NCBI RefSeq assembly: GCF_001905665.1
Contig: NZ_LIVX01000001.1
Location: 124,001 to 188,000, forward strand
Source: Streptomyces sp. CB02261
GTDB taxonomy: Bacteria; Actinomycetota; Actinomycetes; Streptomycetales; Streptomycetaceae
Length of the DNA: 64,000 nt
Direction of reading: 5' to 3'
Position 1 is the stretch's first letter, and each line of letters opens with the position of its first letter. The notes under the pieces are model-generated. The model did not search any database and was not told the DNA's origin. It saw only the letters and a list, made by a program, of their open reading frames with translations. Shown here one piece after another: positions 1 through 64,000 of this stretch. The translations under genes and the position numbers were made by a program.

Positions 1-1196
1 TCCACGTAGGGGTACGTGTCGGAGCGGGAGATCGTGTCGACGAGCAGCGCGTCGCAGAGCACGTTGGACTTGGCGCCCGGGGCACCCTCGCCGATCTCGA
101 TGAGACCGCGGTAGGAGGTGCGGCCGCCGCCTCGCGCCACCGACTTGGAGACGATGTTGGAGGAGGTGTTCGGGGCCATGTGGACCATCTTGGCGCCGGC
201 GTCCTGGTGCTGGCCCTCGCCCGCGAAGGCGATGGACAGGGTCTCGCCCTTGGCGTGCTCGCCCATCAGGTAGACGGCCGGGTACTTCATGGTGACCTTG
301 GAGCCGATGTTGCCGTCGACCCACTCCATGGTGGCGCCCTCGTAGGCGACGGCGCGCTTGGTCACCAGGTTGTAGACGTTGTTCGACCAGTTCTGGATGG
401 TCGTGTAGCGGCAGCGGCCGCCCTTCTTGACGATGATCTCGACGACGGCGCTGTGCAGCGAGTCCGAGGAGTAGATCGGGGCGGTGCAGCCCTCGACGTA
501 GTGGACGTAGGCGTCCTCGTCGACGATGATCAGCGTCCGCTCGAACTGGCCCATGTTCTCCGTGTTGATACGGAAGTAGGCCTGGAGCGGGATCTCGACG
601 TGCACGCCCTTCGGCACGTAGATGAACGAGCCGCCGGACCACACGGCCGTGTTCAGGGAGGCGAACTTGTTGTCGCCGACCGGGATGACGGTGCCGAAGT
701 ACTCGCGGAAGAGCTCCTCGTGCTCCTTCAGCGCGGTGTCGGTGTCGACGAAGATGACGCCCTGCTCCTCCAGGTCCTCGCGGATCTGGTGGTAGACGAC
801 CTCGGACTCGTACTGGGCGGCGACACCGGCGACGAGGCGCTGCTTCTCGGCCTCGGGGATGCCGAGCTTGTCGTACGTGTTCTTGATGTCCTCCGGCAGG
901 TCCTCCCAGGACTCGGCCTGCTTCTCGGTGGACCGCACGAAGTACTTGATGTTGTCGAAGTCGATGCCGGAGAGGTCGGAGCCCCAGGTCGGCATGGGCT
1001 TCTTGCCGAAGAGCCGCAGACCCTTGAGACGCAGCTTCAGCATCCACTCGGGCTCGTTCTTCTTCGAGGAGATGTCGCGGACGACGTCCTCGTTGAGGCC
1101 ACGCTTGGCGGTGGCACCGGCCGTGTCGGAGTCGGCCCAGCCGTACTCGTACCGACCCAGGCCCTCAAGCTCGGGGTGGCTGATCTCGGTGGTCAT
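1..1196 (-). CDS. sufB: Fe-S cluster assembly protein SufB (C-terminus cut by window edge)
   Basis: The minus-strand frame from the ATG at 1196 is open to the window edge, giving about 398 residues of SufB; the last part lies outside. It starts [20 protein letters not shown] and shows SufB family sequence such as [17 protein letters not shown] and [17 protein letters not shown]. SufB is the scaffold of the SufBCD complex in the cytosol, where [4Fe-4S] clusters are built. A ribosome-binding site GGGAGGA lies just upstream, and the ATG overlaps the TGA of the preceding regulator gene (ATGA), so the two are translationally coupled. The rest of the suf operon (sufD, sufC, sufS, sufU) is expected past the window edge. 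Confidence 0.97.
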
Positions 1197-1918
1197 GCGG
1201 GGTTCCTCCCGGCGGTACTGGCGGATGCTGATGGGGTGGCCTGTGGGGCGCTGTGCGGGATGAACGTGGTGCAGACGCCGTCACCATGCGCGATGGTGGC
1301 CAGGCGCTGGACGTGTGTTCCCAGGAGGCGGGAGAAGAACTCCGTCTCCGCCTCGCACAGCTGTGGGTACTGCTCGGCGACGTGGGCGACCGGGCAGTGG
1401 TGCTGGCAGAGCTGCTCGCCGACCGGCGCGTTCCGCGCAGTGGCAGCGTACCCGTCCGCCGTCAGGGCCTTGGCGAGCGCCTCGGTCCGCTGCGCGGGCT
1501 CGGCCGCCTCCACGGCTTCGCGGTAGGCGTCGCCCTGGGCCTCGATCCGGTCGCGGGCGAAGGCCGCGACGGCCGCCTCCCCGCCGGCGTTCCGCTCGAT
1601 CCAGCGGAGCGCCTCGACGGCGAGGGAGTCGTACGACTGGTCGAAGGCGTCCCGGCCGCAGTCGGTGAGCGCGAAGACCTTCGCGGGGCGACCGCGGGCC
1701 CGGGTCCCGTAGACCCGCTTCTCCCGGGCTTCGACGACATTGTCGGCGACCAGCGAGTCGAGGTGGCGGCGGACGGCCGCCTGGGTGAGGCGGAGCCGCC
1801 CGGCCAGATCGGCGACGGTCGACGGCCCGTGGTCCAGGATCGACCGCGCGACCCGGTTGCGTGTGGAACGCTCACGGGTCGCGAGTTCCTCCACAGGAGC
1901 CGCGCCAACGTTTTTCAC
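1193..1918 (-). CDS. sufR: SufR-type Fe-S cluster transcriptional repressor
   Basis: 241 residues. An N-terminal winged helix-turn-helix (about residues 20-85, with [12 protein letters not shown] as recognition region) is followed by a C-terminal half with Cys171, Cys175 and Cys188 in C-x3-C-x12-C spacing, the pattern I recall for actinobacterial [4Fe-4S] SufR. It should repress the suf operon when its cluster is present. It is the first gene of the operon and overlaps sufB by 4 bases. The start is the GTG at 1918; no ribosome-binding site precedes it, which fits a leaderless transcript. An alternative GTG at 1894 also lacks a good ribosome-binding site. The operator at 1918-1931 touches this start codon and implies autorepression. 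Confidence 0.9.
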
Positions 1919-1931
1919 AACGCCATTGTTG
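1918..1931. promoter_or_regulatory. SufR operator, CAAC-N6-GTTG
   Basis: The sequence CAACGCCATTGTTG is a 14-base inverted repeat with 4-base arms. CAAC-N6-GTTG is the motif I recall for Streptomyces SufR. It covers the likely -10 region and the first base of the GTG start of sufR, an ideal position for repression. Confidence 0.75.
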
Positions 1932-1954
1932 CGTAATTAATCTCGGACTGACAA
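1925..1954 (-). promoter_or_regulatory. candidate sufR promoter (leaderless)
   Basis: On the minus strand TTGTCA (1954-1949) and AACAAT (1930-1925) are separated by 18 bases, and the GTG start of sufR comes 6 bases after the -10 box. This geometry predicts transcription starting at or next to the start codon. The -10 box is imperfect, so this is an inference. Confidence 0.45.
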
Positions 1955-1989
1955 GCGGCGTCCACGGCGTGGGCGGTGCCGTGCGTCAC

Positions 1990-2008
1990 TCAGGTAAGGC
2001 TTACCTGA
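1990..2008. promoter_or_regulatory. iron box for a DtxR/IdeR-family regulator (DmdR)
   Basis: TCAGGTAAGGCTTACCTGA is a perfect 9-1-9 palindrome and close to the DtxR/IdeR/DmdR consensus TTAGGTTAGGCTAACCTAA. It lies in the divergent region between sufR (start 1918) and the ABC exporter (start 2110), 72 bases from one and 102 from the other. It could place either transcript under iron control. Confidence 0.8.
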
Positions 2009-2021
2009 CCTGCGGAAACGA

Positions 2022-2040
2022 TCATTCGTAGGACGAATGA
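2022..2040. promoter_or_regulatory. second perfect palindrome beside the iron box
   Basis: TCATTCGTAGGACGAATGA is an exact 8-3-8 inverted repeat starting 13 bases after the iron box. It is AT-richer than its surroundings and lies 57 bases upstream of the -10 box of the ABC exporter. It looks like an operator for an unidentified dimeric regulator. Confidence 0.5.
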
Positions 2041-2096
2041 GCCCACCTCAGGGGCCCCGCGCCCGCCCCGCGCCCGGGGGTCCCCCGAGCCCTCTC

Positions 2097-2102
2097 TAGA
2101 CT
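2097..2102 (+). promoter_or_regulatory. -10 box of the ABC exporter operon
   Basis: TAGACT fits TANNNT and lies exactly 7 bases before the ATG at 2110. No ribosome-binding site is visible, so the first gene is probably translated from a leaderless mRNA. No convincing -35 box was found. Confidence 0.45.
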
Positions 2103-2109
2103 TCCGGAC

Positions 2110-3051
2110 ATGCGCGGCAAGTCCACCACGAGTGAGTCCGTCGTCCAGGTCCGCGGCCTGGTCAAGCGGTACGGAAGCAGAACCGCCGTCGACGGCCTCG
2201 ACCTCGACGTGCGCGCGGGCACCGTCACCGCCGTCCTCGGACCCAACGGGGCGGGCAAGACCACCACCGTCGAGACCTGCGAGGGCTACCGCAGACCCGA
2301 CGCCGGCACCGTCCGCGTCCTCGGCCTCGACCCGATCGCCGACGCGGCGGCCCTCCGCCCCCGGATCGGCGTCATGCTCCAGTCCGGCGGCGTCTACTCC
2401 GGCGCGCGGGCCGACGAGATGCTCCGCCACATGGCGAAGCTGCACGCCCACCCCCTGGACGTGGACGCCCTGATCGAGCGGCTCGGCCTCGGCTCCTGCG
2501 GCCGTACGACCTACCGGCGCCTCTCCGGCGGCCAGCAGCAGCGCCTCGCGCTCGCCATGGCCGTCGTCGGCCGCCCCGAGCTCGTCTTCCTCGACGAGCC
2601 GACCGCCGGTCTCGACCCGCAGGCCCGCCGCGCCACCTGGGAGCTGGTGCGAGAGCTGCGCGCCGACGGGGTGACCGTGGTCCTCACCACGCACTTCATG
2701 CAGGAGGCCGAGGAGCTCGCGGACGACGTCGCCATCGTCGACGCCGGCCGGGTCGCCGCCCAGGGCAGCCCCGAGGAGCTGTGCCGGGGCGGGGCCGAGA
2801 ACACCCTGCGCTTCACCGGACGCCCCGGACTCGACCTGGGCTCCCTGCTCAAGGCCCTGCCGGACGGCACGGCCGCGGCGGAGCCGCTCCCCGGCACGTA
2901 CCGGATCACCGGCGCCGTCGACCCGCAGCTGCTCGCCACCGTCACCACCTGGTGCGCCCGGCACGGCGTCATGCCCGACGGCCTCTCCGTCGAGCGCCAC
3001 ACCCTCGAAGACGTCTTCCTGGAACTGACGGGCAAGGAGCTCCGGTCGTGA
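2110..3051 (+). CDS. ABC exporter ATP-binding subunit (DrrA/CcmA type)
   Basis: 313 residues. Walker A GPNGAGKT (44-51), Q-loop around residue 91, signature LSGGQ (138-142), Walker B LVFLDEP (158-164) and the switch histidine in TTHF are all present, so the ATPase should be active. A C-terminal extension of about 80 residues is typical of the DrrA-like drug/antibiotic or lipid exporter group. It powers the permease encoded by the next gene, which overlaps by 4 bases (GTGA). The substrate cannot be told from sequence. The position next to the iron box and the suf operon raises, but does not prove, a link to iron or Fe-S stress. Confidence 0.93.
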   Translation: MRGKSTTSESVVQVRGLVKRYGSRTAVDGLDLDVRAGTVTAVLGPNGAGKTTTVETCEGYRRPDAGTVRVLGLDPIADAAALRPRIGVMLQSGGVYSGARADEMLRHMAKLHAHPLDVDALIERLGLGSCGRTTYRRLSGGQQQRLALAMAVVGRPELVFLDEPTAGLDPQARRATWELVRELRADGVTVVLTTHFMQEAEELADDVAIVDAGRVAAQGSPEELCRGGAENTLRFTGRPGLDLGSLLKALPDGTAAAEPLPGTYRITGAVDPQLLATVTTWCARHGVMPDGLSVERHTLEDVFLELTGKELRS

Positions 3052-3815
3052 GTGCAGGCACCTTCTCCCCCCGGCCCGGCGCCGCCCCCGTCGGCCGCAT
3101 GATCGCGGCGCAGGCGGCCCTGGAGACCCGGATGCTGCTGCGCAACGGCGAGCAGCTCCTGCTCACGGTGATCATCCCGTCGCTGCTCCTGGTCCTCTTC
3201 TCCACGGTCGACATCATCGACACGGGCGCGGACCAGGCCGTCGACTTCCTCGCCCCGGGCGTGCTCGCGCTCGCCGTCCTGTCGACCGCCTTCACCGGCC
3301 AGGCCATCGCCACCGGTTTCGAGCGGCGGTACGGGGTGCTGAAGCGCCTCGGCGCCTCACCGCTCCCCCGCTGGGCCCTGATGACGGCCAAGACGCTCGC
3401 CGTCCTGGTCACCGAGGTGCTCCAGGTCGCGCTCCTGACGGCGATCGCGCTGGCGCTCGGCTGGAACCCGCACGGCGACCCGCTGTCCGTCCTGGTGCTG
3501 CTGGTCCTCGGCACGGCCGCCTTCTCCGGCCTGGGCCTGCTGATGGCGGGCACGCTGCGGGCGGAGGCCACCCTGGCCGCCGCCAACCTGGTCTTCCTCC
3601 TGCTCCTGGTGGGCGGCGGGGTCATCGTCCCGCTGGAGAAGTTCCCGGACGCGGCCCGCTCGGTCCTGGAGCTGCTGCCGGTCTCGGCCCTCTCCGACGG
3701 CCTGCGCTCCGTCCTCCAGGACGGCGCGGCGATGCCCTGGGGCGACGCGCTCACCCTGGCCGTCTGGGCGGTCCTCGGGCTCGGAGCCGCGGCGAAGTTC
3801 TTCCGCTGGGAGTAG
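3048..3815 (+). CDS. ABC exporter permease (ABC-2 type)
   Basis: 255 residues from the GTG at 3048, which overlaps the stop of the ATPase gene. It has the ABC-2 permease layout: a soluble N-terminus, then about six membrane segments (for example TVIIPSLLLVLFSTV, LAVLVTEVLQVALLTAIALA and LVFLLLLVGGGVIVPL). The loop FERRYGVLKRLGASPLPRW between segments 2 and 3 is characteristic of the family and contacts the ATPase. Together the two subunits form a homodimeric-type exporter in the cell membrane with unknown cargo. Confidence 0.9.
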   Translation: MSAGTFSPRPGAAPVGRMIAAQAALETRMLLRNGEQLLLTVIIPSLLLVLFSTVDIIDTGADQAVDFLAPGVLALAVLSTAFTGQAIATGFERRYGVLKRLGASPLPRWALMTAKTLAVLVTEVLQVALLTAIALALGWNPHGDPLSVLVLLVLGTAAFSGLGLLMAGTLRAEATLAAANLVFLLLLVGGGVIVPLEKFPDAARSVLELLPVSALSDGLRSVLQDGAAMPWGDALTLAVWAVLGLGAAAKFFRWE

Positions 3816-3885
3816 CCGAAGCGGTTCAGAGGGTGATGTTTCACGACAACCCACCCCCTCGTGAAAGCGTGCACAAGCCCCCGCC

Positions 3886-3891
3886 TACGAT
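3886..3891 (+). promoter_or_regulatory. -10 box of ctaA
   Basis: TACGAT lies 7 bases before the GTG at 3899, with no ribosome-binding site between them. This predicts a leaderless ctaA mRNA and supports the GTG over the in-frame ATG at 3890, which would overlap the -10 box. Confidence 0.45.
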
Positions 3892-3898
3892 GGGGCCC

Positions 3899-4858
3899 GT
3901 GCTGAACCCCCTCGCCTTCATCGCCAGGCGCTGGACCCCGTCCCCCGGGACGCTCCGGCGCGCCGCGCTCTCCGCCGTCGTGATGAGCGTCCTCATCATC
4001 GTCACGGGTGGCGCGGTCCGGCTGACCGGTTCCGGTCTCGGCTGCGACACCTGGCCCAAGTGCACCGACGACAGCCTCTTCGCCACACCCGAGCAGGGCC
4101 TCCACGGCGCCATCGAGTTCGGCAACCGGATGCTCACGTACGTGCTGTCGGCGGCCGTCGGCTGGGCCATCGTCGCGGCCCGCTCGACCAAGCCCCGGCG
4201 GCGCGGCCTCACCCGGCTCGGCTGGCTCCAGTTCTGGATCGTGATGAGCAACGCCGTCCTCGGCGGCATCACGGTGTGGATGGGCCTCAACCCGTGGACG
4301 GTGGCCGGCCACTTCCTCGCCGCGAACGCCCTGCTCACGGTCGCCGTCATCACCTGGCAGCGGACCGGCGAGGGCGACACCGCCCCCCGCCCCCGCGTAC
4401 CCCGCCCGGTGCGGAAGCTGTCCTGGGCGATCATGATCGTCTCCGCCCTCCTGATCGCGCTCGGCACGGCTGTGACCGGCTCCGGCAAGCACGCCGGCGA
4501 CAGCAGTGACGTCCCGCGCATGCCCTGGGACTGGACGAACGCCGCGCACGTCCACGCCATCGCCGCCTGGGTCGTCTGCGCCCTGGCGCTCGCGATGTGG
4601 CTGGTCCTGCGCGTGGTCGACGCCCCGCTCGACACCCGGGCCCGCGCCCGTGACCTGCTGGTCGTGCTGCTCGCGCAGGGCGGCATCGGCTACGTCCAGT
4701 ACTTCACCGGGGTCCCGGAGCTCCTGGTCGCCGCCCATATGCTCGGCTCCTCGCTGATGTGGATCGCGGTGCTGCGGCTCGCCCTGAGCCTGCGCGAGCG
4801 GCCCCTGCCGACCGCCGACATCCCGGCGCCGTCCGAGCCGGTGCCGGCGAGGGCCTGA
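3899..4858 (+). CDS. ctaA: heme A synthase (COX15/CtaA family)
   Basis: 319 residues from GTG 3899. It is a multi-pass membrane protein with about eight helices. The first carries the family signature VTGGAVRLTGSGLGCDTWPKC, and conserved histidines occur in LHGAIEFGNR, VAGHFLAAN, AAHVHAIAAW and VAAHMLGSS, matching the heme-binding histidines of COX15. It oxidises heme O to heme A for the aa3-type cytochrome oxidase. CtaB, which makes heme O, is encoded nearby at 6520-7467 on the other strand, so the two steps of the pathway are clustered but not co-transcribed. It ends at a terminator shared with the converging amidohydrolase gene. Confidence 0.93.
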   Translation: MLNPLAFIARRWTPSPGTLRRAALSAVVMSVLIIVTGGAVRLTGSGLGCDTWPKCTDDSLFATPEQGLHGAIEFGNRMLTYVLSAAVGWAIVAARSTKPRRRGLTRLGWLQFWIVMSNAVLGGITVWMGLNPWTVAGHFLAANALLTVAVITWQRTGEGDTAPRPRVPRPVRKLSWAIMIVSALLIALGTAVTGSGKHAGDSSDVPRMPWDWTNAAHVHAIAAWVVCALALAMWLVLRVVDAPLDTRARARDLLVVLLAQGGIGYVQYFTGVPELLVAAHMLGSSLMWIAVLRLALSLRERPLPTADIPAPSEPVPARA

Positions 4859-4900
4859 CGCGGCGGACCTCCGGCTCCCGCTCCCGCGCCCCCACACCTC

Positions 4901-4937
4901 CCGGGTCTACCGGCTCCCCGCGAGCCGGTAGACCCGG
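4901..4937. terminator. bidirectional terminator between ctaA and amidohydrolase gene
   Basis: A perfect 16-base inverted repeat (4901-4916 with 4922-4937) has a 5-base loop. It lies 42 bases after the ctaA stop and includes the last codons and stop of the converging gene, so it can serve both. There is no T-tract, which is usual in Streptomyces. Confidence 0.8.
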
Positions 4938-6007
4938 CGCGCGTTGTCCCCGGCGATCATCGCGGCGACCCGCTGGGCGTCCGTACGGGACCAGGCGCCG
5001 TCCATGACCCACTCGCCGAGCACCCGCGTGACGGCGGCGCGGAAGACGCTGGCGGCCACCACGTGCAGTTCGGGCAGGCCGTGGGCGCCGCTGGAGAACA
5101 GCAGCTTGCCGAACGGCGCCCGCTCCAGGACCTCGGCGAGGACGGCCGCCGCCCGCGCCCCCGTGTGCGCGAGGACGGGGCCCAGGTCCGCGTACACGTG
5201 CGCGTGCGCGCCGGTCAGCCGGGCGGCGGCGCGGTGGTACGGGTAGGAGTGCAGCAGCACCAGGTCGGCGCCGAGGCCCGCGGTGGCGGCGGCGAAGGCG
5301 GCGACCGGGGCCGGGTCCCGGTCCCCGGTGTGCAGCTGGAGGGGGCGTCCGGCGGTGACCGCGATCCAGAGCAGATGGCGCAGCAGGACGGGGTCGGTGA
5401 GCCGGCCGCCTGCCGGGCGCCGGGCGAGCCAGCGTCCCGTCGCCCCCCGCACCTCCCCGGGCCCCGGCGGTTCGGGCGCGTACGCGAGCCCTTGGCGCAC
5501 CCCGGCGACGGAGGCGAAGGCCACGGCGTGGACGGCGGCCCCGTGGACGGCCTCGGCGAGGTTGGCGAGGAAGCCCTCGACCGTGCCCGAGGTGTCGGCG
5601 ACCTGTTCGGCGAGGCGTTCGAGCCGGACGATCTCGTGGGCCTCGGCCGCGCCGGTGACGGCGATCTCGGCCGGCCCGGTCAGGTCCTCGGGGAGCCCGG
5701 TGTCCACCAGGTACGTGGAGATCCCGGAGGAGCGCAGGAGGCGGCGGCCCGCCTCGGCGGCGCCGAGCTCACGGCGGCGGGCGAGGTAGCGGGCCGGCGG
5801 GCAGTGGGGTTCGAGGCCGAGGAGCGGCGGGCACCAGCGGCGCACGGCGAAGCCGGTCTGGGTGTCGAAGAAGGTGGTGCCCGCGGCGGGCAGCGTGGTG
5901 CTTCCGCCGAGCTGGGCGCCGAGGCGGGCCTCGAAGGTGCCGAGGCCGAGCTCCGTACGGAGCACCCCGTGGCAGTACTGGTCCACCAGGCTCGGCGTGT
6001 CGATCAT
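4907..6007 (-). CDS. amidohydrolase-like protein with altered metal site
   Basis: 366 residues from ATG 6007, with ribosome-binding site AGGGAG. The fold resembles amidohydrolase family 2 (TIM barrel): VDQYCHGV near the N-terminus, LQLHTGD, LLHSYPYHRAAARL and FSSGAHGLPE in order. In active relatives I recall the first motif as HxH (DQHCHGV) and the last as SDA; here the first His is Tyr and the Asp is Gly. Other histidines remain. It may be an inactive or differently working member. It is a single gene between ctaA (convergent) and a small unknown gene, preceded by an inverted repeat at 6027-6051. The substrate is unknown. Confidence 0.8.
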   Translation of the reverse strand: MIDTPSLVDQYCHGVLRTELGLGTFEARLGAQLGGSTTLPAAGTTFFDTQTGFAVRRWCPPLLGLEPHCPPARYLARRRELGAAEAGRRLLRSSGISTYLVDTGLPEDLTGPAEIAVTGAAEAHEIVRLERLAEQVADTSGTVEGFLANLAEAVHGAAVHAVAFASVAGVRQGLAYAPEPPGPGEVRGATGRWLARRPAGGRLTDPVLLRHLLWIAVTAGRPLQLHTGDRDPAPVAAFAAATAGLGADLVLLHSYPYHRAAARLTGAHAHVYADLGPVLAHTGARAAAVLAEVLERAPFGKLLFSSGAHGLPELHVVAASVFRAAVTRVLGEWVMDGAWSRTDAQRVAAMIAGDNARRVYRLAGSR

Positions 6008-6026
6008 CTCGGGGGGCTCCCTGTGT

Positions 6027-6051
6027 GGACGTGTCGCGTCTCCACACGTCC
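6027..6051. promoter_or_regulatory. inverted repeat upstream of the amidohydrolase gene
   Basis: GGACGTGT and ACACGTCC form perfect 8-base arms around a 9-base spacer, about 20 bases upstream of the gene's start codon. A second overlapping repeat GTGTGGA/TCCACAC spans 6023-6047. The position suits an operator for the minus-strand gene; the regulator is unknown. Confidence 0.4.
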
Positions 6052-6082
6052 TAACGGGTGAGCCCCGCGCGAGGTTGTTGCC

Positions 6083-6403
6083 TCAGCCGTTGGAGGGGCC
6101 GCCGATCTGGATGCCGGCCATCCGGCTCCACTCGTACGGTCCGGTGACGACCTTGGCGGCGATCTCGCCGTCGAACTCCTCGTGGAGGGTCAGGCCGGCC
6201 TTCTCGGCGGCCTGCCGCGCGATCGCGTACGTCGGCGCGACGAGGTCGCCCCAGCCGCCGTCGGTGCCGACGAGGACGATCCGGGTGCCCGCCTGGCCGA
6301 TGTGCGCGAGGTGTCCCTCGGAGCCGCCGTGCTCCTTGGAGAAGGCCTGGATCTCCTTGGCGAGCTTGGCCGCCTTGCGCTCTTCCTGCTTCGTTTCTGC
6401 CAT
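6083..6403 (-). CDS. small conserved hypothetical protein
   Basis: 106 residues from ATG 6403 (MAETKQEERKAAKLAKEIQ). The N-terminal 25 residues are charged and probably helical. The rest reads as a small alpha/beta domain with GTRIVLVGTDGGWGDLVAPTY, which I do not recognise as a characterised family. It has no signal peptide or membrane helix. A TAGCAT box 7 bases before the ATG suggests a leaderless mRNA. It lies between ctaB (upstream, with its own terminator) and the amidohydrolase gene, all on the minus strand. Confidence 0.8.
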   Translation of the reverse strand: MAETKQEERKAAKLAKEIQAFSKEHGGSEGHLAHIGQAGTRIVLVGTDGGWGDLVAPTYAIARQAAEKAGLTLHEEFDGEIAAKVVTGPYEWSRMAGIQIGGPSNG

Positions 6404-6439
6404 GCCATCGATGCTACCGACGCGTAGATCGACTGACGA

Positions 6440-6477
6440 CGGCCGGGTCACGTGGCCTATCCCACGTGACCCGGCCG
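6440..6477 (-). terminator. terminator of ctaB
   Basis: A perfect 16-base inverted repeat (6440-6455 with 6462-6477) with a 6-base loop lies 43 bases after the ctaB stop on the minus strand. It separates ctaB from the small gene downstream. Confidence 0.85.
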
Positions 6478-6519
6478 CCGGCCGAGCAGATCAGATGAGC
6501 GGAGGACGCACCGGTGGCG

Positions 6520-7467
6520 TCAGCGGAGGAAGGGGTCCACCGCGACCGCCACGAAGAGCAGCGAGACATAGGTGATGGACCAGTGGAAGAGGCGCATCTC
6601 CTTGAGCTTCGCGCCCGTCGCGCCGGCCTTGGCGCGGTTGAGGAGCGCGTGCGCCTCCCAGAGCCACCAGCCGCCGGTGAGCAGGGCCACGGCCAGGTAG
6701 AACCAGCCCGTGTATCCCAGCGGGGTGAGCAGCAGCGAGACCGCGACCATCACCCAGCTGTAGAGGACGATCTGCTTGGCGACGACCTTGTTCGAGGCGA
6801 GGACGGGGAGCATGGGCACGCCCGCGCGCGCGTAGTCGTCCTTCACCTTCATCGACAGCGGCCAGTAGTGCGGCGGCGTCCAGAAGAAGATGACGAGGAA
6901 GAGGATGACCGCGGCCCAGGACATCGAGTTCGTGACGGCGGACCAGCCGATGAGCACCGGCAGGCAGCCGGCGATCCCGCCCCAGACGATGTTCTGCGCG
7001 GTGCGCCGCTTCAGGATCATCGTGTAGATCACGACGTAGAAGAGGAGCGCGCCGAGCGAGAGCGCGGCGGAGAGCCAGTTGACGAGCAGGCCGAACCAGA
7101 GCGTGGAGACCACGGCGAGGGTGAGGCCGAAGACCAGGCCCTCGCGCGGCGTCAGGACGCCGGTGACCAGCGGACGCTGGGACGTGCGGTCCATCAGCGC
7201 GTCGATGTCGCGGTCGATGTACATGTTCAGGGCGTTTGCGCCGCCCGCTGAGAGGTAGCCGCCGAAGCAGGTGGCGAGCACCAGCCACAGGTCGGGCACA
7301 CCCTGCTCGGCGAGGAACATCACCGGGACGGTCGTGATGAGCAGCAGTTCGATGATCCGCGGCTTGGTCAGCGCCACGTATGCCTTGACGCGGGCCCCGA
7401 ACGGCCGATGGCCCCCCGGGCTGGGAGTCAAGACGACCCCTGCGGGTCGGGACTCGACGGCCGTCAC
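6520..7467 (-). CDS. ctaB: protoheme IX farnesyltransferase (heme O synthase)
   Basis: 315 residues from the GTG at 7467, preceded by AGGGG. It is a UbiA-family membrane prenyltransferase with about nine helices. The first Asp-rich motif is [15 protein letters not shown] and the second is [11 protein letters not shown]; these bind farnesyl diphosphate through Mg2+. It attaches a farnesyl chain to heme B to give heme O, the substrate of CtaA. The open frame extends upstream to 7617, but that part has no CtaB-like sequence. The gene is divergent from the pentose-phosphate operon, the usual arrangement in Streptomyces. Confidence 0.93.
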
Positions 7468-7781
7468 GCACACCCCTGACAGAGAAATTCCCAGCAAGCT
7501 CCCCGGATGAAGGCGGGGTGAAGCTTGCGCGTACCACGCCACTGTAGACGTTGCCCAGACACCGATCTTCGCGGGGGTGGGGTCGTGTTGAGGGGGTGTG
7601 TCCCAAGGCGTGGACACGCTCCGGGAGGCGAACTCACACGGGCGGCGGCAGTCTTGCCGTATCCGCTCATCTGAGGGGCATGCACACGAAAAGAGGGAGG
7701 TTCCGGCGGGGGTAGGCTCGACACCGCCGGTACACCCTCAGTCACCGGCTTCAGACATGTGGAGAGGAGCCCTGACCCAGG
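7468..7781. other. divergent intergenic region ctaB / tkt
   Basis: These 314 bases hold no gene. They must carry the promoters of ctaB and of the tkt operon. An inverted repeat GTGTCC-N8-GGACAC lies at 7598-7617, and a TAGGCT box at 7713-7718 may be the -10 of tkt. The ribosome-binding site of tkt is the GAGAGGAG stretch near 7761-7769. No convincing -35 element was found. Confidence 0.5.
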
Positions 7782-9869
7782 GTGAGCACTAAGCCGACCA
7801 CCACAGACCTCGAGTGGACCGAGTTGGACCAGCGGGCCGTCGACACCGCCCGCATCCTGGCCGCGGACGCCGTACAGAAGGTCGGCAACGGCCATCCTGG
7901 TACGGCGATGAGCCTGGCGCCCGCCGCGTACACCCTCTTCCAGAAGGTGATGCGGCACGACCCGGCCGACCCCGAGTGGGTCGGACGCGACCGGTTCGTC
8001 CTCTCCGCCGGCCACTCGTCCCTGACCCTCTACACCCAGCTGTACCTGGGTGGCTTCGGTCTCGAGCTGGACGACCTGAAGTCCTTCCGCACCTGGGGTT
8101 CGAAGACCCCCGGGCACCCGGAGTACGGTCACACCGCCGCCGTCGAGACGACCACCGGCCCGCTGGGCCAGGGTGTCGCCAACGCCGTGGGCATGGCGAT
8201 GGCCGCCCGCTACGAGCGCGGCCTGTTCGACCCGGAGGCCGCCACCGGCGCCTCCCCGTTCGACCACCACGTCTACGTGATCGCCGGTGACGGCTGCCTC
8301 CAGGAGGGCATCTCCGCCGAGGCCTCCTCCCTCGCGGGCCACCAGAAGCTCGGCAACCTGATCCTGCTGTGGGACGACAACCACATCTCGATCGAGGGCG
8401 ACACCGAGACGGCCGTGTCCGAGGACACGATGAAGCGGTACGAGGCGTACGGCTGGCACGTCCAGCGCGTCGAGCCGCAGGCCAACGGCGACCTGGACCC
8501 GGCCGCGCTGTACGCGGCGATCAGGGCCGCCGAGGCCGAGACCGAGCGTCCGTCGTTCATCGCGATGCGCTCGATCATCGCCTGGCCCGCGCCGAACGCG
8601 CAGAACACCGAGGCCGCGCACGGCTCGGCGCTCGGCGACGAGGAGATCGCGGCCACCAAGCGCGTCCTCGGCTTCGACCCGGAGCAGACCTTCGAGGTCT
8701 CCGACGAGGTCATCGCGCACACCCGTTCGCTCGGCGACCGCGGCCGCGAGGCCCGCGGCGCGTGGGAGAAGTCGCTCGCCGAGTGGCGTACGGCCAACCC
8801 GGAGCGTGCCGCCGAGTTCGACCGCATCCAGGCCAACGAGCTGCCGGCCGGCTGGGCCGAGAAGCTCCCGGTCTTCGAGCCGGGCAAGGGTGTCGCCACC
8901 CGTGCCGCCTCGGGCCAGGTCCTCAAGGCGCTCGGTGCGGTCATCCCGGAGCTGTGGGGCGGCTCGGCCGACCTCGCCGGCTCCAACAACACGACGATCG
9001 ACAAGGACTCGTCGTTCCTGCCCGAGGGCAACCCGCTGCCGGAGGCCGACAAGTACGGCCGCACGATCCACTTCGGCATCCGCGAGCACTCCATGGCCGC
9101 GGAGATGAACGGCATCGCGCTGCACGGCAACACGCGCGTCTACGGCGGCACCTTCCTGGTGTTCTCCGACTACATGCGCAACGCCGTGCGCCTGTCCGCG
9201 CTGATGCACCTGCCCGTGACGTACGTCTGGACGCACGACTCGATCGGTCTGGGCGAGGACGGCCCGACGCACCAGCCGGTGGAGCACCTCGCGTCGCTGC
9301 GCGCGATCCCCGGTCTGAACGTGGTCCGTCCCGCCGACGCCAACGAGACGGCCATCGCCTGGCGCGAGATCATGCAGCGCCACACCAAGGTCTTCGGCAA
9401 GGGCGCCCCGCACGGTCTGGCGCTCACCCGCCAGGGCGTGCCGACGTACGCGCCGAACGAGGACACCGTCAAGGGCGGCTACGTGCTCTTCGACGCCGAG
9501 AACGGCGAGCCGGAGGTCGTGCTGATCGCGACCGGCTCCGAGGTGCACCTGGCCGTCGAGGCCCGTGAGCAGCTCCAGGCCGCCGGCGTCCCGACCCGGG
9601 TGGTCTCGATGCCGTCCGTGGAGTGGTTCGAGGAGCAGGACCAGGCGTACAAGGACTCCGTCCTGCCGCCGTCGGTCCGGGCCCGGGTCGCGGTCGAGGC
9701 CGGCATCGGTCTCACCTGGCACCGGTACGTCGGGGACGCCGGCCGGATCGTCTCGCTCGAGCACTTCGGTGCCTCGGCGGACGCGAAGGTCCTGTTCCGC
9801 GAGTTCGGGTTCACGCCGGAGGCCATCGTCGCCGCCGCGCGGGAATCGATCGACGCCGCCGCGCGCTGA
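7782..9869 (+). CDS. tkt: transketolase
   Basis: 695 residues from GTG 7782. The thiamine-diphosphate motif runs from GDGCLQEGISAEASSLAGH to LWDDNHISIEG. Conserved residues for substrate and cofactor occur in GNGHPGTAMSLAPAAY, GPLGQGVANAVGMA, FGIREHSMAAEMNG and THDSIGLGEDGPTHQPVEHL. Length matches the family. It moves two-carbon units between sugar phosphates in the non-oxidative pentose-phosphate pathway. It is the first gene of the operon tkt-tal-zwf-opcA-pgl, 36 bases before tal. Confidence 0.97.
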   Translation: MSTKPTTTDLEWTELDQRAVDTARILAADAVQKVGNGHPGTAMSLAPAAYTLFQKVMRHDPADPEWVGRDRFVLSAGHSSLTLYTQLYLGGFGLELDDLKSFRTWGSKTPGHPEYGHTAAVETTTGPLGQGVANAVGMAMAARYERGLFDPEAATGASPFDHHVYVIAGDGCLQEGISAEASSLAGHQKLGNLILLWDDNHISIEGDTETAVSEDTMKRYEAYGWHVQRVEPQANGDLDPAALYAAIRAAEAETERPSFIAMRSIIAWPAPNAQNTEAAHGSALGDEEIAATKRVLGFDPEQTFEVSDEVIAHTRSLGDRGREARGAWEKSLAEWRTANPERAAEFDRIQANELPAGWAEKLPVFEPGKGVATRAASGQVLKALGAVIPELWGGSADLAGSNNTTIDKDSSFLPEGNPLPEADKYGRTIHFGIREHSMAAEMNGIALHGNTRVYGGTFLVFSDYMRNAVRLSALMHLPVTYVWTHDSIGLGEDGPTHQPVEHLASLRAIPGLNVVRPADANETAIAWREIMQRHTKVFGKGAPHGLALTRQGVPTYAPNEDTVKGGYVLFDAENGEPEVVLIATGSEVHLAVEAREQLQAAGVPTRVVSMPSVEWFEEQDQAYKDSVLPPSVRARVAVEAGIGLTWHRYVGDAGRIVSLEHFGASADAKVLFREFGFTPEAIVAAARESIDAAAR

Positions 9870-9905
9870 CGCCCATACGTACGACTTATTGGAGATGCAA
9901 CTCTC

Positions 9906-11024
9906 ATGACAGACGCTCTCAAGCGCCTCTCCGACGAAGGCGTCGCGATCTGGCTGGACGACCTCTCGCGCCAGCGGATCACGTCCGGCAACCTGGCCGA
10001 GCTCCTCGACCAGAGCCACGTGGTCGGCGTGACCACGAACCCGTCGATCTTCCAGAAGGCGATCTCCGAGGGGCACGGCTACGACCAGCAGCTGGCCGAC
10101 CTCGCCGCCCGCAAGGTGACCGTCGACGAGGCCATCCGCATGATCACGACGGCGGACGTCCGTGACGCCGCCGACATCCTGCGGCCGGTCTTCGACGCGA
10201 CCGACGGCCAGGACGGCCGGGTCTCCATCGAGGTCGACCCCCGTCTCGCCCACGAGACCACCGCCACCATCGCGGAGGCCAAGCAGCTGGCTTGGCTCGT
10301 GGACCGCCCCAACACGCTCATCAAGATCCCGGCCACCCAGGCGGGTCTGCCGGCGATCACCGAGGTCATCGGCCTCGGCATCAGCGTCAACGTGACGCTG
10401 ATCTTCTCGCTCGAGCGCTACCGCGCGGTCATGGACGCCTACCTGGCGGGTCTGGAGAAGGCCCGCGAGCGCGGCCTCGACCTCTCCAAGATCCACTCGG
10501 TGGCGTCCTTCTTCGTGTCCCGCGTGGACTCCGAGATCGACAAGCGCCTGGACGGCATCGGCACCGACGAGGCCAAGGCCCTCAAGGGCAAGGCCGCCCT
10601 GGCCAACGCGCGTCTGGCGTACGAGGCGTACGAGGAGGTCTTCTCCTCGGAGCGCTGGGCCGCCCTCGACAAGGCGCAGGCCAACAAGCAGCGTCCGCTG
10701 TGGGCCTCGACCGGCGTCAAGGACCCGGCGTACAAGGACACCCTGTACGTGGTGGACCTGGTCGCCCCCGGCACGGTCAACACCATGCCGGAGGCCACCC
10801 TGGAGGCCACCGCCGACCACGGCGAGGTCACGGGTGACACCGTGCGCGGCACGTACGAGCAGTCGCGCGCCGAGCTGGCGGCCGTCGAGAAGCTGGGCAT
10901 CGGCTACGACGAGGTCGTCCAGCTCCTGGAGGACGAGGGCGTCCAGAAGTTCGAGGCGTCCTGGAACGACCTGCTCAAGTCCACCGAGGCAGAGCTGAAG
11001 CGCCTCGCACCTTCGGAGGCGTAA
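9906..11024 (+). CDS. tal: transaldolase
   Basis: 372 residues, ATG 9906 with GGAG about 10 bases upstream. The longer actinobacterial type carries [11 protein letters not shown], the Schiff-base lysine in NTLIKIPAT, and [12 protein letters not shown]. It transfers dihydroxyacetone units between sugar phosphates. The adjacent genes encode the partners of the pathway; zwf follows after 6 bases, with its ribosome-binding site inside the end of tal. Confidence 0.96.
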
Positions 11025-11030
11025 GCAACT

Positions 11031-12563
11031 GTGAGCGCAGTCCACGGAGCCAACCCGCTCCGTGACGCCGCAGACCGACGGCTCCCGCGTATCGCGGGGC
11101 CGTCGGGCCTGGTGATTTTCGGCGTCACGGGCGATTTGTCCCGGAAGAAGCTGATGCCTGCCGTCTACGACCTGGCCAACCGCGGCCTGCTGCCGCCGGG
11201 CTTCTCGCTCATCGGCTTCGCGCGCCGCGAGTGGCAGGACGAGGACTTCGCGCAGGAGGTCCACGACGCCGTCGAGCAGCACGCCCGCACCCCGTTCCGC
11301 GAGGAGGTGTGGCAGCAGCTGATCCAGGGGATGCGTTTCGTCCAGGGCGACTTCGACGACGACGAGGCCTTCGAGCAGCTGAAGTCCACCATCGAGGAGC
11401 TGGACAAGGCGCAGGGCACCGGCGGCAACTTCGCCTTCTACCTGTCGGTCCCGCCGAAGTTCTTCCCCAAGGTCGTCCAGCAGCTCAAGAAGCACGGGCT
11501 CGCCGACCAGAAGAACGGCTCCTGGCGCCGCGCGGTCATCGAGAAGCCCTTCGGGCACGACCTGGTCTCCGCCAAGGAGCTCAACGAGGTCGTCCACGAG
11601 GTCTTCCCGCCGCACGAGGTCTTCCGGATCGACCACTACCTCGGCAAGGAGACCGTCCAGAACATCCTGGCGCTCCGCTTCGCCAACACCCTCTTCGAGC
11701 CGATCTGGAACCGGTCGTACGTCGACCACGTGCAGATCACCATGGCCGAGGACATCGGCATCGGCGGCCGCGCCGGCTACTACGACGGCATCGGCGCCGC
11801 CCGTGACGTCATCCAGAACCACCTGCTGCAGCTGCTCGCGCTGACCGCGATGGAGGAGCCCGCCTCCTTCGACGCCGACGCGCTCGCCGCCGAGAAGACC
11901 AAGGTCCTCGGCGCCGTGAAGCTCCCCACGGACCTGGGCAGGACCACGGTCCGCGGCCAGTACGCGGCCGGGTGGCAGGGCGGCGCCAAGGCCGTCGGCT
12001 ACCTCGAGGAAGACGGTATCGACCCCCAGTCGAAGACCGACACCTACGCGGCCGTGAAGCTGGAGATCGACAACCGCCGCTGGGCGGGCGTCCCCTTCTA
12101 CCTGCGGACGGGCAAGCGGCTCGGCCGCCGCGTCACCGAGATCGCGGTCGTCTTCCAGCGCGCCCCGCACTCCCCCTTCGACCACACCGCGACCGAGGAG
12201 CTCGGCCGCAACGCCATCGTCATCCGGGTCCAGCCGGACGAGGGCGTGACGGTGCGGTTCGGCTCCAAGGTGCCCGGCACCCAGATGGAGATCCGGGACG
12301 TGTCGATGGACTTCGCGTACGGCGAGTCCTTCACGGAGTCCAGCCCCGAGGCGTACGAGCGGCTCATCCTCGACGTCCTGCTCGGCGACTCGAACCTCTT
12401 CCCGCGCGTCGAGGAGGTCGAGCTGTCCTGGAAGATCCTCGACCCGATCGAGCAGTTCTGGGACAAGCACGGCAAGCCCGCGCAGTACCAGTCCGGGACC
12501 TGGGGTCCGGTCGAGGCGGACGAGATGCTCGCACGAGACGGACGGAGCTGGCGCCGGCCATGA
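11031..12563 (+). CDS. zwf: glucose-6-phosphate 1-dehydrogenase
   Basis: 510 residues from GTG 11031. The NADP-binding motif is VIFGVTGDLSRKKLMPA, followed by IEKPFGHD and the active-site signature RIDHYLGKETVQN. It oxidises glucose-6-phosphate to 6-phosphogluconolactone and makes NADPH. The stop overlaps the start of opcA by 4 bases (ATGA), so Zwf and its assembly partner are translated together. Confidence 0.97.
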   Translation: MSAVHGANPLRDAADRRLPRIAGPSGLVIFGVTGDLSRKKLMPAVYDLANRGLLPPGFSLIGFARREWQDEDFAQEVHDAVEQHARTPFREEVWQQLIQGMRFVQGDFDDDEAFEQLKSTIEELDKAQGTGGNFAFYLSVPPKFFPKVVQQLKKHGLADQKNGSWRRAVIEKPFGHDLVSAKELNEVVHEVFPPHEVFRIDHYLGKETVQNILALRFANTLFEPIWNRSYVDHVQITMAEDIGIGGRAGYYDGIGAARDVIQNHLLQLLALTAMEEPASFDADALAAEKTKVLGAVKLPTDLGRTTVRGQYAAGWQGGAKAVGYLEEDGIDPQSKTDTYAAVKLEIDNRRWAGVPFYLRTGKRLGRRVTEIAVVFQRAPHSPFDHTATEELGRNAIVIRVQPDEGVTVRFGSKVPGTQMEIRDVSMDFAYGESFTESSPEAYERLILDVLLGDSNLFPRVEEVELSWKILDPIEQFWDKHGKPAQYQSGTWGPVEADEMLARDGRSWRRP

Positions 12564-13615
12564 AGACCGACCTGACGGACACCACGTCCTCCAAGATCAA
12601 CAAGGCGCTGGTGCTCGGGCGGCGGGCGATCGGTACGCCGGCCGTCGGCATGGTACTCACCCTCGTCATCGTCACCGACGAGGAGAACGCCTACGACGCG
12701 CTGAAGGCGGCGAACGAGGCATCCCGCGAGCACCCCTCGCGGACCCTCGTCGTCATCAAGCGGGTCTCGCGCTCGCCGCGGGACCGCTCCAAGGCACGAC
12801 TCGACGCCGAGGTCCGCCTCGGCGCCGACGCGAGCACCGGCGAGACGGTGGTGCTCCGGCTGTACGGCGAGGTCGGCGACCACGCCCAGTCGGTGGTACT
12901 GCCGCTGCTCCTCCCGGACGCCCCCGTCGTCGTCTGGTGGCCGGTGAACGCGCCGACCGACCCGGCGAACGACCCGCTGGGCGCCCTCGCCCAGCGCCGG
13001 GTGACCGACACCTACGCCGCCGAGCAGCCCATCCACGAGCTGACCGCGCGCGCGGACGCCTACACCCCGGGCGACACGGACCTCTCGTGGACCCGGATCA
13101 CCCCGTGGCGCTCCATGCTCGCCGCCGCGCTCGACCAGGTCGTGTGCGAGGTCACCTCCGCCGAGGTGGAGGGCGAGGAGTTCAACCCGAGCGTCGAACT
13201 GCTCGCGATGTGGCTGGCGGACCGGCTGAAGGTGCCGGTGCGGCGCGCCACGTCGACGGGCCCCGGTCTCACCTCCGTACGGATGGAGACCAGCTCCGGC
13301 CCGATCGTGCTCGACCGGCCGGACGGCTCGCTCGCGACGCTCTCCATAGAGGGACAGCCCGATCGCGCCGTGGCGCTCAAGCGCCGCGACACGGCCGAGC
13401 TGATCGCCGAGGAGCTGCGCCGGCTCGACCCGGACGACACCTACGCGACGGCGCTCAAGTTCGGCATCGAACGGCTGGACGAGCAGGCCGCCGTCACCGC
13501 TCCCGCCCCGGCGCCCGAGCCGGAGGCCGCCCCGGCCCCGGAGGCAGCCCCCGCGGAGCCGGCGGCGAAGCCCGCCGCGAAGAAGGCACCGGCCAAGAAG
13601 GCGGCGGCCAAGTGA
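12560..13615 (+). CDS. opcA: glucose-6-phosphate dehydrogenase assembly protein OpcA
   Basis: 351 residues from ATG 12560. It matches OpcA, with features such as LTLVIVTDE, PDAPVVVWWP and FNPSVELLAMWLADRLK. OpcA activates or assembles Zwf and sits between zwf and pgl, its normal position in actinobacteria and cyanobacteria. The last 45 or so residues form a low-complexity Ala/Pro tail ending in repeated AAKK/PAKK, which is not part of the conserved domain. It overlaps zwf and pgl by 4 bases on each side. Confidence 0.95.
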   Translation: MKTDLTDTTSSKINKALVLGRRAIGTPAVGMVLTLVIVTDEENAYDALKAANEASREHPSRTLVVIKRVSRSPRDRSKARLDAEVRLGADASTGETVVLRLYGEVGDHAQSVVLPLLLPDAPVVVWWPVNAPTDPANDPLGALAQRRVTDTYAAEQPIHELTARADAYTPGDTDLSWTRITPWRSMLAAALDQVVCEVTSAEVEGEEFNPSVELLAMWLADRLKVPVRRATSTGPGLTSVRMETSSGPIVLDRPDGSLATLSIEGQPDRAVALKRRDTAELIAEELRRLDPDDTYATALKFGIERLDEQAAVTAPAPAPEPEAAPAPEAAPAEPAAKPAAKKAPAKKAAAK

Positions 13616-14394
13616 GCACCCCTCAGCTGGTCGTCCACCGTGACAAGGAGCTGATGGCGCAGGCGGCCGCGGCCCGGCTGATCACCCGGATCGTGGACGC
13701 CCAGGCCTCCCGTGGCACGGCCTCGGTGGTGCTCACCGGCGGCCGCAACGGCAACGGCCTGCTCGCGGCGCTCGGTTCGGCGCCCGCGCGGGACGCGATC
13801 GACTGGTCGCGGCTCGACCTGTGGTGGGGCGACGAGCGCTTCCTGCCCGAGGGAGACCCCGAGCGGAACGTGACCCAGGCGCGGGAGGCACTGCTCGACG
13901 CGGTGCCGCTCGACCCGGCCCGGGTCCACGCCATGCCGGCCTCGGACGGCCCGCACGGCGGTGACGTCGACGCCGCGGCCGGCGCGTACGCGGCGGAACT
14001 GGCCGCCGCGGCGGGTCCCGGCGACCACGCCGGGGTGCCGACCTTCGACGTGCTGATGCTGGGCGTCGGCCCGGACACCCACGTGGCCTCGCTCTTCCCC
14101 GAGCTGCCGGCGGTCCGCGAGACCGAGCGGACGGTGGTCGGTGTGCACGGCGCGCCCAAGCCGCCGCCGCTGCGGGTCTCGCTGACCCTTCCGGCGATCC
14201 GGGCGGCGAAGGAGGTCTGGCTGCTCGCGGCCGGTGAGGACAAGGCGAAGGCCGCGGCGATCGCGCTGTCGGGCGCGGGCGAGGTCCAGGCCCCGGCGGC
14301 GGGGGCCTACGGCCGCTCGCGGACGCTGTGGCTGCTCGACGCGGCGGCCGCCTCGGAGCTGCCGCGGAGCCTGTACCCGCCGGCTTCGGCCTGA
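13612..14394 (+). CDS. pgl: 6-phosphogluconolactonase
   Basis: 260 residues from GTG 13612, overlapping the opcA stop (GTGA). DevB/SOL family motifs are present: VVLTGGRNG, the WWGDERFLP active-site region, and FDVLMLGVGPDTHVASLFP. It hydrolyses 6-phosphogluconolactone, the product of Zwf. It is the last gene of the operon; 6-phosphogluconate dehydrogenase is not in the window. A terminator hairpin follows within 12 bases. Confidence 0.95.
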   Translation: MSTPQLVVHRDKELMAQAAAARLITRIVDAQASRGTASVVLTGGRNGNGLLAALGSAPARDAIDWSRLDLWWGDERFLPEGDPERNVTQAREALLDAVPLDPARVHAMPASDGPHGGDVDAAAGAYAAELAAAAGPGDHAGVPTFDVLMLGVGPDTHVASLFPELPAVRETERTVVGVHGAPKPPPLRVSLTLPAIRAAKEVWLLAAGEDKAKAAAIALSGAGEVQAPAAGAYGRSRTLWLLDAAAASELPRSLYPPASA

Positions 14395-14405
14395 CGCCCG
14401 CGCAC

Positions 14406-14441
14406 GGAGGCCCGGTTCACCTGAGGGTGGGCCGGGCCTCC
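14406..14441. terminator. bidirectional terminator after pgl
   Basis: GGAGGCCCGG (14406-14415) pairs perfectly with CCGGGCCTCC (14432-14441) around a 16-base loop. The loop contains the stop codon of the converging PH-domain gene, so the hairpin can end both transcripts. Confidence 0.7.
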
Positions 14442-15979
14442 GGCGTTCGTACGGGCTCCAGGAAGGGCCCGAGGAGGTCCGGTACGGCCTCCGCCGCGAA
14501 GACCAGGCCCTGGCTCTCACCGGCGTCGAGGATGTCGTACGCGCCCGCCCCCGCCGCCGTCGTGGCGGACAGCGTCAGGATCCCGGCGCGCCGCTGGAAG
14601 TACGACTGCTTGACGGTCCAGCCGATGACTCCGGACCGCTGGAGGGCGACCGTGGCACGCCGGACCGTCCCCGAACGGGTCACCAGGTACGCGCCGCTGA
14701 CGCCGTGTCCGAGTCCGCGGTAGGCGTCCAGGGCGAACAGCACGGCGACCGGTACGAGGACCACCGCCCAGCCGGCCGCCACGTACAGCAGGACCGGGGT
14801 GAGGAGGAGCCCGAGGAGGGCGAGGACCGCGGCCGGCAGGAGGGCGCTCCACAGCGCCCAGCGCAGCCTCCGGGTGCGGGCGGCCCGGGGGTGGGCGGCG
14901 AGCGGCGCCCCGGTGGGCGGCTCCGGCTCGCGCAGGACCTGGGCGGCGACGCGGTCGGCGATGTCCCGCTCCACCGCCGGCAGGAGGGTCTTGAGGTCGC
15001 CGTGCCGGTCTCCGTCGTCCTCGGCGAGACCGGTGGCGACGGCGTCGAGGCGGGCGGCTCCGCACATCCGGACGCCGAGCGGCTGGACGAGTTCGACGCC
15101 GCGCAGCCTGCGTTCCTCCAGGGAGACCGAGCGGGCGGTGAGGAGGCCGCGGGAGACCCGCACGGTGCCGCCCGGCGCGCGCTCCAGGCGGTAGTTCCAC
15201 CACATCTCGACCCAGAGGCCGAGGGCGCCGACGGCTCCGACGACGGTGGCGAGAAGGACCAGGTCCACGATCATCCAGGTCACGGAGACGCCCTGGAAGC
15301 GGTCCCCTATCCAGTCGATGACCTCCCCCTGGGCGCCGAACCACTCGCTGACCTGCATGACGGCGCCGGCCGCCGCGCCGCCGAGGGCGGGGGCGACGAA
15401 GGAGACGGGCGCGTAGCGGATCCAGCGCCGGTCGAGAAGGGCCAGGGCCCCGTCGTGGTCCGGGTCCTCGGGGGCGGCGGCGCGGCGGAGGAGCTCGTGG
15501 CGGAGCCGCTCGCCCTCGGCCCGGGTGACCAGGTCGAGTTCGAGGGTGGACTCGCCGCCGGACCGCTCGCCGGTCCCGATGCGGACCTTGACCAGGCCGA
15601 GGACGCGCTGGAGGGGGTTGGCCGTGAGGTCGACGCTGCGGATCCGCTCGCGGGCGAGCGAGCGGCGCTGGACGACGAGGAGTCCGGTGTGGAGTTCCAC
15701 CCTCCCCTCGCCTTCGGTCCCGCCGCGCTCGGCGCCGACGCGGTAGCGGGTGCGGCGGTAGCGGACCGTCTCGGCGACGACGTCGGCGGCGAGGGCGAGC
15801 GTGACACCGGCGGCGACCCAGGCGAAGGCCTGTCCCGGCGGACGTGACCCGGCGAGGGCGAACCCGGTGGGCAGCGCGGCTCCGGCGAGGACGCCGGCGA
15901 AGAGGACCACCCGGGCGAGGACGGTACGGGGGGCGAGGCGCAGCCAGTCAGGTCCCCGGTCCTCCGGTGCCTCGCTCAT
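14417..15979 (-). CDS. PH domain-containing membrane protein (YdbT-like)
   Basis: 520 residues from ATG 15979, overlapping the preceding gene by 4 bases. It looks like the YdbT type of bacterial PH-domain (bPH2) protein: pairs of membrane helices (residues about 20-65, 205-265 and 395-430) alternate with PH-like beta domains. Typical strands are VELHTGLLVVQRRSLARERIRSVDL, VRVSRGLLTARSVSLEERRLRGVEL and VTRSGTVRRATVALQRSGVIGW. The function of this family is largely unknown; YdbS/YdbT pairs in Bacillus have been linked to resistance to competing bacteria. With the smaller PH gene it follows pgi. Confidence 0.85.
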   Translation of the reverse strand: MSEAPEDRGPDWLRLAPRTVLARVVLFAGVLAGAALPTGFALAGSRPPGQAFAWVAAGVTLALAADVVAETVRYRRTRYRVGAERGGTEGEGRVELHTGLLVVQRRSLARERIRSVDLTANPLQRVLGLVKVRIGTGERSGGESTLELDLVTRAEGERLRHELLRRAAAPEDPDHDGALALLDRRWIRYAPVSFVAPALGGAAAGAVMQVSEWFGAQGEVIDWIGDRFQGVSVTWMIVDLVLLATVVGAVGALGLWVEMWWNYRLERAPGGTVRVSRGLLTARSVSLEERRLRGVELVQPLGVRMCGAARLDAVATGLAEDDGDRHGDLKTLLPAVERDIADRVAAQVLREPEPPTGAPLAAHPRAARTRRLRWALWSALLPAAVLALLGLLLTPVLLYVAAGWAVVLVPVAVLFALDAYRGLGHGVSGAYLVTRSGTVRRATVALQRSGVIGWTVKQSYFQRRAGILTLSATTAAGAGAYDILDAGESQGLVFAAEAVPDLLGPFLEPVRTPEARPTLR

Positions 15980-16476
15980 GTGGCGTCCCCGGGGGTGGCC
16001 TGGGTGATCACGGTCAGCCGCTCGGCGAGTCCGGCGGCCAGTTCGTGGTCGAGGCCCTCGATCCGGATCGCGCCCTTGGAGGAGGCGGTGGTGACCGTGA
16101 CGGTCGCGAGCCGGAAGTACTGCTCCAGCGGGCCGCGTGAGGTGTCGACGGTCTGGATCCGGGACATCGGCGCGATCCGCCACTCCTGCCAGAGGGCCCC
16201 CGTGCGGACGTAGACGGCGTCGTCGGTGACCTCCCAGCGGTGCACCCGGTACCACCAGGCGGGGAAGAACGCGGTGCAGGCGAGGCCCACGGCCGCCACG
16301 GCCGCGGCCGAGACCAGCAGCCAGGACCGGGCGGGCCCGATGACGACACCGAGGACGGCGAGGACCACCACCGGTACGGCGGTGGCCACCAGCAGTTGGC
16401 ACCGCCACCAGGTGACGGCCCGCTCGGCCACGGCGTTCCTCGGCGGCCGCAGCCGCACCGCGTTCTCCCCCGTCAT
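15976..16476 (-). CDS. small PH domain-containing membrane protein (YdbS-like)
   Basis: 166 residues. Two membrane helices (about 25-70) are followed by one bPH2 domain, with VTDDAVYVRTGALWQEWRIAPMSRIQTVDT and LATVTVTTASS. It is the short partner of the following 520-residue protein, as in YdbS/YdbT pairs, and the genes overlap (ATGA). Its ATG lies 4 bases after the pgi stop, so it is probably co-transcribed with pgi. Confidence 0.85.
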   Translation of the reverse strand: MTGENAVRLRPPRNAVAERAVTWWRCQLLVATAVPVVVLAVLGVVIGPARSWLLVSAAAVAAVGLACTAFFPAWWYRVHRWEVTDDAVYVRTGALWQEWRIAPMSRIQTVDTSRGPLEQYFRLATVTVTTASSKGAIRIEGLDHELAAGLAERLTVITQATPGDAT

Positions 16477-16480
16477 GCTT

Positions 16481-18142
16481 CTACCGTCCGCGCAGCGAAC
16501 GGTAGGTGGCCACCAGGGCGGCGGTGGAGCTGTCGAGCTGCTCGCCGCCCTCGCCGTCCGTCAGGACCGGCTCGATCCGCTTGGCGAGGACCTTGCCGAG
16601 CTCGACGCCCCACTGGTCGAAGGAGTCGATGTTCCAGACGGCACCCTGGACGAAGACCTTGTGCTCGTAGAGCGCGATCAGCTGGCCGAGGACGGACGGG
16701 GTGAGCTTCTCGGCGAGGATCGTGGTGGTGGGGTGGTTGCCCCGGAAGGTCTTGTGCGGGACGAGCTCCTCGGGGACGCCCTCGGCCCGTACCTCCTCGG
16801 GCGTCTTGCCGAAGGCGAGCGCCTGGGTCTGGGCGAAGAAGTTGGCCATGAGCAGGTCGTGCTGGGCGACGAGGCCGGGCAGCAGGTCGGCGACGGGCCG
16901 GGCGAAGCCGATGAAGTCGGCCGGGATGACCTTGGTGCCCTGGTGGATCAACTGGTAGTACGCGTGCTGGCCGTTGGTGCCCGGGGTGCCCCAGACGACG
17001 GGCCCGGTCTGCCAGTCGACCCGGTTGCCCTCGCGGTCCACCGACTTGCCGTTGGACTCCATGTCGAGCTGCTGGAGGTAGGCGGTGAACTTGGACAGGT
17101 AGTGCGAGTACGGCAGCACGGCGTGCGACTGGGCGTCGAAGAACGCGCCGTACCAGACGCCGAGCAGGCCGAGGAGCAGCGGCACGTTCTCCTCGGGCGG
17201 GGCGGTGCGGAAGTGCTCGTCGACGAGGTGGAAGCCGTCGAGCATCTCGCGGAAGCGCTCCGGTCCGACGGCGATCATCAGGGAGAGGCCGATGGCGGAG
17301 TCGTAGGAGTAGCGGCCGCCGACCCAGTCCCAGAACTCGAACATGTTCGTGGTGTCGATGCCGAACTCCTCGACCTTCTCGGCGTTGGTCGAGAGGGCCA
17401 CGAAGTGCTTGGCGACGGCCTCCTGGCCGGCCCGGAGCTCGGTGAGGAGCCAGTCACGGGCCGAGGTGGCGTTGGTGATCGTCTCGATGGTGGTGAAGGT
17501 CTTCGAGGCGACGATGAACAGCGTCTCGGCGGGGTCGAGGTCGCGGACGGCCTCGTGGAGGTCGGCCCCGTCGACGTTGGAGACGAAACGGAACGTCAGG
17601 TCCCGCTGGGTGTAGGAGCGCAGGACCTCGTAGGCCATGGCGGGGCCGAGGTCGGAACCGCCGATGCCGATGTTGACGATGTTCTTGATCGGCTTGCCGG
17701 TGTGGCCGGTCCAGCCGCCCGCGCGGACGGTGTCGGCGAAGACGGCCATCTTGTCGAGGACGGCGTGGACGGCGGGGACGACGTTCTCCCCGTCGACCTC
17801 GATCACGGCCTCGCGGGGGGCCCGCAGCGCCGTGTGCAGCACCGCCCGGTCCTCGGTGGTGTTGATCTTCTCGCCGCGGAACATGGCGTCGCGCAGCTCG
17901 GCCACGCCGGTGGCGGCGGCCAGTTCGCGCAGCAGCGTCAGCGTCTCGTCGGTGACGAGGTGCTTGGAATAGTCCAGGTGGAGGTCGCCGACCCGCAGGG
18001 TGTAACCGGCTCCCCGCTCGGGGTCGGCGGCGAACAGGTCGCGCAGATGGGTCTCGCCCAGCTGCTCACGGTGCTTGCCGAGGGCCGCCCACTCGGGCAG
18101 CCGGTTGAGCCTGGTGCGGCCTTCGTTGTTCATCTCGGACAT
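16481..18142 (-). CDS. pgi: glucose-6-phosphate isomerase
   Basis: 553 residues from ATG 18142 ([12 protein letters not shown]); an internal ATG at 18133 would give 550. Family signatures are clear: [57 protein letters not shown] and [12 protein letters not shown] in the variant form [19 protein letters not shown]. It interconverts glucose-6-phosphate and fructose-6-phosphate, linking glycolysis and the pentose-phosphate operon next door. It is preceded by the strong rbpA terminator and continues into two PH-domain genes. Confidence 0.97.
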
Positions 18143-18253
18143 CGCCCACTTCTTCTCGTACTGCTTGTCTGCCCCGCTGCGCCTCCAACCTAATTGATCA
18201 GAGGGCCCGGCGACGCGACGGCGAGCGGCGGTGAGGGGTCGACGAGGAGAACG

Positions 18254-18300
18254 CGAAAGGGCCTCGGCCGCGAATCCGGTTCGCGGCCGAGGCCCTTTCG
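18254..18300 (-). terminator. strong terminator of rbpA
   Basis: A perfect 21-base inverted repeat (18254-18274 with 18280-18300) has a 5-base loop, one of the longest stems in the window. It starts 19 bases after the rbpA stop on the minus strand and insulates pgi from rbpA. Confidence 0.9.
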
Positions 18301-18319
18301 TCACACCGTCACACCACGC

Positions 18320-18655
18320 TCAGATCTCGCCGCGCAGTTTGGCGAGCGCCTCGGCGAGGATCGCCTCGCCGTCCGCGTCGCTGCGTCGCTCACGCACATA
18401 GGCGAGGTGGGTCTTGTACGGCTCCGTGCGCGGCGGGTCCGGCGGGTTGTCCCGGTCCTGACCTGCCGGGAACCCGCAGCGCGGGCAGTCCCAGGTCTCC
18501 GGGATCGCCGCGTCGCTGGCGAAGCTCGGCTGGGTCTCGTGCCCGTTCGAGCACCAGAACGAGATGCGGGCGCGCGGCGCCGATTCGCCCCGCTCGGCCT
18601 CGCCCATCGGCCCCGCCCCGACCCGGCTTCCCCGGATCGCGTTGCCACTTGCCAC
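18320..18655 (-). CDS. rbpA: RNA polymerase-binding protein RbpA
   Basis: 111 residues from GTG 18655, with GGGAG 8 bases upstream. It is the actinobacterial transcription activator that binds RNA polymerase and the principal sigma factor. Zinc ligands Cys35, His39, Cys57 and Cys60 (WCSNGHE, WDCPRCG) form the core domain. The C-terminal helix region (THLAYVRERRSDADGEAILAEAL) is the sigma-interaction domain. It is monocistronic, with its own terminator and two candidate promoters, one of the disulfide-stress (SigR) type. Confidence 0.96.
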   Translation of the reverse strand: MASGNAIRGSRVGAGPMGEAERGESAPRARISFWCSNGHETQPSFASDAAIPETWDCPRCGFPAGQDRDNPPDPPRTEPYKTHLAYVRERRSDADGEAILAEALAKLRGEI

Positions 18656-18694
18656 GGTCGTAACTCCCTGCGTGATGGTGCTCGAAGATGCCCC

Positions 18695-18723
18695 AGTCTA
18701 CGTAAGGCCCAACGCGCGTCCAG
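18695..18723 (-). promoter_or_regulatory. second candidate rbpA promoter (housekeeping type)
   Basis: On the minus strand CTGGAC (18723-18718) and TAGACT (18700-18695) are separated by 17 bases, as for a principal sigma factor promoter. It lies between the SigR-type promoter and the rbpA start. Confidence 0.35.
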
Positions 18724-18737
18724 TGATTGGAGTTACC
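18711..18737 (-). promoter_or_regulatory. candidate SigR-type promoter of rbpA
   Basis: On the minus strand GGTAAC (18737-18732) and GTT (18713-18711) are separated by exactly 18 bases, close to the SigR consensus GGGAAT-N18-GTT. SigR control of rbpA is known in S. coelicolor. The -35 box deviates at one position, hence moderate confidence. Confidence 0.5.
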
Positions 18738-18969
18738 CGTCCAACTTCATCAGCAGACCAAGTACCACAATGCAGGCGAACCAGAGCAGACCGACCACGA
18801 CGGTGATGCGGTCCAGGTTGCGCTCGGCGACCGAGGAACCACCGACGGAGGACTGCATTCCGCCACCGAACATGTCGGAGAGGCCGCCACCCTTCCCCTT
18901 GTGCATCAGCACGAGCAGCATCAGCAGCCCGCTGAAGACGATGAGGGCGATCGAGAACCCCATAACCAC
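18733..18969 (-). CDS. secG: protein translocase subunit SecG
   Basis: 78 residues from GTG 18969, chosen because GAGGAAG lies 11 bases upstream; an ATG 6 bases further in would give 76. There are two membrane helices (IALIVFSGLLMLLVLMH and ITVVVGLLWFACIVVLGLL) joined by the conserved Gly-rich loop KGKGGGLSDMFGGG. It is a small subunit of the SecYEG channel. It lies between tpiA and rbpA on the same strand, the usual actinobacterial place. Confidence 0.93.
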   Translation of the reverse strand: MVMGFSIALIVFSGLLMLLVLMHKGKGGGLSDMFGGGMQSSVGGSSVAERNLDRITVVVGLLWFACIVVLGLLMKLDG

Positions 18970-19000
18970 GGCTGGACCAACTTCCTCGGACTTATACGGA

Positions 19001-19028
19001 CGGGGGCCGGGCACCTGCCCGACCCCCG
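19001..19028 (-). terminator. terminator downstream of tpiA
   Basis: CGGGGGCCGGGC (19001-19012) pairs with GCCCGACCCCCG (19017-19028), 12 bases with one mismatch and a 4-base loop. It lies between the tpiA stop and secG, and may be only a partial stop before secG. Confidence 0.6.
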
Positions 19029-19060
19029 CAAGGGTACGACGTAACTCCGCTACCGCATAC

Positions 19061-19837
<777 letters not shown>

Positions 19838-19844
19838 GGAAAGG

Positions 19845-21056
19845 TCAGTCCTCCAGTGCGGCGAGGCCGGGCAGCGTCTTGCCCTCGAGGTACTCGAGGG
19901 AGGCGCCGCCGCCGGTCGAAATGTGGCCGAATGCCTTCTCGTCGAAGCCCAGGATGCGGACGGAGGCGGCGGAGTCGCCACCACCGACCACGGTGAAGGC
20001 CGGCGAGTCGACGAGCGCCTGGGCGACGGCCCGGGTGCCCTCGGCGTAGTCGGGGTGCTCGAAGACGCCCATCGGACCGTTCCAGAAGACGGTGCCGGCG
20101 TCGGCGAGCTTCGAGGCGTAGAGCTTACGGGTCTCCGGACCGATGTCCAGGCCCTCCTGGTCCGCCGGGATGGCGTCCGCGGTGACCGTGGTGGGGTGGG
20201 CCGGAGCCTTGGTCTTCAGGTCGGGGAACTCCGTCGAGACGAGGACGTCGACGGGGAGGACGAACTCCACGCCGCGCTCCTCGGCGCGCTTCAGGTAGTC
20301 CAGGACCGCCGGGATCTGGTCCTCCTGGAGCAGCGAGATGCCGACCTCGTGGCCCTGGGCCTTGAGGAAGGTGTACGCCATGCCGCCGCCGATGAGGATG
20401 CGGTCGGCCTTCTCCAGGAGGTGGTCGATCACGCCGAGCTTGTCGGAGACCTTGGCGCCGCCGAGCGCGACCACGTACGGCCGCCGGACGTCGTCCGTGA
20501 GCTTCTTCAGGACGCCGACCTCGGTGGCGATGAGGTGGCCGGCGGCGTGCGGCAGGCGCGCCGGGAGGTCGAAGACCGAGGCGTGCTTGCGGTGCACGGC
20601 GCCGAAGCCGTCGCCGACGTACAGGTCGGCGAGGGCGGCCAGCTGGTCCGCGAAGGCGCCGCGCTCGGCGTCGTCCTTGGAGGTCTCACCGGCGTTGAAG
20701 CGGAGGTTCTCGATGACGGCCACGCGGCCGTCGGTGAGGCCGGCGACGGTGGCGGTGGCGGAGTCGCCGACCGTGTCCGTCGCGAAGGCCACCTCGGCGC
20801 CGAGCAGTTCACCGAGGCGCGCGGCGGCCGGGGCGAGCGAGAACGCGGGGTCCGGGGCGCCCTTGGGGCGGCCCAGGTGCGAGGCGACCACGACACGGGC
20901 GCCCGCGTCGGCGAGCGCCTTGACCGTGGGGACGACGGCGCGGATGCGGCCGTCGTCGGTGATGGTGGTGCCGTCGAGCGGCACGTTGAGGTCGGCGCGG
21001 ACGAACACGCGCTTGCCTTCGACGCCCTCGTGGAGAAGCTCGTCGATCGTCTTCAT
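19845..21056 (-). CDS. pgk: phosphoglycerate kinase
   Basis: 403 residues from ATG 21056, with AAGGAG 11 bases upstream. It has the N-terminal signature [10 protein letters not shown], substrate-binding SHLGRPKG, and the C-terminal nucleotide site [10 protein letters not shown] and VGGGDSAAS. It makes ATP from 1,3-bisphosphoglycerate. It is separated from gap by 105 bases containing a nested hairpin, and is coupled to tpiA. Confidence 0.97.
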
Positions 21057-21095
21057 CTGTTAACTGACTCCTTGGTACGCGGTGGAGCACACAAA

Positions 21096-21135
21096 CAGGG
21101 CTCGCACAGCGCGGCGTTGCGCTGCCCGAGCCCTG
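21096..21135 (-). terminator. nested hairpin between gap and pgk
   Basis: CAGGGCTCG (21096-21104) pairs with CGAGCCCTG (21127-21135), and inside it CAGCGC (21107-21112) pairs with GCGCTG (21119-21124). The loop is GGCGTT. It lies 26 bases after the gap stop and 39 before the pgk start, so it may partly terminate, or mark a processing point that keeps gap mRNA above pgk-tpi mRNA. Confidence 0.7.
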
Positions 21136-21161
21136 CTCACATCGAAAGCCCGCCCTGAAGC

Positions 21162-22187
<1,026 letters not shown>

Positions 22188-22194
22188 TTAGGTA

Positions 22195-22232
22195 CGCCGG
22201 TGTGCTCGACGCCGGCGAGATTTTTGTTTTTT
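22195..22232. other. AT-tract with hairpin upstream of gap
   Basis: On the plus strand CGCCGG (22195-22200) pairs with CCGGCG (22212-22217) and is followed by ATTTTTGTTTTTT (22220-22232). This reads like an intrinsic terminator for plus-strand (antisense) transcription, or as an A-tract in the gap promoter region on the minus strand. A possible gap -10 box TAGGGT lies at 22260-22255. Such a run of T is rare in this GC-rich DNA. Confidence 0.4.
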
Positions 22233-22330
22233 GGGATGTCCCCGACCGCTTACGACCCTACCCCCACAGCCGCCCGGGAGTGACATCGGCCGCATCGCCA
22301 CATGCCCGGAAAGTGAGGGAAAACGGCCGA

Positions 22331-22360
22331 CGGCCCGTACCTACCAACGGGTACGGGCCG
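22331..22360 (-). terminator. terminator of the carboxypeptidase gene
   Basis: CGGCCCGTACC (22331-22341) pairs perfectly with GGTACGGGCCG (22350-22360) around an 8-base loop, 30 bases after the stop of the upstream minus-strand gene and before the gap promoter region. Confidence 0.75.
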
Positions 22361-22390
22361 CCATGGGACCTTTGTCCCGACTACTCTCCG

Positions 22391-25345
22391 TCAGCGCCGG
22401 AGCGCCCCGAGGGCCCGGCCGACGAGTCGCGCCCGCTCGCTCGTGCCGGGCACGTGCTCCAGGCCGTAGCCGAGGAGGACGGTGTCACGCGTGGTGACCG
22501 CCGCCTGCGAGTGGAAGAGCGCCGGGGAGCGCGTCCAGTCGGTGCCGTTGCCGGGGCTGCCGGCCGGGGCGCCGGGTACGGTCCACGCGCCGAGGTCCTT
22601 CTCGAAGCCCTCCGCCTCGGTGGTGGTGCCGAGGACGAGGCGGGTGTCGTCGACGAAGGCGCCCGTCTCGCCGGTGCCGGGGTCGGAGACGTACGAGATC
22701 GACAGCTCGACCTGCTTGCCCGCCCAGGCGCTCAGGTCGAAGGAGGCCTGGCGCCAGCCGTTGGAGGGGCCGGTGAAGGCGTTCCAGGAGCCGGTGGTGC
22801 CGGTGGCGGCGCAGCCGTCCTCGCCGACGGTGAGGTAGTGGGCGAGGAAGGGGTGGCCCCTGACGTAGTAGCCCTCGCCGCAGTCGGCGGGGGGCTCGGC
22901 GGAGGTGCCGCCGTTGGCGTCGGGCAGGGTGGTCCAGTCGTCCTGGCCGACGGTGTGGGCCTCGACGACGAGGTTGTCGTAGCCGGGCTCGGTGTCGTAG
23001 CTGACCTGGAAGTCCAGGCGCGGCGCGGCGCCGGCCGCGACGCCGGTGAGGTCGACGGTCCTGCTGAGCCGGGCCCAGGTGTCGTCGGCGTGCTTGACGG
23101 CCGCGAAGGACGTGCCCTCGGCGGGCTCGAAGGGCGTGCGGACGCCCGGGTAGTCACCGGCGGAGGCGCTGCTCGCGAACTGCGGGAACTCCTTCGGCCG
23201 CAGCGTGTCCGAGGTGACGGTGTACGCGCCGGCGTCGTCGAGGGGGTTGCCCGCGGCGGCGCCGAGGGGCGCGCCGGTGCCGGCGAGGGCGCCGGCCCCG
23301 GCATAGGCGGGCGGGTCACCCAGGCCGGCCCGGTGGTAGGCGCCGAGGTAGTACTGGGCGAAGTCGTTGGTCTCGGCCAGGCCGACCCGGGTGAGGCCGC
23401 CGGACTTCTCCCCCGCGTTGATCAGCTTGCCGCCCTCGTTGAGGTAGGCGCGGACGGCGAGCTGGGTGGCACCGGACGGCCGCTCGGCGCCCGTGTACCA
23501 GACGACGGTACGGAAGTGCGCGAGCACGCCGAGGGCGTCCGGGGTGCCCTGGGTGGCGACGTCCCAGACGGCCGCCCCGCGCTTGTTGTCGGCGAGCGCC
23601 TTCACGTAGGCGGCGGTGTGCCGGGCGGCCGTGGTGCCGCCCTCGTCCGCGAGGACGAGCACGTCGCCGCGGGGGCGCTCGGCCACCTTGTAGGTGAAGG
23701 GTGCGGAGGCGGTGGCCCGGCCCTCGCGGGTGCGGGCGGTGAACCAGACCTCGACGGAGTCGCCGGGCCGCGCGTCCTCGATCTCGGCGCGGTACTCGTC
23801 GAAGTACAGGTTGTCCTCGCCGCCGAAGGTCTCGCCGCCCTTCCAGGCGTCGAGCCGCTCGCTGTGGGTGCGGCCGCCGTTGATCCGGTACTTCAGCGTC
23901 TTGCCGCGCAGGGACTTGCGGGCGGTGACGGCGACCTCCTGCTCCCCGCCGCGGGCGTAGGAGGTGGTGAAGGTCTTCGGGGTGAAGTCGGGGGCCTCGA
24001 TGCCGACGGGGGAGACGGGCCGGTCCGGGTGGGCGGCGGTCTCGGCGACGGCGAGCGCGAAGGGGACGTTCTTGGCGAACTCGGCCTGGATCAGCTTCTC
24101 GTCGTCGGGGAAGGTGAAGACGGAGGCGCAGTCGGCCGGGTTCCAGGCGTCGTTCGGGTCGACCCGGGAGGCGGTGGCGCAGGTCGACATCTCCGGGGTG
24201 AACATCTGCGTCCCGTTGACGTTGGCGGCGTGTCCGTCCGCCTCGCCGTTGGTGATGTACAGCTCGGAGGAGACCTGCGGCCGGTAGCCGGGCACCGCGG
24301 GCTTCTGCGGGGTGCCGGCGAGGGCCTTGAGGGCCACGTCGTCGGGGGTGTCGGTGGCGACCTGCCAGCCGACGCCGTACAGGATGAGCTGGGCGGCCGA
24401 GTGGTAGTTGATGCCGTACTCGAAGCCGATGCGCTTCTGGAAGGCGTCGAGGGCCTTGGTCTCGGGCTCCGACATGGGGCCCTTGCCTCGGAAGGTCTCG
24501 TCGGCCGGGTCGGGCGACGAGCCCTCGTTGTCGTAGCCCCACTTGTAGGCGAAGTTGCGGTTGAGGTCGACGCCGTCGCCCGGGGCGATCTTCCCGTCGC
24601 CGTCGTTGTCGCGGAGGTTCTTGCGCCACTGCCGGTTGGCGGGGTCGGCGTGGGTGTGGTCGTAGCCGTCCGGGTTGGCGGAGAGCACGAACCACAGCTC
24701 GGTGGTGTCGACGATCCGGGTGATCCGCTCGTCCTTGCCGTAACCGTCGAGGTAGTGGTGGAGCAGCCGCCGGGTCATCTCCGGCGTGATCCACTCGCGC
24801 GCGTGCTGGTTGGACATGTACAGGGTGGCGGGCTTCGAGCCGTCCTTGAGGCGCTGGGCACCCTTGCTGACCTTGAGGGCGAGGATGTCCTGGCCCTTGA
24901 GGGTCTTGCCGATGGAGACGACCTTGGTGATCCCGGGGTTGGCCCGGGCGGTGTCCAGGATCTCCTGCTTGAGGCCGTTCGGACCGCCGTACGGGCGGAA
25001 GACGCCGTCCCCCGCGGCGGCCACCCGCTTCTCGGCCTGGGCGGACAGGTCGTGCTCGGCGAGGCGGACGCCCTTGCCGCGCAGCTGCCCGGCCTGCCGG
25101 TCGGTGAGGAAGAGCTCGACCGTCGCGGAACCCCGGTCGGGGACCTGCTCGGTCATCTCGTGGGCGTCGGCGCCGGCCTCCAGGAGCAGCGGGACCTGCG
25201 CCCTGGTGACCTCGGCCCGCCATACGGAGAGGGCGTCGCCGCCGTCCCGGTCGTCCGACTGCGTCGCTCCGGCGACGGGTGCCGCCGCCACTCCCGCGAT
25301 CAACAGTGAAGCCGCGGCGAGGATCGATCTCGCTCTGCGTCTCAT
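22391..25345 (-). CDS. secreted M14-family zinc carboxypeptidase, multidomain
   Basis: 984 residues from ATG 25345, with AAGGGGGG upstream. A signal peptide (MRRRARSILAAASLLIAGVAAAP) is followed by a propeptide-like region and the M14 domain (about 120-440). The first zinc motif is SNQHAREWITPEM, the substrate motifs are LSANPDGY and DLNRNFAYKWG, the third ligand is in INYHSAAQ, and the catalytic Glu is in MFTPEMST. Beyond it lies a long C-terminal region with immune-inhibitor-A/MAM-like sequence (FQVSYDTEPGYDNLVVEAH, LSISYVSDPGTGETGAFVDD) that may bind substrate. It probably degrades external proteins or peptides. It is monocistronic. Confidence 0.9.
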   Translation of the reverse strand: MRRRARSILAAASLLIAGVAAAPVAGATQSDDRDGGDALSVWRAEVTRAQVPLLLEAGADAHEMTEQVPDRGSATVELFLTDRQAGQLRGKGVRLAEHDLSAQAEKRVAAAGDGVFRPYGGPNGLKQEILDTARANPGITKVVSIGKTLKGQDILALKVSKGAQRLKDGSKPATLYMSNQHAREWITPEMTRRLLHHYLDGYGKDERITRIVDTTELWFVLSANPDGYDHTHADPANRQWRKNLRDNDGDGKIAPGDGVDLNRNFAYKWGYDNEGSSPDPADETFRGKGPMSEPETKALDAFQKRIGFEYGINYHSAAQLILYGVGWQVATDTPDDVALKALAGTPQKPAVPGYRPQVSSELYITNGEADGHAANVNGTQMFTPEMSTCATASRVDPNDAWNPADCASVFTFPDDEKLIQAEFAKNVPFALAVAETAAHPDRPVSPVGIEAPDFTPKTFTTSYARGGEQEVAVTARKSLRGKTLKYRINGGRTHSERLDAWKGGETFGGEDNLYFDEYRAEIEDARPGDSVEVWFTARTREGRATASAPFTYKVAERPRGDVLVLADEGGTTAARHTAAYVKALADNKRGAAVWDVATQGTPDALGVLAHFRTVVWYTGAERPSGATQLAVRAYLNEGGKLINAGEKSGGLTRVGLAETNDFAQYYLGAYHRAGLGDPPAYAGAGALAGTGAPLGAAAGNPLDDAGAYTVTSDTLRPKEFPQFASSASAGDYPGVRTPFEPAEGTSFAAVKHADDTWARLSRTVDLTGVAAGAAPRLDFQVSYDTEPGYDNLVVEAHTVGQDDWTTLPDANGGTSAEPPADCGEGYYVRGHPFLAHYLTVGEDGCAATGTTGSWNAFTGPSNGWRQASFDLSAWAGKQVELSISYVSDPGTGETGAFVDDTRLVLGTTTEAEGFEKDLGAWTVPGAPAGSPGNGTDWTRSPALFHSQAAVTTRDTVLLGYGLEHVPGTSERARLVGRALGALRR

Positions 25346-25442
25346 GAGCCCCCCTTGTTGTCGTCTGCCACGAAGGTGAACAGACGCCAGGCTCATGGCC
25401 GCCCATGGGCCTGTCAAGGGTGCCTCGCGGACGTACGAGAAA

Positions 25443-25473
25443 GCTGCCGGCGCCTCAGAAAGGCACCGGCAGC
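25443..25473 (-). terminator. terminator of the uvrC-rapZ-yvcK-whiA operon
   Basis: GCTGCCGGCGCC (25443-25454) pairs with GGCACCGGCAGC (25462-25473), 12 bases with one mismatch and a 7-base loop, 25 bases after the whiA stop. Confidence 0.75.
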
Positions 25474-25497
25474 CCGGAGTTCACTCTTCCGTACGGA

Positions 25498-26487
25498 TCA
25501 GCCGACGAGGCTGTCGTCGAGCTCCTCCGTCAGATTGGACTCGGTCCCGGGGATCCCCAGGTCCTGCGCCCGCTTGTCGGCCATCGCCAGCAGCCGGCGG
25601 ATCCGGCCGGCCACCGCGTCCTTCGTCAGCGGCGGGTCGGCGAGCGCGCCCAGCTCCTCCAGGGAGGCCTGCTTGTGCTCCATGCGGAGCCGGCCGGCCG
25701 CCGCGAGGTGCTCGGGCACCTCCTCGCCGAGGATCTCCAGGGCGCGCTGGACCCGGGCCCCGGCGGCGACCGCGGCGCGGGCCGAGCGGCGCAGGTTCGC
25801 GTCGTCGAAGTTGGCCAGACGGTTGGCCGTGGCGCGGACCTCGCGCCGCATCCGCCGCTCCTCCCAGGCGAGCACGGACTCGTGCGCGCCGAGCCGCGTG
25901 AGGAGGGCGCCGATCGCGTCGCCGTCACGGACGACGACCCGGTCCACACCCCGCACCTCGCGGGCCTTCGCCCCGATGGAGAGCCGGCGCGCCGCGCCGA
26001 CCAGGGCGAGCGCGGCCTCCGGCCCGGGGCAGGTGACCTCCAGCGAGGAGGACCGGCCGGGCTCGGTCAGCGAACCGTGCGCCAGGAAGGCACCCCGCCA
26101 GGCCGCCTCCGCGTCGCAGGTCGCCCCGGAGACCACCTGCGGGGGAAGGCCCCGGATGGGGCGGCCCCGGCCGTCCACGAGACCCGTCTGCCGGGCCAGC
26201 TGGTCGCCTCCGGCCACCACCCGCACCACGAAGCGCGAACCGCGCCGCAGCCCGCCGGGGGCCATCACGATGAGCTCCGAGCTGTGCCCGAAGATCTCCA
26301 GGATGTCCCGCTTGAGGCGGCGGGCCGCCATCGCGGTGTCGAGCTCTGCCTCGATCACGATGCGGCCGCTCACCAGGTGCAGCCCGCCCGCGAACCGCAG
26401 GATCGACGAGACCTCTGCCTTCCTGCAGCAGGTCCGGGTGACGGGAAGCCGGGAGATCTCGTCCTTCACCGCTGCCGTCATCGCCAT
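25498..26487 (-). CDS. whiA: sporulation/cell-division transcription factor WhiA
   Basis: 329 residues from ATG 26487, with GGAAGGAT upstream. The N-terminal two-thirds has the degenerate LAGLIDADG homing-endonuclease fold ([26 protein letters not shown]). The C-terminal helix-turn-helix is around [23 protein letters not shown]. In Streptomyces WhiA works with WhiB to switch aerial hyphae to sporulation septation. It overlaps yvcK by 10 bases and ends the uvrC-rapZ-yvcK-whiA operon, a gene order kept across Gram-positive bacteria. Confidence 0.96.
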
Positions 26488-27503
26488 GGGCCGATCCTTC
26501 CATGCATCCGAAAAATACGGTCGTACGCGGCGGCCAACAGCTCCGGGTCATGCTTCGCGGAGCCGTCGGGCCCGGCCACCGGCGCCAGCTCGACCGCGGC
26601 ACCGAGCCGCTTGGCGGCATCGGAGAGGGACTCGCGATCGGGCACGGCGGCCTCGTCGGCCAGCACCACGTCCAGGGCGAGTTTAGGGGCGTGTCGTCCC
26701 AAAACCTCCAAATGACGCTGCGGGGAGAAGCCCTCTGTTTCTCCGGGTTGCGGCGCGAGGTTCAGCGAGAGCACCTTCCGGGCCTTCGTGCCGGCCAGGG
26801 CGTCGAGCAGTTCGGGGACGAGCAGGTGCGGGATCACCGAGGAGAACCAGGAGCCGGGTCCGAGGACTACCCAGTCCGCGTCCAGGACCGCCTCGACCGC
26901 CTCCGGCACCGCCGGCGGGTCGTGCGGCACCAGGTGCACGGACTGCACCTCTCCCGGGGTGAGCGCCACGGTCGCCTGACCGCGCACGGTGTCCACGTCG
27001 TCCGGCCGCTCCGGGTCATGGCCCTTGACCAGCGCCTGGAGCTCCAGGGGGACGGCGGACATCGGCAGCACCCGGCCCTGGGCGCCGAGCAGCCGGCCCA
27101 CCAGGTCGAGGGCCTGCACGGGATCGCCGAGCTGCTCCCAGAGGGCGACGATCAGCAGGTTGCCCACGGCGTGGCCGTGCATCTCGCCCTTGGACTGGAA
27201 GCGGTGCTGGATCACCCGGGCCCAGGTCTGGCCCCAGTCGTCGTCGCCGCAGAGCGCGGCGAGCGCCTTGCGGAGGTCACCGGGGGGCAGTACGCCCAGC
27301 TCCTCCCGGAGCCGGCCGCTGGAACCGCCGTCGTCGGCGACGGTGACGACGGCGGTGAGATCGCCGGTGATCCGGCGGAGCGCGGCGAGGGAGGCCGAGA
27401 GGCCCATGCCGCCGCCCAGGGCGACCACCTTGGGCTGGGCACCCCGCCTGCGGAGCGTGCGCCGCGCCGTGAGGGTGGAGGCACGCCGGCGGTACGGCTT
27501 CAC
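26478..27503 (-). CDS. yvcK: YvcK/CofD-like UDP-GlcNAc-binding protein
   Basis: 341 residues from GTG 27503. It has the nucleotide-binding start [37 protein letters not shown] and [14 protein letters not shown] of the YvcK/CofD fold. YvcK family proteins bind UDP-sugars and influence central carbon flow and cell shape. It is coupled to rapZ by a GTGA overlap and to whiA by 10 bases. Confidence 0.94.
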
Positions 27504-28477
27504 TCGCGCCCCATGTCCCGGTGCACGACGACGGTCTCGACCCCTTCGGCGGCGATGCGGGCGGCGAGCCGCTCGGCGGTGGCCACGGAGCGGTGCTTGC
27601 CGCCGGTGCAGCCCACGGCGATGGTCACGTACCGCTTGCCCTCGCGACGGTAGCCCGCGGCGATCAGCTGGAGCAGCTCGGTGTAGCGGTCGAGGAACTC
27701 CTTGGCGCCCGGCTGGTTGTAGACGTAGTTCGCCACCTCCTCGTTGAGGCCGGTGAAGGGGCGCAGCTCGGGGACCCAGTGCGGGTTCGGCAGGAAGCGC
27801 ATGTCGACGACGAGGTCGGCGTCGACCGGCAGGCCGTACTTGAAGCCGAAGGACATCACGGTGGCCCGCAGCTCGGGCTCCTCGTCCCCGGCGAACTGGG
27901 CGTCCATCTTGGCGCGCAGTTCGTGGACGTTCAGGCTGGAGGTGTCGATCACCAGGTCGGCGTCGCCGCGCAGCTCGCGCAGCAGATCGCGCTCGGCGGC
28001 GATGCCGTCGGTGATGCGGCCGTCGCCCTGGAGGGGGTGCGGCCTGCGGACCGACTCGAAGCGCCGGACCAGGGCGTCGTCGGACGACTCCAGGAAGACG
28101 ATCCGGCGGGTGACCTGCTTGGCGTCGAGGTCGGCGAGGGACTCCCTGAGGTTGTCGAAGAACTGCCGGCCGCGGACGTCCACGACGACGGCGATCCGGG
28201 CGACATTGCCCTGGGAGCGGGCGCCGAGCTCCACCATGGTGGGGATCAGCGCGGGCGGCAGATTGTCCACGACGAACCAGCCGAGGTCCTCCAGGCACTT
28301 CGCCGCGGTGGACCGGCCGGCCCCGGACATGCCGGAGATGATCACCAGCTCGGGAATGGCCGCCTCGGCGCCGTTGTCGCCGGGGGTCTCCTTCGTGCCC
28401 GTACTCACGTGTCCTGCTCCGTCTTCTCGGTCGTGCTGGTCTTGCTCTTCGTTCCGGTCCTGCTCGTGCGCGGTCAT
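27500..28477 (-). CDS. rapZ: RapZ/YvcJ nucleotide-binding protein
   Basis: 325 residues from ATG 28477, chosen because it overlaps the uvrC stop (ATGA); a GTG at 28408 is a shorter alternative that would drop a charged, non-conserved N-terminus. Walker A is [17 protein letters not shown]. Conserved stretches include [37 protein letters not shown] and [13 protein letters not shown]. RapZ relatives bind RNA in E. coli and nucleotides in Bacillus; the role in Streptomyces is not settled. Confidence 0.94.
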
Positions 28478-30450
28478 GCCGTGCCGCCCCCGTCGTCTTC
28501 CATGATCTCTCCTGTCGCCGTGTTCACGGCGGGTGCGGCCGGGGCCGCCTGGGCGAGGGCCACGACGACCGCCTCCGCGGTCTTGCGGCCCATGCCGGGA
28601 ACCTCGCAGATCTGCTCGATTGTCGCCTGCCGGAGCCGCTTCACCGAGCCGAAATGCTTGATCAACGCGCGTTTCCGGGTGTCGCCGAGGCCGGGGACCA
28701 CGTCGAGAGGGCTGGTCCGGATACGTTTGGTCCGCTTGGACCGCTGGTAGCGGATGGCGAAGTCGTGAGCCGTGTCACGTACCCGCTGGAGGAGGTACAG
28801 GCCCTCGCTGGAGCGGGGCAGCACCACCGGGTCGTCGTCGCCGGGCAGCCACACCTCCTCCAGCCGCTTGGCGAGCCCGCAGACCGCGATGTCGTCGATG
28901 CCCAGCTCGTCGAGGGCGCGCCGGGCCGCGGCGACCTGGGGCTGTCCGCCGTCGACCACGACGAGCTGCGGCGGGTACGCGAAGCGCCTGGGCCGGCCGC
29001 TCTCCTCCGGGTCCTCGACGACACCCTCGGGGTCCCACTCCCCCGTCTTCTCCTTCTCGGCGAGATAGCGCCGGAAGCGGCGCCCGATCACCTCGTGCAT
29101 GGACCGGACGTCGTCCTGGCCCTCGAAGCCCTTGATCTGGAAGCGGCGGTACTCGCTCTTCCGGGGCAGCCCGTCCTCGAAGACCACCATCGAGGCGACC
29201 ACGTCCTCGCCCTGGAGGTGGGAGATGTCGAAGCACTCGATCCGCAGCGGCGCCGAGTCCAGGTCCAGGGCGTCGGCGATCTCCTCCAGGGCCCGGGACC
29301 GGGTGGTCAGATCGCTGGCGCGCTTCGTCTTGTGCAGCACGAGCGCCTGCTGGGCGTTGCGCGCGACGGTCTCCATCAGGTCCTTCTTGTCACCGCGCTG
29401 CGGGATGCGCAGGGAGACGTTGGACCCTCGGCGGCCGGAGAGCCAGGCGGTCACGGCGTCCGTGTCGTCGGGCAGCGCCGGGACCAGGACCTCCTTGGGG
29501 ACCGCGTCGCCGCTCTCCTCCCCGTACAGCTGCTGGAGGGCGTGCTCGACGAGTCCGGCGCTGTCGACGGCCTCGACCTTGTCGGTGACCCAGCCGCGCT
29601 GGCCGCGGACGCGTCCGCCGCGCACGTGGAAGATCTGCACCGCGGCCTCCAGCTCGTCCTCGGCGAGGGCGATCAGGTCGGCGTCGGTGGCGTCGGCGAG
29701 CACGACGGCGCTCTTCTCCATGGCCCGGCGCAGCGCCCCTATGTCGTCACGGAGCCGCCCCGCCTTCTCGTACTCCATGTCCTCGGCCGCCAGCATCATC
29801 TGCTTCTCCAGCCGGCGGATGTACGTACCGGTACGGCCGGCCATGAAGTCGCTGAACTCCTCGGCGAGTTCACGGTGCTCCTCGGGGGTGACCCGGCCGA
29901 CGCAGGGCGCCGAGCACTTGCCGATGTAGCCGAGGAGGCAGGGGCGGCCGGCCGACGCGGCGTTCCGGAACACCCCCGCGGAGCACGTCCGGACCGGGAA
30001 GACCCGCAGCATCAGGTCGACGGTCTCGCGGATCGCCCACGCGTGCGCGTACGGCCCGAAGTAGCGCACGCCCTTCTTCTTGTGGCCGCGCATGACCTGG
30101 ACGCGGGGGAACTCCTCGTTCATGGTCACCGCGAGGTACGGGTAGCTCTTGTCGTCCCGGTACTTCACGTTGAACCGGGGGTCGTACTCCTTGATCCAGG
30201 AGTACTCCAGCTGGAGCGCCTCGACCTCGGTCGACACGACGGTCCACTCCACGGAGGCGGCGGTGGTCACCATGGTGGCGGTGCGCGGGTGCAGGCTCGT
30301 GAGCGGCTGGAAGTAGTTGGCGAGCCGCTGGCGCAGGGACTTCGCCTTGCCCACGTAGATCACCCGGCGGTGCTCGTCGCGGAATCTGTAGACCCCCGGG
30401 GAGTCGGGGATCTGACCCGGCTTGGGGCGGTAGCTGGAGGGGTCTGCCAT
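28474..30450 (-). CDS. uvrC: excinuclease ABC subunit C
   Basis: 658 residues from ATG 30450, with GGGGAG 3-8 bases upstream. Domains in order are: GIY-YIG nuclease (PDSPGVYRF ... [13 protein letters not shown]) for the 3' cut, a Cys-rich segment ([28 protein letters not shown]), the UVR domain ([20 protein letters not shown]), the RNase H-like 5' nuclease ([12 protein letters not shown] ... [12 protein letters not shown]) and C-terminal helix-hairpin-helix motifs. It cuts DNA on both sides of a lesion; uvrA and uvrB also lie in this window. First gene of the whiA operon. Confidence 0.97.
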
Positions 30451-30994
30451 GCTCCCCACCCTACTGGCGGCCACCGACACCCCCACCGCCCCCACACGTT
30501 GCCGCCCCCGCCCACGGGCCCGCCCCACACGCCCGAAGCCGGACCTGCCGCAAGGCACGGGGCGGCGCCCTCAGCGGACGAACGGGCCGGGACCGGGCCG
30601 TCCGCCCGCCCGCCCCCGCCGTGTGGGCAATCGTCCCGCGGGGCGGGACGGGTGGGCACACGGGACGGCGCCCTTGGCGGCGCCTCCGCCCCCTGTGTCC
30701 TGACCCGCACCAGGTGTGCGGCGCGCACCGGGTGCGGGTTCAGGCGGGAACCCAGGCCCGGCGCCTGGACCCGCGGCCAGCAGCGCGCCGCTCACGGGGT
30801 GCGGGTTCAGGCGCGGAAGCCTAGGCCCGGCATGGGGCGCCGTTCCGTTGTGCCCACCCGTTCCGCCCTGGGGGTCCCCCCGGACGGAGTCTGGGGGAGG
30901 AACGAATGCCCACAACGGGGGGCGCCCTCCGGTGGGGTTCGGGCCCGGGCGGGCACGGTCCGTGGGGCGGAGGTTCGCTCGCAGGCGGGGTGGC
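30451..30994. other. 544-base gene-free region upstream of uvrC
   Basis: I see no credible gene here; the open frames are GC-bias artefacts. The region holds the uvrC promoter and a cluster of palindromes and direct repeats (30621-30920, separate entry). It lies downstream of the membrane-anchored protein gene at 30995, so it also contains that gene's 3' end signals. Confidence 0.7.
30621..30920. repeat. palindromic repeat cluster with internal direct repeats
   Basis: Left element 30621-30661: CGTCCCGC (30632-30639) and GCGGGACG (30643-30650) form a hairpin flanked by GTGTG and CACAC. Right element about 30847-30915: GTTCC and GGAAC (30860-30864, 30899-30903) within TTGTG/CACAA ends, with a G/C-rich insert. 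The stretch 30644-30673 is about 90% identical to the reverse complement of 30836-30866. Between them GGTGCGGGTTCAGGCG occurs twice (30731-30746 and 30798-30813), plus an inverted near-copy at 30699-30711. It resembles REP-like intergenic elements. Confidence 0.65.
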
Positions 30995-31771
30995 TCAGGT
31001 TATCTGGTGGGTTCGGCGGCGGTGGGTCGCTGTCGTGGCCGTCACGGCGAGGACCAGCAGCGCCCCCGCCCCGGCCACCGTGGCGGTCGTGAACCGCCCC
31101 GCCTCGGGCGCCGGCGCGGGCCCCGCGTCGTACCCCCCGGCCGCCCCCCTCCTCGCGTAGGCGGACCCGGGAAGCTTGTCCCCGTACGCCCGCCCGACCC
31201 GCTCCCGATACGCGGTGAGGCTCGTCCCGTTCGGCCCGACCGCCCGCACCGCGTCCTCGTCCAGCGGAAGCACCTTCGCCCCCTTCTGGACGTACCAGGC
31301 GTCGATCTGCGGCTCACGGAAGACGAGGCCCCCGGGCAGGAGCCGGCCGCCCTGCTCCGCGTAGCGGATCTCGTCGTCGCCGGTGGCGATGTTCACCACC
31401 CGCCAGCCGTCCACCCCCCGCACCGTCCACAGGGAGGCCTTCTGCCCGTCCGAGGAGATGGCCCGGCTGGCACGGAACTCGACCCGGGCGACGGCGGCGC
31501 CGGCCTTCCCGGCGACGAAGTCCGGCGAGAGGATCCGTACCGGCACGGACCCTCCCTCGACGCGCGGCGCGGCCGCCGAGCGGGCGACGGCACCGTCCCG
31601 GGCGAAGAACCGGGACAGGGTGTCCAGGGTCCCCGGCGCGGAGGCGGCCCGTTCGGGGGTCGGCGCGGGCGGCGGGCCCTCGGCGGCGGCCGCCGGGAGC
31701 GCGCCGAGGAGGACGAGGGCCGCGGTGGTGAGGAGCCCGGCGGCCGTGGCTCGTGCGCGCATCGTCGTCAC
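30995..31771 (-). CDS. secreted, membrane-anchored protein of unknown function
   Basis: 258 residues from GTG 31771, which overlaps the stop of the protease gene (GTGA). A signal peptide (ATAAGLLTTAALVLLGALPAAAA) is followed by an extracellular domain of about 170 residues that I do not recognise (VRILSPDFVAGKAG, ARVEFRASRAISSDGQKASLW, WYVQKGAKVLPLDEDAV). A Gly/Pro-rich linker, one C-terminal helix (ATVAGAGALLVLAVTATTA) and a basic tail complete it. This is the layout of a cell-surface protein held in the membrane. Translational coupling suggests it works with the upstream protease, perhaps as inhibitor, substrate or anchor. Confidence 0.8.
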   Translation of the reverse strand: MTTMRARATAAGLLTTAALVLLGALPAAAAEGPPPAPTPERAASAPGTLDTLSRFFARDGAVARSAAAPRVEGGSVPVRILSPDFVAGKAGAAVARVEFRASRAISSDGQKASLWTVRGVDGWRVVNIATGDDEIRYAEQGGRLLPGGLVFREPQIDAWYVQKGAKVLPLDEDAVRAVGPNGTSLTAYRERVGRAYGDKLPGSAYARRGAAGGYDAGPAPAPEAGRFTTATVAGAGALLVLAVTATTATHRRRTHQIT

Positions 31772-32355
31772 GCCCCTATCCGGTAGAGCGAGTGGGTCCA
31801 GGAGAAGGAGTCGTTGTCGACGTACCAGGCGTGGGAGGCCCAGTTGTAGCGGTTGCTGGAGGGCCACGGGTCGCCCCAGTACACCCAGCTTCCGGCGTCG
31901 TCGTAGCCGTGGATGACGTGCATGTGCCCCCCGCCGCCGGACCACTGGATGCGGGTCTCGATCGGCCGGTCGGCGTTGATCTCGGTCTGGACGGTCGAGT
32001 AGCGGAGCCAGCCGGTGACGTACGAGCCGGGGCGGACTCCGGCCCAGCTGAGTCCCGTCTGGACGTTGCCGAGCGTGGCCTGCCAGTTGGGGCAGTCGTA
32101 GCCCTGCTGCCGGTCGAAGGCGGCGTTGCAGAACTGGTTCTGGCTGTGGTTCCGGCCGAACCAGGTGGCGATGGTGTTGCCGCCGGCCGCCCAGCACCAG
32201 TTGGTCTTCTGCTGGGCCTGCATGGTGATGTTCAGCCGCTTGGAGCCGAGGGCGGCGGAGTCCTCGGCGACGGGGACGGCGGACGCCGGGGTGCCGGGGA
32301 CGAGGAAGAGGGCGGCAGCGGCGAGTGCCGCGAGGTTCAGTTTCCTTCTGCGCAT
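31768..32355 (-). CDS. secreted papain-like cysteine protease
   Basis: 195 residues from ATG 32355, with GGGAGGAA 5 bases upstream. A signal peptide (LNLAALAAAALFLVPGTPASA) leads to a compact papain-like domain of the C39/C70 type. The catalytic Cys is in KTNWCWAAGGNTIA, the His in GGHMHVIHGYDDAG, and a likely Asp/Asn in VYWGDPWP. The mature enzyme of about 165 residues should act outside the cell. It is the first gene of a two-gene unit and is divergent from a helix-turn-helix regulator gene. Confidence 0.85.
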   Translation of the reverse strand: MRRRKLNLAALAAAALFLVPGTPASAVPVAEDSAALGSKRLNITMQAQQKTNWCWAAGGNTIATWFGRNHSQNQFCNAAFDRQQGYDCPNWQATLGNVQTGLSWAGVRPGSYVTGWLRYSTVQTEINADRPIETRIQWSGGGGHMHVIHGYDDAGSWVYWGDPWPSSNRYNWASHAWYVDNDSFSWTHSLYRIGA

Positions 32356-32482
32356 CGCGTTCCTCCCTGGGGCGGGGGGTGTGGGGGTGTGGGGGGTGGA
32401 GGAGCGCGTCCGGACGCTGGTCAGGAGCATCGGCCGTTGTCGGGATCAGGTCAACACGCTTCAATGCGGGGTGACATCGGAC

Positions 32483-32581
32483 TGTGAACGGTGTGACCCG
32501 GGTGTGAACGGACACCCTCGGCCCACCTGCCCGCCCACCCCCCGCGGCGCGACGGTCCGCATCCCCGTCGTGAATGTTCAC
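32483..32581. promoter_or_regulatory. repeated GTGAAC half-sites in divergent promoter region
   Basis: TGTGAACGG occurs twice in direct orientation (32483-32491 and 32503-32511), 20 bases apart, or two DNA turns. The palindrome GTGAATGTTCAC follows at 32570-32581, just before the regulator start at 32594. The set lies between the protease gene and the regulator gene and could be the binding array of that regulator. Confidence 0.45.
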
Positions 32582-32593
32582 CGAGGAGTCCTC

Positions 32594-33523
32594 GTGAGCC
32601 ACACCGAGGCCGATCTGACGCGGCTGCTGCGGACCGGCCCCTTCCATCTGGCGCTGCGCACCGCGCTGGCCGTGCGCGGGCTGCCGCTCCAGCGGGTCCA
32701 GCACCATCTCGCGCACCGGGGCGTCAAGGTCGGGGTGACGAGTCTGAGTTACTGGCAGCAGGGCGCCCGCCGTCCGCAGCGGCCGGAGTCGCTGAAGGCC
32801 GTCCGCGCCCTGGAGGAGGTGCTCCAGCTGCCGGGGAACTCGCTGCTGGGTCTGCTCGCGGGGGACGCGGCCGCGCGGTCCGGCGGGGAGCGCCCGGCGG
32901 CCCGTTCGTACCGCTCACTGGTGGAGGCGTCCGGCTCGGTCGAGGAGCTCCTCGCGGAGTTGGAGTCGCCGGTGGACGGCGGACTGCACACGGTGGGGCA
33001 CCACGAGCGGGTGCGGATCGGGGCGGGGCGGGAGCTGGTGGGGCGCGAGTCCCAGCATGTGGTGCGGGCTCATCGGGACGGTGTGGACCGCTATCTGGCC
33101 ATCCACCACGGGGATCCCGGCTGTGATCCGTCGCGGGTGGTGGTGCGGGCGGTGGAGAACTGCCGGACGGGGCGGGTGCGGTGGCGCGCGGCGACGGGGG
33201 TGCTGATCGCGGAGCTGCTCTTCGACGCGCGGCTGCGGTCCGGGGACACGTACCTGTTCTCGTACGGCTTCGAGGACGGTACGGCGGGGCCGAGCGGGGA
33301 GTACGTGCGCGGGTTCAGCTTCGCGGGCGGGCAGTACGCGCTGCAGGTGCGCTTCGACGAGGCGGCGCTTCCGGTGCGGTGCCGGAGGTTCTCGCAGACC
33401 TCCGCGGGCGCGCCACGCGGGGGCCGGGCGGAGCTGACCCTGAGCGGTGTGCACCGCACGGTGCACACCGTGGAGCAGGGGGTGCGGCCGGGGATCCTGG
33501 GGATCGACTGGGACTGGGACTGA
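32594..33523 (+). CDS. XRE-like helix-turn-helix regulator, long form
   Basis: 309 residues from GTG 32594, with GAGGAG 5-10 bases upstream. The N-terminal 90 residues resemble an atypical XRE helix-turn-helix (LALRTALAVRGLPLQRVQHHL, SLSYWQQGARRPQRPESLKAV). The remaining 210 residues form a beta-rich domain with no recognised family (VVRAVENCRTGRVRW, DTYLFSYGFED, LTLSGVHRTVHTVEQGVRPG). The C-terminal part might sense a ligand. It is divergent from the protease gene. Confidence 0.75.
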   Translation: MSHTEADLTRLLRTGPFHLALRTALAVRGLPLQRVQHHLAHRGVKVGVTSLSYWQQGARRPQRPESLKAVRALEEVLQLPGNSLLGLLAGDAAARSGGERPAARSYRSLVEASGSVEELLAELESPVDGGLHTVGHHERVRIGAGRELVGRESQHVVRAHRDGVDRYLAIHHGDPGCDPSRVVVRAVENCRTGRVRWRAATGVLIAELLFDARLRSGDTYLFSYGFEDGTAGPSGEYVRGFSFAGGQYALQVRFDEAALPVRCRRFSQTSAGAPRGGRAELTLSGVHRTVHTVEQGVRPGILGIDWDWD

Positions 33524-33551
33524 GGGCGAGGACCGCGCCGGGGGCGGAGGC

Positions 33552-33977
33552 TCAGGCCTCGGGGCCCGCGACCAGTGTGCCGTTCTCGACGCGGACCGGG
33601 ACCTCGGGGAGCGGCACCGTGGCCGGGCCCTTGAGCGCCTTGCCGGTCGTCACGTCGAAGCGGCTGCCGTGGCAGGGGCAGTTGCCCTCGTTGTTCTCGA
33701 TCTTGTCGAGGACGCAGCCGGCGTGGGTGCACTGGGCGCTGAACGCCTTGTACTGGCCCTTGGCCGGGCAGCTCACCAGGACACGCTGCTCGCGGTAGAG
33801 CTTGGCGCCGCCGACCGGGACCTCGTCGGGGGCGCCGAGGGCGACCGGGGCGGTCGGGGTGGGCACCCCGGCGTGACCGAGCTTGGACTCGGTGGAGCAG
33901 GCGGCGACTCCCAGCCCGGCGGCACCGGCGAGGGCGGCGCCTTTGAGGACGGTGCGGCGGCTGGACTGGCCGGACAT
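33552..33977 (-). CDS. Rieske [2Fe-2S] protein, Tat-exported lipoprotein-like
   Basis: 141 residues from ATG 33977. The N-terminus has a twin-arginine motif (SRRTVLKG), a hydrophobic stretch and a lipobox-like VAACS, so it is probably exported folded by Tat and lipid-anchored. The cluster ligands are in QCTHAGC (Cys, His) and CPCHGSRFD (Cys, His); the two extra cysteines form the usual disulfide. The domain is small, like arsenite-oxidase small subunit or ferredoxin-type Rieske proteins. No partner oxidoreductase is adjacent, so its redox partner is unknown. Confidence 0.9.
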   Translation of the reverse strand: MSGQSSRRTVLKGAALAGAAGLGVAACSTESKLGHAGVPTPTAPVALGAPDEVPVGGAKLYREQRVLVSCPAKGQYKAFSAQCTHAGCVLDKIENNEGNCPCHGSRFDVTTGKALKGPATVPLPEVPVRVENGTLVAGPEA

Positions 33978-34072
33978 GAGCGCTCCACGGTGGATCGGGG
34001 CAAGGCGTGACCGAACCGACGATACCGGCGGGGAGGCGGGGCCCCGGGGCGGGGGCCCTGCCTCCGGCGTCG

Positions 34073-34109
34073 GTCCGTGGCAGGACCCGGAGCGGGGCCT
34101 GCCACGGAC
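34073..34109 (-). terminator. terminator of uvrA
   Basis: GTCCGTGGCAGG (34073-34084) pairs perfectly with CCTGCCACGGAC (34098-34109) around a 13-base loop, 38 bases after the uvrA stop. Confidence 0.75.
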
Positions 34110-34146
34110 GTCGGTCCCTGGCAGGCCCCCGAGGTGGACTCTGACC

Positions 34147-37224
<3,078 letters not shown>

Positions 37225-37378
37225 GCCGGTCCGCACCTTTCTTCAGAGAGCGGATGTGCATGAACACCCAACAACCAAGGATGCCGGATGCTTCCTCCGA
37301 GCGTATAGCACGCACATTCGATTTCCGGCCTCGCGGAGACCGCTTCACCCGAACGAGTGGCGAGACCCCTGGTGGCAC

Positions 37379-37384
37379 TAGGGT
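37379..37384 (+). promoter_or_regulatory. -10 box of the MDMPI-family gene
   Basis: TAGGGT lies 7 bases before the ATG at 37392 and no ribosome-binding site is present, which predicts a leaderless mRNA. Confidence 0.4.
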
Positions 37385-37391
37385 CGGCGCC

Positions 37392-38075
37392 ATGATCGAC
37401 CACGAAAGCGACCTCGCTCACGTCCGCGAAGCCACCGAAAGGCTGCTGAACGCGGCCGCCTCCCTGGACAACGCGGCGACGGCCGGGCCGTCACGGCTGC
37501 CCGGCTGGACCCGGGGCCATGTGCTCGCCCACGTCGCCCGCAACGCCGACGCACTGGTGAACGTCCTCCAGGGCCGTCCCATGTACCCCGACGCCGCCAC
37601 CCGGGACGCCGACATCGAGCGCGACTCCGGCCGGCCGCCGGCCGTCCACCTCGCCGACCTGCGCGAGACCGCCGCCCGCTTCCAGGCCGTGGGCGCCGAG
37701 CCCGCCGACTGGAGCCGCACGGTCGAGCTCCGCAACGGCGTCACGGACAGCGCCTCCCGGATCCCGTTCCGCCGCTGGGTGGAGGTGGACCTGCACCACG
37801 TCGACCTGGGCGTCGGCTACGAGCTCGAAAACCTGTCCGAGGAGTTCACGATCCGCGAGATCGAGTTCCTCGCCGACCGCTTCACCGGCCTGGAGAACGT
37901 GCCCGCGACCGTCCTCCGGTCCGACGACGGCGGGACGTGGACCACCGGCGGCGGGTCCGGCGGCGTCACCGTCACGGGCCCGGCCGCCGACCTCCTCGGC
38001 TGGCTGGCCGGCCGCCGCGACGGCACCGCCCTGAAGACCGAGGGGGGACCGCTGCCGGAACTCCCGGCGCTCTAG
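37392..38075 (+). CDS. maleylpyruvate isomerase-family (mycothiol-dependent type) protein
   Basis: 227 residues from ATG 37392. The N-terminal DinB/MDMPI four-helix domain has SRLPGWTRGHVLAHVARNADAL and the second metal motif RRWVEVDLHHVDLGVGY, whose histidines and acid bind zinc in the family. A small C-terminal alpha/beta domain follows. Members are thiol- or mycothiol-dependent enzymes of actinobacteria; the exact reaction cannot be assigned. The MBL-fold gene follows 35 bases later on the same strand, with its own -10 box. Confidence 0.88.
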   Translation: MIDHESDLAHVREATERLLNAAASLDNAATAGPSRLPGWTRGHVLAHVARNADALVNVLQGRPMYPDAATRDADIERDSGRPPAVHLADLRETAARFQAVGAEPADWSRTVELRNGVTDSASRIPFRRWVEVDLHHVDLGVGYELENLSEEFTIREIEFLADRFTGLENVPATVLRSDDGGTWTTGGGSGGVTVTGPAADLLGWLAGRRDGTALKTEGGPLPELPAL

Positions 38076-38110
38076 CCGCCGGTGTCGGTGGGCGGAGCTA
38101 GGCTGAGCGC

Positions 38111-38767
38111 ATGACGTACAGCGGAGTGGTGAAGGTCGGCGGACCGGCGGACGTGCACGAGCTGACGGACCTGATGATCTCGAAGGTCGCGGTCGGCCCG
38201 ATGGACAACAACGCGTATCTGCTGCGCTGCCGGGCCACCGACGAGCAGCTCCTGATCGACGCGGCCAACGACGCCGGCACGCTGCTCACGCTGATCGGTG
38301 ACGACGGCGTCAAGGCCGTCGTCACCACCCACCGGCACGGCGACCACTGGCAGGCGCTCGCCGAGGTGGTCGCCGCGACCGGCGCCGTGACGTACGCGGG
38401 CGCGTACGACGTGGAGGGCATCCCGGTCGCGACCGACGTGCCCGTCGAGGACGGCGACACGATCCGCGTGGGCCGGGTGGAGCTGACCGCCCGGCGCCTG
38501 GTCGGTCACACCCCGGGCTCCATCGCCCTCGTCTACGACGACCCGCACGGCCACCCGCACGTCTTCACCGGCGACTGCCTCTTCCCCGGCGGCGTGGGCA
38601 ACACCCGGAAGGACCCGGAGGCCTTCGCGAGCCTCCTCCACGACGTGGAGACCAAACTGTTCGCGGTCCTCCCCGACGAGTCCTGGATCTACCCGGGCCA
38701 CGGCAAGGACACCACCCTCGGTGACGAGCGCCCCTCCCTCGCGACCTGGCGCGAGCGCGGCTGGTGA
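38111..38767 (+). CDS. MBL-fold metallo-hydrolase
   Basis: 218 residues from ATG 38111. The metallo-beta-lactamase fold motif HxHxDH is in TTHRHGDHW, with later ligands in VGHTPGSIAL, FTGDCLFPGG and YPGHGKDTTLG. The size and motif set resemble glyoxalase II-like hydrolases. TAGGCT stands 6 bases before the ATG, suggesting a leaderless mRNA. A role in hydrolysing thioesters, perhaps of mycothiol conjugates given the neighbour, is an inference. Confidence 0.9.
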   Translation: MTYSGVVKVGGPADVHELTDLMISKVAVGPMDNNAYLLRCRATDEQLLIDAANDAGTLLTLIGDDGVKAVVTTHRHGDHWQALAEVVAATGAVTYAGAYDVEGIPVATDVPVEDGDTIRVGRVELTARRLVGHTPGSIALVYDDPHGHPHVFTGDCLFPGGVGNTRKDPEAFASLLHDVETKLFAVLPDESWIYPGHGKDTTLGDERPSLATWRERGW

Positions 38768-38781
38768 CGCCCCGCGGCACC

Positions 38782-38813
38782 GGGAGCGCGCGGCCGAGCA
38801 GCGGCGCGCTCCC
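38782..38813 (+). terminator. terminator after the MBL-fold gene
   Basis: GGGAGCGCGC (38782-38791) pairs perfectly with GCGCGCTCCC (38804-38813) around a 12-base loop, 14 bases after the stop. Confidence 0.7.
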
Positions 38814-38857
38814 GCACGCCCCCGTAACCGGGAGGTCCGCGGGGTAGTTGGCGCGAC

Positions 38858-40219
38858 ATGCGCCTCAGTCACGCTCCGTCGCCATCCGCTCCCCCGGACG
38901 GCCCTGCCGTCCCGTCGATGGGACGGCTCGCCGCGGCCTCGCTCGTCGGCACCGCCATCGAGTTCTTCGACTTCTTCGTGTACGGGACCGCCGCCGCCCT
39001 CGTCCTGGGGCCGCTCTTCTTCCCGACCTTCTCCCCGCTCGCCGGGACGCTGGCCGCCTTCGGCACCTTCGCCGTCGGCTTCGTGGCCCGCCCGCTCGGC
39101 TCGGCCCTCTTCGGCCATGTCGGCGACCGGTACGGCCGTCGCCCCGTCCTCATGGTCTCGCTGTTCCTGACCGGCTGCGCGACGGTGGCGGTCGGCTGCG
39201 TCCCCACGTACGCGACGCTCGGCATCGCCGCCCCCGTCCTGCTGCTCGTCCTGCGCTTCCTCCAGGGCCTGGGCCTGGGCGGCGAGTGGGGCGGGGCCGT
39301 GCTGCTCACCGCCGAGCACGCCCCGGCGCACCGGCGCGCGCTCTGGTCGAGCTTCCCCCAGATCGGCCCGGCGATCGGCTTCCTCCTGGCGAACGGCGTG
39401 ATGCTGGCGCTCACGGCGGGCCTCAGCGACGCGGAGTTCCGGTCCTGGGGCTGGCGGGTGCCGTTCTGGGCGGCGGGCCTGCTCGCGGCGGCCGGGCTGC
39501 TGCTGCGCTCCTCGCTCGCGGAGACCCCGCAGTTCGAGGAGCTGTCGGCGTCCGGGAAGCGGTCCGGCGCCCCGCTGGCCGAGGTCGCCCGCGACCACTG
39601 GCGGCTCGTCCTGCTGACGGCCGGGGCGCTCGCGGTCGGGTACGCCACCTTCTACACGGTCTCCACCTGGGCCCTGGCCTACGGCACCGAGCACCTCGGG
39701 GTGAGCAGCACCGTGATGCTGACCTGCATCATGGCGGCGGTGGCGATCAAGGGCGCGACCACTCCGTTCGTGGCCCTCCTGGCCGACCGCTGGGGCCGCC
39801 GGCCGCTCTGTCTCGCGGGATGCGCGGCCTCCGCGCTCTGGATGTTCCCGATGGTGGCGCTGCTGCACACGGCGCGGCCGTTCCTGATGTTCCTCGGGTT
39901 CCTGGGCGCGCTCCTCGCGTTCATCACCATGTTCGCCGTGGTCGCCGCGTATCTCCCGGAGCTGTACGAGCCCCGCGTCCGCTGCACCGGCGCGGCCGTC
40001 GGCTACAACCTCGCGGGGGTCCTCGGCGGCGCCCTGACCCCGCTGGTCGCCACCACCCTCTCCGACGGCGGGTCCGGCCCGCCCTGGGGGGTCGCCGCCT
40101 ATCTGACCCTGGTCGCCCTCGTCAGCCTGGGCTGCTTCGCCCTGCTGCCGGAGACCCTGCCGGCGCGGTCCGCGCCCGAGGCCGTCCCGGAGGCCGTGGG
40201 CGATCTCGACCCCGTGTAG
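38858..40219 (+). CDS. MFS transporter, metabolite:H+ symporter (MHS) family
   Basis: 453 residues from ATG 38858. It is a twelve-helix major facilitator of the MHS (sugar/dicarboxylate/osmolyte:H+) subgroup. IEFFDFFVYGTAAALVLGPLFFP and LGLGGEWGGAVLLTAEHAP are hallmark sequences, with GHVGDRYGRRPVL after helix 2. It likely imports an organic acid, amino-acid derivative or osmolyte. It is monocistronic, with a strong terminator before converging terC. Confidence 0.9.
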   Translation: MRLSHAPSPSAPPDGPAVPSMGRLAAASLVGTAIEFFDFFVYGTAAALVLGPLFFPTFSPLAGTLAAFGTFAVGFVARPLGSALFGHVGDRYGRRPVLMVSLFLTGCATVAVGCVPTYATLGIAAPVLLLVLRFLQGLGLGGEWGGAVLLTAEHAPAHRRALWSSFPQIGPAIGFLLANGVMLALTAGLSDAEFRSWGWRVPFWAAGLLAAAGLLLRSSLAETPQFEELSASGKRSGAPLAEVARDHWRLVLLTAGALAVGYATFYTVSTWALAYGTEHLGVSSTVMLTCIMAAVAIKGATTPFVALLADRWGRRPLCLAGCAASALWMFPMVALLHTARPFLMFLGFLGALLAFITMFAVVAAYLPELYEPRVRCTGAAVGYNLAGVLGGALTPLVATTLSDGGSGPPWGVAAYLTLVALVSLGCFALLPETLPARSAPEAVPEAVGDLDPV

Positions 40220-40239
40220 GCACCGTCCGGAGGCCGGAT

Positions 40240-40282
40240 ACGGCGACGGCCGACCGGGGAGACCCCGGCCGGCCGTCGCCGT
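40240..40282. terminator. nested bidirectional terminator between MFS gene and terC
   Basis: ACGGCGACGGCCG (40240-40252) pairs with CGGCCGTCGCCGT (40270-40282), and CCGGGG (40254-40259) with CCCCGG (40263-40268) inside it. It lies 21 bases after the MFS stop and 14 bases after the terC stop on the other strand. Confidence 0.85.
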
Positions 40283-40295
40283 GTGTACCGCGTCG

Positions 40296-41303
40296 TCAGG
40301 CGCCGATGCTGTCCTTCTCGGCTCCGTCGGCGTCGGCCACGCTCTCGGCGGCTTCCCGCTCAGCCTGCCGCTTGGAGGCGATCAGACTGGTGATCGTGGT
40401 GATGACCAGGACACCGCCGATGAACGCCAGCGAGAACGGGATGGAGATCTCCGGGACGTGCACCCCGGACTCGTGCAGGGCGTGCAGCACCAGCTTCACG
40501 CCGATGAAGCCGAGGATCACCGACAGGCCGTAGCTGAGGTGGACCAGCTTCTTGAGCAGGCCGCCGATCAGGAAGTACAGCTGCCGCAGACCCATGAGGG
40601 CGAAGGCGTTGGCGGTGAAGACGATGTACGGGTCCTGGGTGAGACCGAAGATCGCCGGGATCGAGTCGAGGGCGAAGAGGATGTCCGTGGTGCCGATGGC
40701 GAGCATGACGACCATCAGCGGGGTCATCACCCGCTTGCCGTTGGCCCGGATGAACAGCTTGGTGCCGTGGTACCGGTCGGCCACGCCGAACCGCTTCTCG
40801 ACGCTCTTGAGGAGGCGGTTCTCCTCCCAGTCGTCCTCGTCCTCGTCCGCGCGCGCCTCCTGGATGAGCTTCCAGGCGGTGTAGATCAGGAACGCGCCGA
40901 AGATGTAGAAGACCCACGAGAAGCTCGCGATGATCGCGGCGCCCGCCGCGATGAAGATCGTGCGGAGCACCAGGGCGATCACCACGCCCACGAGCAGCAC
41001 GCGCTGCTGGAGGTGGGAGGGGACCGCGAACTTCGCCATGATCAGGACGAAGACGAAGAGGTTGTCGACACTGAGCGACTTCTCGGTGATGTATCCGGCG
41101 AAGAACTCGCCGGACGCCTGGCTGTTGCCGGAGAGCAGCAGGCCGAGGCCGAAGAGCCCGGCCAGCACGATCCAGACGATCGTCCAGATCCCGGCTTCCT
41201 TGACCGACACGTCATGGGGCTTGCGCCCGATGAAGAAGTCGGCACCGATCAGGGCAGCGAGACCGAGAATGGTCACTACCCACAGGGTCATAGAAACGTC
41301 CAC
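40296..41303 (-). CDS. terC: TerC family integral membrane protein
   Basis: 335 residues from GTG 41303 (GGAGG 5 bases upstream). It has about nine helices with the conserved acidic residues of the family: ALIGADFFIG, SLSVDNLFVFVLIMAKFAVP and TTDILFALDSIPAIFGLTQDP. An acidic loop (ARADEDEDDWEENR) faces the cytosol. TerC relatives export Mn2+ or assist metal loading of secreted proteins. The leader is a yybP-ykoY manganese riboswitch, which supports a role in Mn2+ homeostasis here. Two TerD-family genes lie just upstream on the same strand. Confidence 0.93.
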   Translation of the reverse strand: MDVSMTLWVVTILGLAALIGADFFIGRKPHDVSVKEAGIWTIVWIVLAGLFGLGLLLSGNSQASGEFFAGYITEKSLSVDNLFVFVLIMAKFAVPSHLQQRVLLVGVVIALVLRTIFIAAGAAIIASFSWVFYIFGAFLIYTAWKLIQEARADEDEDDWEENRLLKSVEKRFGVADRYHGTKLFIRANGKRVMTPLMVVMLAIGTTDILFALDSIPAIFGLTQDPYIVFTANAFALMGLRQLYFLIGGLLKKLVHLSYGLSVILGFIGVKLVLHALHESGVHVPEISIPFSLAFIGGVLVITTITSLIASKRQAEREAAESVADADGAEKDSIGA

Positions 41304-41466
41304 TGCGCCTCCGGCGTCGTACGGCTACTGATCAGCGTCGTCGCTGCCGGAGGTCTCTTCCACCCGGGGACGGACGATCGCCGCCGGGCCGACGCCCCGG
41401 GATCGGATCCATGATGATCCGTCCGTACTGACGGGTACGCCGCGCTTGGGGAGTACTCCCCTCCGC
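41304..41466 (-). promoter_or_regulatory. yybP-ykoY manganese riboswitch in the terC leader
   Basis: The aptamer runs on the minus strand from about 41466 to 41346. It has the class hallmark GGGGAGUA (41461-41454) in the first loop region and GUGGAAGAGACCUCC near the 3' end. Closing stem P1 is GGAGG (41464-41460) with CCUCC (41353-41349). An internal stem CCCGGGG/CCCCGGG closes a distal arm. Downstream, CCUCCGGC (41353-41346) is perfectly complementary to GCCGGAGG (41315-41308), which contains the terC ribosome-binding site. Metal-bound P1 would use the CCUCC strand and free the site, an ON switch for translation. Rfam family RF00080 is the expected match. Confidence 0.8.
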
Positions 41467-41473
41467 ACCAAGA

Positions 41474-41503
41474 AGACTACCCGAATGACCAAGAAAAGGT
41501 AAA
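41474..41503 (-). promoter_or_regulatory. terC promoter
   Basis: On the minus strand TTTACC (41503-41498) and TAGTCT (41479-41474) are 18 bases apart. Transcription would start near 41467, right at the first base of the riboswitch aptamer, which supports both calls. Confidence 0.55.
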
Positions 41504-41534
41504 GGGCAGGGTAAAGAGCGACCAAAAGAGCAGG

Positions 41535-43481
41535 TCAGAACCGCTTTCCACGGCGAGCGTCCGCGACCTGCGCGAGCACCTGACGGAGCACTCCGCTGCC
41601 CGGCGGAACGAGCGGGGGCTCGTACGACCAGGCGTGGCCCACCCAGGGGTCGGCGAGGTGATCGTCCGCGACCGGGGTGAGCCGCAGCAGCGAACGCCAC
41701 AGCGGGTCGAGCAGGGGCCCGTACGCCGACGCGTCCTCCCGGTCCGCGACCATCAGCAGATGGACGCCGACCGACGGCCCCTCGTCGGCGAGGTACCGGA
41801 GCCGGGTGACCGCCCGGTCGTCGAAGCCGTGCGGGAAGTCGTGCACGAGCAGCAGCTGCCGCGCCGCGTCCAGACCGGGCGGCAGGGCGTCGGCGGCGCC
41901 GCCGCGCACCGCCATCTGCAGCAGGTCGACCCGCTCGGTGAGCTGTTCGAGGGCCGCCGACACACCGGCCGCGCCCCGGGCCGGAGGGGCCGCGAGGACA
42001 CCCGACTCCACCAGGGGTGCGAGCGAGGCGGCTCCCGCGCCGGCCGCGTCCACGACATGGAGGGTGAAGGCGCCGGCCGGGTGCGCCGCGAGCAGCCGGG
42101 CCGCGTGCGCGACCGCGCTGTCCAGGGCGAGCCGTCGCAGCTCGGTCTCGTCGAGGAGACCGGCCGCCTCCGAGCGCCCCCGGCCGCTGTCCACCCAGAG
42201 CCCGCGTTCGAGGGGCAGCCGGACGAGCATGGGGATCCGCAGATCTGTCCGCTCGGGGAGGTGGAGGTCGCCCAGGCGGACGGCCATCGGCTCCTCGGCC
42301 GGAACGCGGTAGGCCTGCCAGACGGGGCTGTCCCAGCGGGCGTACGCGGCGGGCAGGGCCGGCTCGACGACCTCGGACTCGGCCACGAGCTGCGCGAGGT
42401 CCCGGTCCAGGACCGCCTGCGCCCGCTCCACCAGCTCGTCGTGCCGGGCCCGGGCGGCCGCGCGCGCCGCGTCGTTGGCTCCGTCGGCGCGGGCCCGGTA
42501 GTCGGAGAGCGTCTGGTCGAGCTCCCGGTCGAGCCGGGACTCCGCGAAGTCGCAGGCGCTGCGGTAGGCGGCGGTGGTACGGGCCAGGTCCTCGAACATG
42601 CCCCACACCTGGTTGTACAGCCGCTCGTCCATGGACCAGCCCGAGGCGTCCCCGGCGACCGGCGTGGGCGGGGCCTGCCGGGGCTCGGCCGCCGGGGCGG
42701 CCTGACGGCGGGGGTGGGCGTAGTCGACGGGGCCACCGGTGGGGGTGCCCGCCGAGGGCGTGGGTGCGGCCGTGCCCGCCACGGGCGTGGGTGCGGCCGT
42801 GCTCGGTCCCGGGACCGGCGGCGGGGTCGTCGGGGCGGTCGGGGCCGGGTCCTGGGCCGGCACGGGCGCCGGGTGGCGTACGCGCTCCGCCTCCGGGGCG
42901 TGCTGGGGCGGAGCGGCCACCGGGACGGGACCGGGCGCGACCGTCTCCAGGATCGACGCGGCCACATCGGCGGGGCGCTCCAGGCCCTGGTCGGCGAGGA
43001 GGGCGGCGAGACCGCCCTCGTACCCCTGTCCCATGGCGCGGACCTTCCAGGCGCCCTGCCGCCGGTACAGCTCCAGGGCGACGACGGCGGACTCGCTGTC
43101 GAGGCCGGTGATCGTGTAGCTGGCGATCTCGGCGCCGTCGGGGCCCGCGACGGTGACGAAGGGGGCGGCGAGGGCTCCGAACCGGGCGGCTCCCCCGGCC
43201 CGCGCGCCCGACAGCGCCAGGAGGACCGAGACGCGGTGGACGGCGCCGGGGACGCCCTCCAGGTCGACGGTGAGCCGGTGGTCGGCGGCGGCCTGTCCGG
43301 GGACGTCGACGCCGGGGAGGGAGGGCGAGCCGGGGTGGGCGATCCACTCCGGGCCGGGGACCCTGCCCTGCTCGTCGGCGAGGGTGGCTCCGGCGAGGAC
43401 GGGGTGACCGGCCGACACCCGGATCTCGAGGCGGGTGTCGGGCAGGGGGTGGTTCTGCCCCCGGACCAGCTCGGCCGTCAT
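41535..43481 (-). CDS. TerD domain fused to a degenerate FtsK-like ATPase domain
   Basis: 648 residues from ATG 43481. Residues 1-180 form a TerD-like beta domain (DHRLTVDLEGVPGAVHRVSVLLALSG, ITGLDSESAVVALELYRRQGAWKVRAMGQGYEGGL). A Pro/Ala/Thr-rich linker (about 190-275) and a helical, coiled-coil-like segment (about 285-365) follow. The C-terminal third resembles an FtsK/EccC-type P-loop domain: a strand ADLHLP-like region, LDSAVAHAARLL, then LLLVHDFPHGFDD and LRYLADEGPSVGVHLLMVADRED at the Walker B position. The Walker A position (WVDSGRGRSE) lacks GxxGxGK[ST], so ATP hydrolysis is doubtful. Its partners are probably the neighbouring TerD and TerC. Confidence 0.75.
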   Translation of the reverse strand: MTAELVRGQNHPLPDTRLEIRVSAGHPVLAGATLADEQGRVPGPEWIAHPGSPSLPGVDVPGQAAADHRLTVDLEGVPGAVHRVSVLLALSGARAGGAARFGALAAPFVTVAGPDGAEIASYTITGLDSESAVVALELYRRQGAWKVRAMGQGYEGGLAALLADQGLERPADVAASILETVAPGPVPVAAPPQHAPEAERVRHPAPVPAQDPAPTAPTTPPPVPGPSTAAPTPVAGTAAPTPSAGTPTGGPVDYAHPRRQAAPAAEPRQAPPTPVAGDASGWSMDERLYNQVWGMFEDLARTTAAYRSACDFAESRLDRELDQTLSDYRARADGANDAARAAARARHDELVERAQAVLDRDLAQLVAESEVVEPALPAAYARWDSPVWQAYRVPAEEPMAVRLGDLHLPERTDLRIPMLVRLPLERGLWVDSGRGRSEAAGLLDETELRRLALDSAVAHAARLLAAHPAGAFTLHVVDAAGAGAASLAPLVESGVLAAPPARGAAGVSAALEQLTERVDLLQMAVRGGAADALPPGLDAARQLLLVHDFPHGFDDRAVTRLRYLADEGPSVGVHLLMVADREDASAYGPLLDPLWRSLLRLTPVADDHLADPWVGHAWSYEPPLVPPGSGVLRQVLAQVADARRGKRF

Positions 43482-43542
43482 CGACTCTGTTCCCCTCAGC
43501 GCTACCGGGCTCGGTGTGAAGCGATCGTGTGGTTCATGCGGG

Positions 43543-43577
43543 ACAGCTCCCGGTGGCCTGCCGCCTCCGGGAGCTGT
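43543..43577 (-). terminator. terminator between the two TerD-family genes
   Basis: ACAGCTCCCGG (43543-43553) pairs perfectly with CCGGGAGCTGT (43567-43577) around a 13-base loop, 22 bases after the stop of the upstream TerD gene. Confidence 0.75.
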
Positions 43578-43598
43578 GGTGCGTGCTGCGCGGGCCTG

Positions 43599-44177
43599 CT
43601 ACAGGTGCGGCAGGATCGCGGGCATCAGGTCCTGGAAGGTGCGCCCGTTGGCCGGGTTGCCCAGGGCGGTCATCTGCCAACCGGAGCCGACCCGGTGGAC
43701 CTTCGCCATGATCTGCGCGGTGTAGTTGCCGCCGCCGTCGAGGGTGTAGCGCGCGAGCTCCTGCCCGTTCGTCTCGTCGACGATGCGGCAGAAGGCGTTC
43801 TGCACCTCCTGGAACGTCTGGCCGGTGAAGGAGTTCACCGTGAAGACGATCTGGTCGATGTGGACCGGGACCCGCTCCAGGTCGACGAGGACCGCCTCGT
43901 CGTCGCCGCCCTGTCCGGCGCCGCCCACGAGGTTGTCACCGGTGTGCTTGACCGAGCCGTCGTCGCTGACCAGGTGGCGGAAGAAGACCACGTCGACCGG
44001 CTGCTTGTCGGCGAAGAGGACGGCCGAGGCGTCCAGGTCGATCTCCCGGGTCCGCGAACCGAAGAGACCGCGGCGCGGCGCGGCCTGCCAGCCGAGACCC
44101 ATCCGTACCTGGGTGAGGCTGCCCCCGCCCTTCTTCTCCAGGCTGATGGCCTGACCCTTGGTCATGTTGACCGACAC
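43599..44177 (-). CDS. TerD family stress-response protein
   Basis: 192 residues from GTG 44177, with GAGGGG about 9 bases upstream; an ATG at 44165 (MTKGQAISLEK) is an alternative start and matches the usual family N-terminus. Calcium-binding motifs of the family are present: REIDLDASAVLF and GDNLVGGAGQGGDDEAVLVDL, followed by IVFTVNSFTGQTFQEVQNAFCRI. TerD proteins bind Ca2+ and act in tellurite and general stress responses; in Streptomyces they influence development. It lies next to the TerD-FtsK-like fusion gene and near terC. Confidence 0.92.
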   Translation of the reverse strand: MSVNMTKGQAISLEKKGGGSLTQVRMGLGWQAAPRRGLFGSRTREIDLDASAVLFADKQPVDVVFFRHLVSDDGSVKHTGDNLVGGAGQGGDDEAVLVDLERVPVHIDQIVFTVNSFTGQTFQEVQNAFCRIVDETNGQELARYTLDGGGNYTAQIMAKVHRVGSGWQMTALGNPANGRTFQDLMPAILPHL

Positions 44178-44271
44178 GCGTATGCCCCTCTCGTTAGCGT
44201 TCCCCGCGCCCGCTGTTCCGGTGCGTGCGGTTGTCGGTCACCCTACGCAGCGCCACTGACACCGAGGGAGG

Positions 44272-44314
44272 CGCGGTCCGGTTTTGTGTCGGTCTTGCAA
44301 CACACCGGACCGCG
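44272..44314 (-). terminator. terminator of uvrB
   Basis: CGCGGTCCGG (44272-44281) pairs with CCGGACCGCG (44305-44314), and TGTGT (44285-44289) with ACACA (44300-44304) inside, separated by a 3-base bulge. It lies 5 bases after the uvrB stop. Confidence 0.75.
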
Positions 44315-44319
44315 TCCGC

Positions 44320-46455
44320 TCAGGCGAGTCCCGCCTCCTTCATCTGGCGCAACTCCTTCTTCAGCTCTCCCACTTCGTCCCGGAGCCGGGCGGCCACCTC
44401 GAACTGCAGCTCGGCGGCGGCGGCGCGCATCCGGTCGGTCATCTCCTCGATGATCGCGGCCAGTTCGGTCGCGGGCCGGTCGCCGAGCTCCACGGTGGAT
44501 CCGGCCCTGCCCTTGCCCTTGGCCTTGACGCCGTGGGCGGCGAGCGAGGGGACCGGGGCCTTGGCGCCCTTGCCCTCCTTCGCCTGGCGGTAGCCGGTGC
44601 CGAGCAGTTCCTCGGTGTCGATCTCCTCGCGCGCGATGGTCGCGACGATGTCGTTGATCTTCTTGCGGAGCGGCTGCGGGTCGATGCCGTGCTCCGTGTT
44701 GTACGCGATCTGCTTCTCGCGGCGCCGGTTGGTCTCGTCGATGGCCTGCTCCATCGCCGGGGTGACCCGGTCCGCGTACATGTGGACCTGGCCCGAGACG
44801 TTTCGGGCGGCGCGGCCGATCGTCTGGATCAGGGAGGTCCCGGAACGCAGGAAGCCCTGCTTGTCGGCGTCGAGGATGGCCACGAGGGACACCTCGGGCA
44901 GGTCGAGGCCCTCGCGGAGGAGGTTGATGCCGACGAGGACGTCGTACTCACCGGCGCGCAGCTCGCGGAGGAGTTCGATGCGGCGCAGGGTGTCGACGTC
45001 GCTGTGCAGATAGCGGACCTGGATGCCGAGCTCCAGGAAGTAGTCGGTGAGGTCCTCGGCCATCTTCTTGGTGAGGGTGGTGACGAGGACCCGCTCGTCG
45101 CGCTCGGTGCGCAGCCGGATCTCGTGAACCAGGTCGTCGATCTGACCCTCGGTGGGCTTGACGACGACCTCGGGGTCGACGAGGCCGGTGGGGCGGATGA
45201 TCTGCTCGACGAAGCCGTCGCCGCGGGACAGCTCGTACGTCCCGGGGGTCGCGGAGAGGTAGACGGTCTGGCCGATCCGCTCCTGGAACTCCTCCCACTT
45301 CAAGGGCCGGTTGTCCAGGGCGGACGGCAGCCGGAAGCCGTGGTCGACCAGGGTCCGCTTGCGGGAGGCGTCGCCCTCGTACATGGCGCCGATCTGCGGG
45401 ACGGTGACGTGCGACTCGTCGATGACGAGCAGGAAGTCCTCGGGGAAGTAGTCGAGCAGCGTGTTGGGCGCCGTGCCGGGTCCGCGGCCGTCGAAGTGCA
45501 TCGAGTAGTTCTCGATGCCGGAGCAGGAGCCGATCTGCCGCATCATCTCGATGTCGTACGTGGTCCGCATGCGCAGCCGCTGCGACTCCAGGTGCTTGCC
45601 CTGCTTGTCGAGCTCGGCGAGACGGCCCTCCAGCTCGCGCTCGATGTCGTTGACCGCGCGCTCCATGCGCTCGGGGCCGGCGACGTAGTGGCTGGCGGGG
45701 AACACGTACAGCTCGCGGTCCTCGCTGATGACCTCGCCGGTGAGCGGGTGGAGGGTGGAGAGGGCCTCGATCTCGTCACCGAACATCTCGATGCGGACGG
45801 CCAGCTCCTCGTACACCGGGAAGATCTCGATGGTGTCGCCGCGGACGCGAAAGGTGCCGCGGGTGAACGCCAGGTCGTTCCGCGTGTACTGGATGTCGAC
45901 GAAGCGGCGGAGCAGCTGGTCGCGGTCGACCTCCTCGCCGACCTTGAGCGGGACCATCCGGTCCACGTACTCCTGGGGCGTGCCGAGGCCGTAGATGCAG
46001 GAGACGGAGGCGACCACGATCACGTCCCTGCGGGTGAGCAGGGAGTTGGTCGCGGAGTGGCGGAGCCGCTCCACCTCCTCGTTGATGGAGGAGTCCTTCT
46101 CGATGTACGTGTCCGACTGCGGCACGTACGCCTCGGGCTGGTAGTAGTCGTAGTACGAGACGAAGTACTCCACCGCGTTGTTCGGCAGGAGCTCGCGGAA
46201 CTCGTTCGCCAGCTGGGCGGCCAGCGTCTTGTTCGGCGCCATCACGAGGGTGGGGCGCTGGAGCTTCTCGATCATCCACGCGGTGGTGGCCGACTTTCCG
46301 GTGCCGGTGGCACCGAGGAGCACGACGTCCTTCTCACCCGCGCGGATGCGCCGCTCGAGGTCGGCGATGGCCGTGGGCTGGTCGCCGCTGGGCTGGTAGG
46401 AGCTGACGACCTCGAAGGGCGCCACCGAACGTTCGATCTTGGAAACGGGCCGCAT
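44320..46455 (-). CDS. uvrB: excinuclease ABC subunit B
   Basis: 711 residues from ATG 46455. It has helicase-like motifs: Walker [19 protein letters not shown], the beta-hairpin region ending [22 protein letters not shown] in [11 protein letters not shown], and motif [11 protein letters not shown]. The C-terminal UVR domain ([23 protein letters not shown]) binds UvrC. It verifies lesions after UvrA loading. A TACGGT box stands 6 bases before the ATG, so the transcript may be leaderless. Confidence 0.97.
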
Positions 46456-46461
46456 GCAACC

Positions 46462-46467
46462 ACCGTA
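46462..46467 (-). promoter_or_regulatory. -10 box of uvrB
   Basis: TACGGT on the minus strand lies 6 bases before the ATG, consistent with a leaderless mRNA. No SOS-box-like sequence was noticed nearby. Confidence 0.4.
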
Positions 46468-46495
46468 CGACTCGGCACTGACAGGCGGGCGGTGA

Positions 46496-47395
46496 TCACC
46501 AGTCCTGGGAGCGGTGGCCGCCCCGGGCGACGGTCCTGCGGGCGGCGCGGCCGGCGGGCCGGGAGGTCCAGTTCGCGGGCTCGCCGTAGGACGGGACGTG
46601 GCGGGGGGCGGGCACGCCGGGCCGGTGCGGGGCCCGGGCGGCGGCGCCGCGCCAGTCCGGGTCGCCCATCACGAGCAGCGGGTCGAACATGACGACGACG
46701 GCGGCGAGGATGAGGAAGACCGCCGGGCCGAGCAGCATCGGCAGCAGGAGCGAGGTGGCGGCGTCGCCGGTGTTGGTGGCGGGCTCGGTGCTGTGCAGCC
46801 GGACGCTGACCGCGGCCATGGCGGTGTAGTGCATACCACTGACGGCGACGCCCATCACCAGGCTGGCGCCGAGGCTGGCCAGGAATCCCCGTACGGAGAC
46901 GGCCGCCCAGAGGGCCACGGTGGCGGCGACGACGGCGATGACCACGGAGAGGGCGACGGTGGTGGTGTCGTACTCGACGCGCCCCTGGAGTCGCATCCCG
47001 GCCATACCCAGGTAGTGCATGGTGGCCACGCCGAGGCCGGTGATGGTGCCGCCGGTGACCAGGGTGAGGGCGGTGGCCCCCCGGTATCCGACGATGAAGA
47101 TGCCGATCCCGACCATGAGGACGGCGACGCCCAGGCTGGCGAAGGTGATCGGGCGGTCGTAGTTGATGGGCGCCTGGTGGACGGAGAAGCCCATCATGGC
47201 GATGAAGTGCATGGTCCAGATGCCGGTGCCGATCGACGTGGCGCCGAGGGCGAGCCAGCCCGCCTTGAAGCTGTCGCGGTGGCGGAGCGATCTCGTGGTG
47301 CACCGGAGGCCGAGGGCGCCGCCCAGGCACGCCATGAGAAAGGCGGCCACCGGCGTGACGAGGCCGTAGCTGAATCCGTCGACCGTCCCGTGCAT
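46496..47395 (-). CDS. MHYT-domain membrane sensor protein
   Basis: 299 residues from ATG 47395, with GGAGGAC upstream. It has seven predicted helices carrying the three MHYT repeats: [22 protein letters not shown] and [15 protein letters not shown] domains are thought to bind copper and sense a diatomic gas or redox state. Usually they are fused to GGDEF/EAL or other output domains; here only a basic, Pro/Arg-rich tail of about 55 residues follows. The output route is therefore unknown. It is divergent from the alkyltransferase gene. Confidence 0.88.
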
Positions 47396-47649
47396 GAGCG
47401 TGAGTCCTCCACCCGTGGTGCCACGTCGTCCGAAAACAGTCGGTACCGCTGGGTAGTGCTACCGGGCGAGATTATGGCGCGCCGCGGGCCTCGCGACCAC
47501 GTGACCGGGGAATTACCGGTCGTGAGACCGGAGCGATACCGGCCCGTGACCTCCGCCGCGGTCTCGGGCCCCGTGGGTGCGCCGACGGCGGAAACGGTTC
47601 TCTTCCGGGCCGTGGGCTCGTTCCCCTCCGGACTGTCGGTGCCGGGTCG

Positions 47650-47655
47650 TACGGT
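47650..47655 (+). promoter_or_regulatory. -10 box of the alkyltransferase gene
   Basis: TACGGT lies 7 bases before the ATG at 47663 with no ribosome-binding site, predicting a leaderless mRNA. Confidence 0.4.
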
Positions 47656-47662
47656 GGGCGGC

Positions 47663-48229
47663 ATGGAGATCGAAGCGGGGCCGACGGGCGGCGGGCGGGC
47701 CGTCCCGGTGGAGTGGACGGTCATGGAGAGCGCCATCGGTCCGCTCTTCGTCGCCGCGACCGGCCGGGGGCTGGTGCGGGTGGAGTTCCACGCCGACACA
47801 GCGCGCCGGGAGCAGATGCTCGCGCGGCTGTCGGGGCAGCTCGGCGCGGAGCCCGTGGAGCGGTCCTCGGGGCTGCTCGCGGGCGCGATACGCCGGCTCG
47901 ACCGGTACTTCGCCGGCGAGCCCGGCGATGTGGGACTGCCCCTGGACTGGAGCCTCACGGCCGGGTTCAACCGGCAGGTGCTGCGCGAGCTGGCGACGAC
48001 CGTCCCGTACGGCACGGTCGTCGGGTACGGGGAGCTGGCGCGGCGCGTGGGGCAGCCGGGCGCCGCACAGGCGGTCGGGGCGGCGATGGGCTCGAATCCG
48101 CTGCCGGTGGTGGTGCCGTGCCACCGCGTGGTGGAGAGCGACGGCGGTCTCGGCGGCTTCGGGGGCGGCCTGGAGACGAAGCGCCAGCTGCTGGCCCTGG
48201 AGGGGGTACTGCCGGCGCCGCTGTTCTGA
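47663..48229 (+). CDS. ogt: methylated-DNA-[protein]-cysteine S-methyltransferase
   Basis: 188 residues from ATG 47663. The active-site sequence is NPLPVVVPCHRVVESDGGLGGFGGG, with the acceptor Cys in PCHR. The helix-turn-helix VPYGTVVGYGELARRVG inserts into the DNA minor groove. It removes methyl groups from O6-alkylguanine by transfer to itself. The symbol ogt is by homology; ada-type N-terminal domains are absent. Confidence 0.93.
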   Translation: MEIEAGPTGGGRAVPVEWTVMESAIGPLFVAATGRGLVRVEFHADTARREQMLARLSGQLGAEPVERSSGLLAGAIRRLDRYFAGEPGDVGLPLDWSLTAGFNRQVLRELATTVPYGTVVGYGELARRVGQPGAAQAVGAAMGSNPLPVVVPCHRVVESDGGLGGFGGGLETKRQLLALEGVLPAPLF

Positions 48230-48330
48230 GCGGCGCCGGCACGCGCGAGAGGCACGCCGGACGGGCGCCGGCCCGGGCGGAGCCGGGCGCCCCGGCGGCG
48301 TTTCCCCCGGGTGGGGTGGCTGGCACACTC

Positions 48331-49623
48331 ATGTCAGTGACCAACACCCCCGACGCCCCTGACGCCGCCCTGCCCGGGCGCCTCGCCGCGACCGGAGCGG
48401 GACTGCCCGCGCTCCGCCGCCGGATCCAGGCCGTGCTCATCGCCACCCAGATCCTCGGGGGTCTCGGTATCGCCACCGGCGTCGCGCTGTCCGCCGTCCT
48501 CGCCAAGGACGTCAGCGGCTCCGAGGCCCTCTCCGGACTGGCGGCGACGGCGACGGTGGCCGGTCCCGCGCTTCTCGCGATGCCGCTGGCCGCCCTGATG
48601 GCCGCGCGGGGCCGCAGGGCCGGGCTCGTCCTCGCGTACCTCATCGGGGCCCTCGGGGCCGGGGTGACGGTGCTCGGGGCCGTCGTCGGCAGCTTCCCGC
48701 TGCTCCTCGTCGGGCTCGTCGGCTTCGGCGCCGGGTCCTCGGCGAACCTGGCGGCCCGGTTCGCGGCCGCCGACCTGGCCGCGCCGGACCACAGGGCACG
48801 GGCCATCTCCACGGTGGTGTGGGCGACCACGATCGGGGCGGTGCTGGGCCCGAACATCGCCGCCCCGGCCGGGGAGAGCGTCTCGGGGCTCGGCATACCG
48901 GCCACCGCCGGGCCCTTCGTCTGGGCCGCCGGCGTCTTCGTGATCGCGGCGGCCGTGGTGGCGCTGCTGCTGCGCCCCGATCCGCTCCTCACCGCCCGCG
49001 CGCTGACCGACCCCGGGGCGGGCGCCGAGGCGGAGGGGCGTTCGCTCCGGGCCGGGATGCGGATCGTCCGGGAGTCCCCGCGGGCCCGCCTCGCCCTGGT
49101 CACCGTCGCCGCCTCGCACACCGCGATGGTGTCGATCATGTCGATGACCCCCGTGGCCCTCACCCACCACGGGGCGGACATCCGGCTGGTGGGTCTGGTG
49201 ATCAGCGGGCACATCGCCGGCATGTACGCCTTCTCGCCCCTGATGGGCTGGCTGTCCGACCGGCTGGGGAGGCTGTCGGTGATCGGGCTCGCGGTCGGGC
49301 TGATCGCCGTGGCGGCGCTGATCGCGGGCACGGCGGGAGCCGACCACGGCCGGACCGCCCTCGGGCTCTTCGTCCTCGGCCTGGGGTGGTCGGCCGGTCT
49401 GGTGTCGGGCTCGGCGCTGCTCACGGACTCGGTGCCGCAGGCCGCGCGGGCGGCGGTCCAGGGGCTCTCGGACTTCATCATGAACACCTCCGCCGGCCTG
49501 GGGGGCCTGGCGGCGGGCCTGATCGTCGCGAAGGCGGGGTACGGGCCGCTGAACGCCATCGCCGCGTGTCTGCTGCTGCCGATGGCGGCGCTGGCGATCC
49601 GCGGCTCGTCGCGGAAGGCCTGA
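48331..49623 (+). CDS. MFS transporter
   Basis: 430 residues from ATG 48331. It has about twelve helices in the drug-exporter-like layout: GVALSAVLAKDVSGSEALSGL after helix 1, LMAARGRRAGLVLAY between helices 2 and 3, and SPLMGWLSDRLGRLSVIGLA after helix 8. The substrate is unknown. It lies about 100 bases after ogt on the same strand and may be co-transcribed with it. Confidence 0.87.
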   Translation: MSVTNTPDAPDAALPGRLAATGAGLPALRRRIQAVLIATQILGGLGIATGVALSAVLAKDVSGSEALSGLAATATVAGPALLAMPLAALMAARGRRAGLVLAYLIGALGAGVTVLGAVVGSFPLLLVGLVGFGAGSSANLAARFAAADLAAPDHRARAISTVVWATTIGAVLGPNIAAPAGESVSGLGIPATAGPFVWAAGVFVIAAAVVALLLRPDPLLTARALTDPGAGAEAEGRSLRAGMRIVRESPRARLALVTVAASHTAMVSIMSMTPVALTHHGADIRLVGLVISGHIAGMYAFSPLMGWLSDRLGRLSVIGLAVGLIAVAALIAGTAGADHGRTALGLFVLGLGWSAGLVSGSALLTDSVPQAARAAVQGLSDFIMNTSAGLGGLAAGLIVAKAGYGPLNAIAACLLLPMAALAIRGSSRKA

Positions 49624-49673
49624 CGGCCCGGGCCGTCACGCCCCCGGTCGGTGCGGGTCGACGGGCCGATCCG

Positions 49674-50681
49674 TCACGGCCCCGGTCGCTGCGGCACCGC
49701 CGGGGAGGAGGCCGCCCGGGCGAGCCGGCGCGGGGCCCCGGTGCCGTCGGCGGGCACCGTCCAGACCTCTCCCCCGTATCCGTAGGCGAGGTTCCCGCCG
49801 TCCGTCCACAGCGCCTGGTCGTCGATGCCGCGCCGCTCGGCGGTCGGGTGTTCGCGCCCGCTGCCCAGGTCGTACACGTACAGCCGCCACGGTTCGCGGG
49901 GGCCGTCGGAGACGCGCTTCTTGAACGCGATCCGGGTGCCGTCCGGGGAGAGCGACGGGCACTCGACGTTCTCCCGCAGGGTCCTGGCCGACCAGTTCCC
50001 GAGGTCGCCCTCGACGAGATGGGTGCGGCCGGCCGTCGAGACGGTGGCGTAGAAGCGGTTGTCGTCCGCGGCGAAGCTGACGCCCCAGTAGTTGACGTCG
50101 GGGGCGTGGTGGCGGCGGCCGCCGAGGGTGAGGGGGATCTGCTCCATGTTCTTCACGAGGTAGCCGGTGCGCAGGTCGAGGATCGAGGTGCGGGTCGAGA
50201 AGGACGAGCGCGCGTAGGAGTCACCGGTCGCGAACATCGTCCAGGAGAGCACGTTCCCCGAGGCCGAGACGCGGGCCCGGCTGGGAATGCCCGGCAGGCC
50301 GATGCGGCGCACCTCGCGCAGGCGCCGGTCGAGGACGAGGGCGTACGAGCGGGCCGGTACGCCCGGTCGGCGCTGGAGGCACAGGGCGGTCCCGCCGGCC
50401 GCGTGGAAGCGGTCGCAGGAGGGCCCGCCCACGACCCGGCCGCCGGGCGCGGCCGGGTCCACGCGCGCGACGCGGCCGCTGGCGGTGTCGCGGACGTAGA
50501 GCGCGGCGGCGGGGGCGTCGAGGGTGAAGCCGGGGTCGGCGGTCCCGGTGGCCGCGGCCTCCCGTCCCGAGGCCGCCCGCAGGGTGTAGGCGGTGGCCCC
50601 GCCGCCGAGCAGCAGGAGGGCGAGGACGAGGATCCACACGCGCGTGCGGACGGTCGGGCGGGCGCCGGTCGGGGCAGGCAT
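49674..50681 (-). CDS. membrane-anchored TolB-like beta-propeller protein
   Basis: 335 residues from ATG 50681. An N-terminal anchor helix (VWILVLALLLLGGGATAYTL) is followed by WD40/TolB-like blades outside the cell (AALYVRDTASGRVARVDP, CPSLSPDGTRIAFKKRV, RLYVYDLGSGREHP, LAYGYGGEVWTVPADGTG). Such propellers usually bind proteins or ligands rather than catalyse. It starts 3 bases after the stop of the MFS gene and is the last gene of the phosphoesterase-MFS-propeller operon. Confidence 0.82.
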   Translation of the reverse strand: MPAPTGARPTVRTRVWILVLALLLLGGGATAYTLRAASGREAAATGTADPGFTLDAPAAALYVRDTASGRVARVDPAAPGGRVVGGPSCDRFHAAGGTALCLQRRPGVPARSYALVLDRRLREVRRIGLPGIPSRARVSASGNVLSWTMFATGDSYARSSFSTRTSILDLRTGYLVKNMEQIPLTLGGRRHHAPDVNYWGVSFAADDNRFYATVSTAGRTHLVEGDLGNWSARTLRENVECPSLSPDGTRIAFKKRVSDGPREPWRLYVYDLGSGREHPTAERRGIDDQALWTDGGNLAYGYGGEVWTVPADGTGAPRRLARAASSPAVPQRPGP

Positions 50682-50684
50682 GGG

Positions 50685-52019
50685 TCAGTCGGTCCTCTCG
50701 ACGGGCTCGGCGGGCGTGCGGCCCTGCTCGGCGGGGGCGGGGCCCTGCTCGGCGGGGGCGGGGCCCTGTTCGGCGGGGGCGGTGGGGAGGAGACGCGCGG
50801 CGCAGCAGAGGGCCGCTGTGAGGGCGAGGAGGGCGGCGACGAGGGCGGTCTCGGGACCGCTCGCGGTCCAGACGGCGCCGAACGCGACGGCGGCCCCCAG
50901 CCGGGCGAGCGCCTGCGCGGTCTGGACGAGCGCGAGGCCGCCGGCCCGCCGCCCCTCGGTCAGGAAGGGGCCGGCCAGGGCCATCAGGACGCCGTCGGTG
51001 GCTGCGTAGAAGACTCCGAGCAGCGCGAGGACGCCCAGGAGGACGGCGGTGTCGGGCAGCGGGGTCAGGAGCAGGCCGTAGGCGAGGAGCAGGGACCCGT
51101 GCCCGTACAGGAGCGGTCGTCGCCGTCCCACCCGGTCGGCGAGGCGTCCGGCGGGGACGGCGAGCAGCAGATAGACGACGGCGGCGCCGAGCGGGAGCAG
51201 CGGGAACCAGCCGGCGTCGAACGCGAGCCGCCGCTGGAGCAGCAGGTACAGGAAGGAGTCGCCGACGGTGGCGGCGCCGAGAAGCGCGGCGCAGAGCACG
51301 ATCCGCCGGTAGGCGGGTGAGCGCGGCCCGGTGAGGAGGCCGCCACGCGCGCGTGGCGCCGGGGCCGTCGGTCTCGTCGTGCCCTCCGGCGCCTCCCGTC
51401 GCCCGGGGACGAGCAGCAGCCACAGCAGGACGCCGAACGTCCCGACGCAGAAGCTGACGGCGAAGACGGCGTCGTACGCGTCGGTCGTCGCCCACAGCAG
51501 GGCGAAGGCGGCCAGGGGTCCGAGGAGGGCGCCGGTGGTGTCCATGGCGCGGTGGGTGCCGAAGGCGCGGCCCAGGTCCTCGGGCGGGCTGTGCAGGGTG
51601 ATGAGGGCGTCGCGGGGAGCGGTCCGGACGCCCTTGCCGAGCCGGTCGGCGGCGAGGGAGGTGGCGATCCAGCCGGTCGCGCCGCCCGCGAGGAGGAGAC
51701 CGAGGCGGGAGCAGGCGGAGAGGGCGTAGCCGAGCCCACCGACCTGCTTGTGGCGGCCGCCGCGGTCGGCGGCGGCGCCGCCGAGGAGCCGTACGAGTGC
51801 GGTGGCGCCGGTGGAGAGGCCGTCGAGCAGCCCGAACTGCAGGGGGGAGAGGCCCAGTCCGAGGACCAGGTAGAGCGGCAGGACCGCGGTCACCATCTCC
51901 GAGGAGACGTCGGTGACCAGGCTGACCGCGCCCAGGGCGAGGACGGTGCCCGGGACGCGCCGCCGGACCCCCGAGGGGGTGGGCGGCGCGTCGCGGCGAC
52001 CGGTGGTCGCGAGGTACAT
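50685..52019 (-). CDS. MFS transporter with repeated C-terminal tail
   Basis: 444 residues from ATG 52019, which shares one base with the stop of the phosphoesterase gene (TGATG). It has about twelve helices and a typical start (AVSLVTDVSSEMVTAVLPLYL), with RLGKGVRTAPRDALI and GRLADRVGRRRPLL in the loops, like multidrug or metabolite exporters. The extreme C-terminus has three PAPAEQG-like units encoded by 21-base tandem repeats (50721-50783). Translational coupling links it to the secreted phosphoesterase. Substrate unknown. Confidence 0.85.
   Translation of the reverse strand: MYLATTGRRDAPPTPSGVRRRVPGTVLALGAVSLVTDVSSEMVTAVLPLYLVLGLGLSPLQFGLLDGLSTGATALVRLLGGAAADRGGRHKQVGGLGYALSACSRLGLLLAGGATGWIATSLAADRLGKGVRTAPRDALITLHSPPEDLGRAFGTHRAMDTTGALLGPLAAFALLWATTDAYDAVFAVSFCVGTFGVLLWLLLVPGRREAPEGTTRPTAPAPRARGGLLTGPRSPAYRRIVLCAALLGAATVGDSFLYLLLQRRLAFDAGWFPLLPLGAAVVYLLLAVPAGRLADRVGRRRPLLYGHGSLLLAYGLLLTPLPDTAVLLGVLALLGVFYAATDGVLMALAGPFLTEGRRAGGLALVQTAQALARLGAAVAFGAVWTASGPETALVAALLALTAALCCAARLLPTAPAEQGPAPAEQGPAPAEQGRTPAEPVERTD
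50721..50783. repeat. three 21-base tandem repeats in the MFS gene
   Basis: Units 50721-50741 and 50742-50762 are identical, and 50763-50783 differs at two bases. They encode PAEQGPA-type units at the cytosolic end of the transporter. Copy number could vary between strains. Confidence 0.85.
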
Positions 52020-53359
52020 CAGTGACAGGTGTAGGTCGGGGCGGAGTCCTTGACCTGGTTGTCGACGCCGACGTACTGCCAGGTGTAGGTGGTGTCGGTG
52101 AGGTCGAGCTTCAGGACGCCGTACGAGCCGCTGATCCGCTTCTGGCTGTGGGGCTGGACGGTCTCGATGTCGTAGGGCTCGGCGCCGCCCATACCGCCGA
52201 CGATCTCGACGATGCCGTCGGCCGCGGCCTGTCCGTTGGCGTTCTGCGGGGCGAACCGCTCGTAGTGGTGGTCGTGGCCGTTGAGCACGAGGTCGGCCTT
52301 GGCGGCGTGGAGGATCTGCCAGACGGGCTTGGAGACGGGGTCGTTGCCGTGGCCGCCGGAGGAGTACAGGGGGTGGTGGAAGTAGGCGGCGACGCAGCCC
52401 CTGGTGTTCCGGGCGAGGTCGTCCTTGAGCCACTGGATCTGCGCGGCGTCGTCGAAGGAGTTGGAGTCGAGGGCGATGAAGTGCCAGTTGCCCTGGTCGT
52501 AGCTGTAGTAGGGCTTGCCCTGGGGGTAGGCGATCGCGCCGAAGTACGACTTGTAGCCGGCGAACGCGCCGGCCGGGTCGTAGGACTCGTGGTTGCCGGG
52601 GACGGGCCGGGTCTTCGCCTTGAAGGCGCCCCAGGTCTTGTCGTAGTAGGTGCGGAAGTCGGACAGCCGTGCGTCGTCGTACTGGTTGTCGCCCATCGTC
52701 AGGTAGAAGGACGGCGCGATCCGCTGGGCGAGGGCCGCGGTCTTGGGGTGGGCGCAGGAGCTGCTGGAGGCCGTGCACTGGGCGGCGATGTCGCCGGCCG
52801 CGACGACGGTGAAGGCACCGGTGGGCGGGGGCGTGGTGCCGGTGGTGCCGTAGACCTCCACCGTGAAGAGCGAGTAGCCGTACGAGGTGCCGCGCGCCGT
52901 CCCGTAGACGCGCAGGTGGCGGCCGGTTCCGGTGAGCCCGGTCCAGTCGTCGGTGCCGCCGTTGCCCGCGGTCTCGGTGGCGAGGCGGGTCCAGGTGGTG
53001 CCGTCGGCGGAGATCTCGACGCGGTAGGCCTTGGCGTAGGCGGCCTCCCAGACGAGTTTGACGCGGGAGACGGTGGCGGACGGGCCGAGGTCGACCCGGA
53101 TCCACTGCGGGTCGACGCCTTCGGCGCTGGCCCAGCGGGTGGTGGAGACGCCGTCGAAGGCCTTCTCGGGGCCGAACGTGCCGTCCTCCACGGAGGAGGA
53201 CGTGGCCGGCCGGCCCTGGGAGATCAGGACGTCGGCGGCGGCGCCCGCCCGGTCCGGGAGGGCGAGGAGGAGGCCGCCGACGAGCAGCAGGACGGCGGTG
53301 AGGACGAGGGGAAGTCGGTCGGTGGAGCGACGGGGTGGGGCGGAGGCGTTCAGGCGCAT
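52019..53359 (-). CDS. secreted metallophosphoesterase with discoidin (F5/8 type C) domain
   Basis: 446 residues from ATG 53359, with AGGGAGCCAGG upstream. A signal peptide (LVLTAVLLLVGGLLLALPDRAGA) is followed by an F5/8 type C domain (about 40-170, with SSVEDGTFGPEKAFDG and WIRVDLGPSATVSRVKLVWE) that usually binds carbohydrate or lipid. The calcineurin-like domain follows, with metal motifs AAGDIA, MGDNQYDD, PGNHES, YFHHPLYSSGG and NGHDHHYERF. It should cleave phosphomonoesters or diesters outside the cell. First gene of an operon with an MFS carrier and a propeller protein. Confidence 0.92.
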   Translation of the reverse strand: MRLNASAPPRRSTDRLPLVLTAVLLLVGGLLLALPDRAGAAADVLISQGRPATSSSVEDGTFGPEKAFDGVSTTRWASAEGVDPQWIRVDLGPSATVSRVKLVWEAAYAKAYRVEISADGTTWTRLATETAGNGGTDDWTGLTGTGRHLRVYGTARGTSYGYSLFTVEVYGTTGTTPPPTGAFTVVAAGDIAAQCTASSSSCAHPKTAALAQRIAPSFYLTMGDNQYDDARLSDFRTYYDKTWGAFKAKTRPVPGNHESYDPAGAFAGYKSYFGAIAYPQGKPYYSYDQGNWHFIALDSNSFDDAAQIQWLKDDLARNTRGCVAAYFHHPLYSSGGHGNDPVSKPVWQILHAAKADLVLNGHDHHYERFAPQNANGQAAADGIVEIVGGMGGAEPYDIETVQPHSQKRISGSYGVLKLDLTDTTYTWQYVGVDNQVKDSAPTYTCH

Positions 53360-53676
53360 ACCTGGCTCCCTGGCCTGTGGGGTGGCGAGAGCTGGACACC
53401 GGTGCGGCGCACCACGGACCGGCCGCGCGGCACGGACGGCGCCCGCGCCGCGGGTGCGGAGACGGGCGACCGACCGGGTGGCGATCCGGGCGCCACGCGG
53501 CGGGGCGGTGCTCGGCGGCCGGGTCAGAGCTCTCGCTGAGCGCGTCACGCCCTCCGGGGAGGGCGCCGCGCCAAGCCGCCGCCGTGGAGGCTATCCGATA
53601 GGAAGGTTTCCTACCAGACTCTCGACAGGGCGGGATCCAGGACGCCGGAGACCCTCCCCCGAGGGCTCGGCGGGCC
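53360..53676. other. intergenic region with ROK-type palindrome
   Basis: These 317 bases have no gene. The notable element is TAGGAAGGTTTCCTA at 53599-53613, a 6-3-6 palindrome. It differs by one base from AGGAAAGTTTCCT, the type of site I recall for the ROK-family regulator CsnR of chitosanase genes in Streptomyces. It lies about 240 bases upstream of the phosphoesterase start, so the mRNA leader would be long unless another promoter exists. Confidence 0.5.
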
Positions 53677-54033
53677 TCAGAGGCTGATGTGGTACGCCTT
53701 GCGCAGGGTCTCGTGCACGGTCCAGGTGGTGCGGTCGCCCTCGCGCAGCACACAGGCGTCGCCGGGTCCGATCTCCAGGGTGTCCCCGCCCTCGACGGCC
53801 ACGGTCGCCCGGCCGGAGACCACCACGAAGAGCTCGTTGGCCTCGGTGTCGGTCACGACGCCGGGGGTGATCTGCCAGATGCCGCGCAGCTGCTTGCCGT
53901 CGGCCGACTCCCACAGCACCTTGCCCGTCACCTCGGGCGTGCCGGAGACGATCTGGCCGGGGTCGAGCGGTTCCGCTTCGAGTTCCTCGTCGGGGATGTG
54001 CACGGCGAAGGAGGGCTGGTCATGTGTCGTCAT
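53677..54033 (-). CDS. small cupin protein
   Basis: 118 residues from ATG 54033. A single cupin barrel (about 45-110) of the DUF861-like type: RGIWQITPGVVTDTEANELFVVVSGRATV and EIGPGDACVLREGDRTTW. The first motif keeps Glu but lacks the usual HxH histidines, so metal binding is uncertain. TACAGT stands 8 bases before the ATG. Function unknown; similar proteins include ureidoglycolate-type and sugar-binding cupins. Confidence 0.83.
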   Translation of the reverse strand: MTTHDQPSFAVHIPDEELEAEPLDPGQIVSGTPEVTGKVLWESADGKQLRGIWQITPGVVTDTEANELFVVVSGRATVAVEGGDTLEIGPGDACVLREGDRTTWTVHETLRKAYHISL

Positions 54034-54307
54034 GGGCGGTGACTGTAGCGGGGGTCCGGGGCCGGCCCGAGGCCGGGACCTGCTGGACGAGACCCTTCCG
54101 CTTCCCCTCTCACCAGGCACGATGCCCGATCTGCGCGAGGACGACGAAATCCGTACCCCCCTTCCGCGCAGCGTCCGGCGGGTGGGGCGACCGGCTCGGG
54201 AGGCGCTGCCGGGCCCGCCGTGACGGATTCCGAAGGCGCCGGGTTCCCGGGTGGCGGGTGATCGCCGCCGAGGTTTGCGGGGCACGTGGCCGCGCCAGGA
54301 ATGGGAC

Positions 54308-55354
54308 ATGTCCACACAGGTGTCCGAAGAGGTACGAGAAGCGCTGCACGAGGGGCGTCCCGTCGTCGCGCTGGAATCGACGATCATCGCCCACGGTCTG
54401 CCGCGCCCCCGCAACCTCGCCGTCGCTCTGGAACTGGAAGAGCTGGTACGGGCCGGGGGCGCCGTCCCGGCCACCATCGCCGTGGTCGACGGCACGGCCA
54501 GGGTCGGCCTGGACCGGGCGGCTCTGACCCGGATCGCCGAGGACCCGGCCGTACGCAAGCTCGGCCACCGCGACCTGGCCCCGGCCCTGGCGACGGGCGC
54601 CACCGGGGCGACGACGGTCTCGGCGACGGCCCGGCTCGCGGACGCCGCCGGCATACGGGTCTTCGCGACCGGCGGCCTCGGCGGCGTGCACCGTGAGTGG
54701 ACCGACACCCAGGACGAGTCCGCCGACCTGCGGCTGCTCGCCCGGGTCGGGATCACCATCGTGTGCGCCGGGGTCAAGTCGATCCTCGACGTGCCCGCGA
54801 CGCTCCAGCGCCTGGAGACCCTGGGGGTGACGGTCGTCGGGTACGGCACGGAGCACTTCCCCGGCTTCTACCTCTCCTCCTCGGGCGAGCCGGTCGACTG
54901 GACGCTCCGGACCCCGGAGGAGGTGGCCGAGGTGATACGGGCGCAGGACCGGCTCGGCGAGCCCCGGGCGGCGCTCGTGGTCGCCAACCCCGTACCGGTG
55001 GCCGAGCAGTTGGATCCCGCGCTCCACGACCGGGTGCTCGCGGGCGGCCTGGCGGCGGCGAGGGAGAAGGGGATCACGGGGCAGGGTGTGACGCCGTTCC
55101 TGCTGGAGTATCTGACCGTGCACACGGAAGGGGCGTCCCTGGAGGCCAATCTGGCGGCGGTACGGGGCAATGTACGGCTCGCGGCGGGCATCGCGGCGGC
55201 GTACGGCCCGGGGCCGGCGCCCGGGACGGAGGCGGGTGCGGGGACGGCGCCCGGTTCGAGTAAGCCCGGTCCGACGGCGGCGCCCGGCTCGGCCGCGCCC
55301 GGTTCGACGTCCGCGCCCGCCACCGGGGCCGCGCCCGGCTCGGTCGGCCGGTGA
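54308..55354 (+). CDS. psuG: pseudouridine-5'-phosphate glycosidase
   Basis: 348 residues from ATG 54308. PsuG motifs are present: VVALESTIIAHGLPRPRN (catalytic Glu), KLGHRDLAPALATGATGATTV, IRVFATGGLGGVHRE and CAGVKSILDVPATLQRLET (Schiff-base Lys), followed by ANPVP. It breaks the C-C glycosidic bond of pseudouridine phosphate to give uracil and ribose-5-phosphate. A tail of about 50 Pro/Ala/Gly/Ser residues follows the conserved domain. It overlaps the kinase gene by 4 bases, which completes the pathway. Confidence 0.93.
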   Translation: MSTQVSEEVREALHEGRPVVALESTIIAHGLPRPRNLAVALELEELVRAGGAVPATIAVVDGTARVGLDRAALTRIAEDPAVRKLGHRDLAPALATGATGATTVSATARLADAAGIRVFATGGLGGVHREWTDTQDESADLRLLARVGITIVCAGVKSILDVPATLQRLETLGVTVVGYGTEHFPGFYLSSSGEPVDWTLRTPEEVAEVIRAQDRLGEPRAALVVANPVPVAEQLDPALHDRVLAGGLAAAREKGITGQGVTPFLLEYLTVHTEGASLEANLAAVRGNVRLAAGIAAAYGPGPAPGTEAGAGTAPGSSKPGPTAAPGSAAPGSTSAPATGAAPGSVGR

Positions 55355-56265
55355 GCCCGACGCCGGGCGCCCTGCTGGTCGTCGGGGACGTCGTCACGGA
55401 CGTCGTCGCCCGGCACCGGACCCCGCTCGCCCCCGCCACGGACACGGCGGCGACGATCCGGACCCTCCCCGGCGGCGCCGGGGCCAACGCGGCCTGCTGG
55501 GCGGCCCGTTCGGGGCGCGGGGAGGTGCGGCTCCTCGGCCGCGTGGGCACGGACGCGGCGGCCTGGCACGAGCGGGCGCTGCTCCGCGCGGGCGTACGCC
55601 CCCTGCTCGTGCCGGACCCGCACGCGGCGACGGCCACCGTGATCGCGCTGGTGGACGCCTCGGCGGAGCGCACCTTCCTCACCGACAGCGGGGCAGCCCT
55701 GCGCCTCTCCCCCGAGGACTGGTCCGCCGCCCTGCTCGACGGCGTGAGCCGGCTCCATCTGTCGGGTTATCTGTTCTTCGCCGCGCCGAGCCGCGAGACG
55801 GCCGTGCGCGCGCTGCGGGACGCACGGGACGCGGGCGTGCCGGTGAGCGTGGACCCGGCGTCGGCGGGGTTCCTCGCGGAGCTGGGGGTGGACCGGTTCC
55901 TGGCGTCGGTGGACGGCGCAGAGATCCTGCTGCCCAACGCCGACGAGGCCCGGACGCTCACCGGGCTCGGCGAACCGGAGGCGGCGGCCGCCGCGTTGAG
56001 CCGGCTGTTCCCGCTGGTCGTGGTCACCCTCGGGGCGGCGGGCGCGCTGGTCGCCGAGGACGGGGCGGTCACCACACGGGTGGCGGCGCCCCCGGTGCGG
56101 CCGGTGGACTCGACGGGCGCGGGCGACGCGTTCACCGGGGCGTTCCTGGCCGCGCGGCTCGCGGGCGCGGACCCGGCGAAGGCCGCCGAGGCGGGTTGCC
56201 GCGCGGGCGCGGAGGCGGTCACGGAGGTGGGCGGGCGCCCACCGGACCGGCCGCCGGTCGTCTGA
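55351..56265 (+). CDS. psuK: PfkB-family carbohydrate kinase, probable pseudouridine kinase
   Basis: 304 residues from GTG 55351. It has the ribokinase fold: PGGAGANAACWAARSG near the N-terminus and DSTGAGDAFTGAFLAARLAG with the catalytic Asp near the C-terminus. Coupling to psuG (GTGA) points to pseudouridine as substrate, which would supply PsuG. Other PfkB substrates cannot be excluded by sequence alone. Confidence 0.85.
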   Translation: MSPTPGALLVVGDVVTDVVARHRTPLAPATDTAATIRTLPGGAGANAACWAARSGRGEVRLLGRVGTDAAAWHERALLRAGVRPLLVPDPHAATATVIALVDASAERTFLTDSGAALRLSPEDWSAALLDGVSRLHLSGYLFFAAPSRETAVRALRDARDAGVPVSVDPASAGFLAELGVDRFLASVDGAEILLPNADEARTLTGLGEPEAAAAALSRLFPLVVVTLGAAGALVAEDGAVTTRVAAPPVRPVDSTGAGDAFTGAFLAARLAGADPAKAAEAGCRAGAEAVTEVGGRPPDRPPVV

Positions 56266-56330
56266 CACCCGGCCCCTGACGCACCGCCCGAGCGGACACC
56301 GCCGGAGGCACTCCGCTCGAAGCCGTGCCT

Positions 56331-56404
56331 CACCGCCCGAGGTCGTGCGCCGCCCCGCGCGTCACCGCCCGACGTCGTACCGCCCCGCGCGTCACCGCCC
56401 GAGG
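56331..56404. repeat. tandem 30-32-base repeats between psuK and uridine kinase-like gene
   Basis: Unit 1 (56331-56362) and unit 2 (56363-56392) both start CACCGCCCGA and end CGCCCCGCGCGT; a third, partial unit starts at 56393. They sit at the converging 3' ends of two genes, with the third unit running into the uridine kinase-like gene. They may act in transcription termination or be simple slippage products. Confidence 0.7.
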
Positions 56405-57036
56405 CCCGTCCAGGCCGGGTGGCGGGGGTCGTCGGCGCGTACGACGGCGTCGGCGGCCGTGCCGGGGTCGACCTCCGACTCGTACCGGGCGAAGGCGGGC
56501 AGGGTCCAGGCGTCCTCGGTGCGCCGGGCGAGGGCGGCGGCCGAGAGGCGCAGGTGCACGGCGAGGTCGAAGGGGAACCAGTGGCCGAGCAGGAAGGGCC
56601 CGTGGACCACGAGGATCCCGCCGGGCGGCAGCGTGGCGTACGGGCTCCGGGTCGCGCGGTCCCGCACCGGGTCCCACAGGTCGGGCAGGACGCGCCCGGA
56701 GCCGCCGGGCTCCAGCGGAGCGAAGACCTCCCGCCACAGGGCCTTGATGTCGGTCCAGCCGTCGAAGTACGCGTCGGGGTCCTGCTTCCCGTACTCGAAC
56801 CGGAGGGACGCGGGCCGCAGGAAGCCGGCGGTGCCGACGACATGGACGGCGCGGCCGCGCGCCCGCAGCGCCTCGGCGAGCAGCGCGGCGAGTTCGGCGC
56901 CGGGCGCGGCGGGCGGCCCGTCGAGGCCGACCTTGAGCCAGTCGCCACCGTCGCCGGGGGTGGCCGTGTCGAGGTGTCCGGCGAGCGCCTCCGCCAGCCG
57001 TTCCCAGGTGATCGCCTCGTATCGCGTCCCGCTCAT
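56392..57036 (-). CDS. uridine kinase-like P-loop family protein
   Basis: 214 residues from ATG 57036; an ATG at 57045 is possible. Sequence such as WLKVGLDGPPAAPGAELAALLAEALRARGR, RFEYGKQDPDAYFDGW and ILVVHGPFLLGHWFPFDLAVHLRLS resembles uridine kinase-family proteins of actinobacteria. The classic GxxxxGKS Walker A is replaced by GLDGPPAAPGAE, so ATP binding is not assured. Its place facing the pseudouridine genes suggests pyrimidine metabolism. Confidence 0.75.
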   Translation of the reverse strand: MSGTRYEAITWERLAEALAGHLDTATPGDGGDWLKVGLDGPPAAPGAELAALLAEALRARGRAVHVVGTAGFLRPASLRFEYGKQDPDAYFDGWTDIKALWREVFAPLEPGGSGRVLPDLWDPVRDRATRSPYATLPPGGILVVHGPFLLGHWFPFDLAVHLRLSAAALARRTEDAWTLPAFARYESEVDPGTAADAVVRADDPRHPAWTGLGR

Positions 57037-57151
57037 CCCCCTCATCCTGCCCGCAGACCCGCGGGTCCGCCGTCGCGGGGCCCGAACCTGCAGGCCCCGG
57101 TCCGTCGGACCACGTGCTCCCGCGTGTCCGCGCCCGGGTGGTCGTCACGGC

Positions 57152-57184
57152 TTGACCTTGTCACTGGCGTCACGGTCCGACCAT
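57152..57184 (+). promoter_or_regulatory. long-spacer promoter of the SDR-merR genes
   Basis: TTGACC (57152-57157) and GACCAT (57179-57184) are about 21 bases apart, and the ATG follows after 7 bases. Long spacers are typical of MerR-controlled promoters, and a MerR gene is the second gene of the unit. Confidence 0.45.
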
Positions 57185-57191
57185 CGGGCGC

Positions 57192-57944
57192 ATGGACACC
57201 ACCACACCCACCAGGGTCGTCGTCGTCACCGGCGCGGGCACCGGCATCGGCCGCGCCACCGCTCGGGCCTTCGCCGCGCAGGGGGCGACGGTCGTCGCCG
57301 TCGGCCGCAGGGAAGGGCCGCTGCGGGAGACCGCCGAGGGGCACCCCGGCATCCGCCCGTACGTCGCCGACATCACCGCGCGGGGCGCGGCCGAGGAGAT
57401 CGTCCGCGCCGCCCTCACCGGCCACGGCCGCCTCGACGTGCTGGTCAACAACGCGGGTATCTCCGCCGGCGGTCCGCTGGGCACCCTCGACCGCTCGGTG
57501 ATCGCCCCGCTCCTGGAGACCAACCTCGTCGCCCCGGTCCTGCTCACCCAGGCCGCCGTCCCCGCGCTCCGGGAGGCCCGGGGTGTCGTCGTGAACGTGA
57601 CGACGACCATCGGGCAGCGCGGCTGGCCGGCCAACTCCTTCTATCCGGCGACCAAGAGCGCCCTGGAGACCCTGACCCGCTGCTGGGCGGTGGAGCTCGC
57701 GCCCGCGGGCGTCCGGGTGGTGGCGGTCGCCCCCGGCGCGATCGAGACCCCGATCGGGGACCACATGGGCCTCTCCCCCGAGCAGCTGGAGGCGGTGCGG
57801 GCGTGGCAGCTCGCGCACACGCCGCTGGGCCGGATCGGCAGGCCCGAGGAGGTCGCCTGGGCGATCACCGCGCTCGCCGCGCCGGACGCCTCCTTCCTGA
57901 CCGGCACCGTGCTGCCCGTCGACGGGGGCGCGCTGGTCGCGTGA
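57192..57944 (+). CDS. short-chain dehydrogenase/reductase (SDR)
   Basis: 250 residues from ATG 57192. The classical SDR set is complete: TGAGTGIGRATA for cofactor, VLVNNAGISAGG, catalytic Tyr and Lys in SFYPATKSALE, and PGAIETPIGDH. VGRREG after strand 2 suggests NADP. It probably reduces a carbonyl compound or quinone; the substrate is unknown. Coupled to the MerR regulator gene downstream. Confidence 0.9.
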   Translation: MDTTTPTRVVVVTGAGTGIGRATARAFAAQGATVVAVGRREGPLRETAEGHPGIRPYVADITARGAAEEIVRAALTGHGRLDVLVNNAGISAGGPLGTLDRSVIAPLLETNLVAPVLLTQAAVPALREARGVVVNVTTTIGQRGWPANSFYPATKSALETLTRCWAVELAPAGVRVVAVAPGAIETPIGDHMGLSPEQLEAVRAWQLAHTPLGRIGRPEEVAWAITALAAPDASFLTGTVLPVDGGALVA

Positions 57945-57970
57945 TACCACTGCGTGAGGAGGTGGGGCCC

Positions 57971-58327
57971 TTGCGCATCGGTGAACTGGCCCGGCGGACG
58001 GGGGTGTCGCCCCGGGCGCTGCGCCACTACGAGGCGGCGGGGCTGATCACCTCGGACCGCGCGGCGAACGGGTACCGGGTGTACGCGGAGAACGCGGTCG
58101 GCCGCGTGTCGAACATCCGGTACCTCCTGGACGCGGGGCTCACGCTCGACGACGTGTCCGCGTTCCGTTCCTGCCTCGACGGGGACATGCCGTCCACCCC
58201 GCCGTCCGCCCTCGGCCTCGAGATCGCCCGCGAGCGCCTCGCCGTGCTCGACGCGCGGATCGCGGCGCAGACCGCGGCCCGGGACCGGCTCGCGCGCAGC
58301 CTGGCCGCGGCGACCGGCGGCGTCTGA
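57971..58327 (+). CDS. MerR family transcriptional regulator
   Basis: 118 residues from TTG 57971, chosen because AGGAGG lies 9 bases upstream and the protein then starts with the family's LRIGELARRTGVSPRALRHYE. A GTG at 57941 overlapping the SDR stop would add ten residues. The helix-turn-helix (residues 1-70) is followed by a short coiled coil and no cysteine-rich effector site, as in small-molecule or redox-sensing members. It probably controls its own operon via the long-spacer promoter. Confidence 0.87.
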   Translation: MRIGELARRTGVSPRALRHYEAAGLITSDRAANGYRVYAENAVGRVSNIRYLLDAGLTLDDVSAFRSCLDGDMPSTPPSALGLEIARERLAVLDARIAAQTAARDRLARSLAAATGGV

Positions 58328-58352
58328 ACCCCGCGCGGGCAGGGCGGCGGGA

Positions 58353-58997
58353 TCAGCGGACCGCGGCAGCCGGCTCGGTCCGTACGCAGGTGGCGCGGCC
58401 CGCCTCGATCGCCTCGGCCAGCGTCAGTTCCCCGCCCGCGAGGGCCCGGCAGGTCGCCGCGTCGGTCCGGAGCCGGGTGTCCGGCACCGTCGCGGTCCCG
58501 GCCCCGTACACCCCGTCCCCGTACGCGACGCTCCCGTCGTCCCCGACCCGTACGTGGAACTCGCCCTCGTCCAGGCTCACCTGGACGACGCCCGCGCCCA
58601 GTCCGGCGAGCGCGCCGAGCAGCGGGATCGCGTACCAGTGCGCGCGGACGGCGTCGGTGGGCCGGGGATCGCCGAGCTCCGGCGCCCCCCAGGCGGCGAG
58701 GGCGCGCAAGACCGGCAGCAGGTCGCGGCCGCGCGGGGTGAGTTCGTACACGGACGCCGACGCGGGCGGGGGCAGTCGGCGCCGGGTGACGAGCTCGGCG
58801 CCCTCCATGTCCTTGAGGCGGCCGGCGAGCATGTCCGTGCTGACGCCCGGCAGGTCGGCGTGGAGGTCGGTGTAGCGGCGCGGCCCGGCGAGGAGTTCGC
58901 GGACGACCAGCAGGGTCCAGCGGTCGCCGACGAGGTCGAGGGCGCGCGCGGCGGCGCAGTGCTGGTCGTAGCTGCGGCGGCGTGGCTGACGTGGCAT
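58353..58997 (-). CDS. HxlR family transcriptional regulator with C-terminal extension
   Basis: 214 residues from ATG 58997. It has an HxlR winged helix (about 10-110): CAAARALDLVGDRWTLLVVRELLAGPRRYTDL and LPGVSTDMLAGRLKDMEGAELV. A C-terminal domain of about 100 residues resembles an SCP2/sterol-carrier-like fold (VQVSLDEGEFHVRVGDDGSV). TAGACT stands 7 bases before the ATG. It is divergent from the aminotransferase gene and separated by an array of half-sites. Confidence 0.88.
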   Translation of the reverse strand: MPRQPRRRSYDQHCAAARALDLVGDRWTLLVVRELLAGPRRYTDLHADLPGVSTDMLAGRLKDMEGAELVTRRRLPPPASASVYELTPRGRDLLPVLRALAAWGAPELGDPRPTDAVRAHWYAIPLLGALAGLGAGVVQVSLDEGEFHVRVGDDGSVAYGDGVYGAGTATVPDTRLRTDAATCRALAGGELTLAEAIEAGRATCVRTEPAAAVR

Positions 58998-59004
58998 GCG
59001 ACGC

Positions 59005-59054
59005 AGTCTAGACATGTTGTTGGACTTTCCAAGCTCGAACTTGGTAAAACCAAG
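59005..59054. promoter_or_regulatory. four alternating half-sites in the hxlR/aminotransferase promoter region
   Basis: TTGGA-CTT-TCCAA (59020-59032), CCAAG-N6-CTTGG (59029-59044) and CTTGG-N5-CCAAG (59040-59054) form a chain of three overlapping inverted repeats. The first overlaps the likely -35 box of hxlR, whose -10 TAGACT lies at 59010-59005. It is the probable operator of the HxlR regulator for both divergent genes. Confidence 0.6.
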
Positions 59055-59088
59055 CAACACTGATTCCGGGGACCTGGGGAGGTCGGAC

Positions 59089-60300
59089 ATGGAGTTCCGG
59101 CAGTCGAGCAAGCTGAGCGAGGTCTGCTACGAGATCCGGGGGCCGGTGATCGAGCACGCCGACGCGCTGGAGGAGGCGGGCCACAGCGTGCTGCGCCTCA
59201 ACACCGGCAACCCGGCGCTCTTCGGCTTCGAGGCGCCCGAGGAGATCGTCCAGGACATGATCCGGATGCTGCCGAAGGCCCACGGGTACACCGATTCCCG
59301 CGGCATCCTCTCGGCCCGCCGCGCCGTGGCCCAGCGCTACCAGGGCATGGGGCTCGCGGACGTCGACGTCGACGACGTCTTCCTCGGCAACGGCGTCTCG
59401 GAGCTCGTCTCCATGGCCGTGCAGGCCCTCCTGGAGGACGGCGACGAGGTCCTGATCCCCGCCCCCGACTTCCCGCTGTGGACGGCGGTCACCACCCTCG
59501 CCGGCGGCAAGGCCGTGCACTACCTGTGCGACGAGTCGGCCGACTGGTACCCGGACCTCGACGACATGGCGTCGAAGATCACCGACCGGACCCGGGCCGT
59601 GGTCATCATCAACCCCAACAACCCCACCGGCGCGGTCTATCCGAAGGAGATCGTCGAGGGCATCCTCGATCTCGCCCGCCGACACCACCTGATGGTCTTC
59701 GCCGACGAGATCTACGACCAGATCGTCTACGACGAAGCGGTCCACTACCCGGCCGCCTCCCTCGCCCCCGACCTGGTCGTCCTCACCTTCGGCGGCCTCT
59801 CCAAGACGTACCGGGTGGCCGGCTTCCGCTCCGGCTGGCTGGTCGTCACCGGCCCGAAGCAGCACGCCAGGAACTATCTGGAGGGCCTCACCATGCTGGC
59901 CTCCATGCGGCTCTGCCCCAACGCCCCCGCCCAGTACGCCATCCAGGCCGCGCTCGGCGGCCGCCAGTCCATCCACGAGCTGACCGCCCCGGGCGGCAGG
60001 CTCCGCGAACAGCGCGACCGGGCCTGGGAGAAGCTCAACGAGATCCCCGGCGTCTCCTGTGTGAAGCCGAAGGGAGCGCTGTACGCCTTCCCGCGTCTCG
60101 ACCCCGCCGTGCACAAGATCCACGACGACGAGAAGTTCGTCCTCGACCTGCTCCTGCGGGAGAAGATCCAGGTCGTCCAGGGGACCGGCTTCAACTGGCC
60201 GCGCCCGGACCACTTCCGCATCCTGACCCTGCCGTACGCCGACGACCTCGACGCCGCGATCAGCCGCATCGGCCGCTTCCTGAGCGGCTACCGGCAGTGA
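59089..60300 (+). CDS. PLP-dependent class I aminotransferase (alanine aminotransferase-like)
   Basis: 403 residues from ATG 59089, with GGGGAGG 7 bases upstream. It has LRLNTGNPALFGF near the N-terminus, the cofactor region VVIINPNNPTGAVYP, ADEIYDQIVYD, and the PLP lysine in GGLSKTYRVAGFRSGW. It resembles AlaA-type enzymes that transfer the amino group between alanine and 2-oxoglutarate. It is probably controlled by the divergent HxlR regulator. A hairpin terminator follows. Confidence 0.9.
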   Translation: MEFRQSSKLSEVCYEIRGPVIEHADALEEAGHSVLRLNTGNPALFGFEAPEEIVQDMIRMLPKAHGYTDSRGILSARRAVAQRYQGMGLADVDVDDVFLGNGVSELVSMAVQALLEDGDEVLIPAPDFPLWTAVTTLAGGKAVHYLCDESADWYPDLDDMASKITDRTRAVVIINPNNPTGAVYPKEIVEGILDLARRHHLMVFADEIYDQIVYDEAVHYPAASLAPDLVVLTFGGLSKTYRVAGFRSGWLVVTGPKQHARNYLEGLTMLASMRLCPNAPAQYAIQAALGGRQSIHELTAPGGRLREQRDRAWEKLNEIPGVSCVKPKGALYAFPRLDPAVHKIHDDEKFVLDLLLREKIQVVQGTGFNWPRPDHFRILTLPYADDLDAAISRIGRFLSGYRQ

Positions 60301-60330
60301 CGTCCCACCCCCTCGGCTGTCATGATCTGA

Positions 60331-60353
60331 GGGTCTGAAAGATCTTCGGACCC
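60331..60353 (+). terminator. terminator after the aminotransferase gene
   Basis: GGGTCTGAA (60331-60339) pairs with TTCGGACCC (60345-60353), 9 bases including one G-U pair, with a 5-base loop, 30 bases after the stop. Confidence 0.65.
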
Positions 60354-60407
60354 GACGAGGGAACCGGCCGCGAAGGCGGCCCGGACAGGCGGGAGGGGCG
60401 GCCGGTC

Positions 60408-60866
60408 ATGGATGTGGCGCTGATAGCGGTGGCGGGGACCCTGTTGGGTGTCGTCGCCACCCACTGGTTCCAGGCGCGGGCCACCGAGCGCACGGCCTCG
60501 CTCGCCCGCACCGAGCAGCTCCGCCAGGAGCGGATCGCGACCTACAGCGCCTACGCGAGCGCGGTCGTCGACTACCGGCACAGCCAGAACGACCGCTGGT
60601 TCCGGGCCGCCCAGCAGCCCGGCTCCGAGGAGGCGGAGGAATCCCGTCACGCCTCCTACCGGCAGCGGACCGCCGCGCGACAGGCGCTCTTCCGCGTCCA
60701 GTTGGTGTGCGACGACCCCCACATCCGCCGACTCGCCGAGGCCGCCTTCAAGGAGACCCACTGCATGCACGAGGCGGTGGGAGAGACGGAGCGGGCCCAC
60801 CGGTCCGAGCAGGCGAAAGAGGCGCTGGCCCTCTTCATCTCGGCCGCCGCGCCCGGCGTCCGCTGA
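60408..60866 (+). CDS. small membrane-anchored hypothetical protein
   Basis: 152 residues from ATG 60408. One N-terminal helix (VALIAVAGTLLGVVATHWF) anchors a long charged, mostly helical cytosolic region (ATERTASLARTEQLRQERIATYSAYASAVVDYR ...). The start-up layout resembles small Streptomyces proteins annotated as hypothetical. No catalytic motif is visible. It precedes the DUF2293 gene by 14 bases and is likely co-transcribed with it. Confidence 0.8.
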   Translation: MDVALIAVAGTLLGVVATHWFQARATERTASLARTEQLRQERIATYSAYASAVVDYRHSQNDRWFRAAQQPGSEEAEESRHASYRQRTAARQALFRVQLVCDDPHIRRLAEAAFKETHCMHEAVGETERAHRSEQAKEALALFISAAAPGVR

Positions 60867-60880
60867 GCGGGACGGCCGAC

Positions 60881-61570
60881 ATGGACCTCGTCGCGCCCGT
60901 CGTCGTCGAACCGCTCAGGCGCCGCCGCTGCTCGGAATGCCTGCGGGGGCCGCTGGAACGGATGATCGTCGAGTACAACGCGCCGGTCTGCCTGGACTGC
61001 GCCGACCTCGGCCATCTGGTCTTCCTGCGCCGGGGCGACACGGCGCTCACCCGCCGCGCCCGCGAGGGCAGTGCGCTGTGGGCGGTGGTGGTACGGCACA
61101 ACCGGCGCCGTACGCGGTACGAGCGCCAGGGCCTCCTCGTGGAGGAGGCGGCGCTGGCCGAGGCCGAGCTGGCCTGCCTGGCCGACGCGGAGGCACGGGC
61201 CAGACGCCGGGCCAGGGACGCGGCCCGGCGCGCGGCGCTCGACGCGGAGATCACCGAGGTCCTCCGGACGGAGATCCTGCGGCTCTTCCCCTCCTGCCCG
61301 GCGGACCGGGCCACGGAGATCGCCGTCCACGCCTCCGCGAAGGGCAGCGGACGGGTGGGCCGCACGGCAGCGGGCCGCTCGCTCGACCGGGGCGCCGTCA
61401 CGGCCGCGGTGCGCGCCTCCGTACGGCATGTCGACACGCCGTACGACACCCTGCTCATGCGGGGAGTTCCTCGGCACCAGGCCCGGACGAGGGTCGCTCC
61501 CGCCATCGAGGCGGTGCTCCGGGCCTGGCGTCGCGGCGGCGAGGACGCCTTCGGCCGGGGACACGGCTGA
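60881..61570 (+). CDS. DUF2293 domain-containing protein
   Basis: 229 residues from ATG 60881. A zinc-ribbon-like pair CSEC and CLDC (residues about 17-39) leads into DUF2293-type sequence: ADLGHLVFLRRGDTALTRRARE, a coiled coil rich in Ala and Arg (about 85-130), and the C-terminal HVDTPYDTLLMRGVPRHQARTRVAPAI. The function of the family is unknown; the basic coiled coil and zinc ribbon suggest nucleic-acid contact, which is an inference. Confidence 0.83.
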   Translation: MDLVAPVVVEPLRRRRCSECLRGPLERMIVEYNAPVCLDCADLGHLVFLRRGDTALTRRAREGSALWAVVVRHNRRRTRYERQGLLVEEAALAEAELACLADAEARARRRARDAARRAALDAEITEVLRTEILRLFPSCPADRATEIAVHASAKGSGRVGRTAAGRSLDRGAVTAAVRASVRHVDTPYDTLLMRGVPRHQARTRVAPAIEAVLRAWRRGGEDAFGRGHG

Positions 61571-61618
61571 CCGCTCGGGTGTCAGCGCGCCTCGGCCGGA
61601 CCGCGAGGGTGGGTGTCC

Positions 61619-62437
61619 TCAGGCCTGGTCCCCGGCGCGGCGGGCGCGACGGTAGAGCAGGGCTCCGCCGAGGAGCAGCGCGGCGCTCGCCCCGGCGGCG
61701 TAGCCGGTGGTGTCGGCACCCGTCTCGGCCAGCGCGACCGGGCGCGTCTCACCCTGCGGCGCGGGGGCCGGAGCGGGCTTCTCCGCCTCGGGCTCGGTCT
61801 CGGTCTCGGTCTGCGGGACCGGCACGTTCCGGACGGGGGTCTGCGGGCGCGGCGTCGGCTTCTCGATCGGCTGGGCCGGCTTCGAGGGGCCGTTGACCGA
61901 GGTGTTGCCGAAGACCGGGTTGAGCAGGCCGACGACGTTGACCGAGTTCCCGCTGACGTTCACGGGGAGGTCGATCGGGAGCTGGAGCCCGTTCCCGGAG
62001 AGGACGCCCGGGGAGCCCTCGGCGTGGCCCTCGGCCGTGGATCCGCCGCCGGTGGAGGATCCGCCCTGCGCACCGCCCCCGTGGGAGCCGTGGGAGCCGC
62101 CGCCGTGCTCGCCGCCGCGCGGGGTGCCGGGCAGGTCCTTGTGGGACCGGCCGCCGCCGTCCTCCGAGCCGTAGCCCCTGGGCTCGGGCGCGGCGGAGCG
62201 GTTGGCGCAGCCGTTGCCGAAGGCCGGGTTGAGCAGGCCGACGACGTTGACCGTGTTCCCGCAGACGTTGACCGGCACGTGCACCGGCAACTGAACCGTG
62301 TTGCCGGAGCCGACGCCCGGCGAACCGACCGCGGCGCCCTGTGCGCCGGAGTCGGCGTGCGCGGCGCCCGCCGAGAGCGCGAGCGCCCCACCCGTGACCA
62401 ACAGTGTGGCCAGACCACTTCGGCGAATCTGCCTCAT
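61619..62437 (-). CDS. long chaplin with two chaplin domains and sortase signal
   Basis: 272 residues from ATG 62437, with GGAAG before it. A signal peptide (LATLLVTGGALALSAGAAHA) is followed by chaplin domain 1 (GSPGVGSGNTVQLPVHVPVN, with Cys in NVCGNTVNVVG and GNGCAN), a Gly/Ser/His-rich linker and chaplin domain 2 (GSPGVLSGNGLQLPIDLPVN), where both Cys are Ser or absent (NVSGNSV, GNTSVN). A Pro/Thr/Glu stem leads to the sortase motif LAETG, a helix and a basic tail. Long chaplins are anchored to the peptidoglycan of aerial hyphae, where they recruit short chaplins and rodlets. Confidence 0.93.
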   Translation of the reverse strand: MRQIRRSGLATLLVTGGALALSAGAAHADSGAQGAAVGSPGVGSGNTVQLPVHVPVNVCGNTVNVVGLLNPAFGNGCANRSAAPEPRGYGSEDGGGRSHKDLPGTPRGGEHGGGSHGSHGGGAQGGSSTGGGSTAEGHAEGSPGVLSGNGLQLPIDLPVNVSGNSVNVVGLLNPVFGNTSVNGPSKPAQPIEKPTPRPQTPVRNVPVPQTETETEPEAEKPAPAPAPQGETRPVALAETGADTTGYAAGASAALLLGGALLYRRARRAGDQA

Positions 62438-62563
62438 GGCTTCCTGCCTTCCGGAGGTGTACACGGGCAAGTGCCCGTACCGGAATCAACGCGACAAACG
62501 CACGTGCCGGATCCGGCCGTTGACCGGATTCACTCCATCGAGTGGGCTCTGTTCGAGTGTGGG

Positions 62564-63832
62564 TCAGCGCCCCAGCAGGTCGGTGAGGGCTCCGACCGGG
62601 TCCGGATCGGGGGCGCCGCGCGGCCACCAGTCCTCGCGGCCGGCGTCCGACTCGTAGCCGTACCAGAGGCCGTCGCGGCCGAGGCGGAGCTGGAGGGACT
62701 CGGTGGACAGCCGGTTGCGCCAGGGTCTGAAGGCGGGGAAGTCGGCGGCGATCAGCGCGGGCCGGGCACGGTCGAAAGGACCCGCCGGCGGATCCCAGGG
62801 CTCTTCGAGTACCACGAGGCCCGCGGCTCCGCCCTGGCGCCAGGCCGCGACGGCGCGGGCGAGGTCCGTGGGGGTGCGGTCGAGGGCGTAGGCCAGGTCG
62901 CGGTAGAGGGCGCGGGTCGAGGCGGTGAGCCCGGAGCCGGGGTGCGCGGCGGCGAGCCGCACGGCGTCCTGCCAGGGGGTGAGCGCGGCGACGGGGTCGC
63001 GCCCGGTGCTGAGGAACACATGGGCGCGGGCGGCGGCTTCGGTGGCGAGGAGATCGAGGGCGAGCGGGTCGGGCGCGTCGGGGTCGGGCGGGAAGACGGG
63101 CGGGCGCCCCGGCCGCTCCGGAAGGGGCAGGGGCGGGGGCAGCGGCGGCGCGGGCCGGTCCGTCGCGTCGAGCACGGCACGGGCGGGGACCGTGGGCATC
63201 GGGGGCGCGGCCGCGATGGTCTCGGCGGCGGACCGGGCCGCGTTGCGCCGGGTCAGTTCGGCGAGGAGCTCCTGCTCCCCGCGGCCGCGCATCAGGAAGA
63301 GGACGAACGGGTCCTCGTCGAGCAGCCGCGCCGCCTGGTAGCAGAGGGCGGCGGCGTGCTTGCAGGGGTAACCGTCGTCCGGGCACGTGCAGTCGGGGAC
63401 GAGATCGCCCGGCACGGGCAGCAGTCCGGTGATCGTGCCCAGGGCGTGCGGCACGTCCTTGTCGAGGAGGGCGGCGATGTGGTCGGGCCGGGCGGTGGCC
63501 TCGTCGAGGAACCGCTCCCAGCCGTCGTCGCCGAGCGTCCGCATCCGGATCTCGGCGCGGTACGGCCGGGCGCGGCTGCCGTGGACGTAGGCGACGACCC
63601 GGCCGGGGGTGACGGTGATCGCGTCGACATGGCCGCGTCCCGCGTAGGCCTTGCCGCGGGCGAGGCGGGCCGGGTCGAGGGCGGTGTCCTCCAGGGCCTC
63701 GACCCACGCGTTGCCCCACCAGGTGGCGGCGAACCGTCCGTCGGGGGCCTCGCGGGGCGCGACCTGCGGGAAGCTGCGGCGGCGGTCGTCGTGGCGGGGG
63801 GCGGCTCCGCGCGCGCCCCTGATGGTGTTCAC
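62564..63832 (-). CDS. SWIM zinc-finger protein
   Basis: 422 residues from GTG 63832, which overlaps the helicase stop (GTGA). The SWIM motif CxCx(n)CxH appears as DCTCPDDGYPCKHAAALCY (about residues 148-166), preceded by a conserved region (FAATWWGNAWVEALED, YAGRGHVDAITVTPGRVVAYV). The C-terminal half is Pro-rich, then helical. It is the usual partner of the SNF2-type helicase encoded just upstream. Role: probably DNA or protein binding for that helicase. Confidence 0.9.
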   Translation of the reverse strand: MNTIRGARGAAPRHDDRRRSFPQVAPREAPDGRFAATWWGNAWVEALEDTALDPARLARGKAYAGRGHVDAITVTPGRVVAYVHGSRARPYRAEIRMRTLGDDGWERFLDEATARPDHIAALLDKDVPHALGTITGLLPVPGDLVPDCTCPDDGYPCKHAAALCYQAARLLDEDPFVLFLMRGRGEQELLAELTRRNAARSAAETIAAAPPMPTVPARAVLDATDRPAPPLPPPLPLPERPGRPPVFPPDPDAPDPLALDLLATEAAARAHVFLSTGRDPVAALTPWQDAVRLAAAHPGSGLTASTRALYRDLAYALDRTPTDLARAVAAWRQGGAAGLVVLEEPWDPPAGPFDRARPALIAADFPAFRPWRNRLSTESLQLRLGRDGLWYGYESDAGREDWWPRGAPDPDPVGALTDLLGR

Positions 63833-64000
63833 GCGGGCCTCCTCAGGGACACCAGGTCGGCGAGCTCCCGGTCGGTCAGTTCGGTGAGGGCCGCCTCGCC
63901 GGAGCCGAGGACGGCGTCGGCGAGGGCCCGCTTGGCGCGGAGCATCTCGGCGATCCGGTCCTCGACCGTGCCCTCGGCGACGAGCCGGTGGACCTGCACC
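63829..64000 (-). CDS. SNF2/DEAD-box helicase C-terminal fragment (cut by window edge)
   Basis: Only the last 57 codons are in the window: VQVHRLVAEGTVEDRIAEML ... LADAVLGSGEAALTELTD ... LVSLRRPA. The start TxxVQVHRLVAEGTVEDRI is the end of the helicase C domain of SNF2 ATPases. It overlaps the SWIM gene by 4 bases, so the two are coupled. The rest of the gene lies beyond the window edge. Confidence 0.9.
   Translation of the reverse strand, partial: VQVHRLVAEGTVEDRIAEMLRAKRALADAVLGSGEAALTELTDRELADLVSLRRPA

Follow-up and report, generated by a model that had tools for sequence, protein, structure and literature searches.

The analysed window is a stretch of 64,000 nucleotides of Streptomyces sp. 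CB02261 (NZ_LIVX01000001.1, positions 124,001 to 188,000) and carries on its minus strand terC (40296-41303, GTG start), a gene for a TerC/Alx family metal homeostasis membrane protein, with two genes containing a TerD domain upstream of it. The terC product matches Pfam TerC (PF03741, 1.3e-54) and NCBIfam TIGR03718, 'R_switched_Alx' (376 bits, cut-off 246). Here, we describe the leader of this gene (41466-41304, minus strand), which has a yybP-ykoY-type aptamer and ends in GCCGGAGG (41315-41308) and CGCA, just before the GTG start at 41303. An ATG at 41291 was rejected as the terC start in favour of this GTG, which lies 4 nt from GGAGG at a position where relatives also have a start codon, GTG or ATG. 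Direct repeats (CTTTACC, CTTTACC and CTTGG, with a period of about 11 nt) are found on the minus strand at window positions ~41520-41470, upstream of the presumed -10 region, and recur at the corresponding position of most Streptomyces loci; they resemble a binding site and are a candidate target of a regulator of the PhoP or SARP type.

Read along the minus strand, the leader opens with the 5' strand of the switch helix P1.1, CGGAGG (41465-41460), which holds the same GGAGG (41464-41460) as the SD core; this GGAGG is invariant in 57/57 Streptomyces leaders. It is followed by the 5' strand of L1, GGAGUA (41459-41454), a part of the metal-binding core that is invariant in 83/83 actinobacterial elements and identical in E. 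coli alx and mntP, and by the 5' strand of P1.2, CUCC (41453-41450), whose partner is GGAA (41361-41358), with a C.A at the loop end. The P3.1 5' strand CGGCG..CCC (41442-41433; partner 41398-41390) shows compensatory changes in 7/8 pairs and leads into L3, GUCAGUAC (41432-41425), for which the consensus in the Streptomyces structure (57 non-redundant leaders) is GUCA(A/G)UAC. Aligned by eye, the A at 41429 appears to correspond to the invariant Mn-ligating adenosine of the class (A41 in L. lactis, A48 in X. oryzae), which binds Mn2+ via N7 in solved structures (PMC6754395). P3.2 and its loop, of variable length (41424-41400), contain covarying pairs (columns 53-57 with 119-123), and the P4 hairpin (41388-41363) has compensatory changes in 3/3 core pairs. 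The L1 3' strand GAGA (41357-41354) reads GAGA or AAGA in 126/126 distinct loci, and GAGACC on this side of L1 is also present in E. coli alx, E. coli mntP and X. oryzae. Directly after it, in CCUCCGGC (41353-41346), the P1.1 3' strand CCUCCG doubles as an anti-SD. The alignments show P1.2 followed by P3 without an intervening P2 hairpin, and the leader thus departs from a four-way junction; P2 is not obligatory, as a three-way-junction member has been described in S. pneumoniae mgtA (PMC9495176).

The original prediction had placed GGAGG at 41464-41460, CCTCC(GGC) at 41353-41346 and GCCGGAGG at 41315-41308, and all three lie there. It had also proposed an 8-base pairing of CCUCCGGC with GCCGGAGG, the sequestered strand; the two are perfect complements, and the pairing includes the terC ribosome-binding site with its SD GGAGG (41312-41308). 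P1, predicted as GGAGG/CCUCC, is in fact 6 bp in length, CGGAGG/CCUCCG. Two further hairpins emerged from folding. A CAGCG-ACGA-CGCUG hairpin (41346-41333) arises in the P1-constrained fold, once P1 has formed, and a possible competing 5' hairpin of a ligand-free form, GGGGAGUACUCCCC (41461-41448), is seen in the unconstrained fold. A 5' hairpin of at least 4 bp is possible in 126/126 distinct loci, a count made without a shuffled control. This hairpin, built from L1 and the pyrimidines after it, could assist the OFF form, and the requirement for P1.2 pairing may by itself explain the complementarity.

Assignment of the leader to the yybP-ykoY class was to be checked with Rfam RF00080, which gave no match on the window, nor on the leader at E values up to 10, and had no hit over its cut-off in 395 Actinomycetes genomes (Rfam 15). 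This model also leaves the validated Mn2+ riboswitch of E. coli alx unreported even at E 1, and scores E. coli mntP at 41.6, under the gathering score of 45. Because validated alx is missed as well, we attribute the failure to the model itself and do not treat a match to it as defining the class; RF00080 was rejected as a membership test for being too narrow. The sole Rfam match on the leader, a weak wcaG hairpin (13.8 bits, E 3.6), was rejected as chance. Only Streptomyces terC-leader aptamers, 51 in all, went into a covariance model of our own, R1. In its own genome R1 finds one site, the terC leader (E 2.9e-17), and it matches 219/395 Actinomycetes genomes. It also picks up E. coli alx, with 34 bits (E 9.6e-6 in 16 kb), and scores the leader of GDT1, another gene of this Streptomyces strain, at 44 bits. 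The predicted class is supported by the recovery of alx, which provides homology to a validated member, and of the GDT1 leader, and by the conservation of L1 and L3. In 83 elements the two sides of L1, GGGGAGUA (5') and RAGACC (3'), are invariant or more than 98% conserved, GUCA of L3 with its putative Mn-ligating adenosine is 100% conserved, and GGGGAGUA, GUCA and AGACC as a set are essentially invariant. The downstream gene is of a Mn2+ homeostasis type (TIGR03718).

The GDT1 leader contains a second yybP-ykoY-type element of this genome (L001, G000:C14:242295-242382, minus strand), upstream of a gene for a GDT1 (UPF0016) divalent cation antiporter. It scores 25.7 bits with RF00080, below the cut-off, and, by eye, its P1 3' strand is taken up in a long hairpin of which the SD is not obviously a part. 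Another element, L002 (G000:C3, positions 1-104), is a glycine riboswitch aptamer, with 33.2 bits against a gathering cut-off of 32.

The same riboswitch architecture might respond to another divalent ion or to a combined Mn2+/pH signal, given that alkaline pH, besides Mn2+, elicits a response from E. coli alx and mntP (PMC9603457) and that Ca2+ is another ligand of the mgtA aptamer of S. pneumoniae (PMC9495176). However, the Mn-coordinating adenosine and the loops are unchanged in the actinobacterial elements and the target gene belongs to the TerC/Alx family, and we regard a signal other than Mn2+ alone as distinctly unlikely. Mn2+ is the probable ligand of the terC leader.

For comparative analysis, terC leaders of 80 Streptomyces loci were aligned, of which 79 retain the element; 57 non-redundant leaders with the aptamer were the source of the consensus structure. 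A wider set comprised 80 further R1 sites, 79 of them outside Streptomyces (the exception is L124), and terC lies directly downstream of the R1 site in 74/80. Among 83 elements, 97.2% of cells in aptamer pairings hold standard pairs and compensatory changes occur in 18/24 pairs, with a covariation score of 0.534, compared to 0.185 for shuffled and at most 0.112 for slid controls; the alignment behind these values was fitted to the model and leans toward it. Covariation stands behind P1.1, P1.2, P3.1, P3.2 and P4. For P1.2, the loci show five clean pair sets, CUCC/GGAG, UUCC/GGAA, UCCC/GGGA, CUUC/GAAG and CCUC/GAGG, and P1.1 occurs in the wider Actinobacteria as GGAGG/CCUCC, GAAGG/CCUUC, CGAGG/CCUCG and CAAGG/CCUUG.

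Several loci of these sets depart from the common arrangement. The aptamer is mostly deleted in the terC leader of Streptomyces sp. TRM49041 (L062), which retains AAGAGACCUCCGGC and GCCGGAGG; terC in this natural deletion should be without a sensor. At L125, L128, L137, L142 and L191 (family f36, genus g67), the aptamer precedes a gene other than terC, encoding an uncharacterised protein of ~270-290 aa whose C-terminal region is hydrophobic and rich in glycine, for which (member L125) no Pfam or NCBIfam match was found; this gene is a candidate for a new Mn2+-regulated gene. At L172 (family f34, genus g51), the aptamer and a CCUUGUG/CACAAGG anti-SD helix precede a gene for a small PGPGW-family (PF09656) membrane protein in place of terC.

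One sequence proves nothing about the pairing of P1 with the ribosome-binding site, because the 8-mer CCTCCGGC is common in GC-rich DNA (20 occurrences in the window vs 15 expected) and the leader does not fold markedly better than its shuffles. Its folding energy is not unusual (z -1.47 and -0.88), and single-sequence folding energy was discarded as uninformative. Both strands of the anti-SD helix are kept in 57/57 non-redundant Streptomyces leaders with the aptamer, where variation occurs at one pair only, with one compensatory pair. This is too little covariation within the genus, and the comparison was therefore made class-wide. In the wider set, the P1 3' strand and the SD make a helix of 7 bp or longer in 59/80 loci, compared to a mean of 29.7 and a maximum of 39 in 500 trials in which P1 3' strands were exchanged among loci. 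When only loci with CCUCC are considered, such a helix is found in 36, against a swapped mean of 26.0 and a maximum of 32. Relatedness remains in this swap control, a concern that is answered by the spread of the pairings over families.

Four triples of P1 5' strand, P1 3' strand and SD were found, each in at least two families: GGAGG/CCUCC/GGAGG, GAAGG/CCUUC/GAAGG, CGAGG/CCUCG/CGAGG and CAAGG/CCUUG/CAAGG. The SD strand is GAAGG in families f11, f14 and f35, CGAGG in f17, f28 and f37, and CAAGG in f34 and f36. Some of these types may have come from terC paralogues and not from independent events. In 4 loci from 4 families, P1 reads CGAGG/CCUCA, with its last pair broken, and the SD partner is UGAGG, which keeps the anti-SD pair. 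Because UGAGG follows CCUCA despite the broken P1 pair, the SD pairing is itself under selection. Past the SD, complementary triplets lengthen the helix, for example GGU/ACC, GGC/GCC, AAC/GUU, GAC/GUC and GGA/UCC. A helix of 7 bp or longer is missing from roughly one in four of the wider loci, and from most members of family f36. The covariation anticipated for both helices is thus borne out, with P1 5' strand, P1 3' strand and SD changing together, and the two helices, which share a strand and are both conserved and covarying, are mutually exclusive as proposed. The design is not particular to Streptomyces and occurs across ~21 actinobacterial families.

The expression platform appears to be translational, because the start codon lies 3-14 nt after the SD helix in 137/139 loci and a U-run follows this helix in only 1/139. 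No intrinsic terminator was found by a scan of the terC leader, and 138/139 loci are without a U-run past the helix, in agreement with the earlier view that none is needed. A genuine aptamer could nevertheless exert its control mainly on transcription, if Rho, or a pause at the SD hairpin, ended terC mRNA left untranslated when the ribosome-binding site is closed, with the SD pairing acting through coupling. The SD hairpin is computed to be very stable, and E. coli mntP combines translational with transcript-level control (PMC7838592). Such control would still work through the same SD pairing, however, and the missing terminator and U-runs speak against it; we consider it unlikely that transcription is the main level, and favour translation initiation.

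When the leader was folded with and without P1, the mean unpaired probability of the SD rose from 0.01 in the free fold to 0.45 with P1 enforced, as expected from the original prediction. Nearest-neighbour energies, which ignore metal and tertiary contacts, favour the SD helix in 143/145 loci, by a mean of 9.5 kcal/mol. With a gap of ~10 kcal/mol in favour of OFF, equilibrium switching by Mn2+ alone is doubtful, and the decision is therefore probably made co-transcriptionally, before the SD strand emerges. The large preference for the SD helix could also be read as a constitutive damper of translation, or an RNA-stability element, standing beside a degenerate aptamer with no ligand switching, and the terC leader of TRM49041 has kept the SD helix strands while losing the aptamer core. 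Yet the aptamer core is otherwise invariant, the helices covary over ~20 families, and the P1 strands covary too and not the SD helix alone, all of which makes a constitutive element very improbable compared to a switch.

Taken as a whole, the terC leader is very probably an alx-type yybP-ykoY Mn2+ riboswitch that acts on translation initiation as an ON switch, with a probably co-transcriptional decision. In the absence of Mn2+, CCUCCGGC would pair with GCCGGAGG, burying the ribosome-binding site and keeping terC off. Mn2+ would bridge L1 and L3 and hold P1.1 (CGGAGG/CCUCCG) closed, leaving its 3' strand unavailable and the ribosome-binding site free, and the TerC/Alx exporter would be made. 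The choice between the two helices would fall during transcription, while the SD strand has not yet emerged. We infer the ON direction from the stabilisation of the switch helix P1.1 by Mn2+ in X. oryzae (PMC6754395); E. coli mntP, in which Mn2+ switches on translation initiation of an exporter (PMC9603457), provides a parallel.

With the P1 3' strand serving as the anti-RBS, three strands (P1 5', P1 3' and SD) coevolve, and their joint changes demonstrate a switching mechanism at the level of sequence with unusual clarity. A more general reading is that an alx-type Mn2+-export switch of this kind extends throughout the Actinobacteria, with a kinetic co-transcriptional choice, possibly helped by the 5' hairpin, and is missed by Rfam; we hold the case for it to be evenly balanced. 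If true, a translational Mn2+ switch that uses a minimal platform would be widespread in Actinobacteria, antibiotic producers included, and their control of manganese would become directly testable. Since RF00080 misses most actinobacterial members along with alx, surveys based on it underestimate the class.

The class itself is already known in actinobacteria, as an older Rfam version predicted it in the leader of C. glutamicum terC (cg2157; RF00080, 49 bits), where the 5' UTR seen by RNA-seq begins at the yybP-ykoY element (PMC3890552). In the accessible text of that report the element is listed as a prediction only, and its mechanism is not given (PMC3890552). The original prediction held that the platform may be undescribed in Streptomyces, and we found no description of a fused, terminator-free platform in Streptomyces or other actinobacteria in the open papers searched; the apparently novel parts are this platform and its breadth. 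Like the terC leader, E. coli alx has the L1 (GGGGAGUA/GAGACC) and L3 (GUCA) core, precedes a gene for a TerC-family exporter (Alx) and aligns to R1 without a separate P2 hairpin. In alx, too, a downstream strand competes for the P1 3' strand (CCUUGCC with GGCGAGG), but this competitor is distinct from the ribosome-binding site, found ~60 nt further downstream, whereas in terC competitor and SD are one strand. The L1/L3 core is likewise common to E. coli mntP, whose P1 3' strand ACCAUAU, unlike that of terC, has by eye no long complement at the SD. In the yybP-ykoY riboswitches of X. oryzae and L. lactis, Mn2+ stabilises P1.1, the 3' strand of which is otherwise invaded (PMC6754395), as proposed for terC, but the invader is a transcription terminator and the aptamer a four-way junction, both unlike the terC leader. 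Exclusive pairing around the ribosome-binding site is a known type of platform (Barrick and Breaker, 2007, PMC2258182), in a survey that leaves ykoY unmentioned. In SAM-I cases with OFF logic, the ribosome-binding site itself lies in P1, whereas P1 of the terC leader carries the anti-RBS, which would give ON logic.
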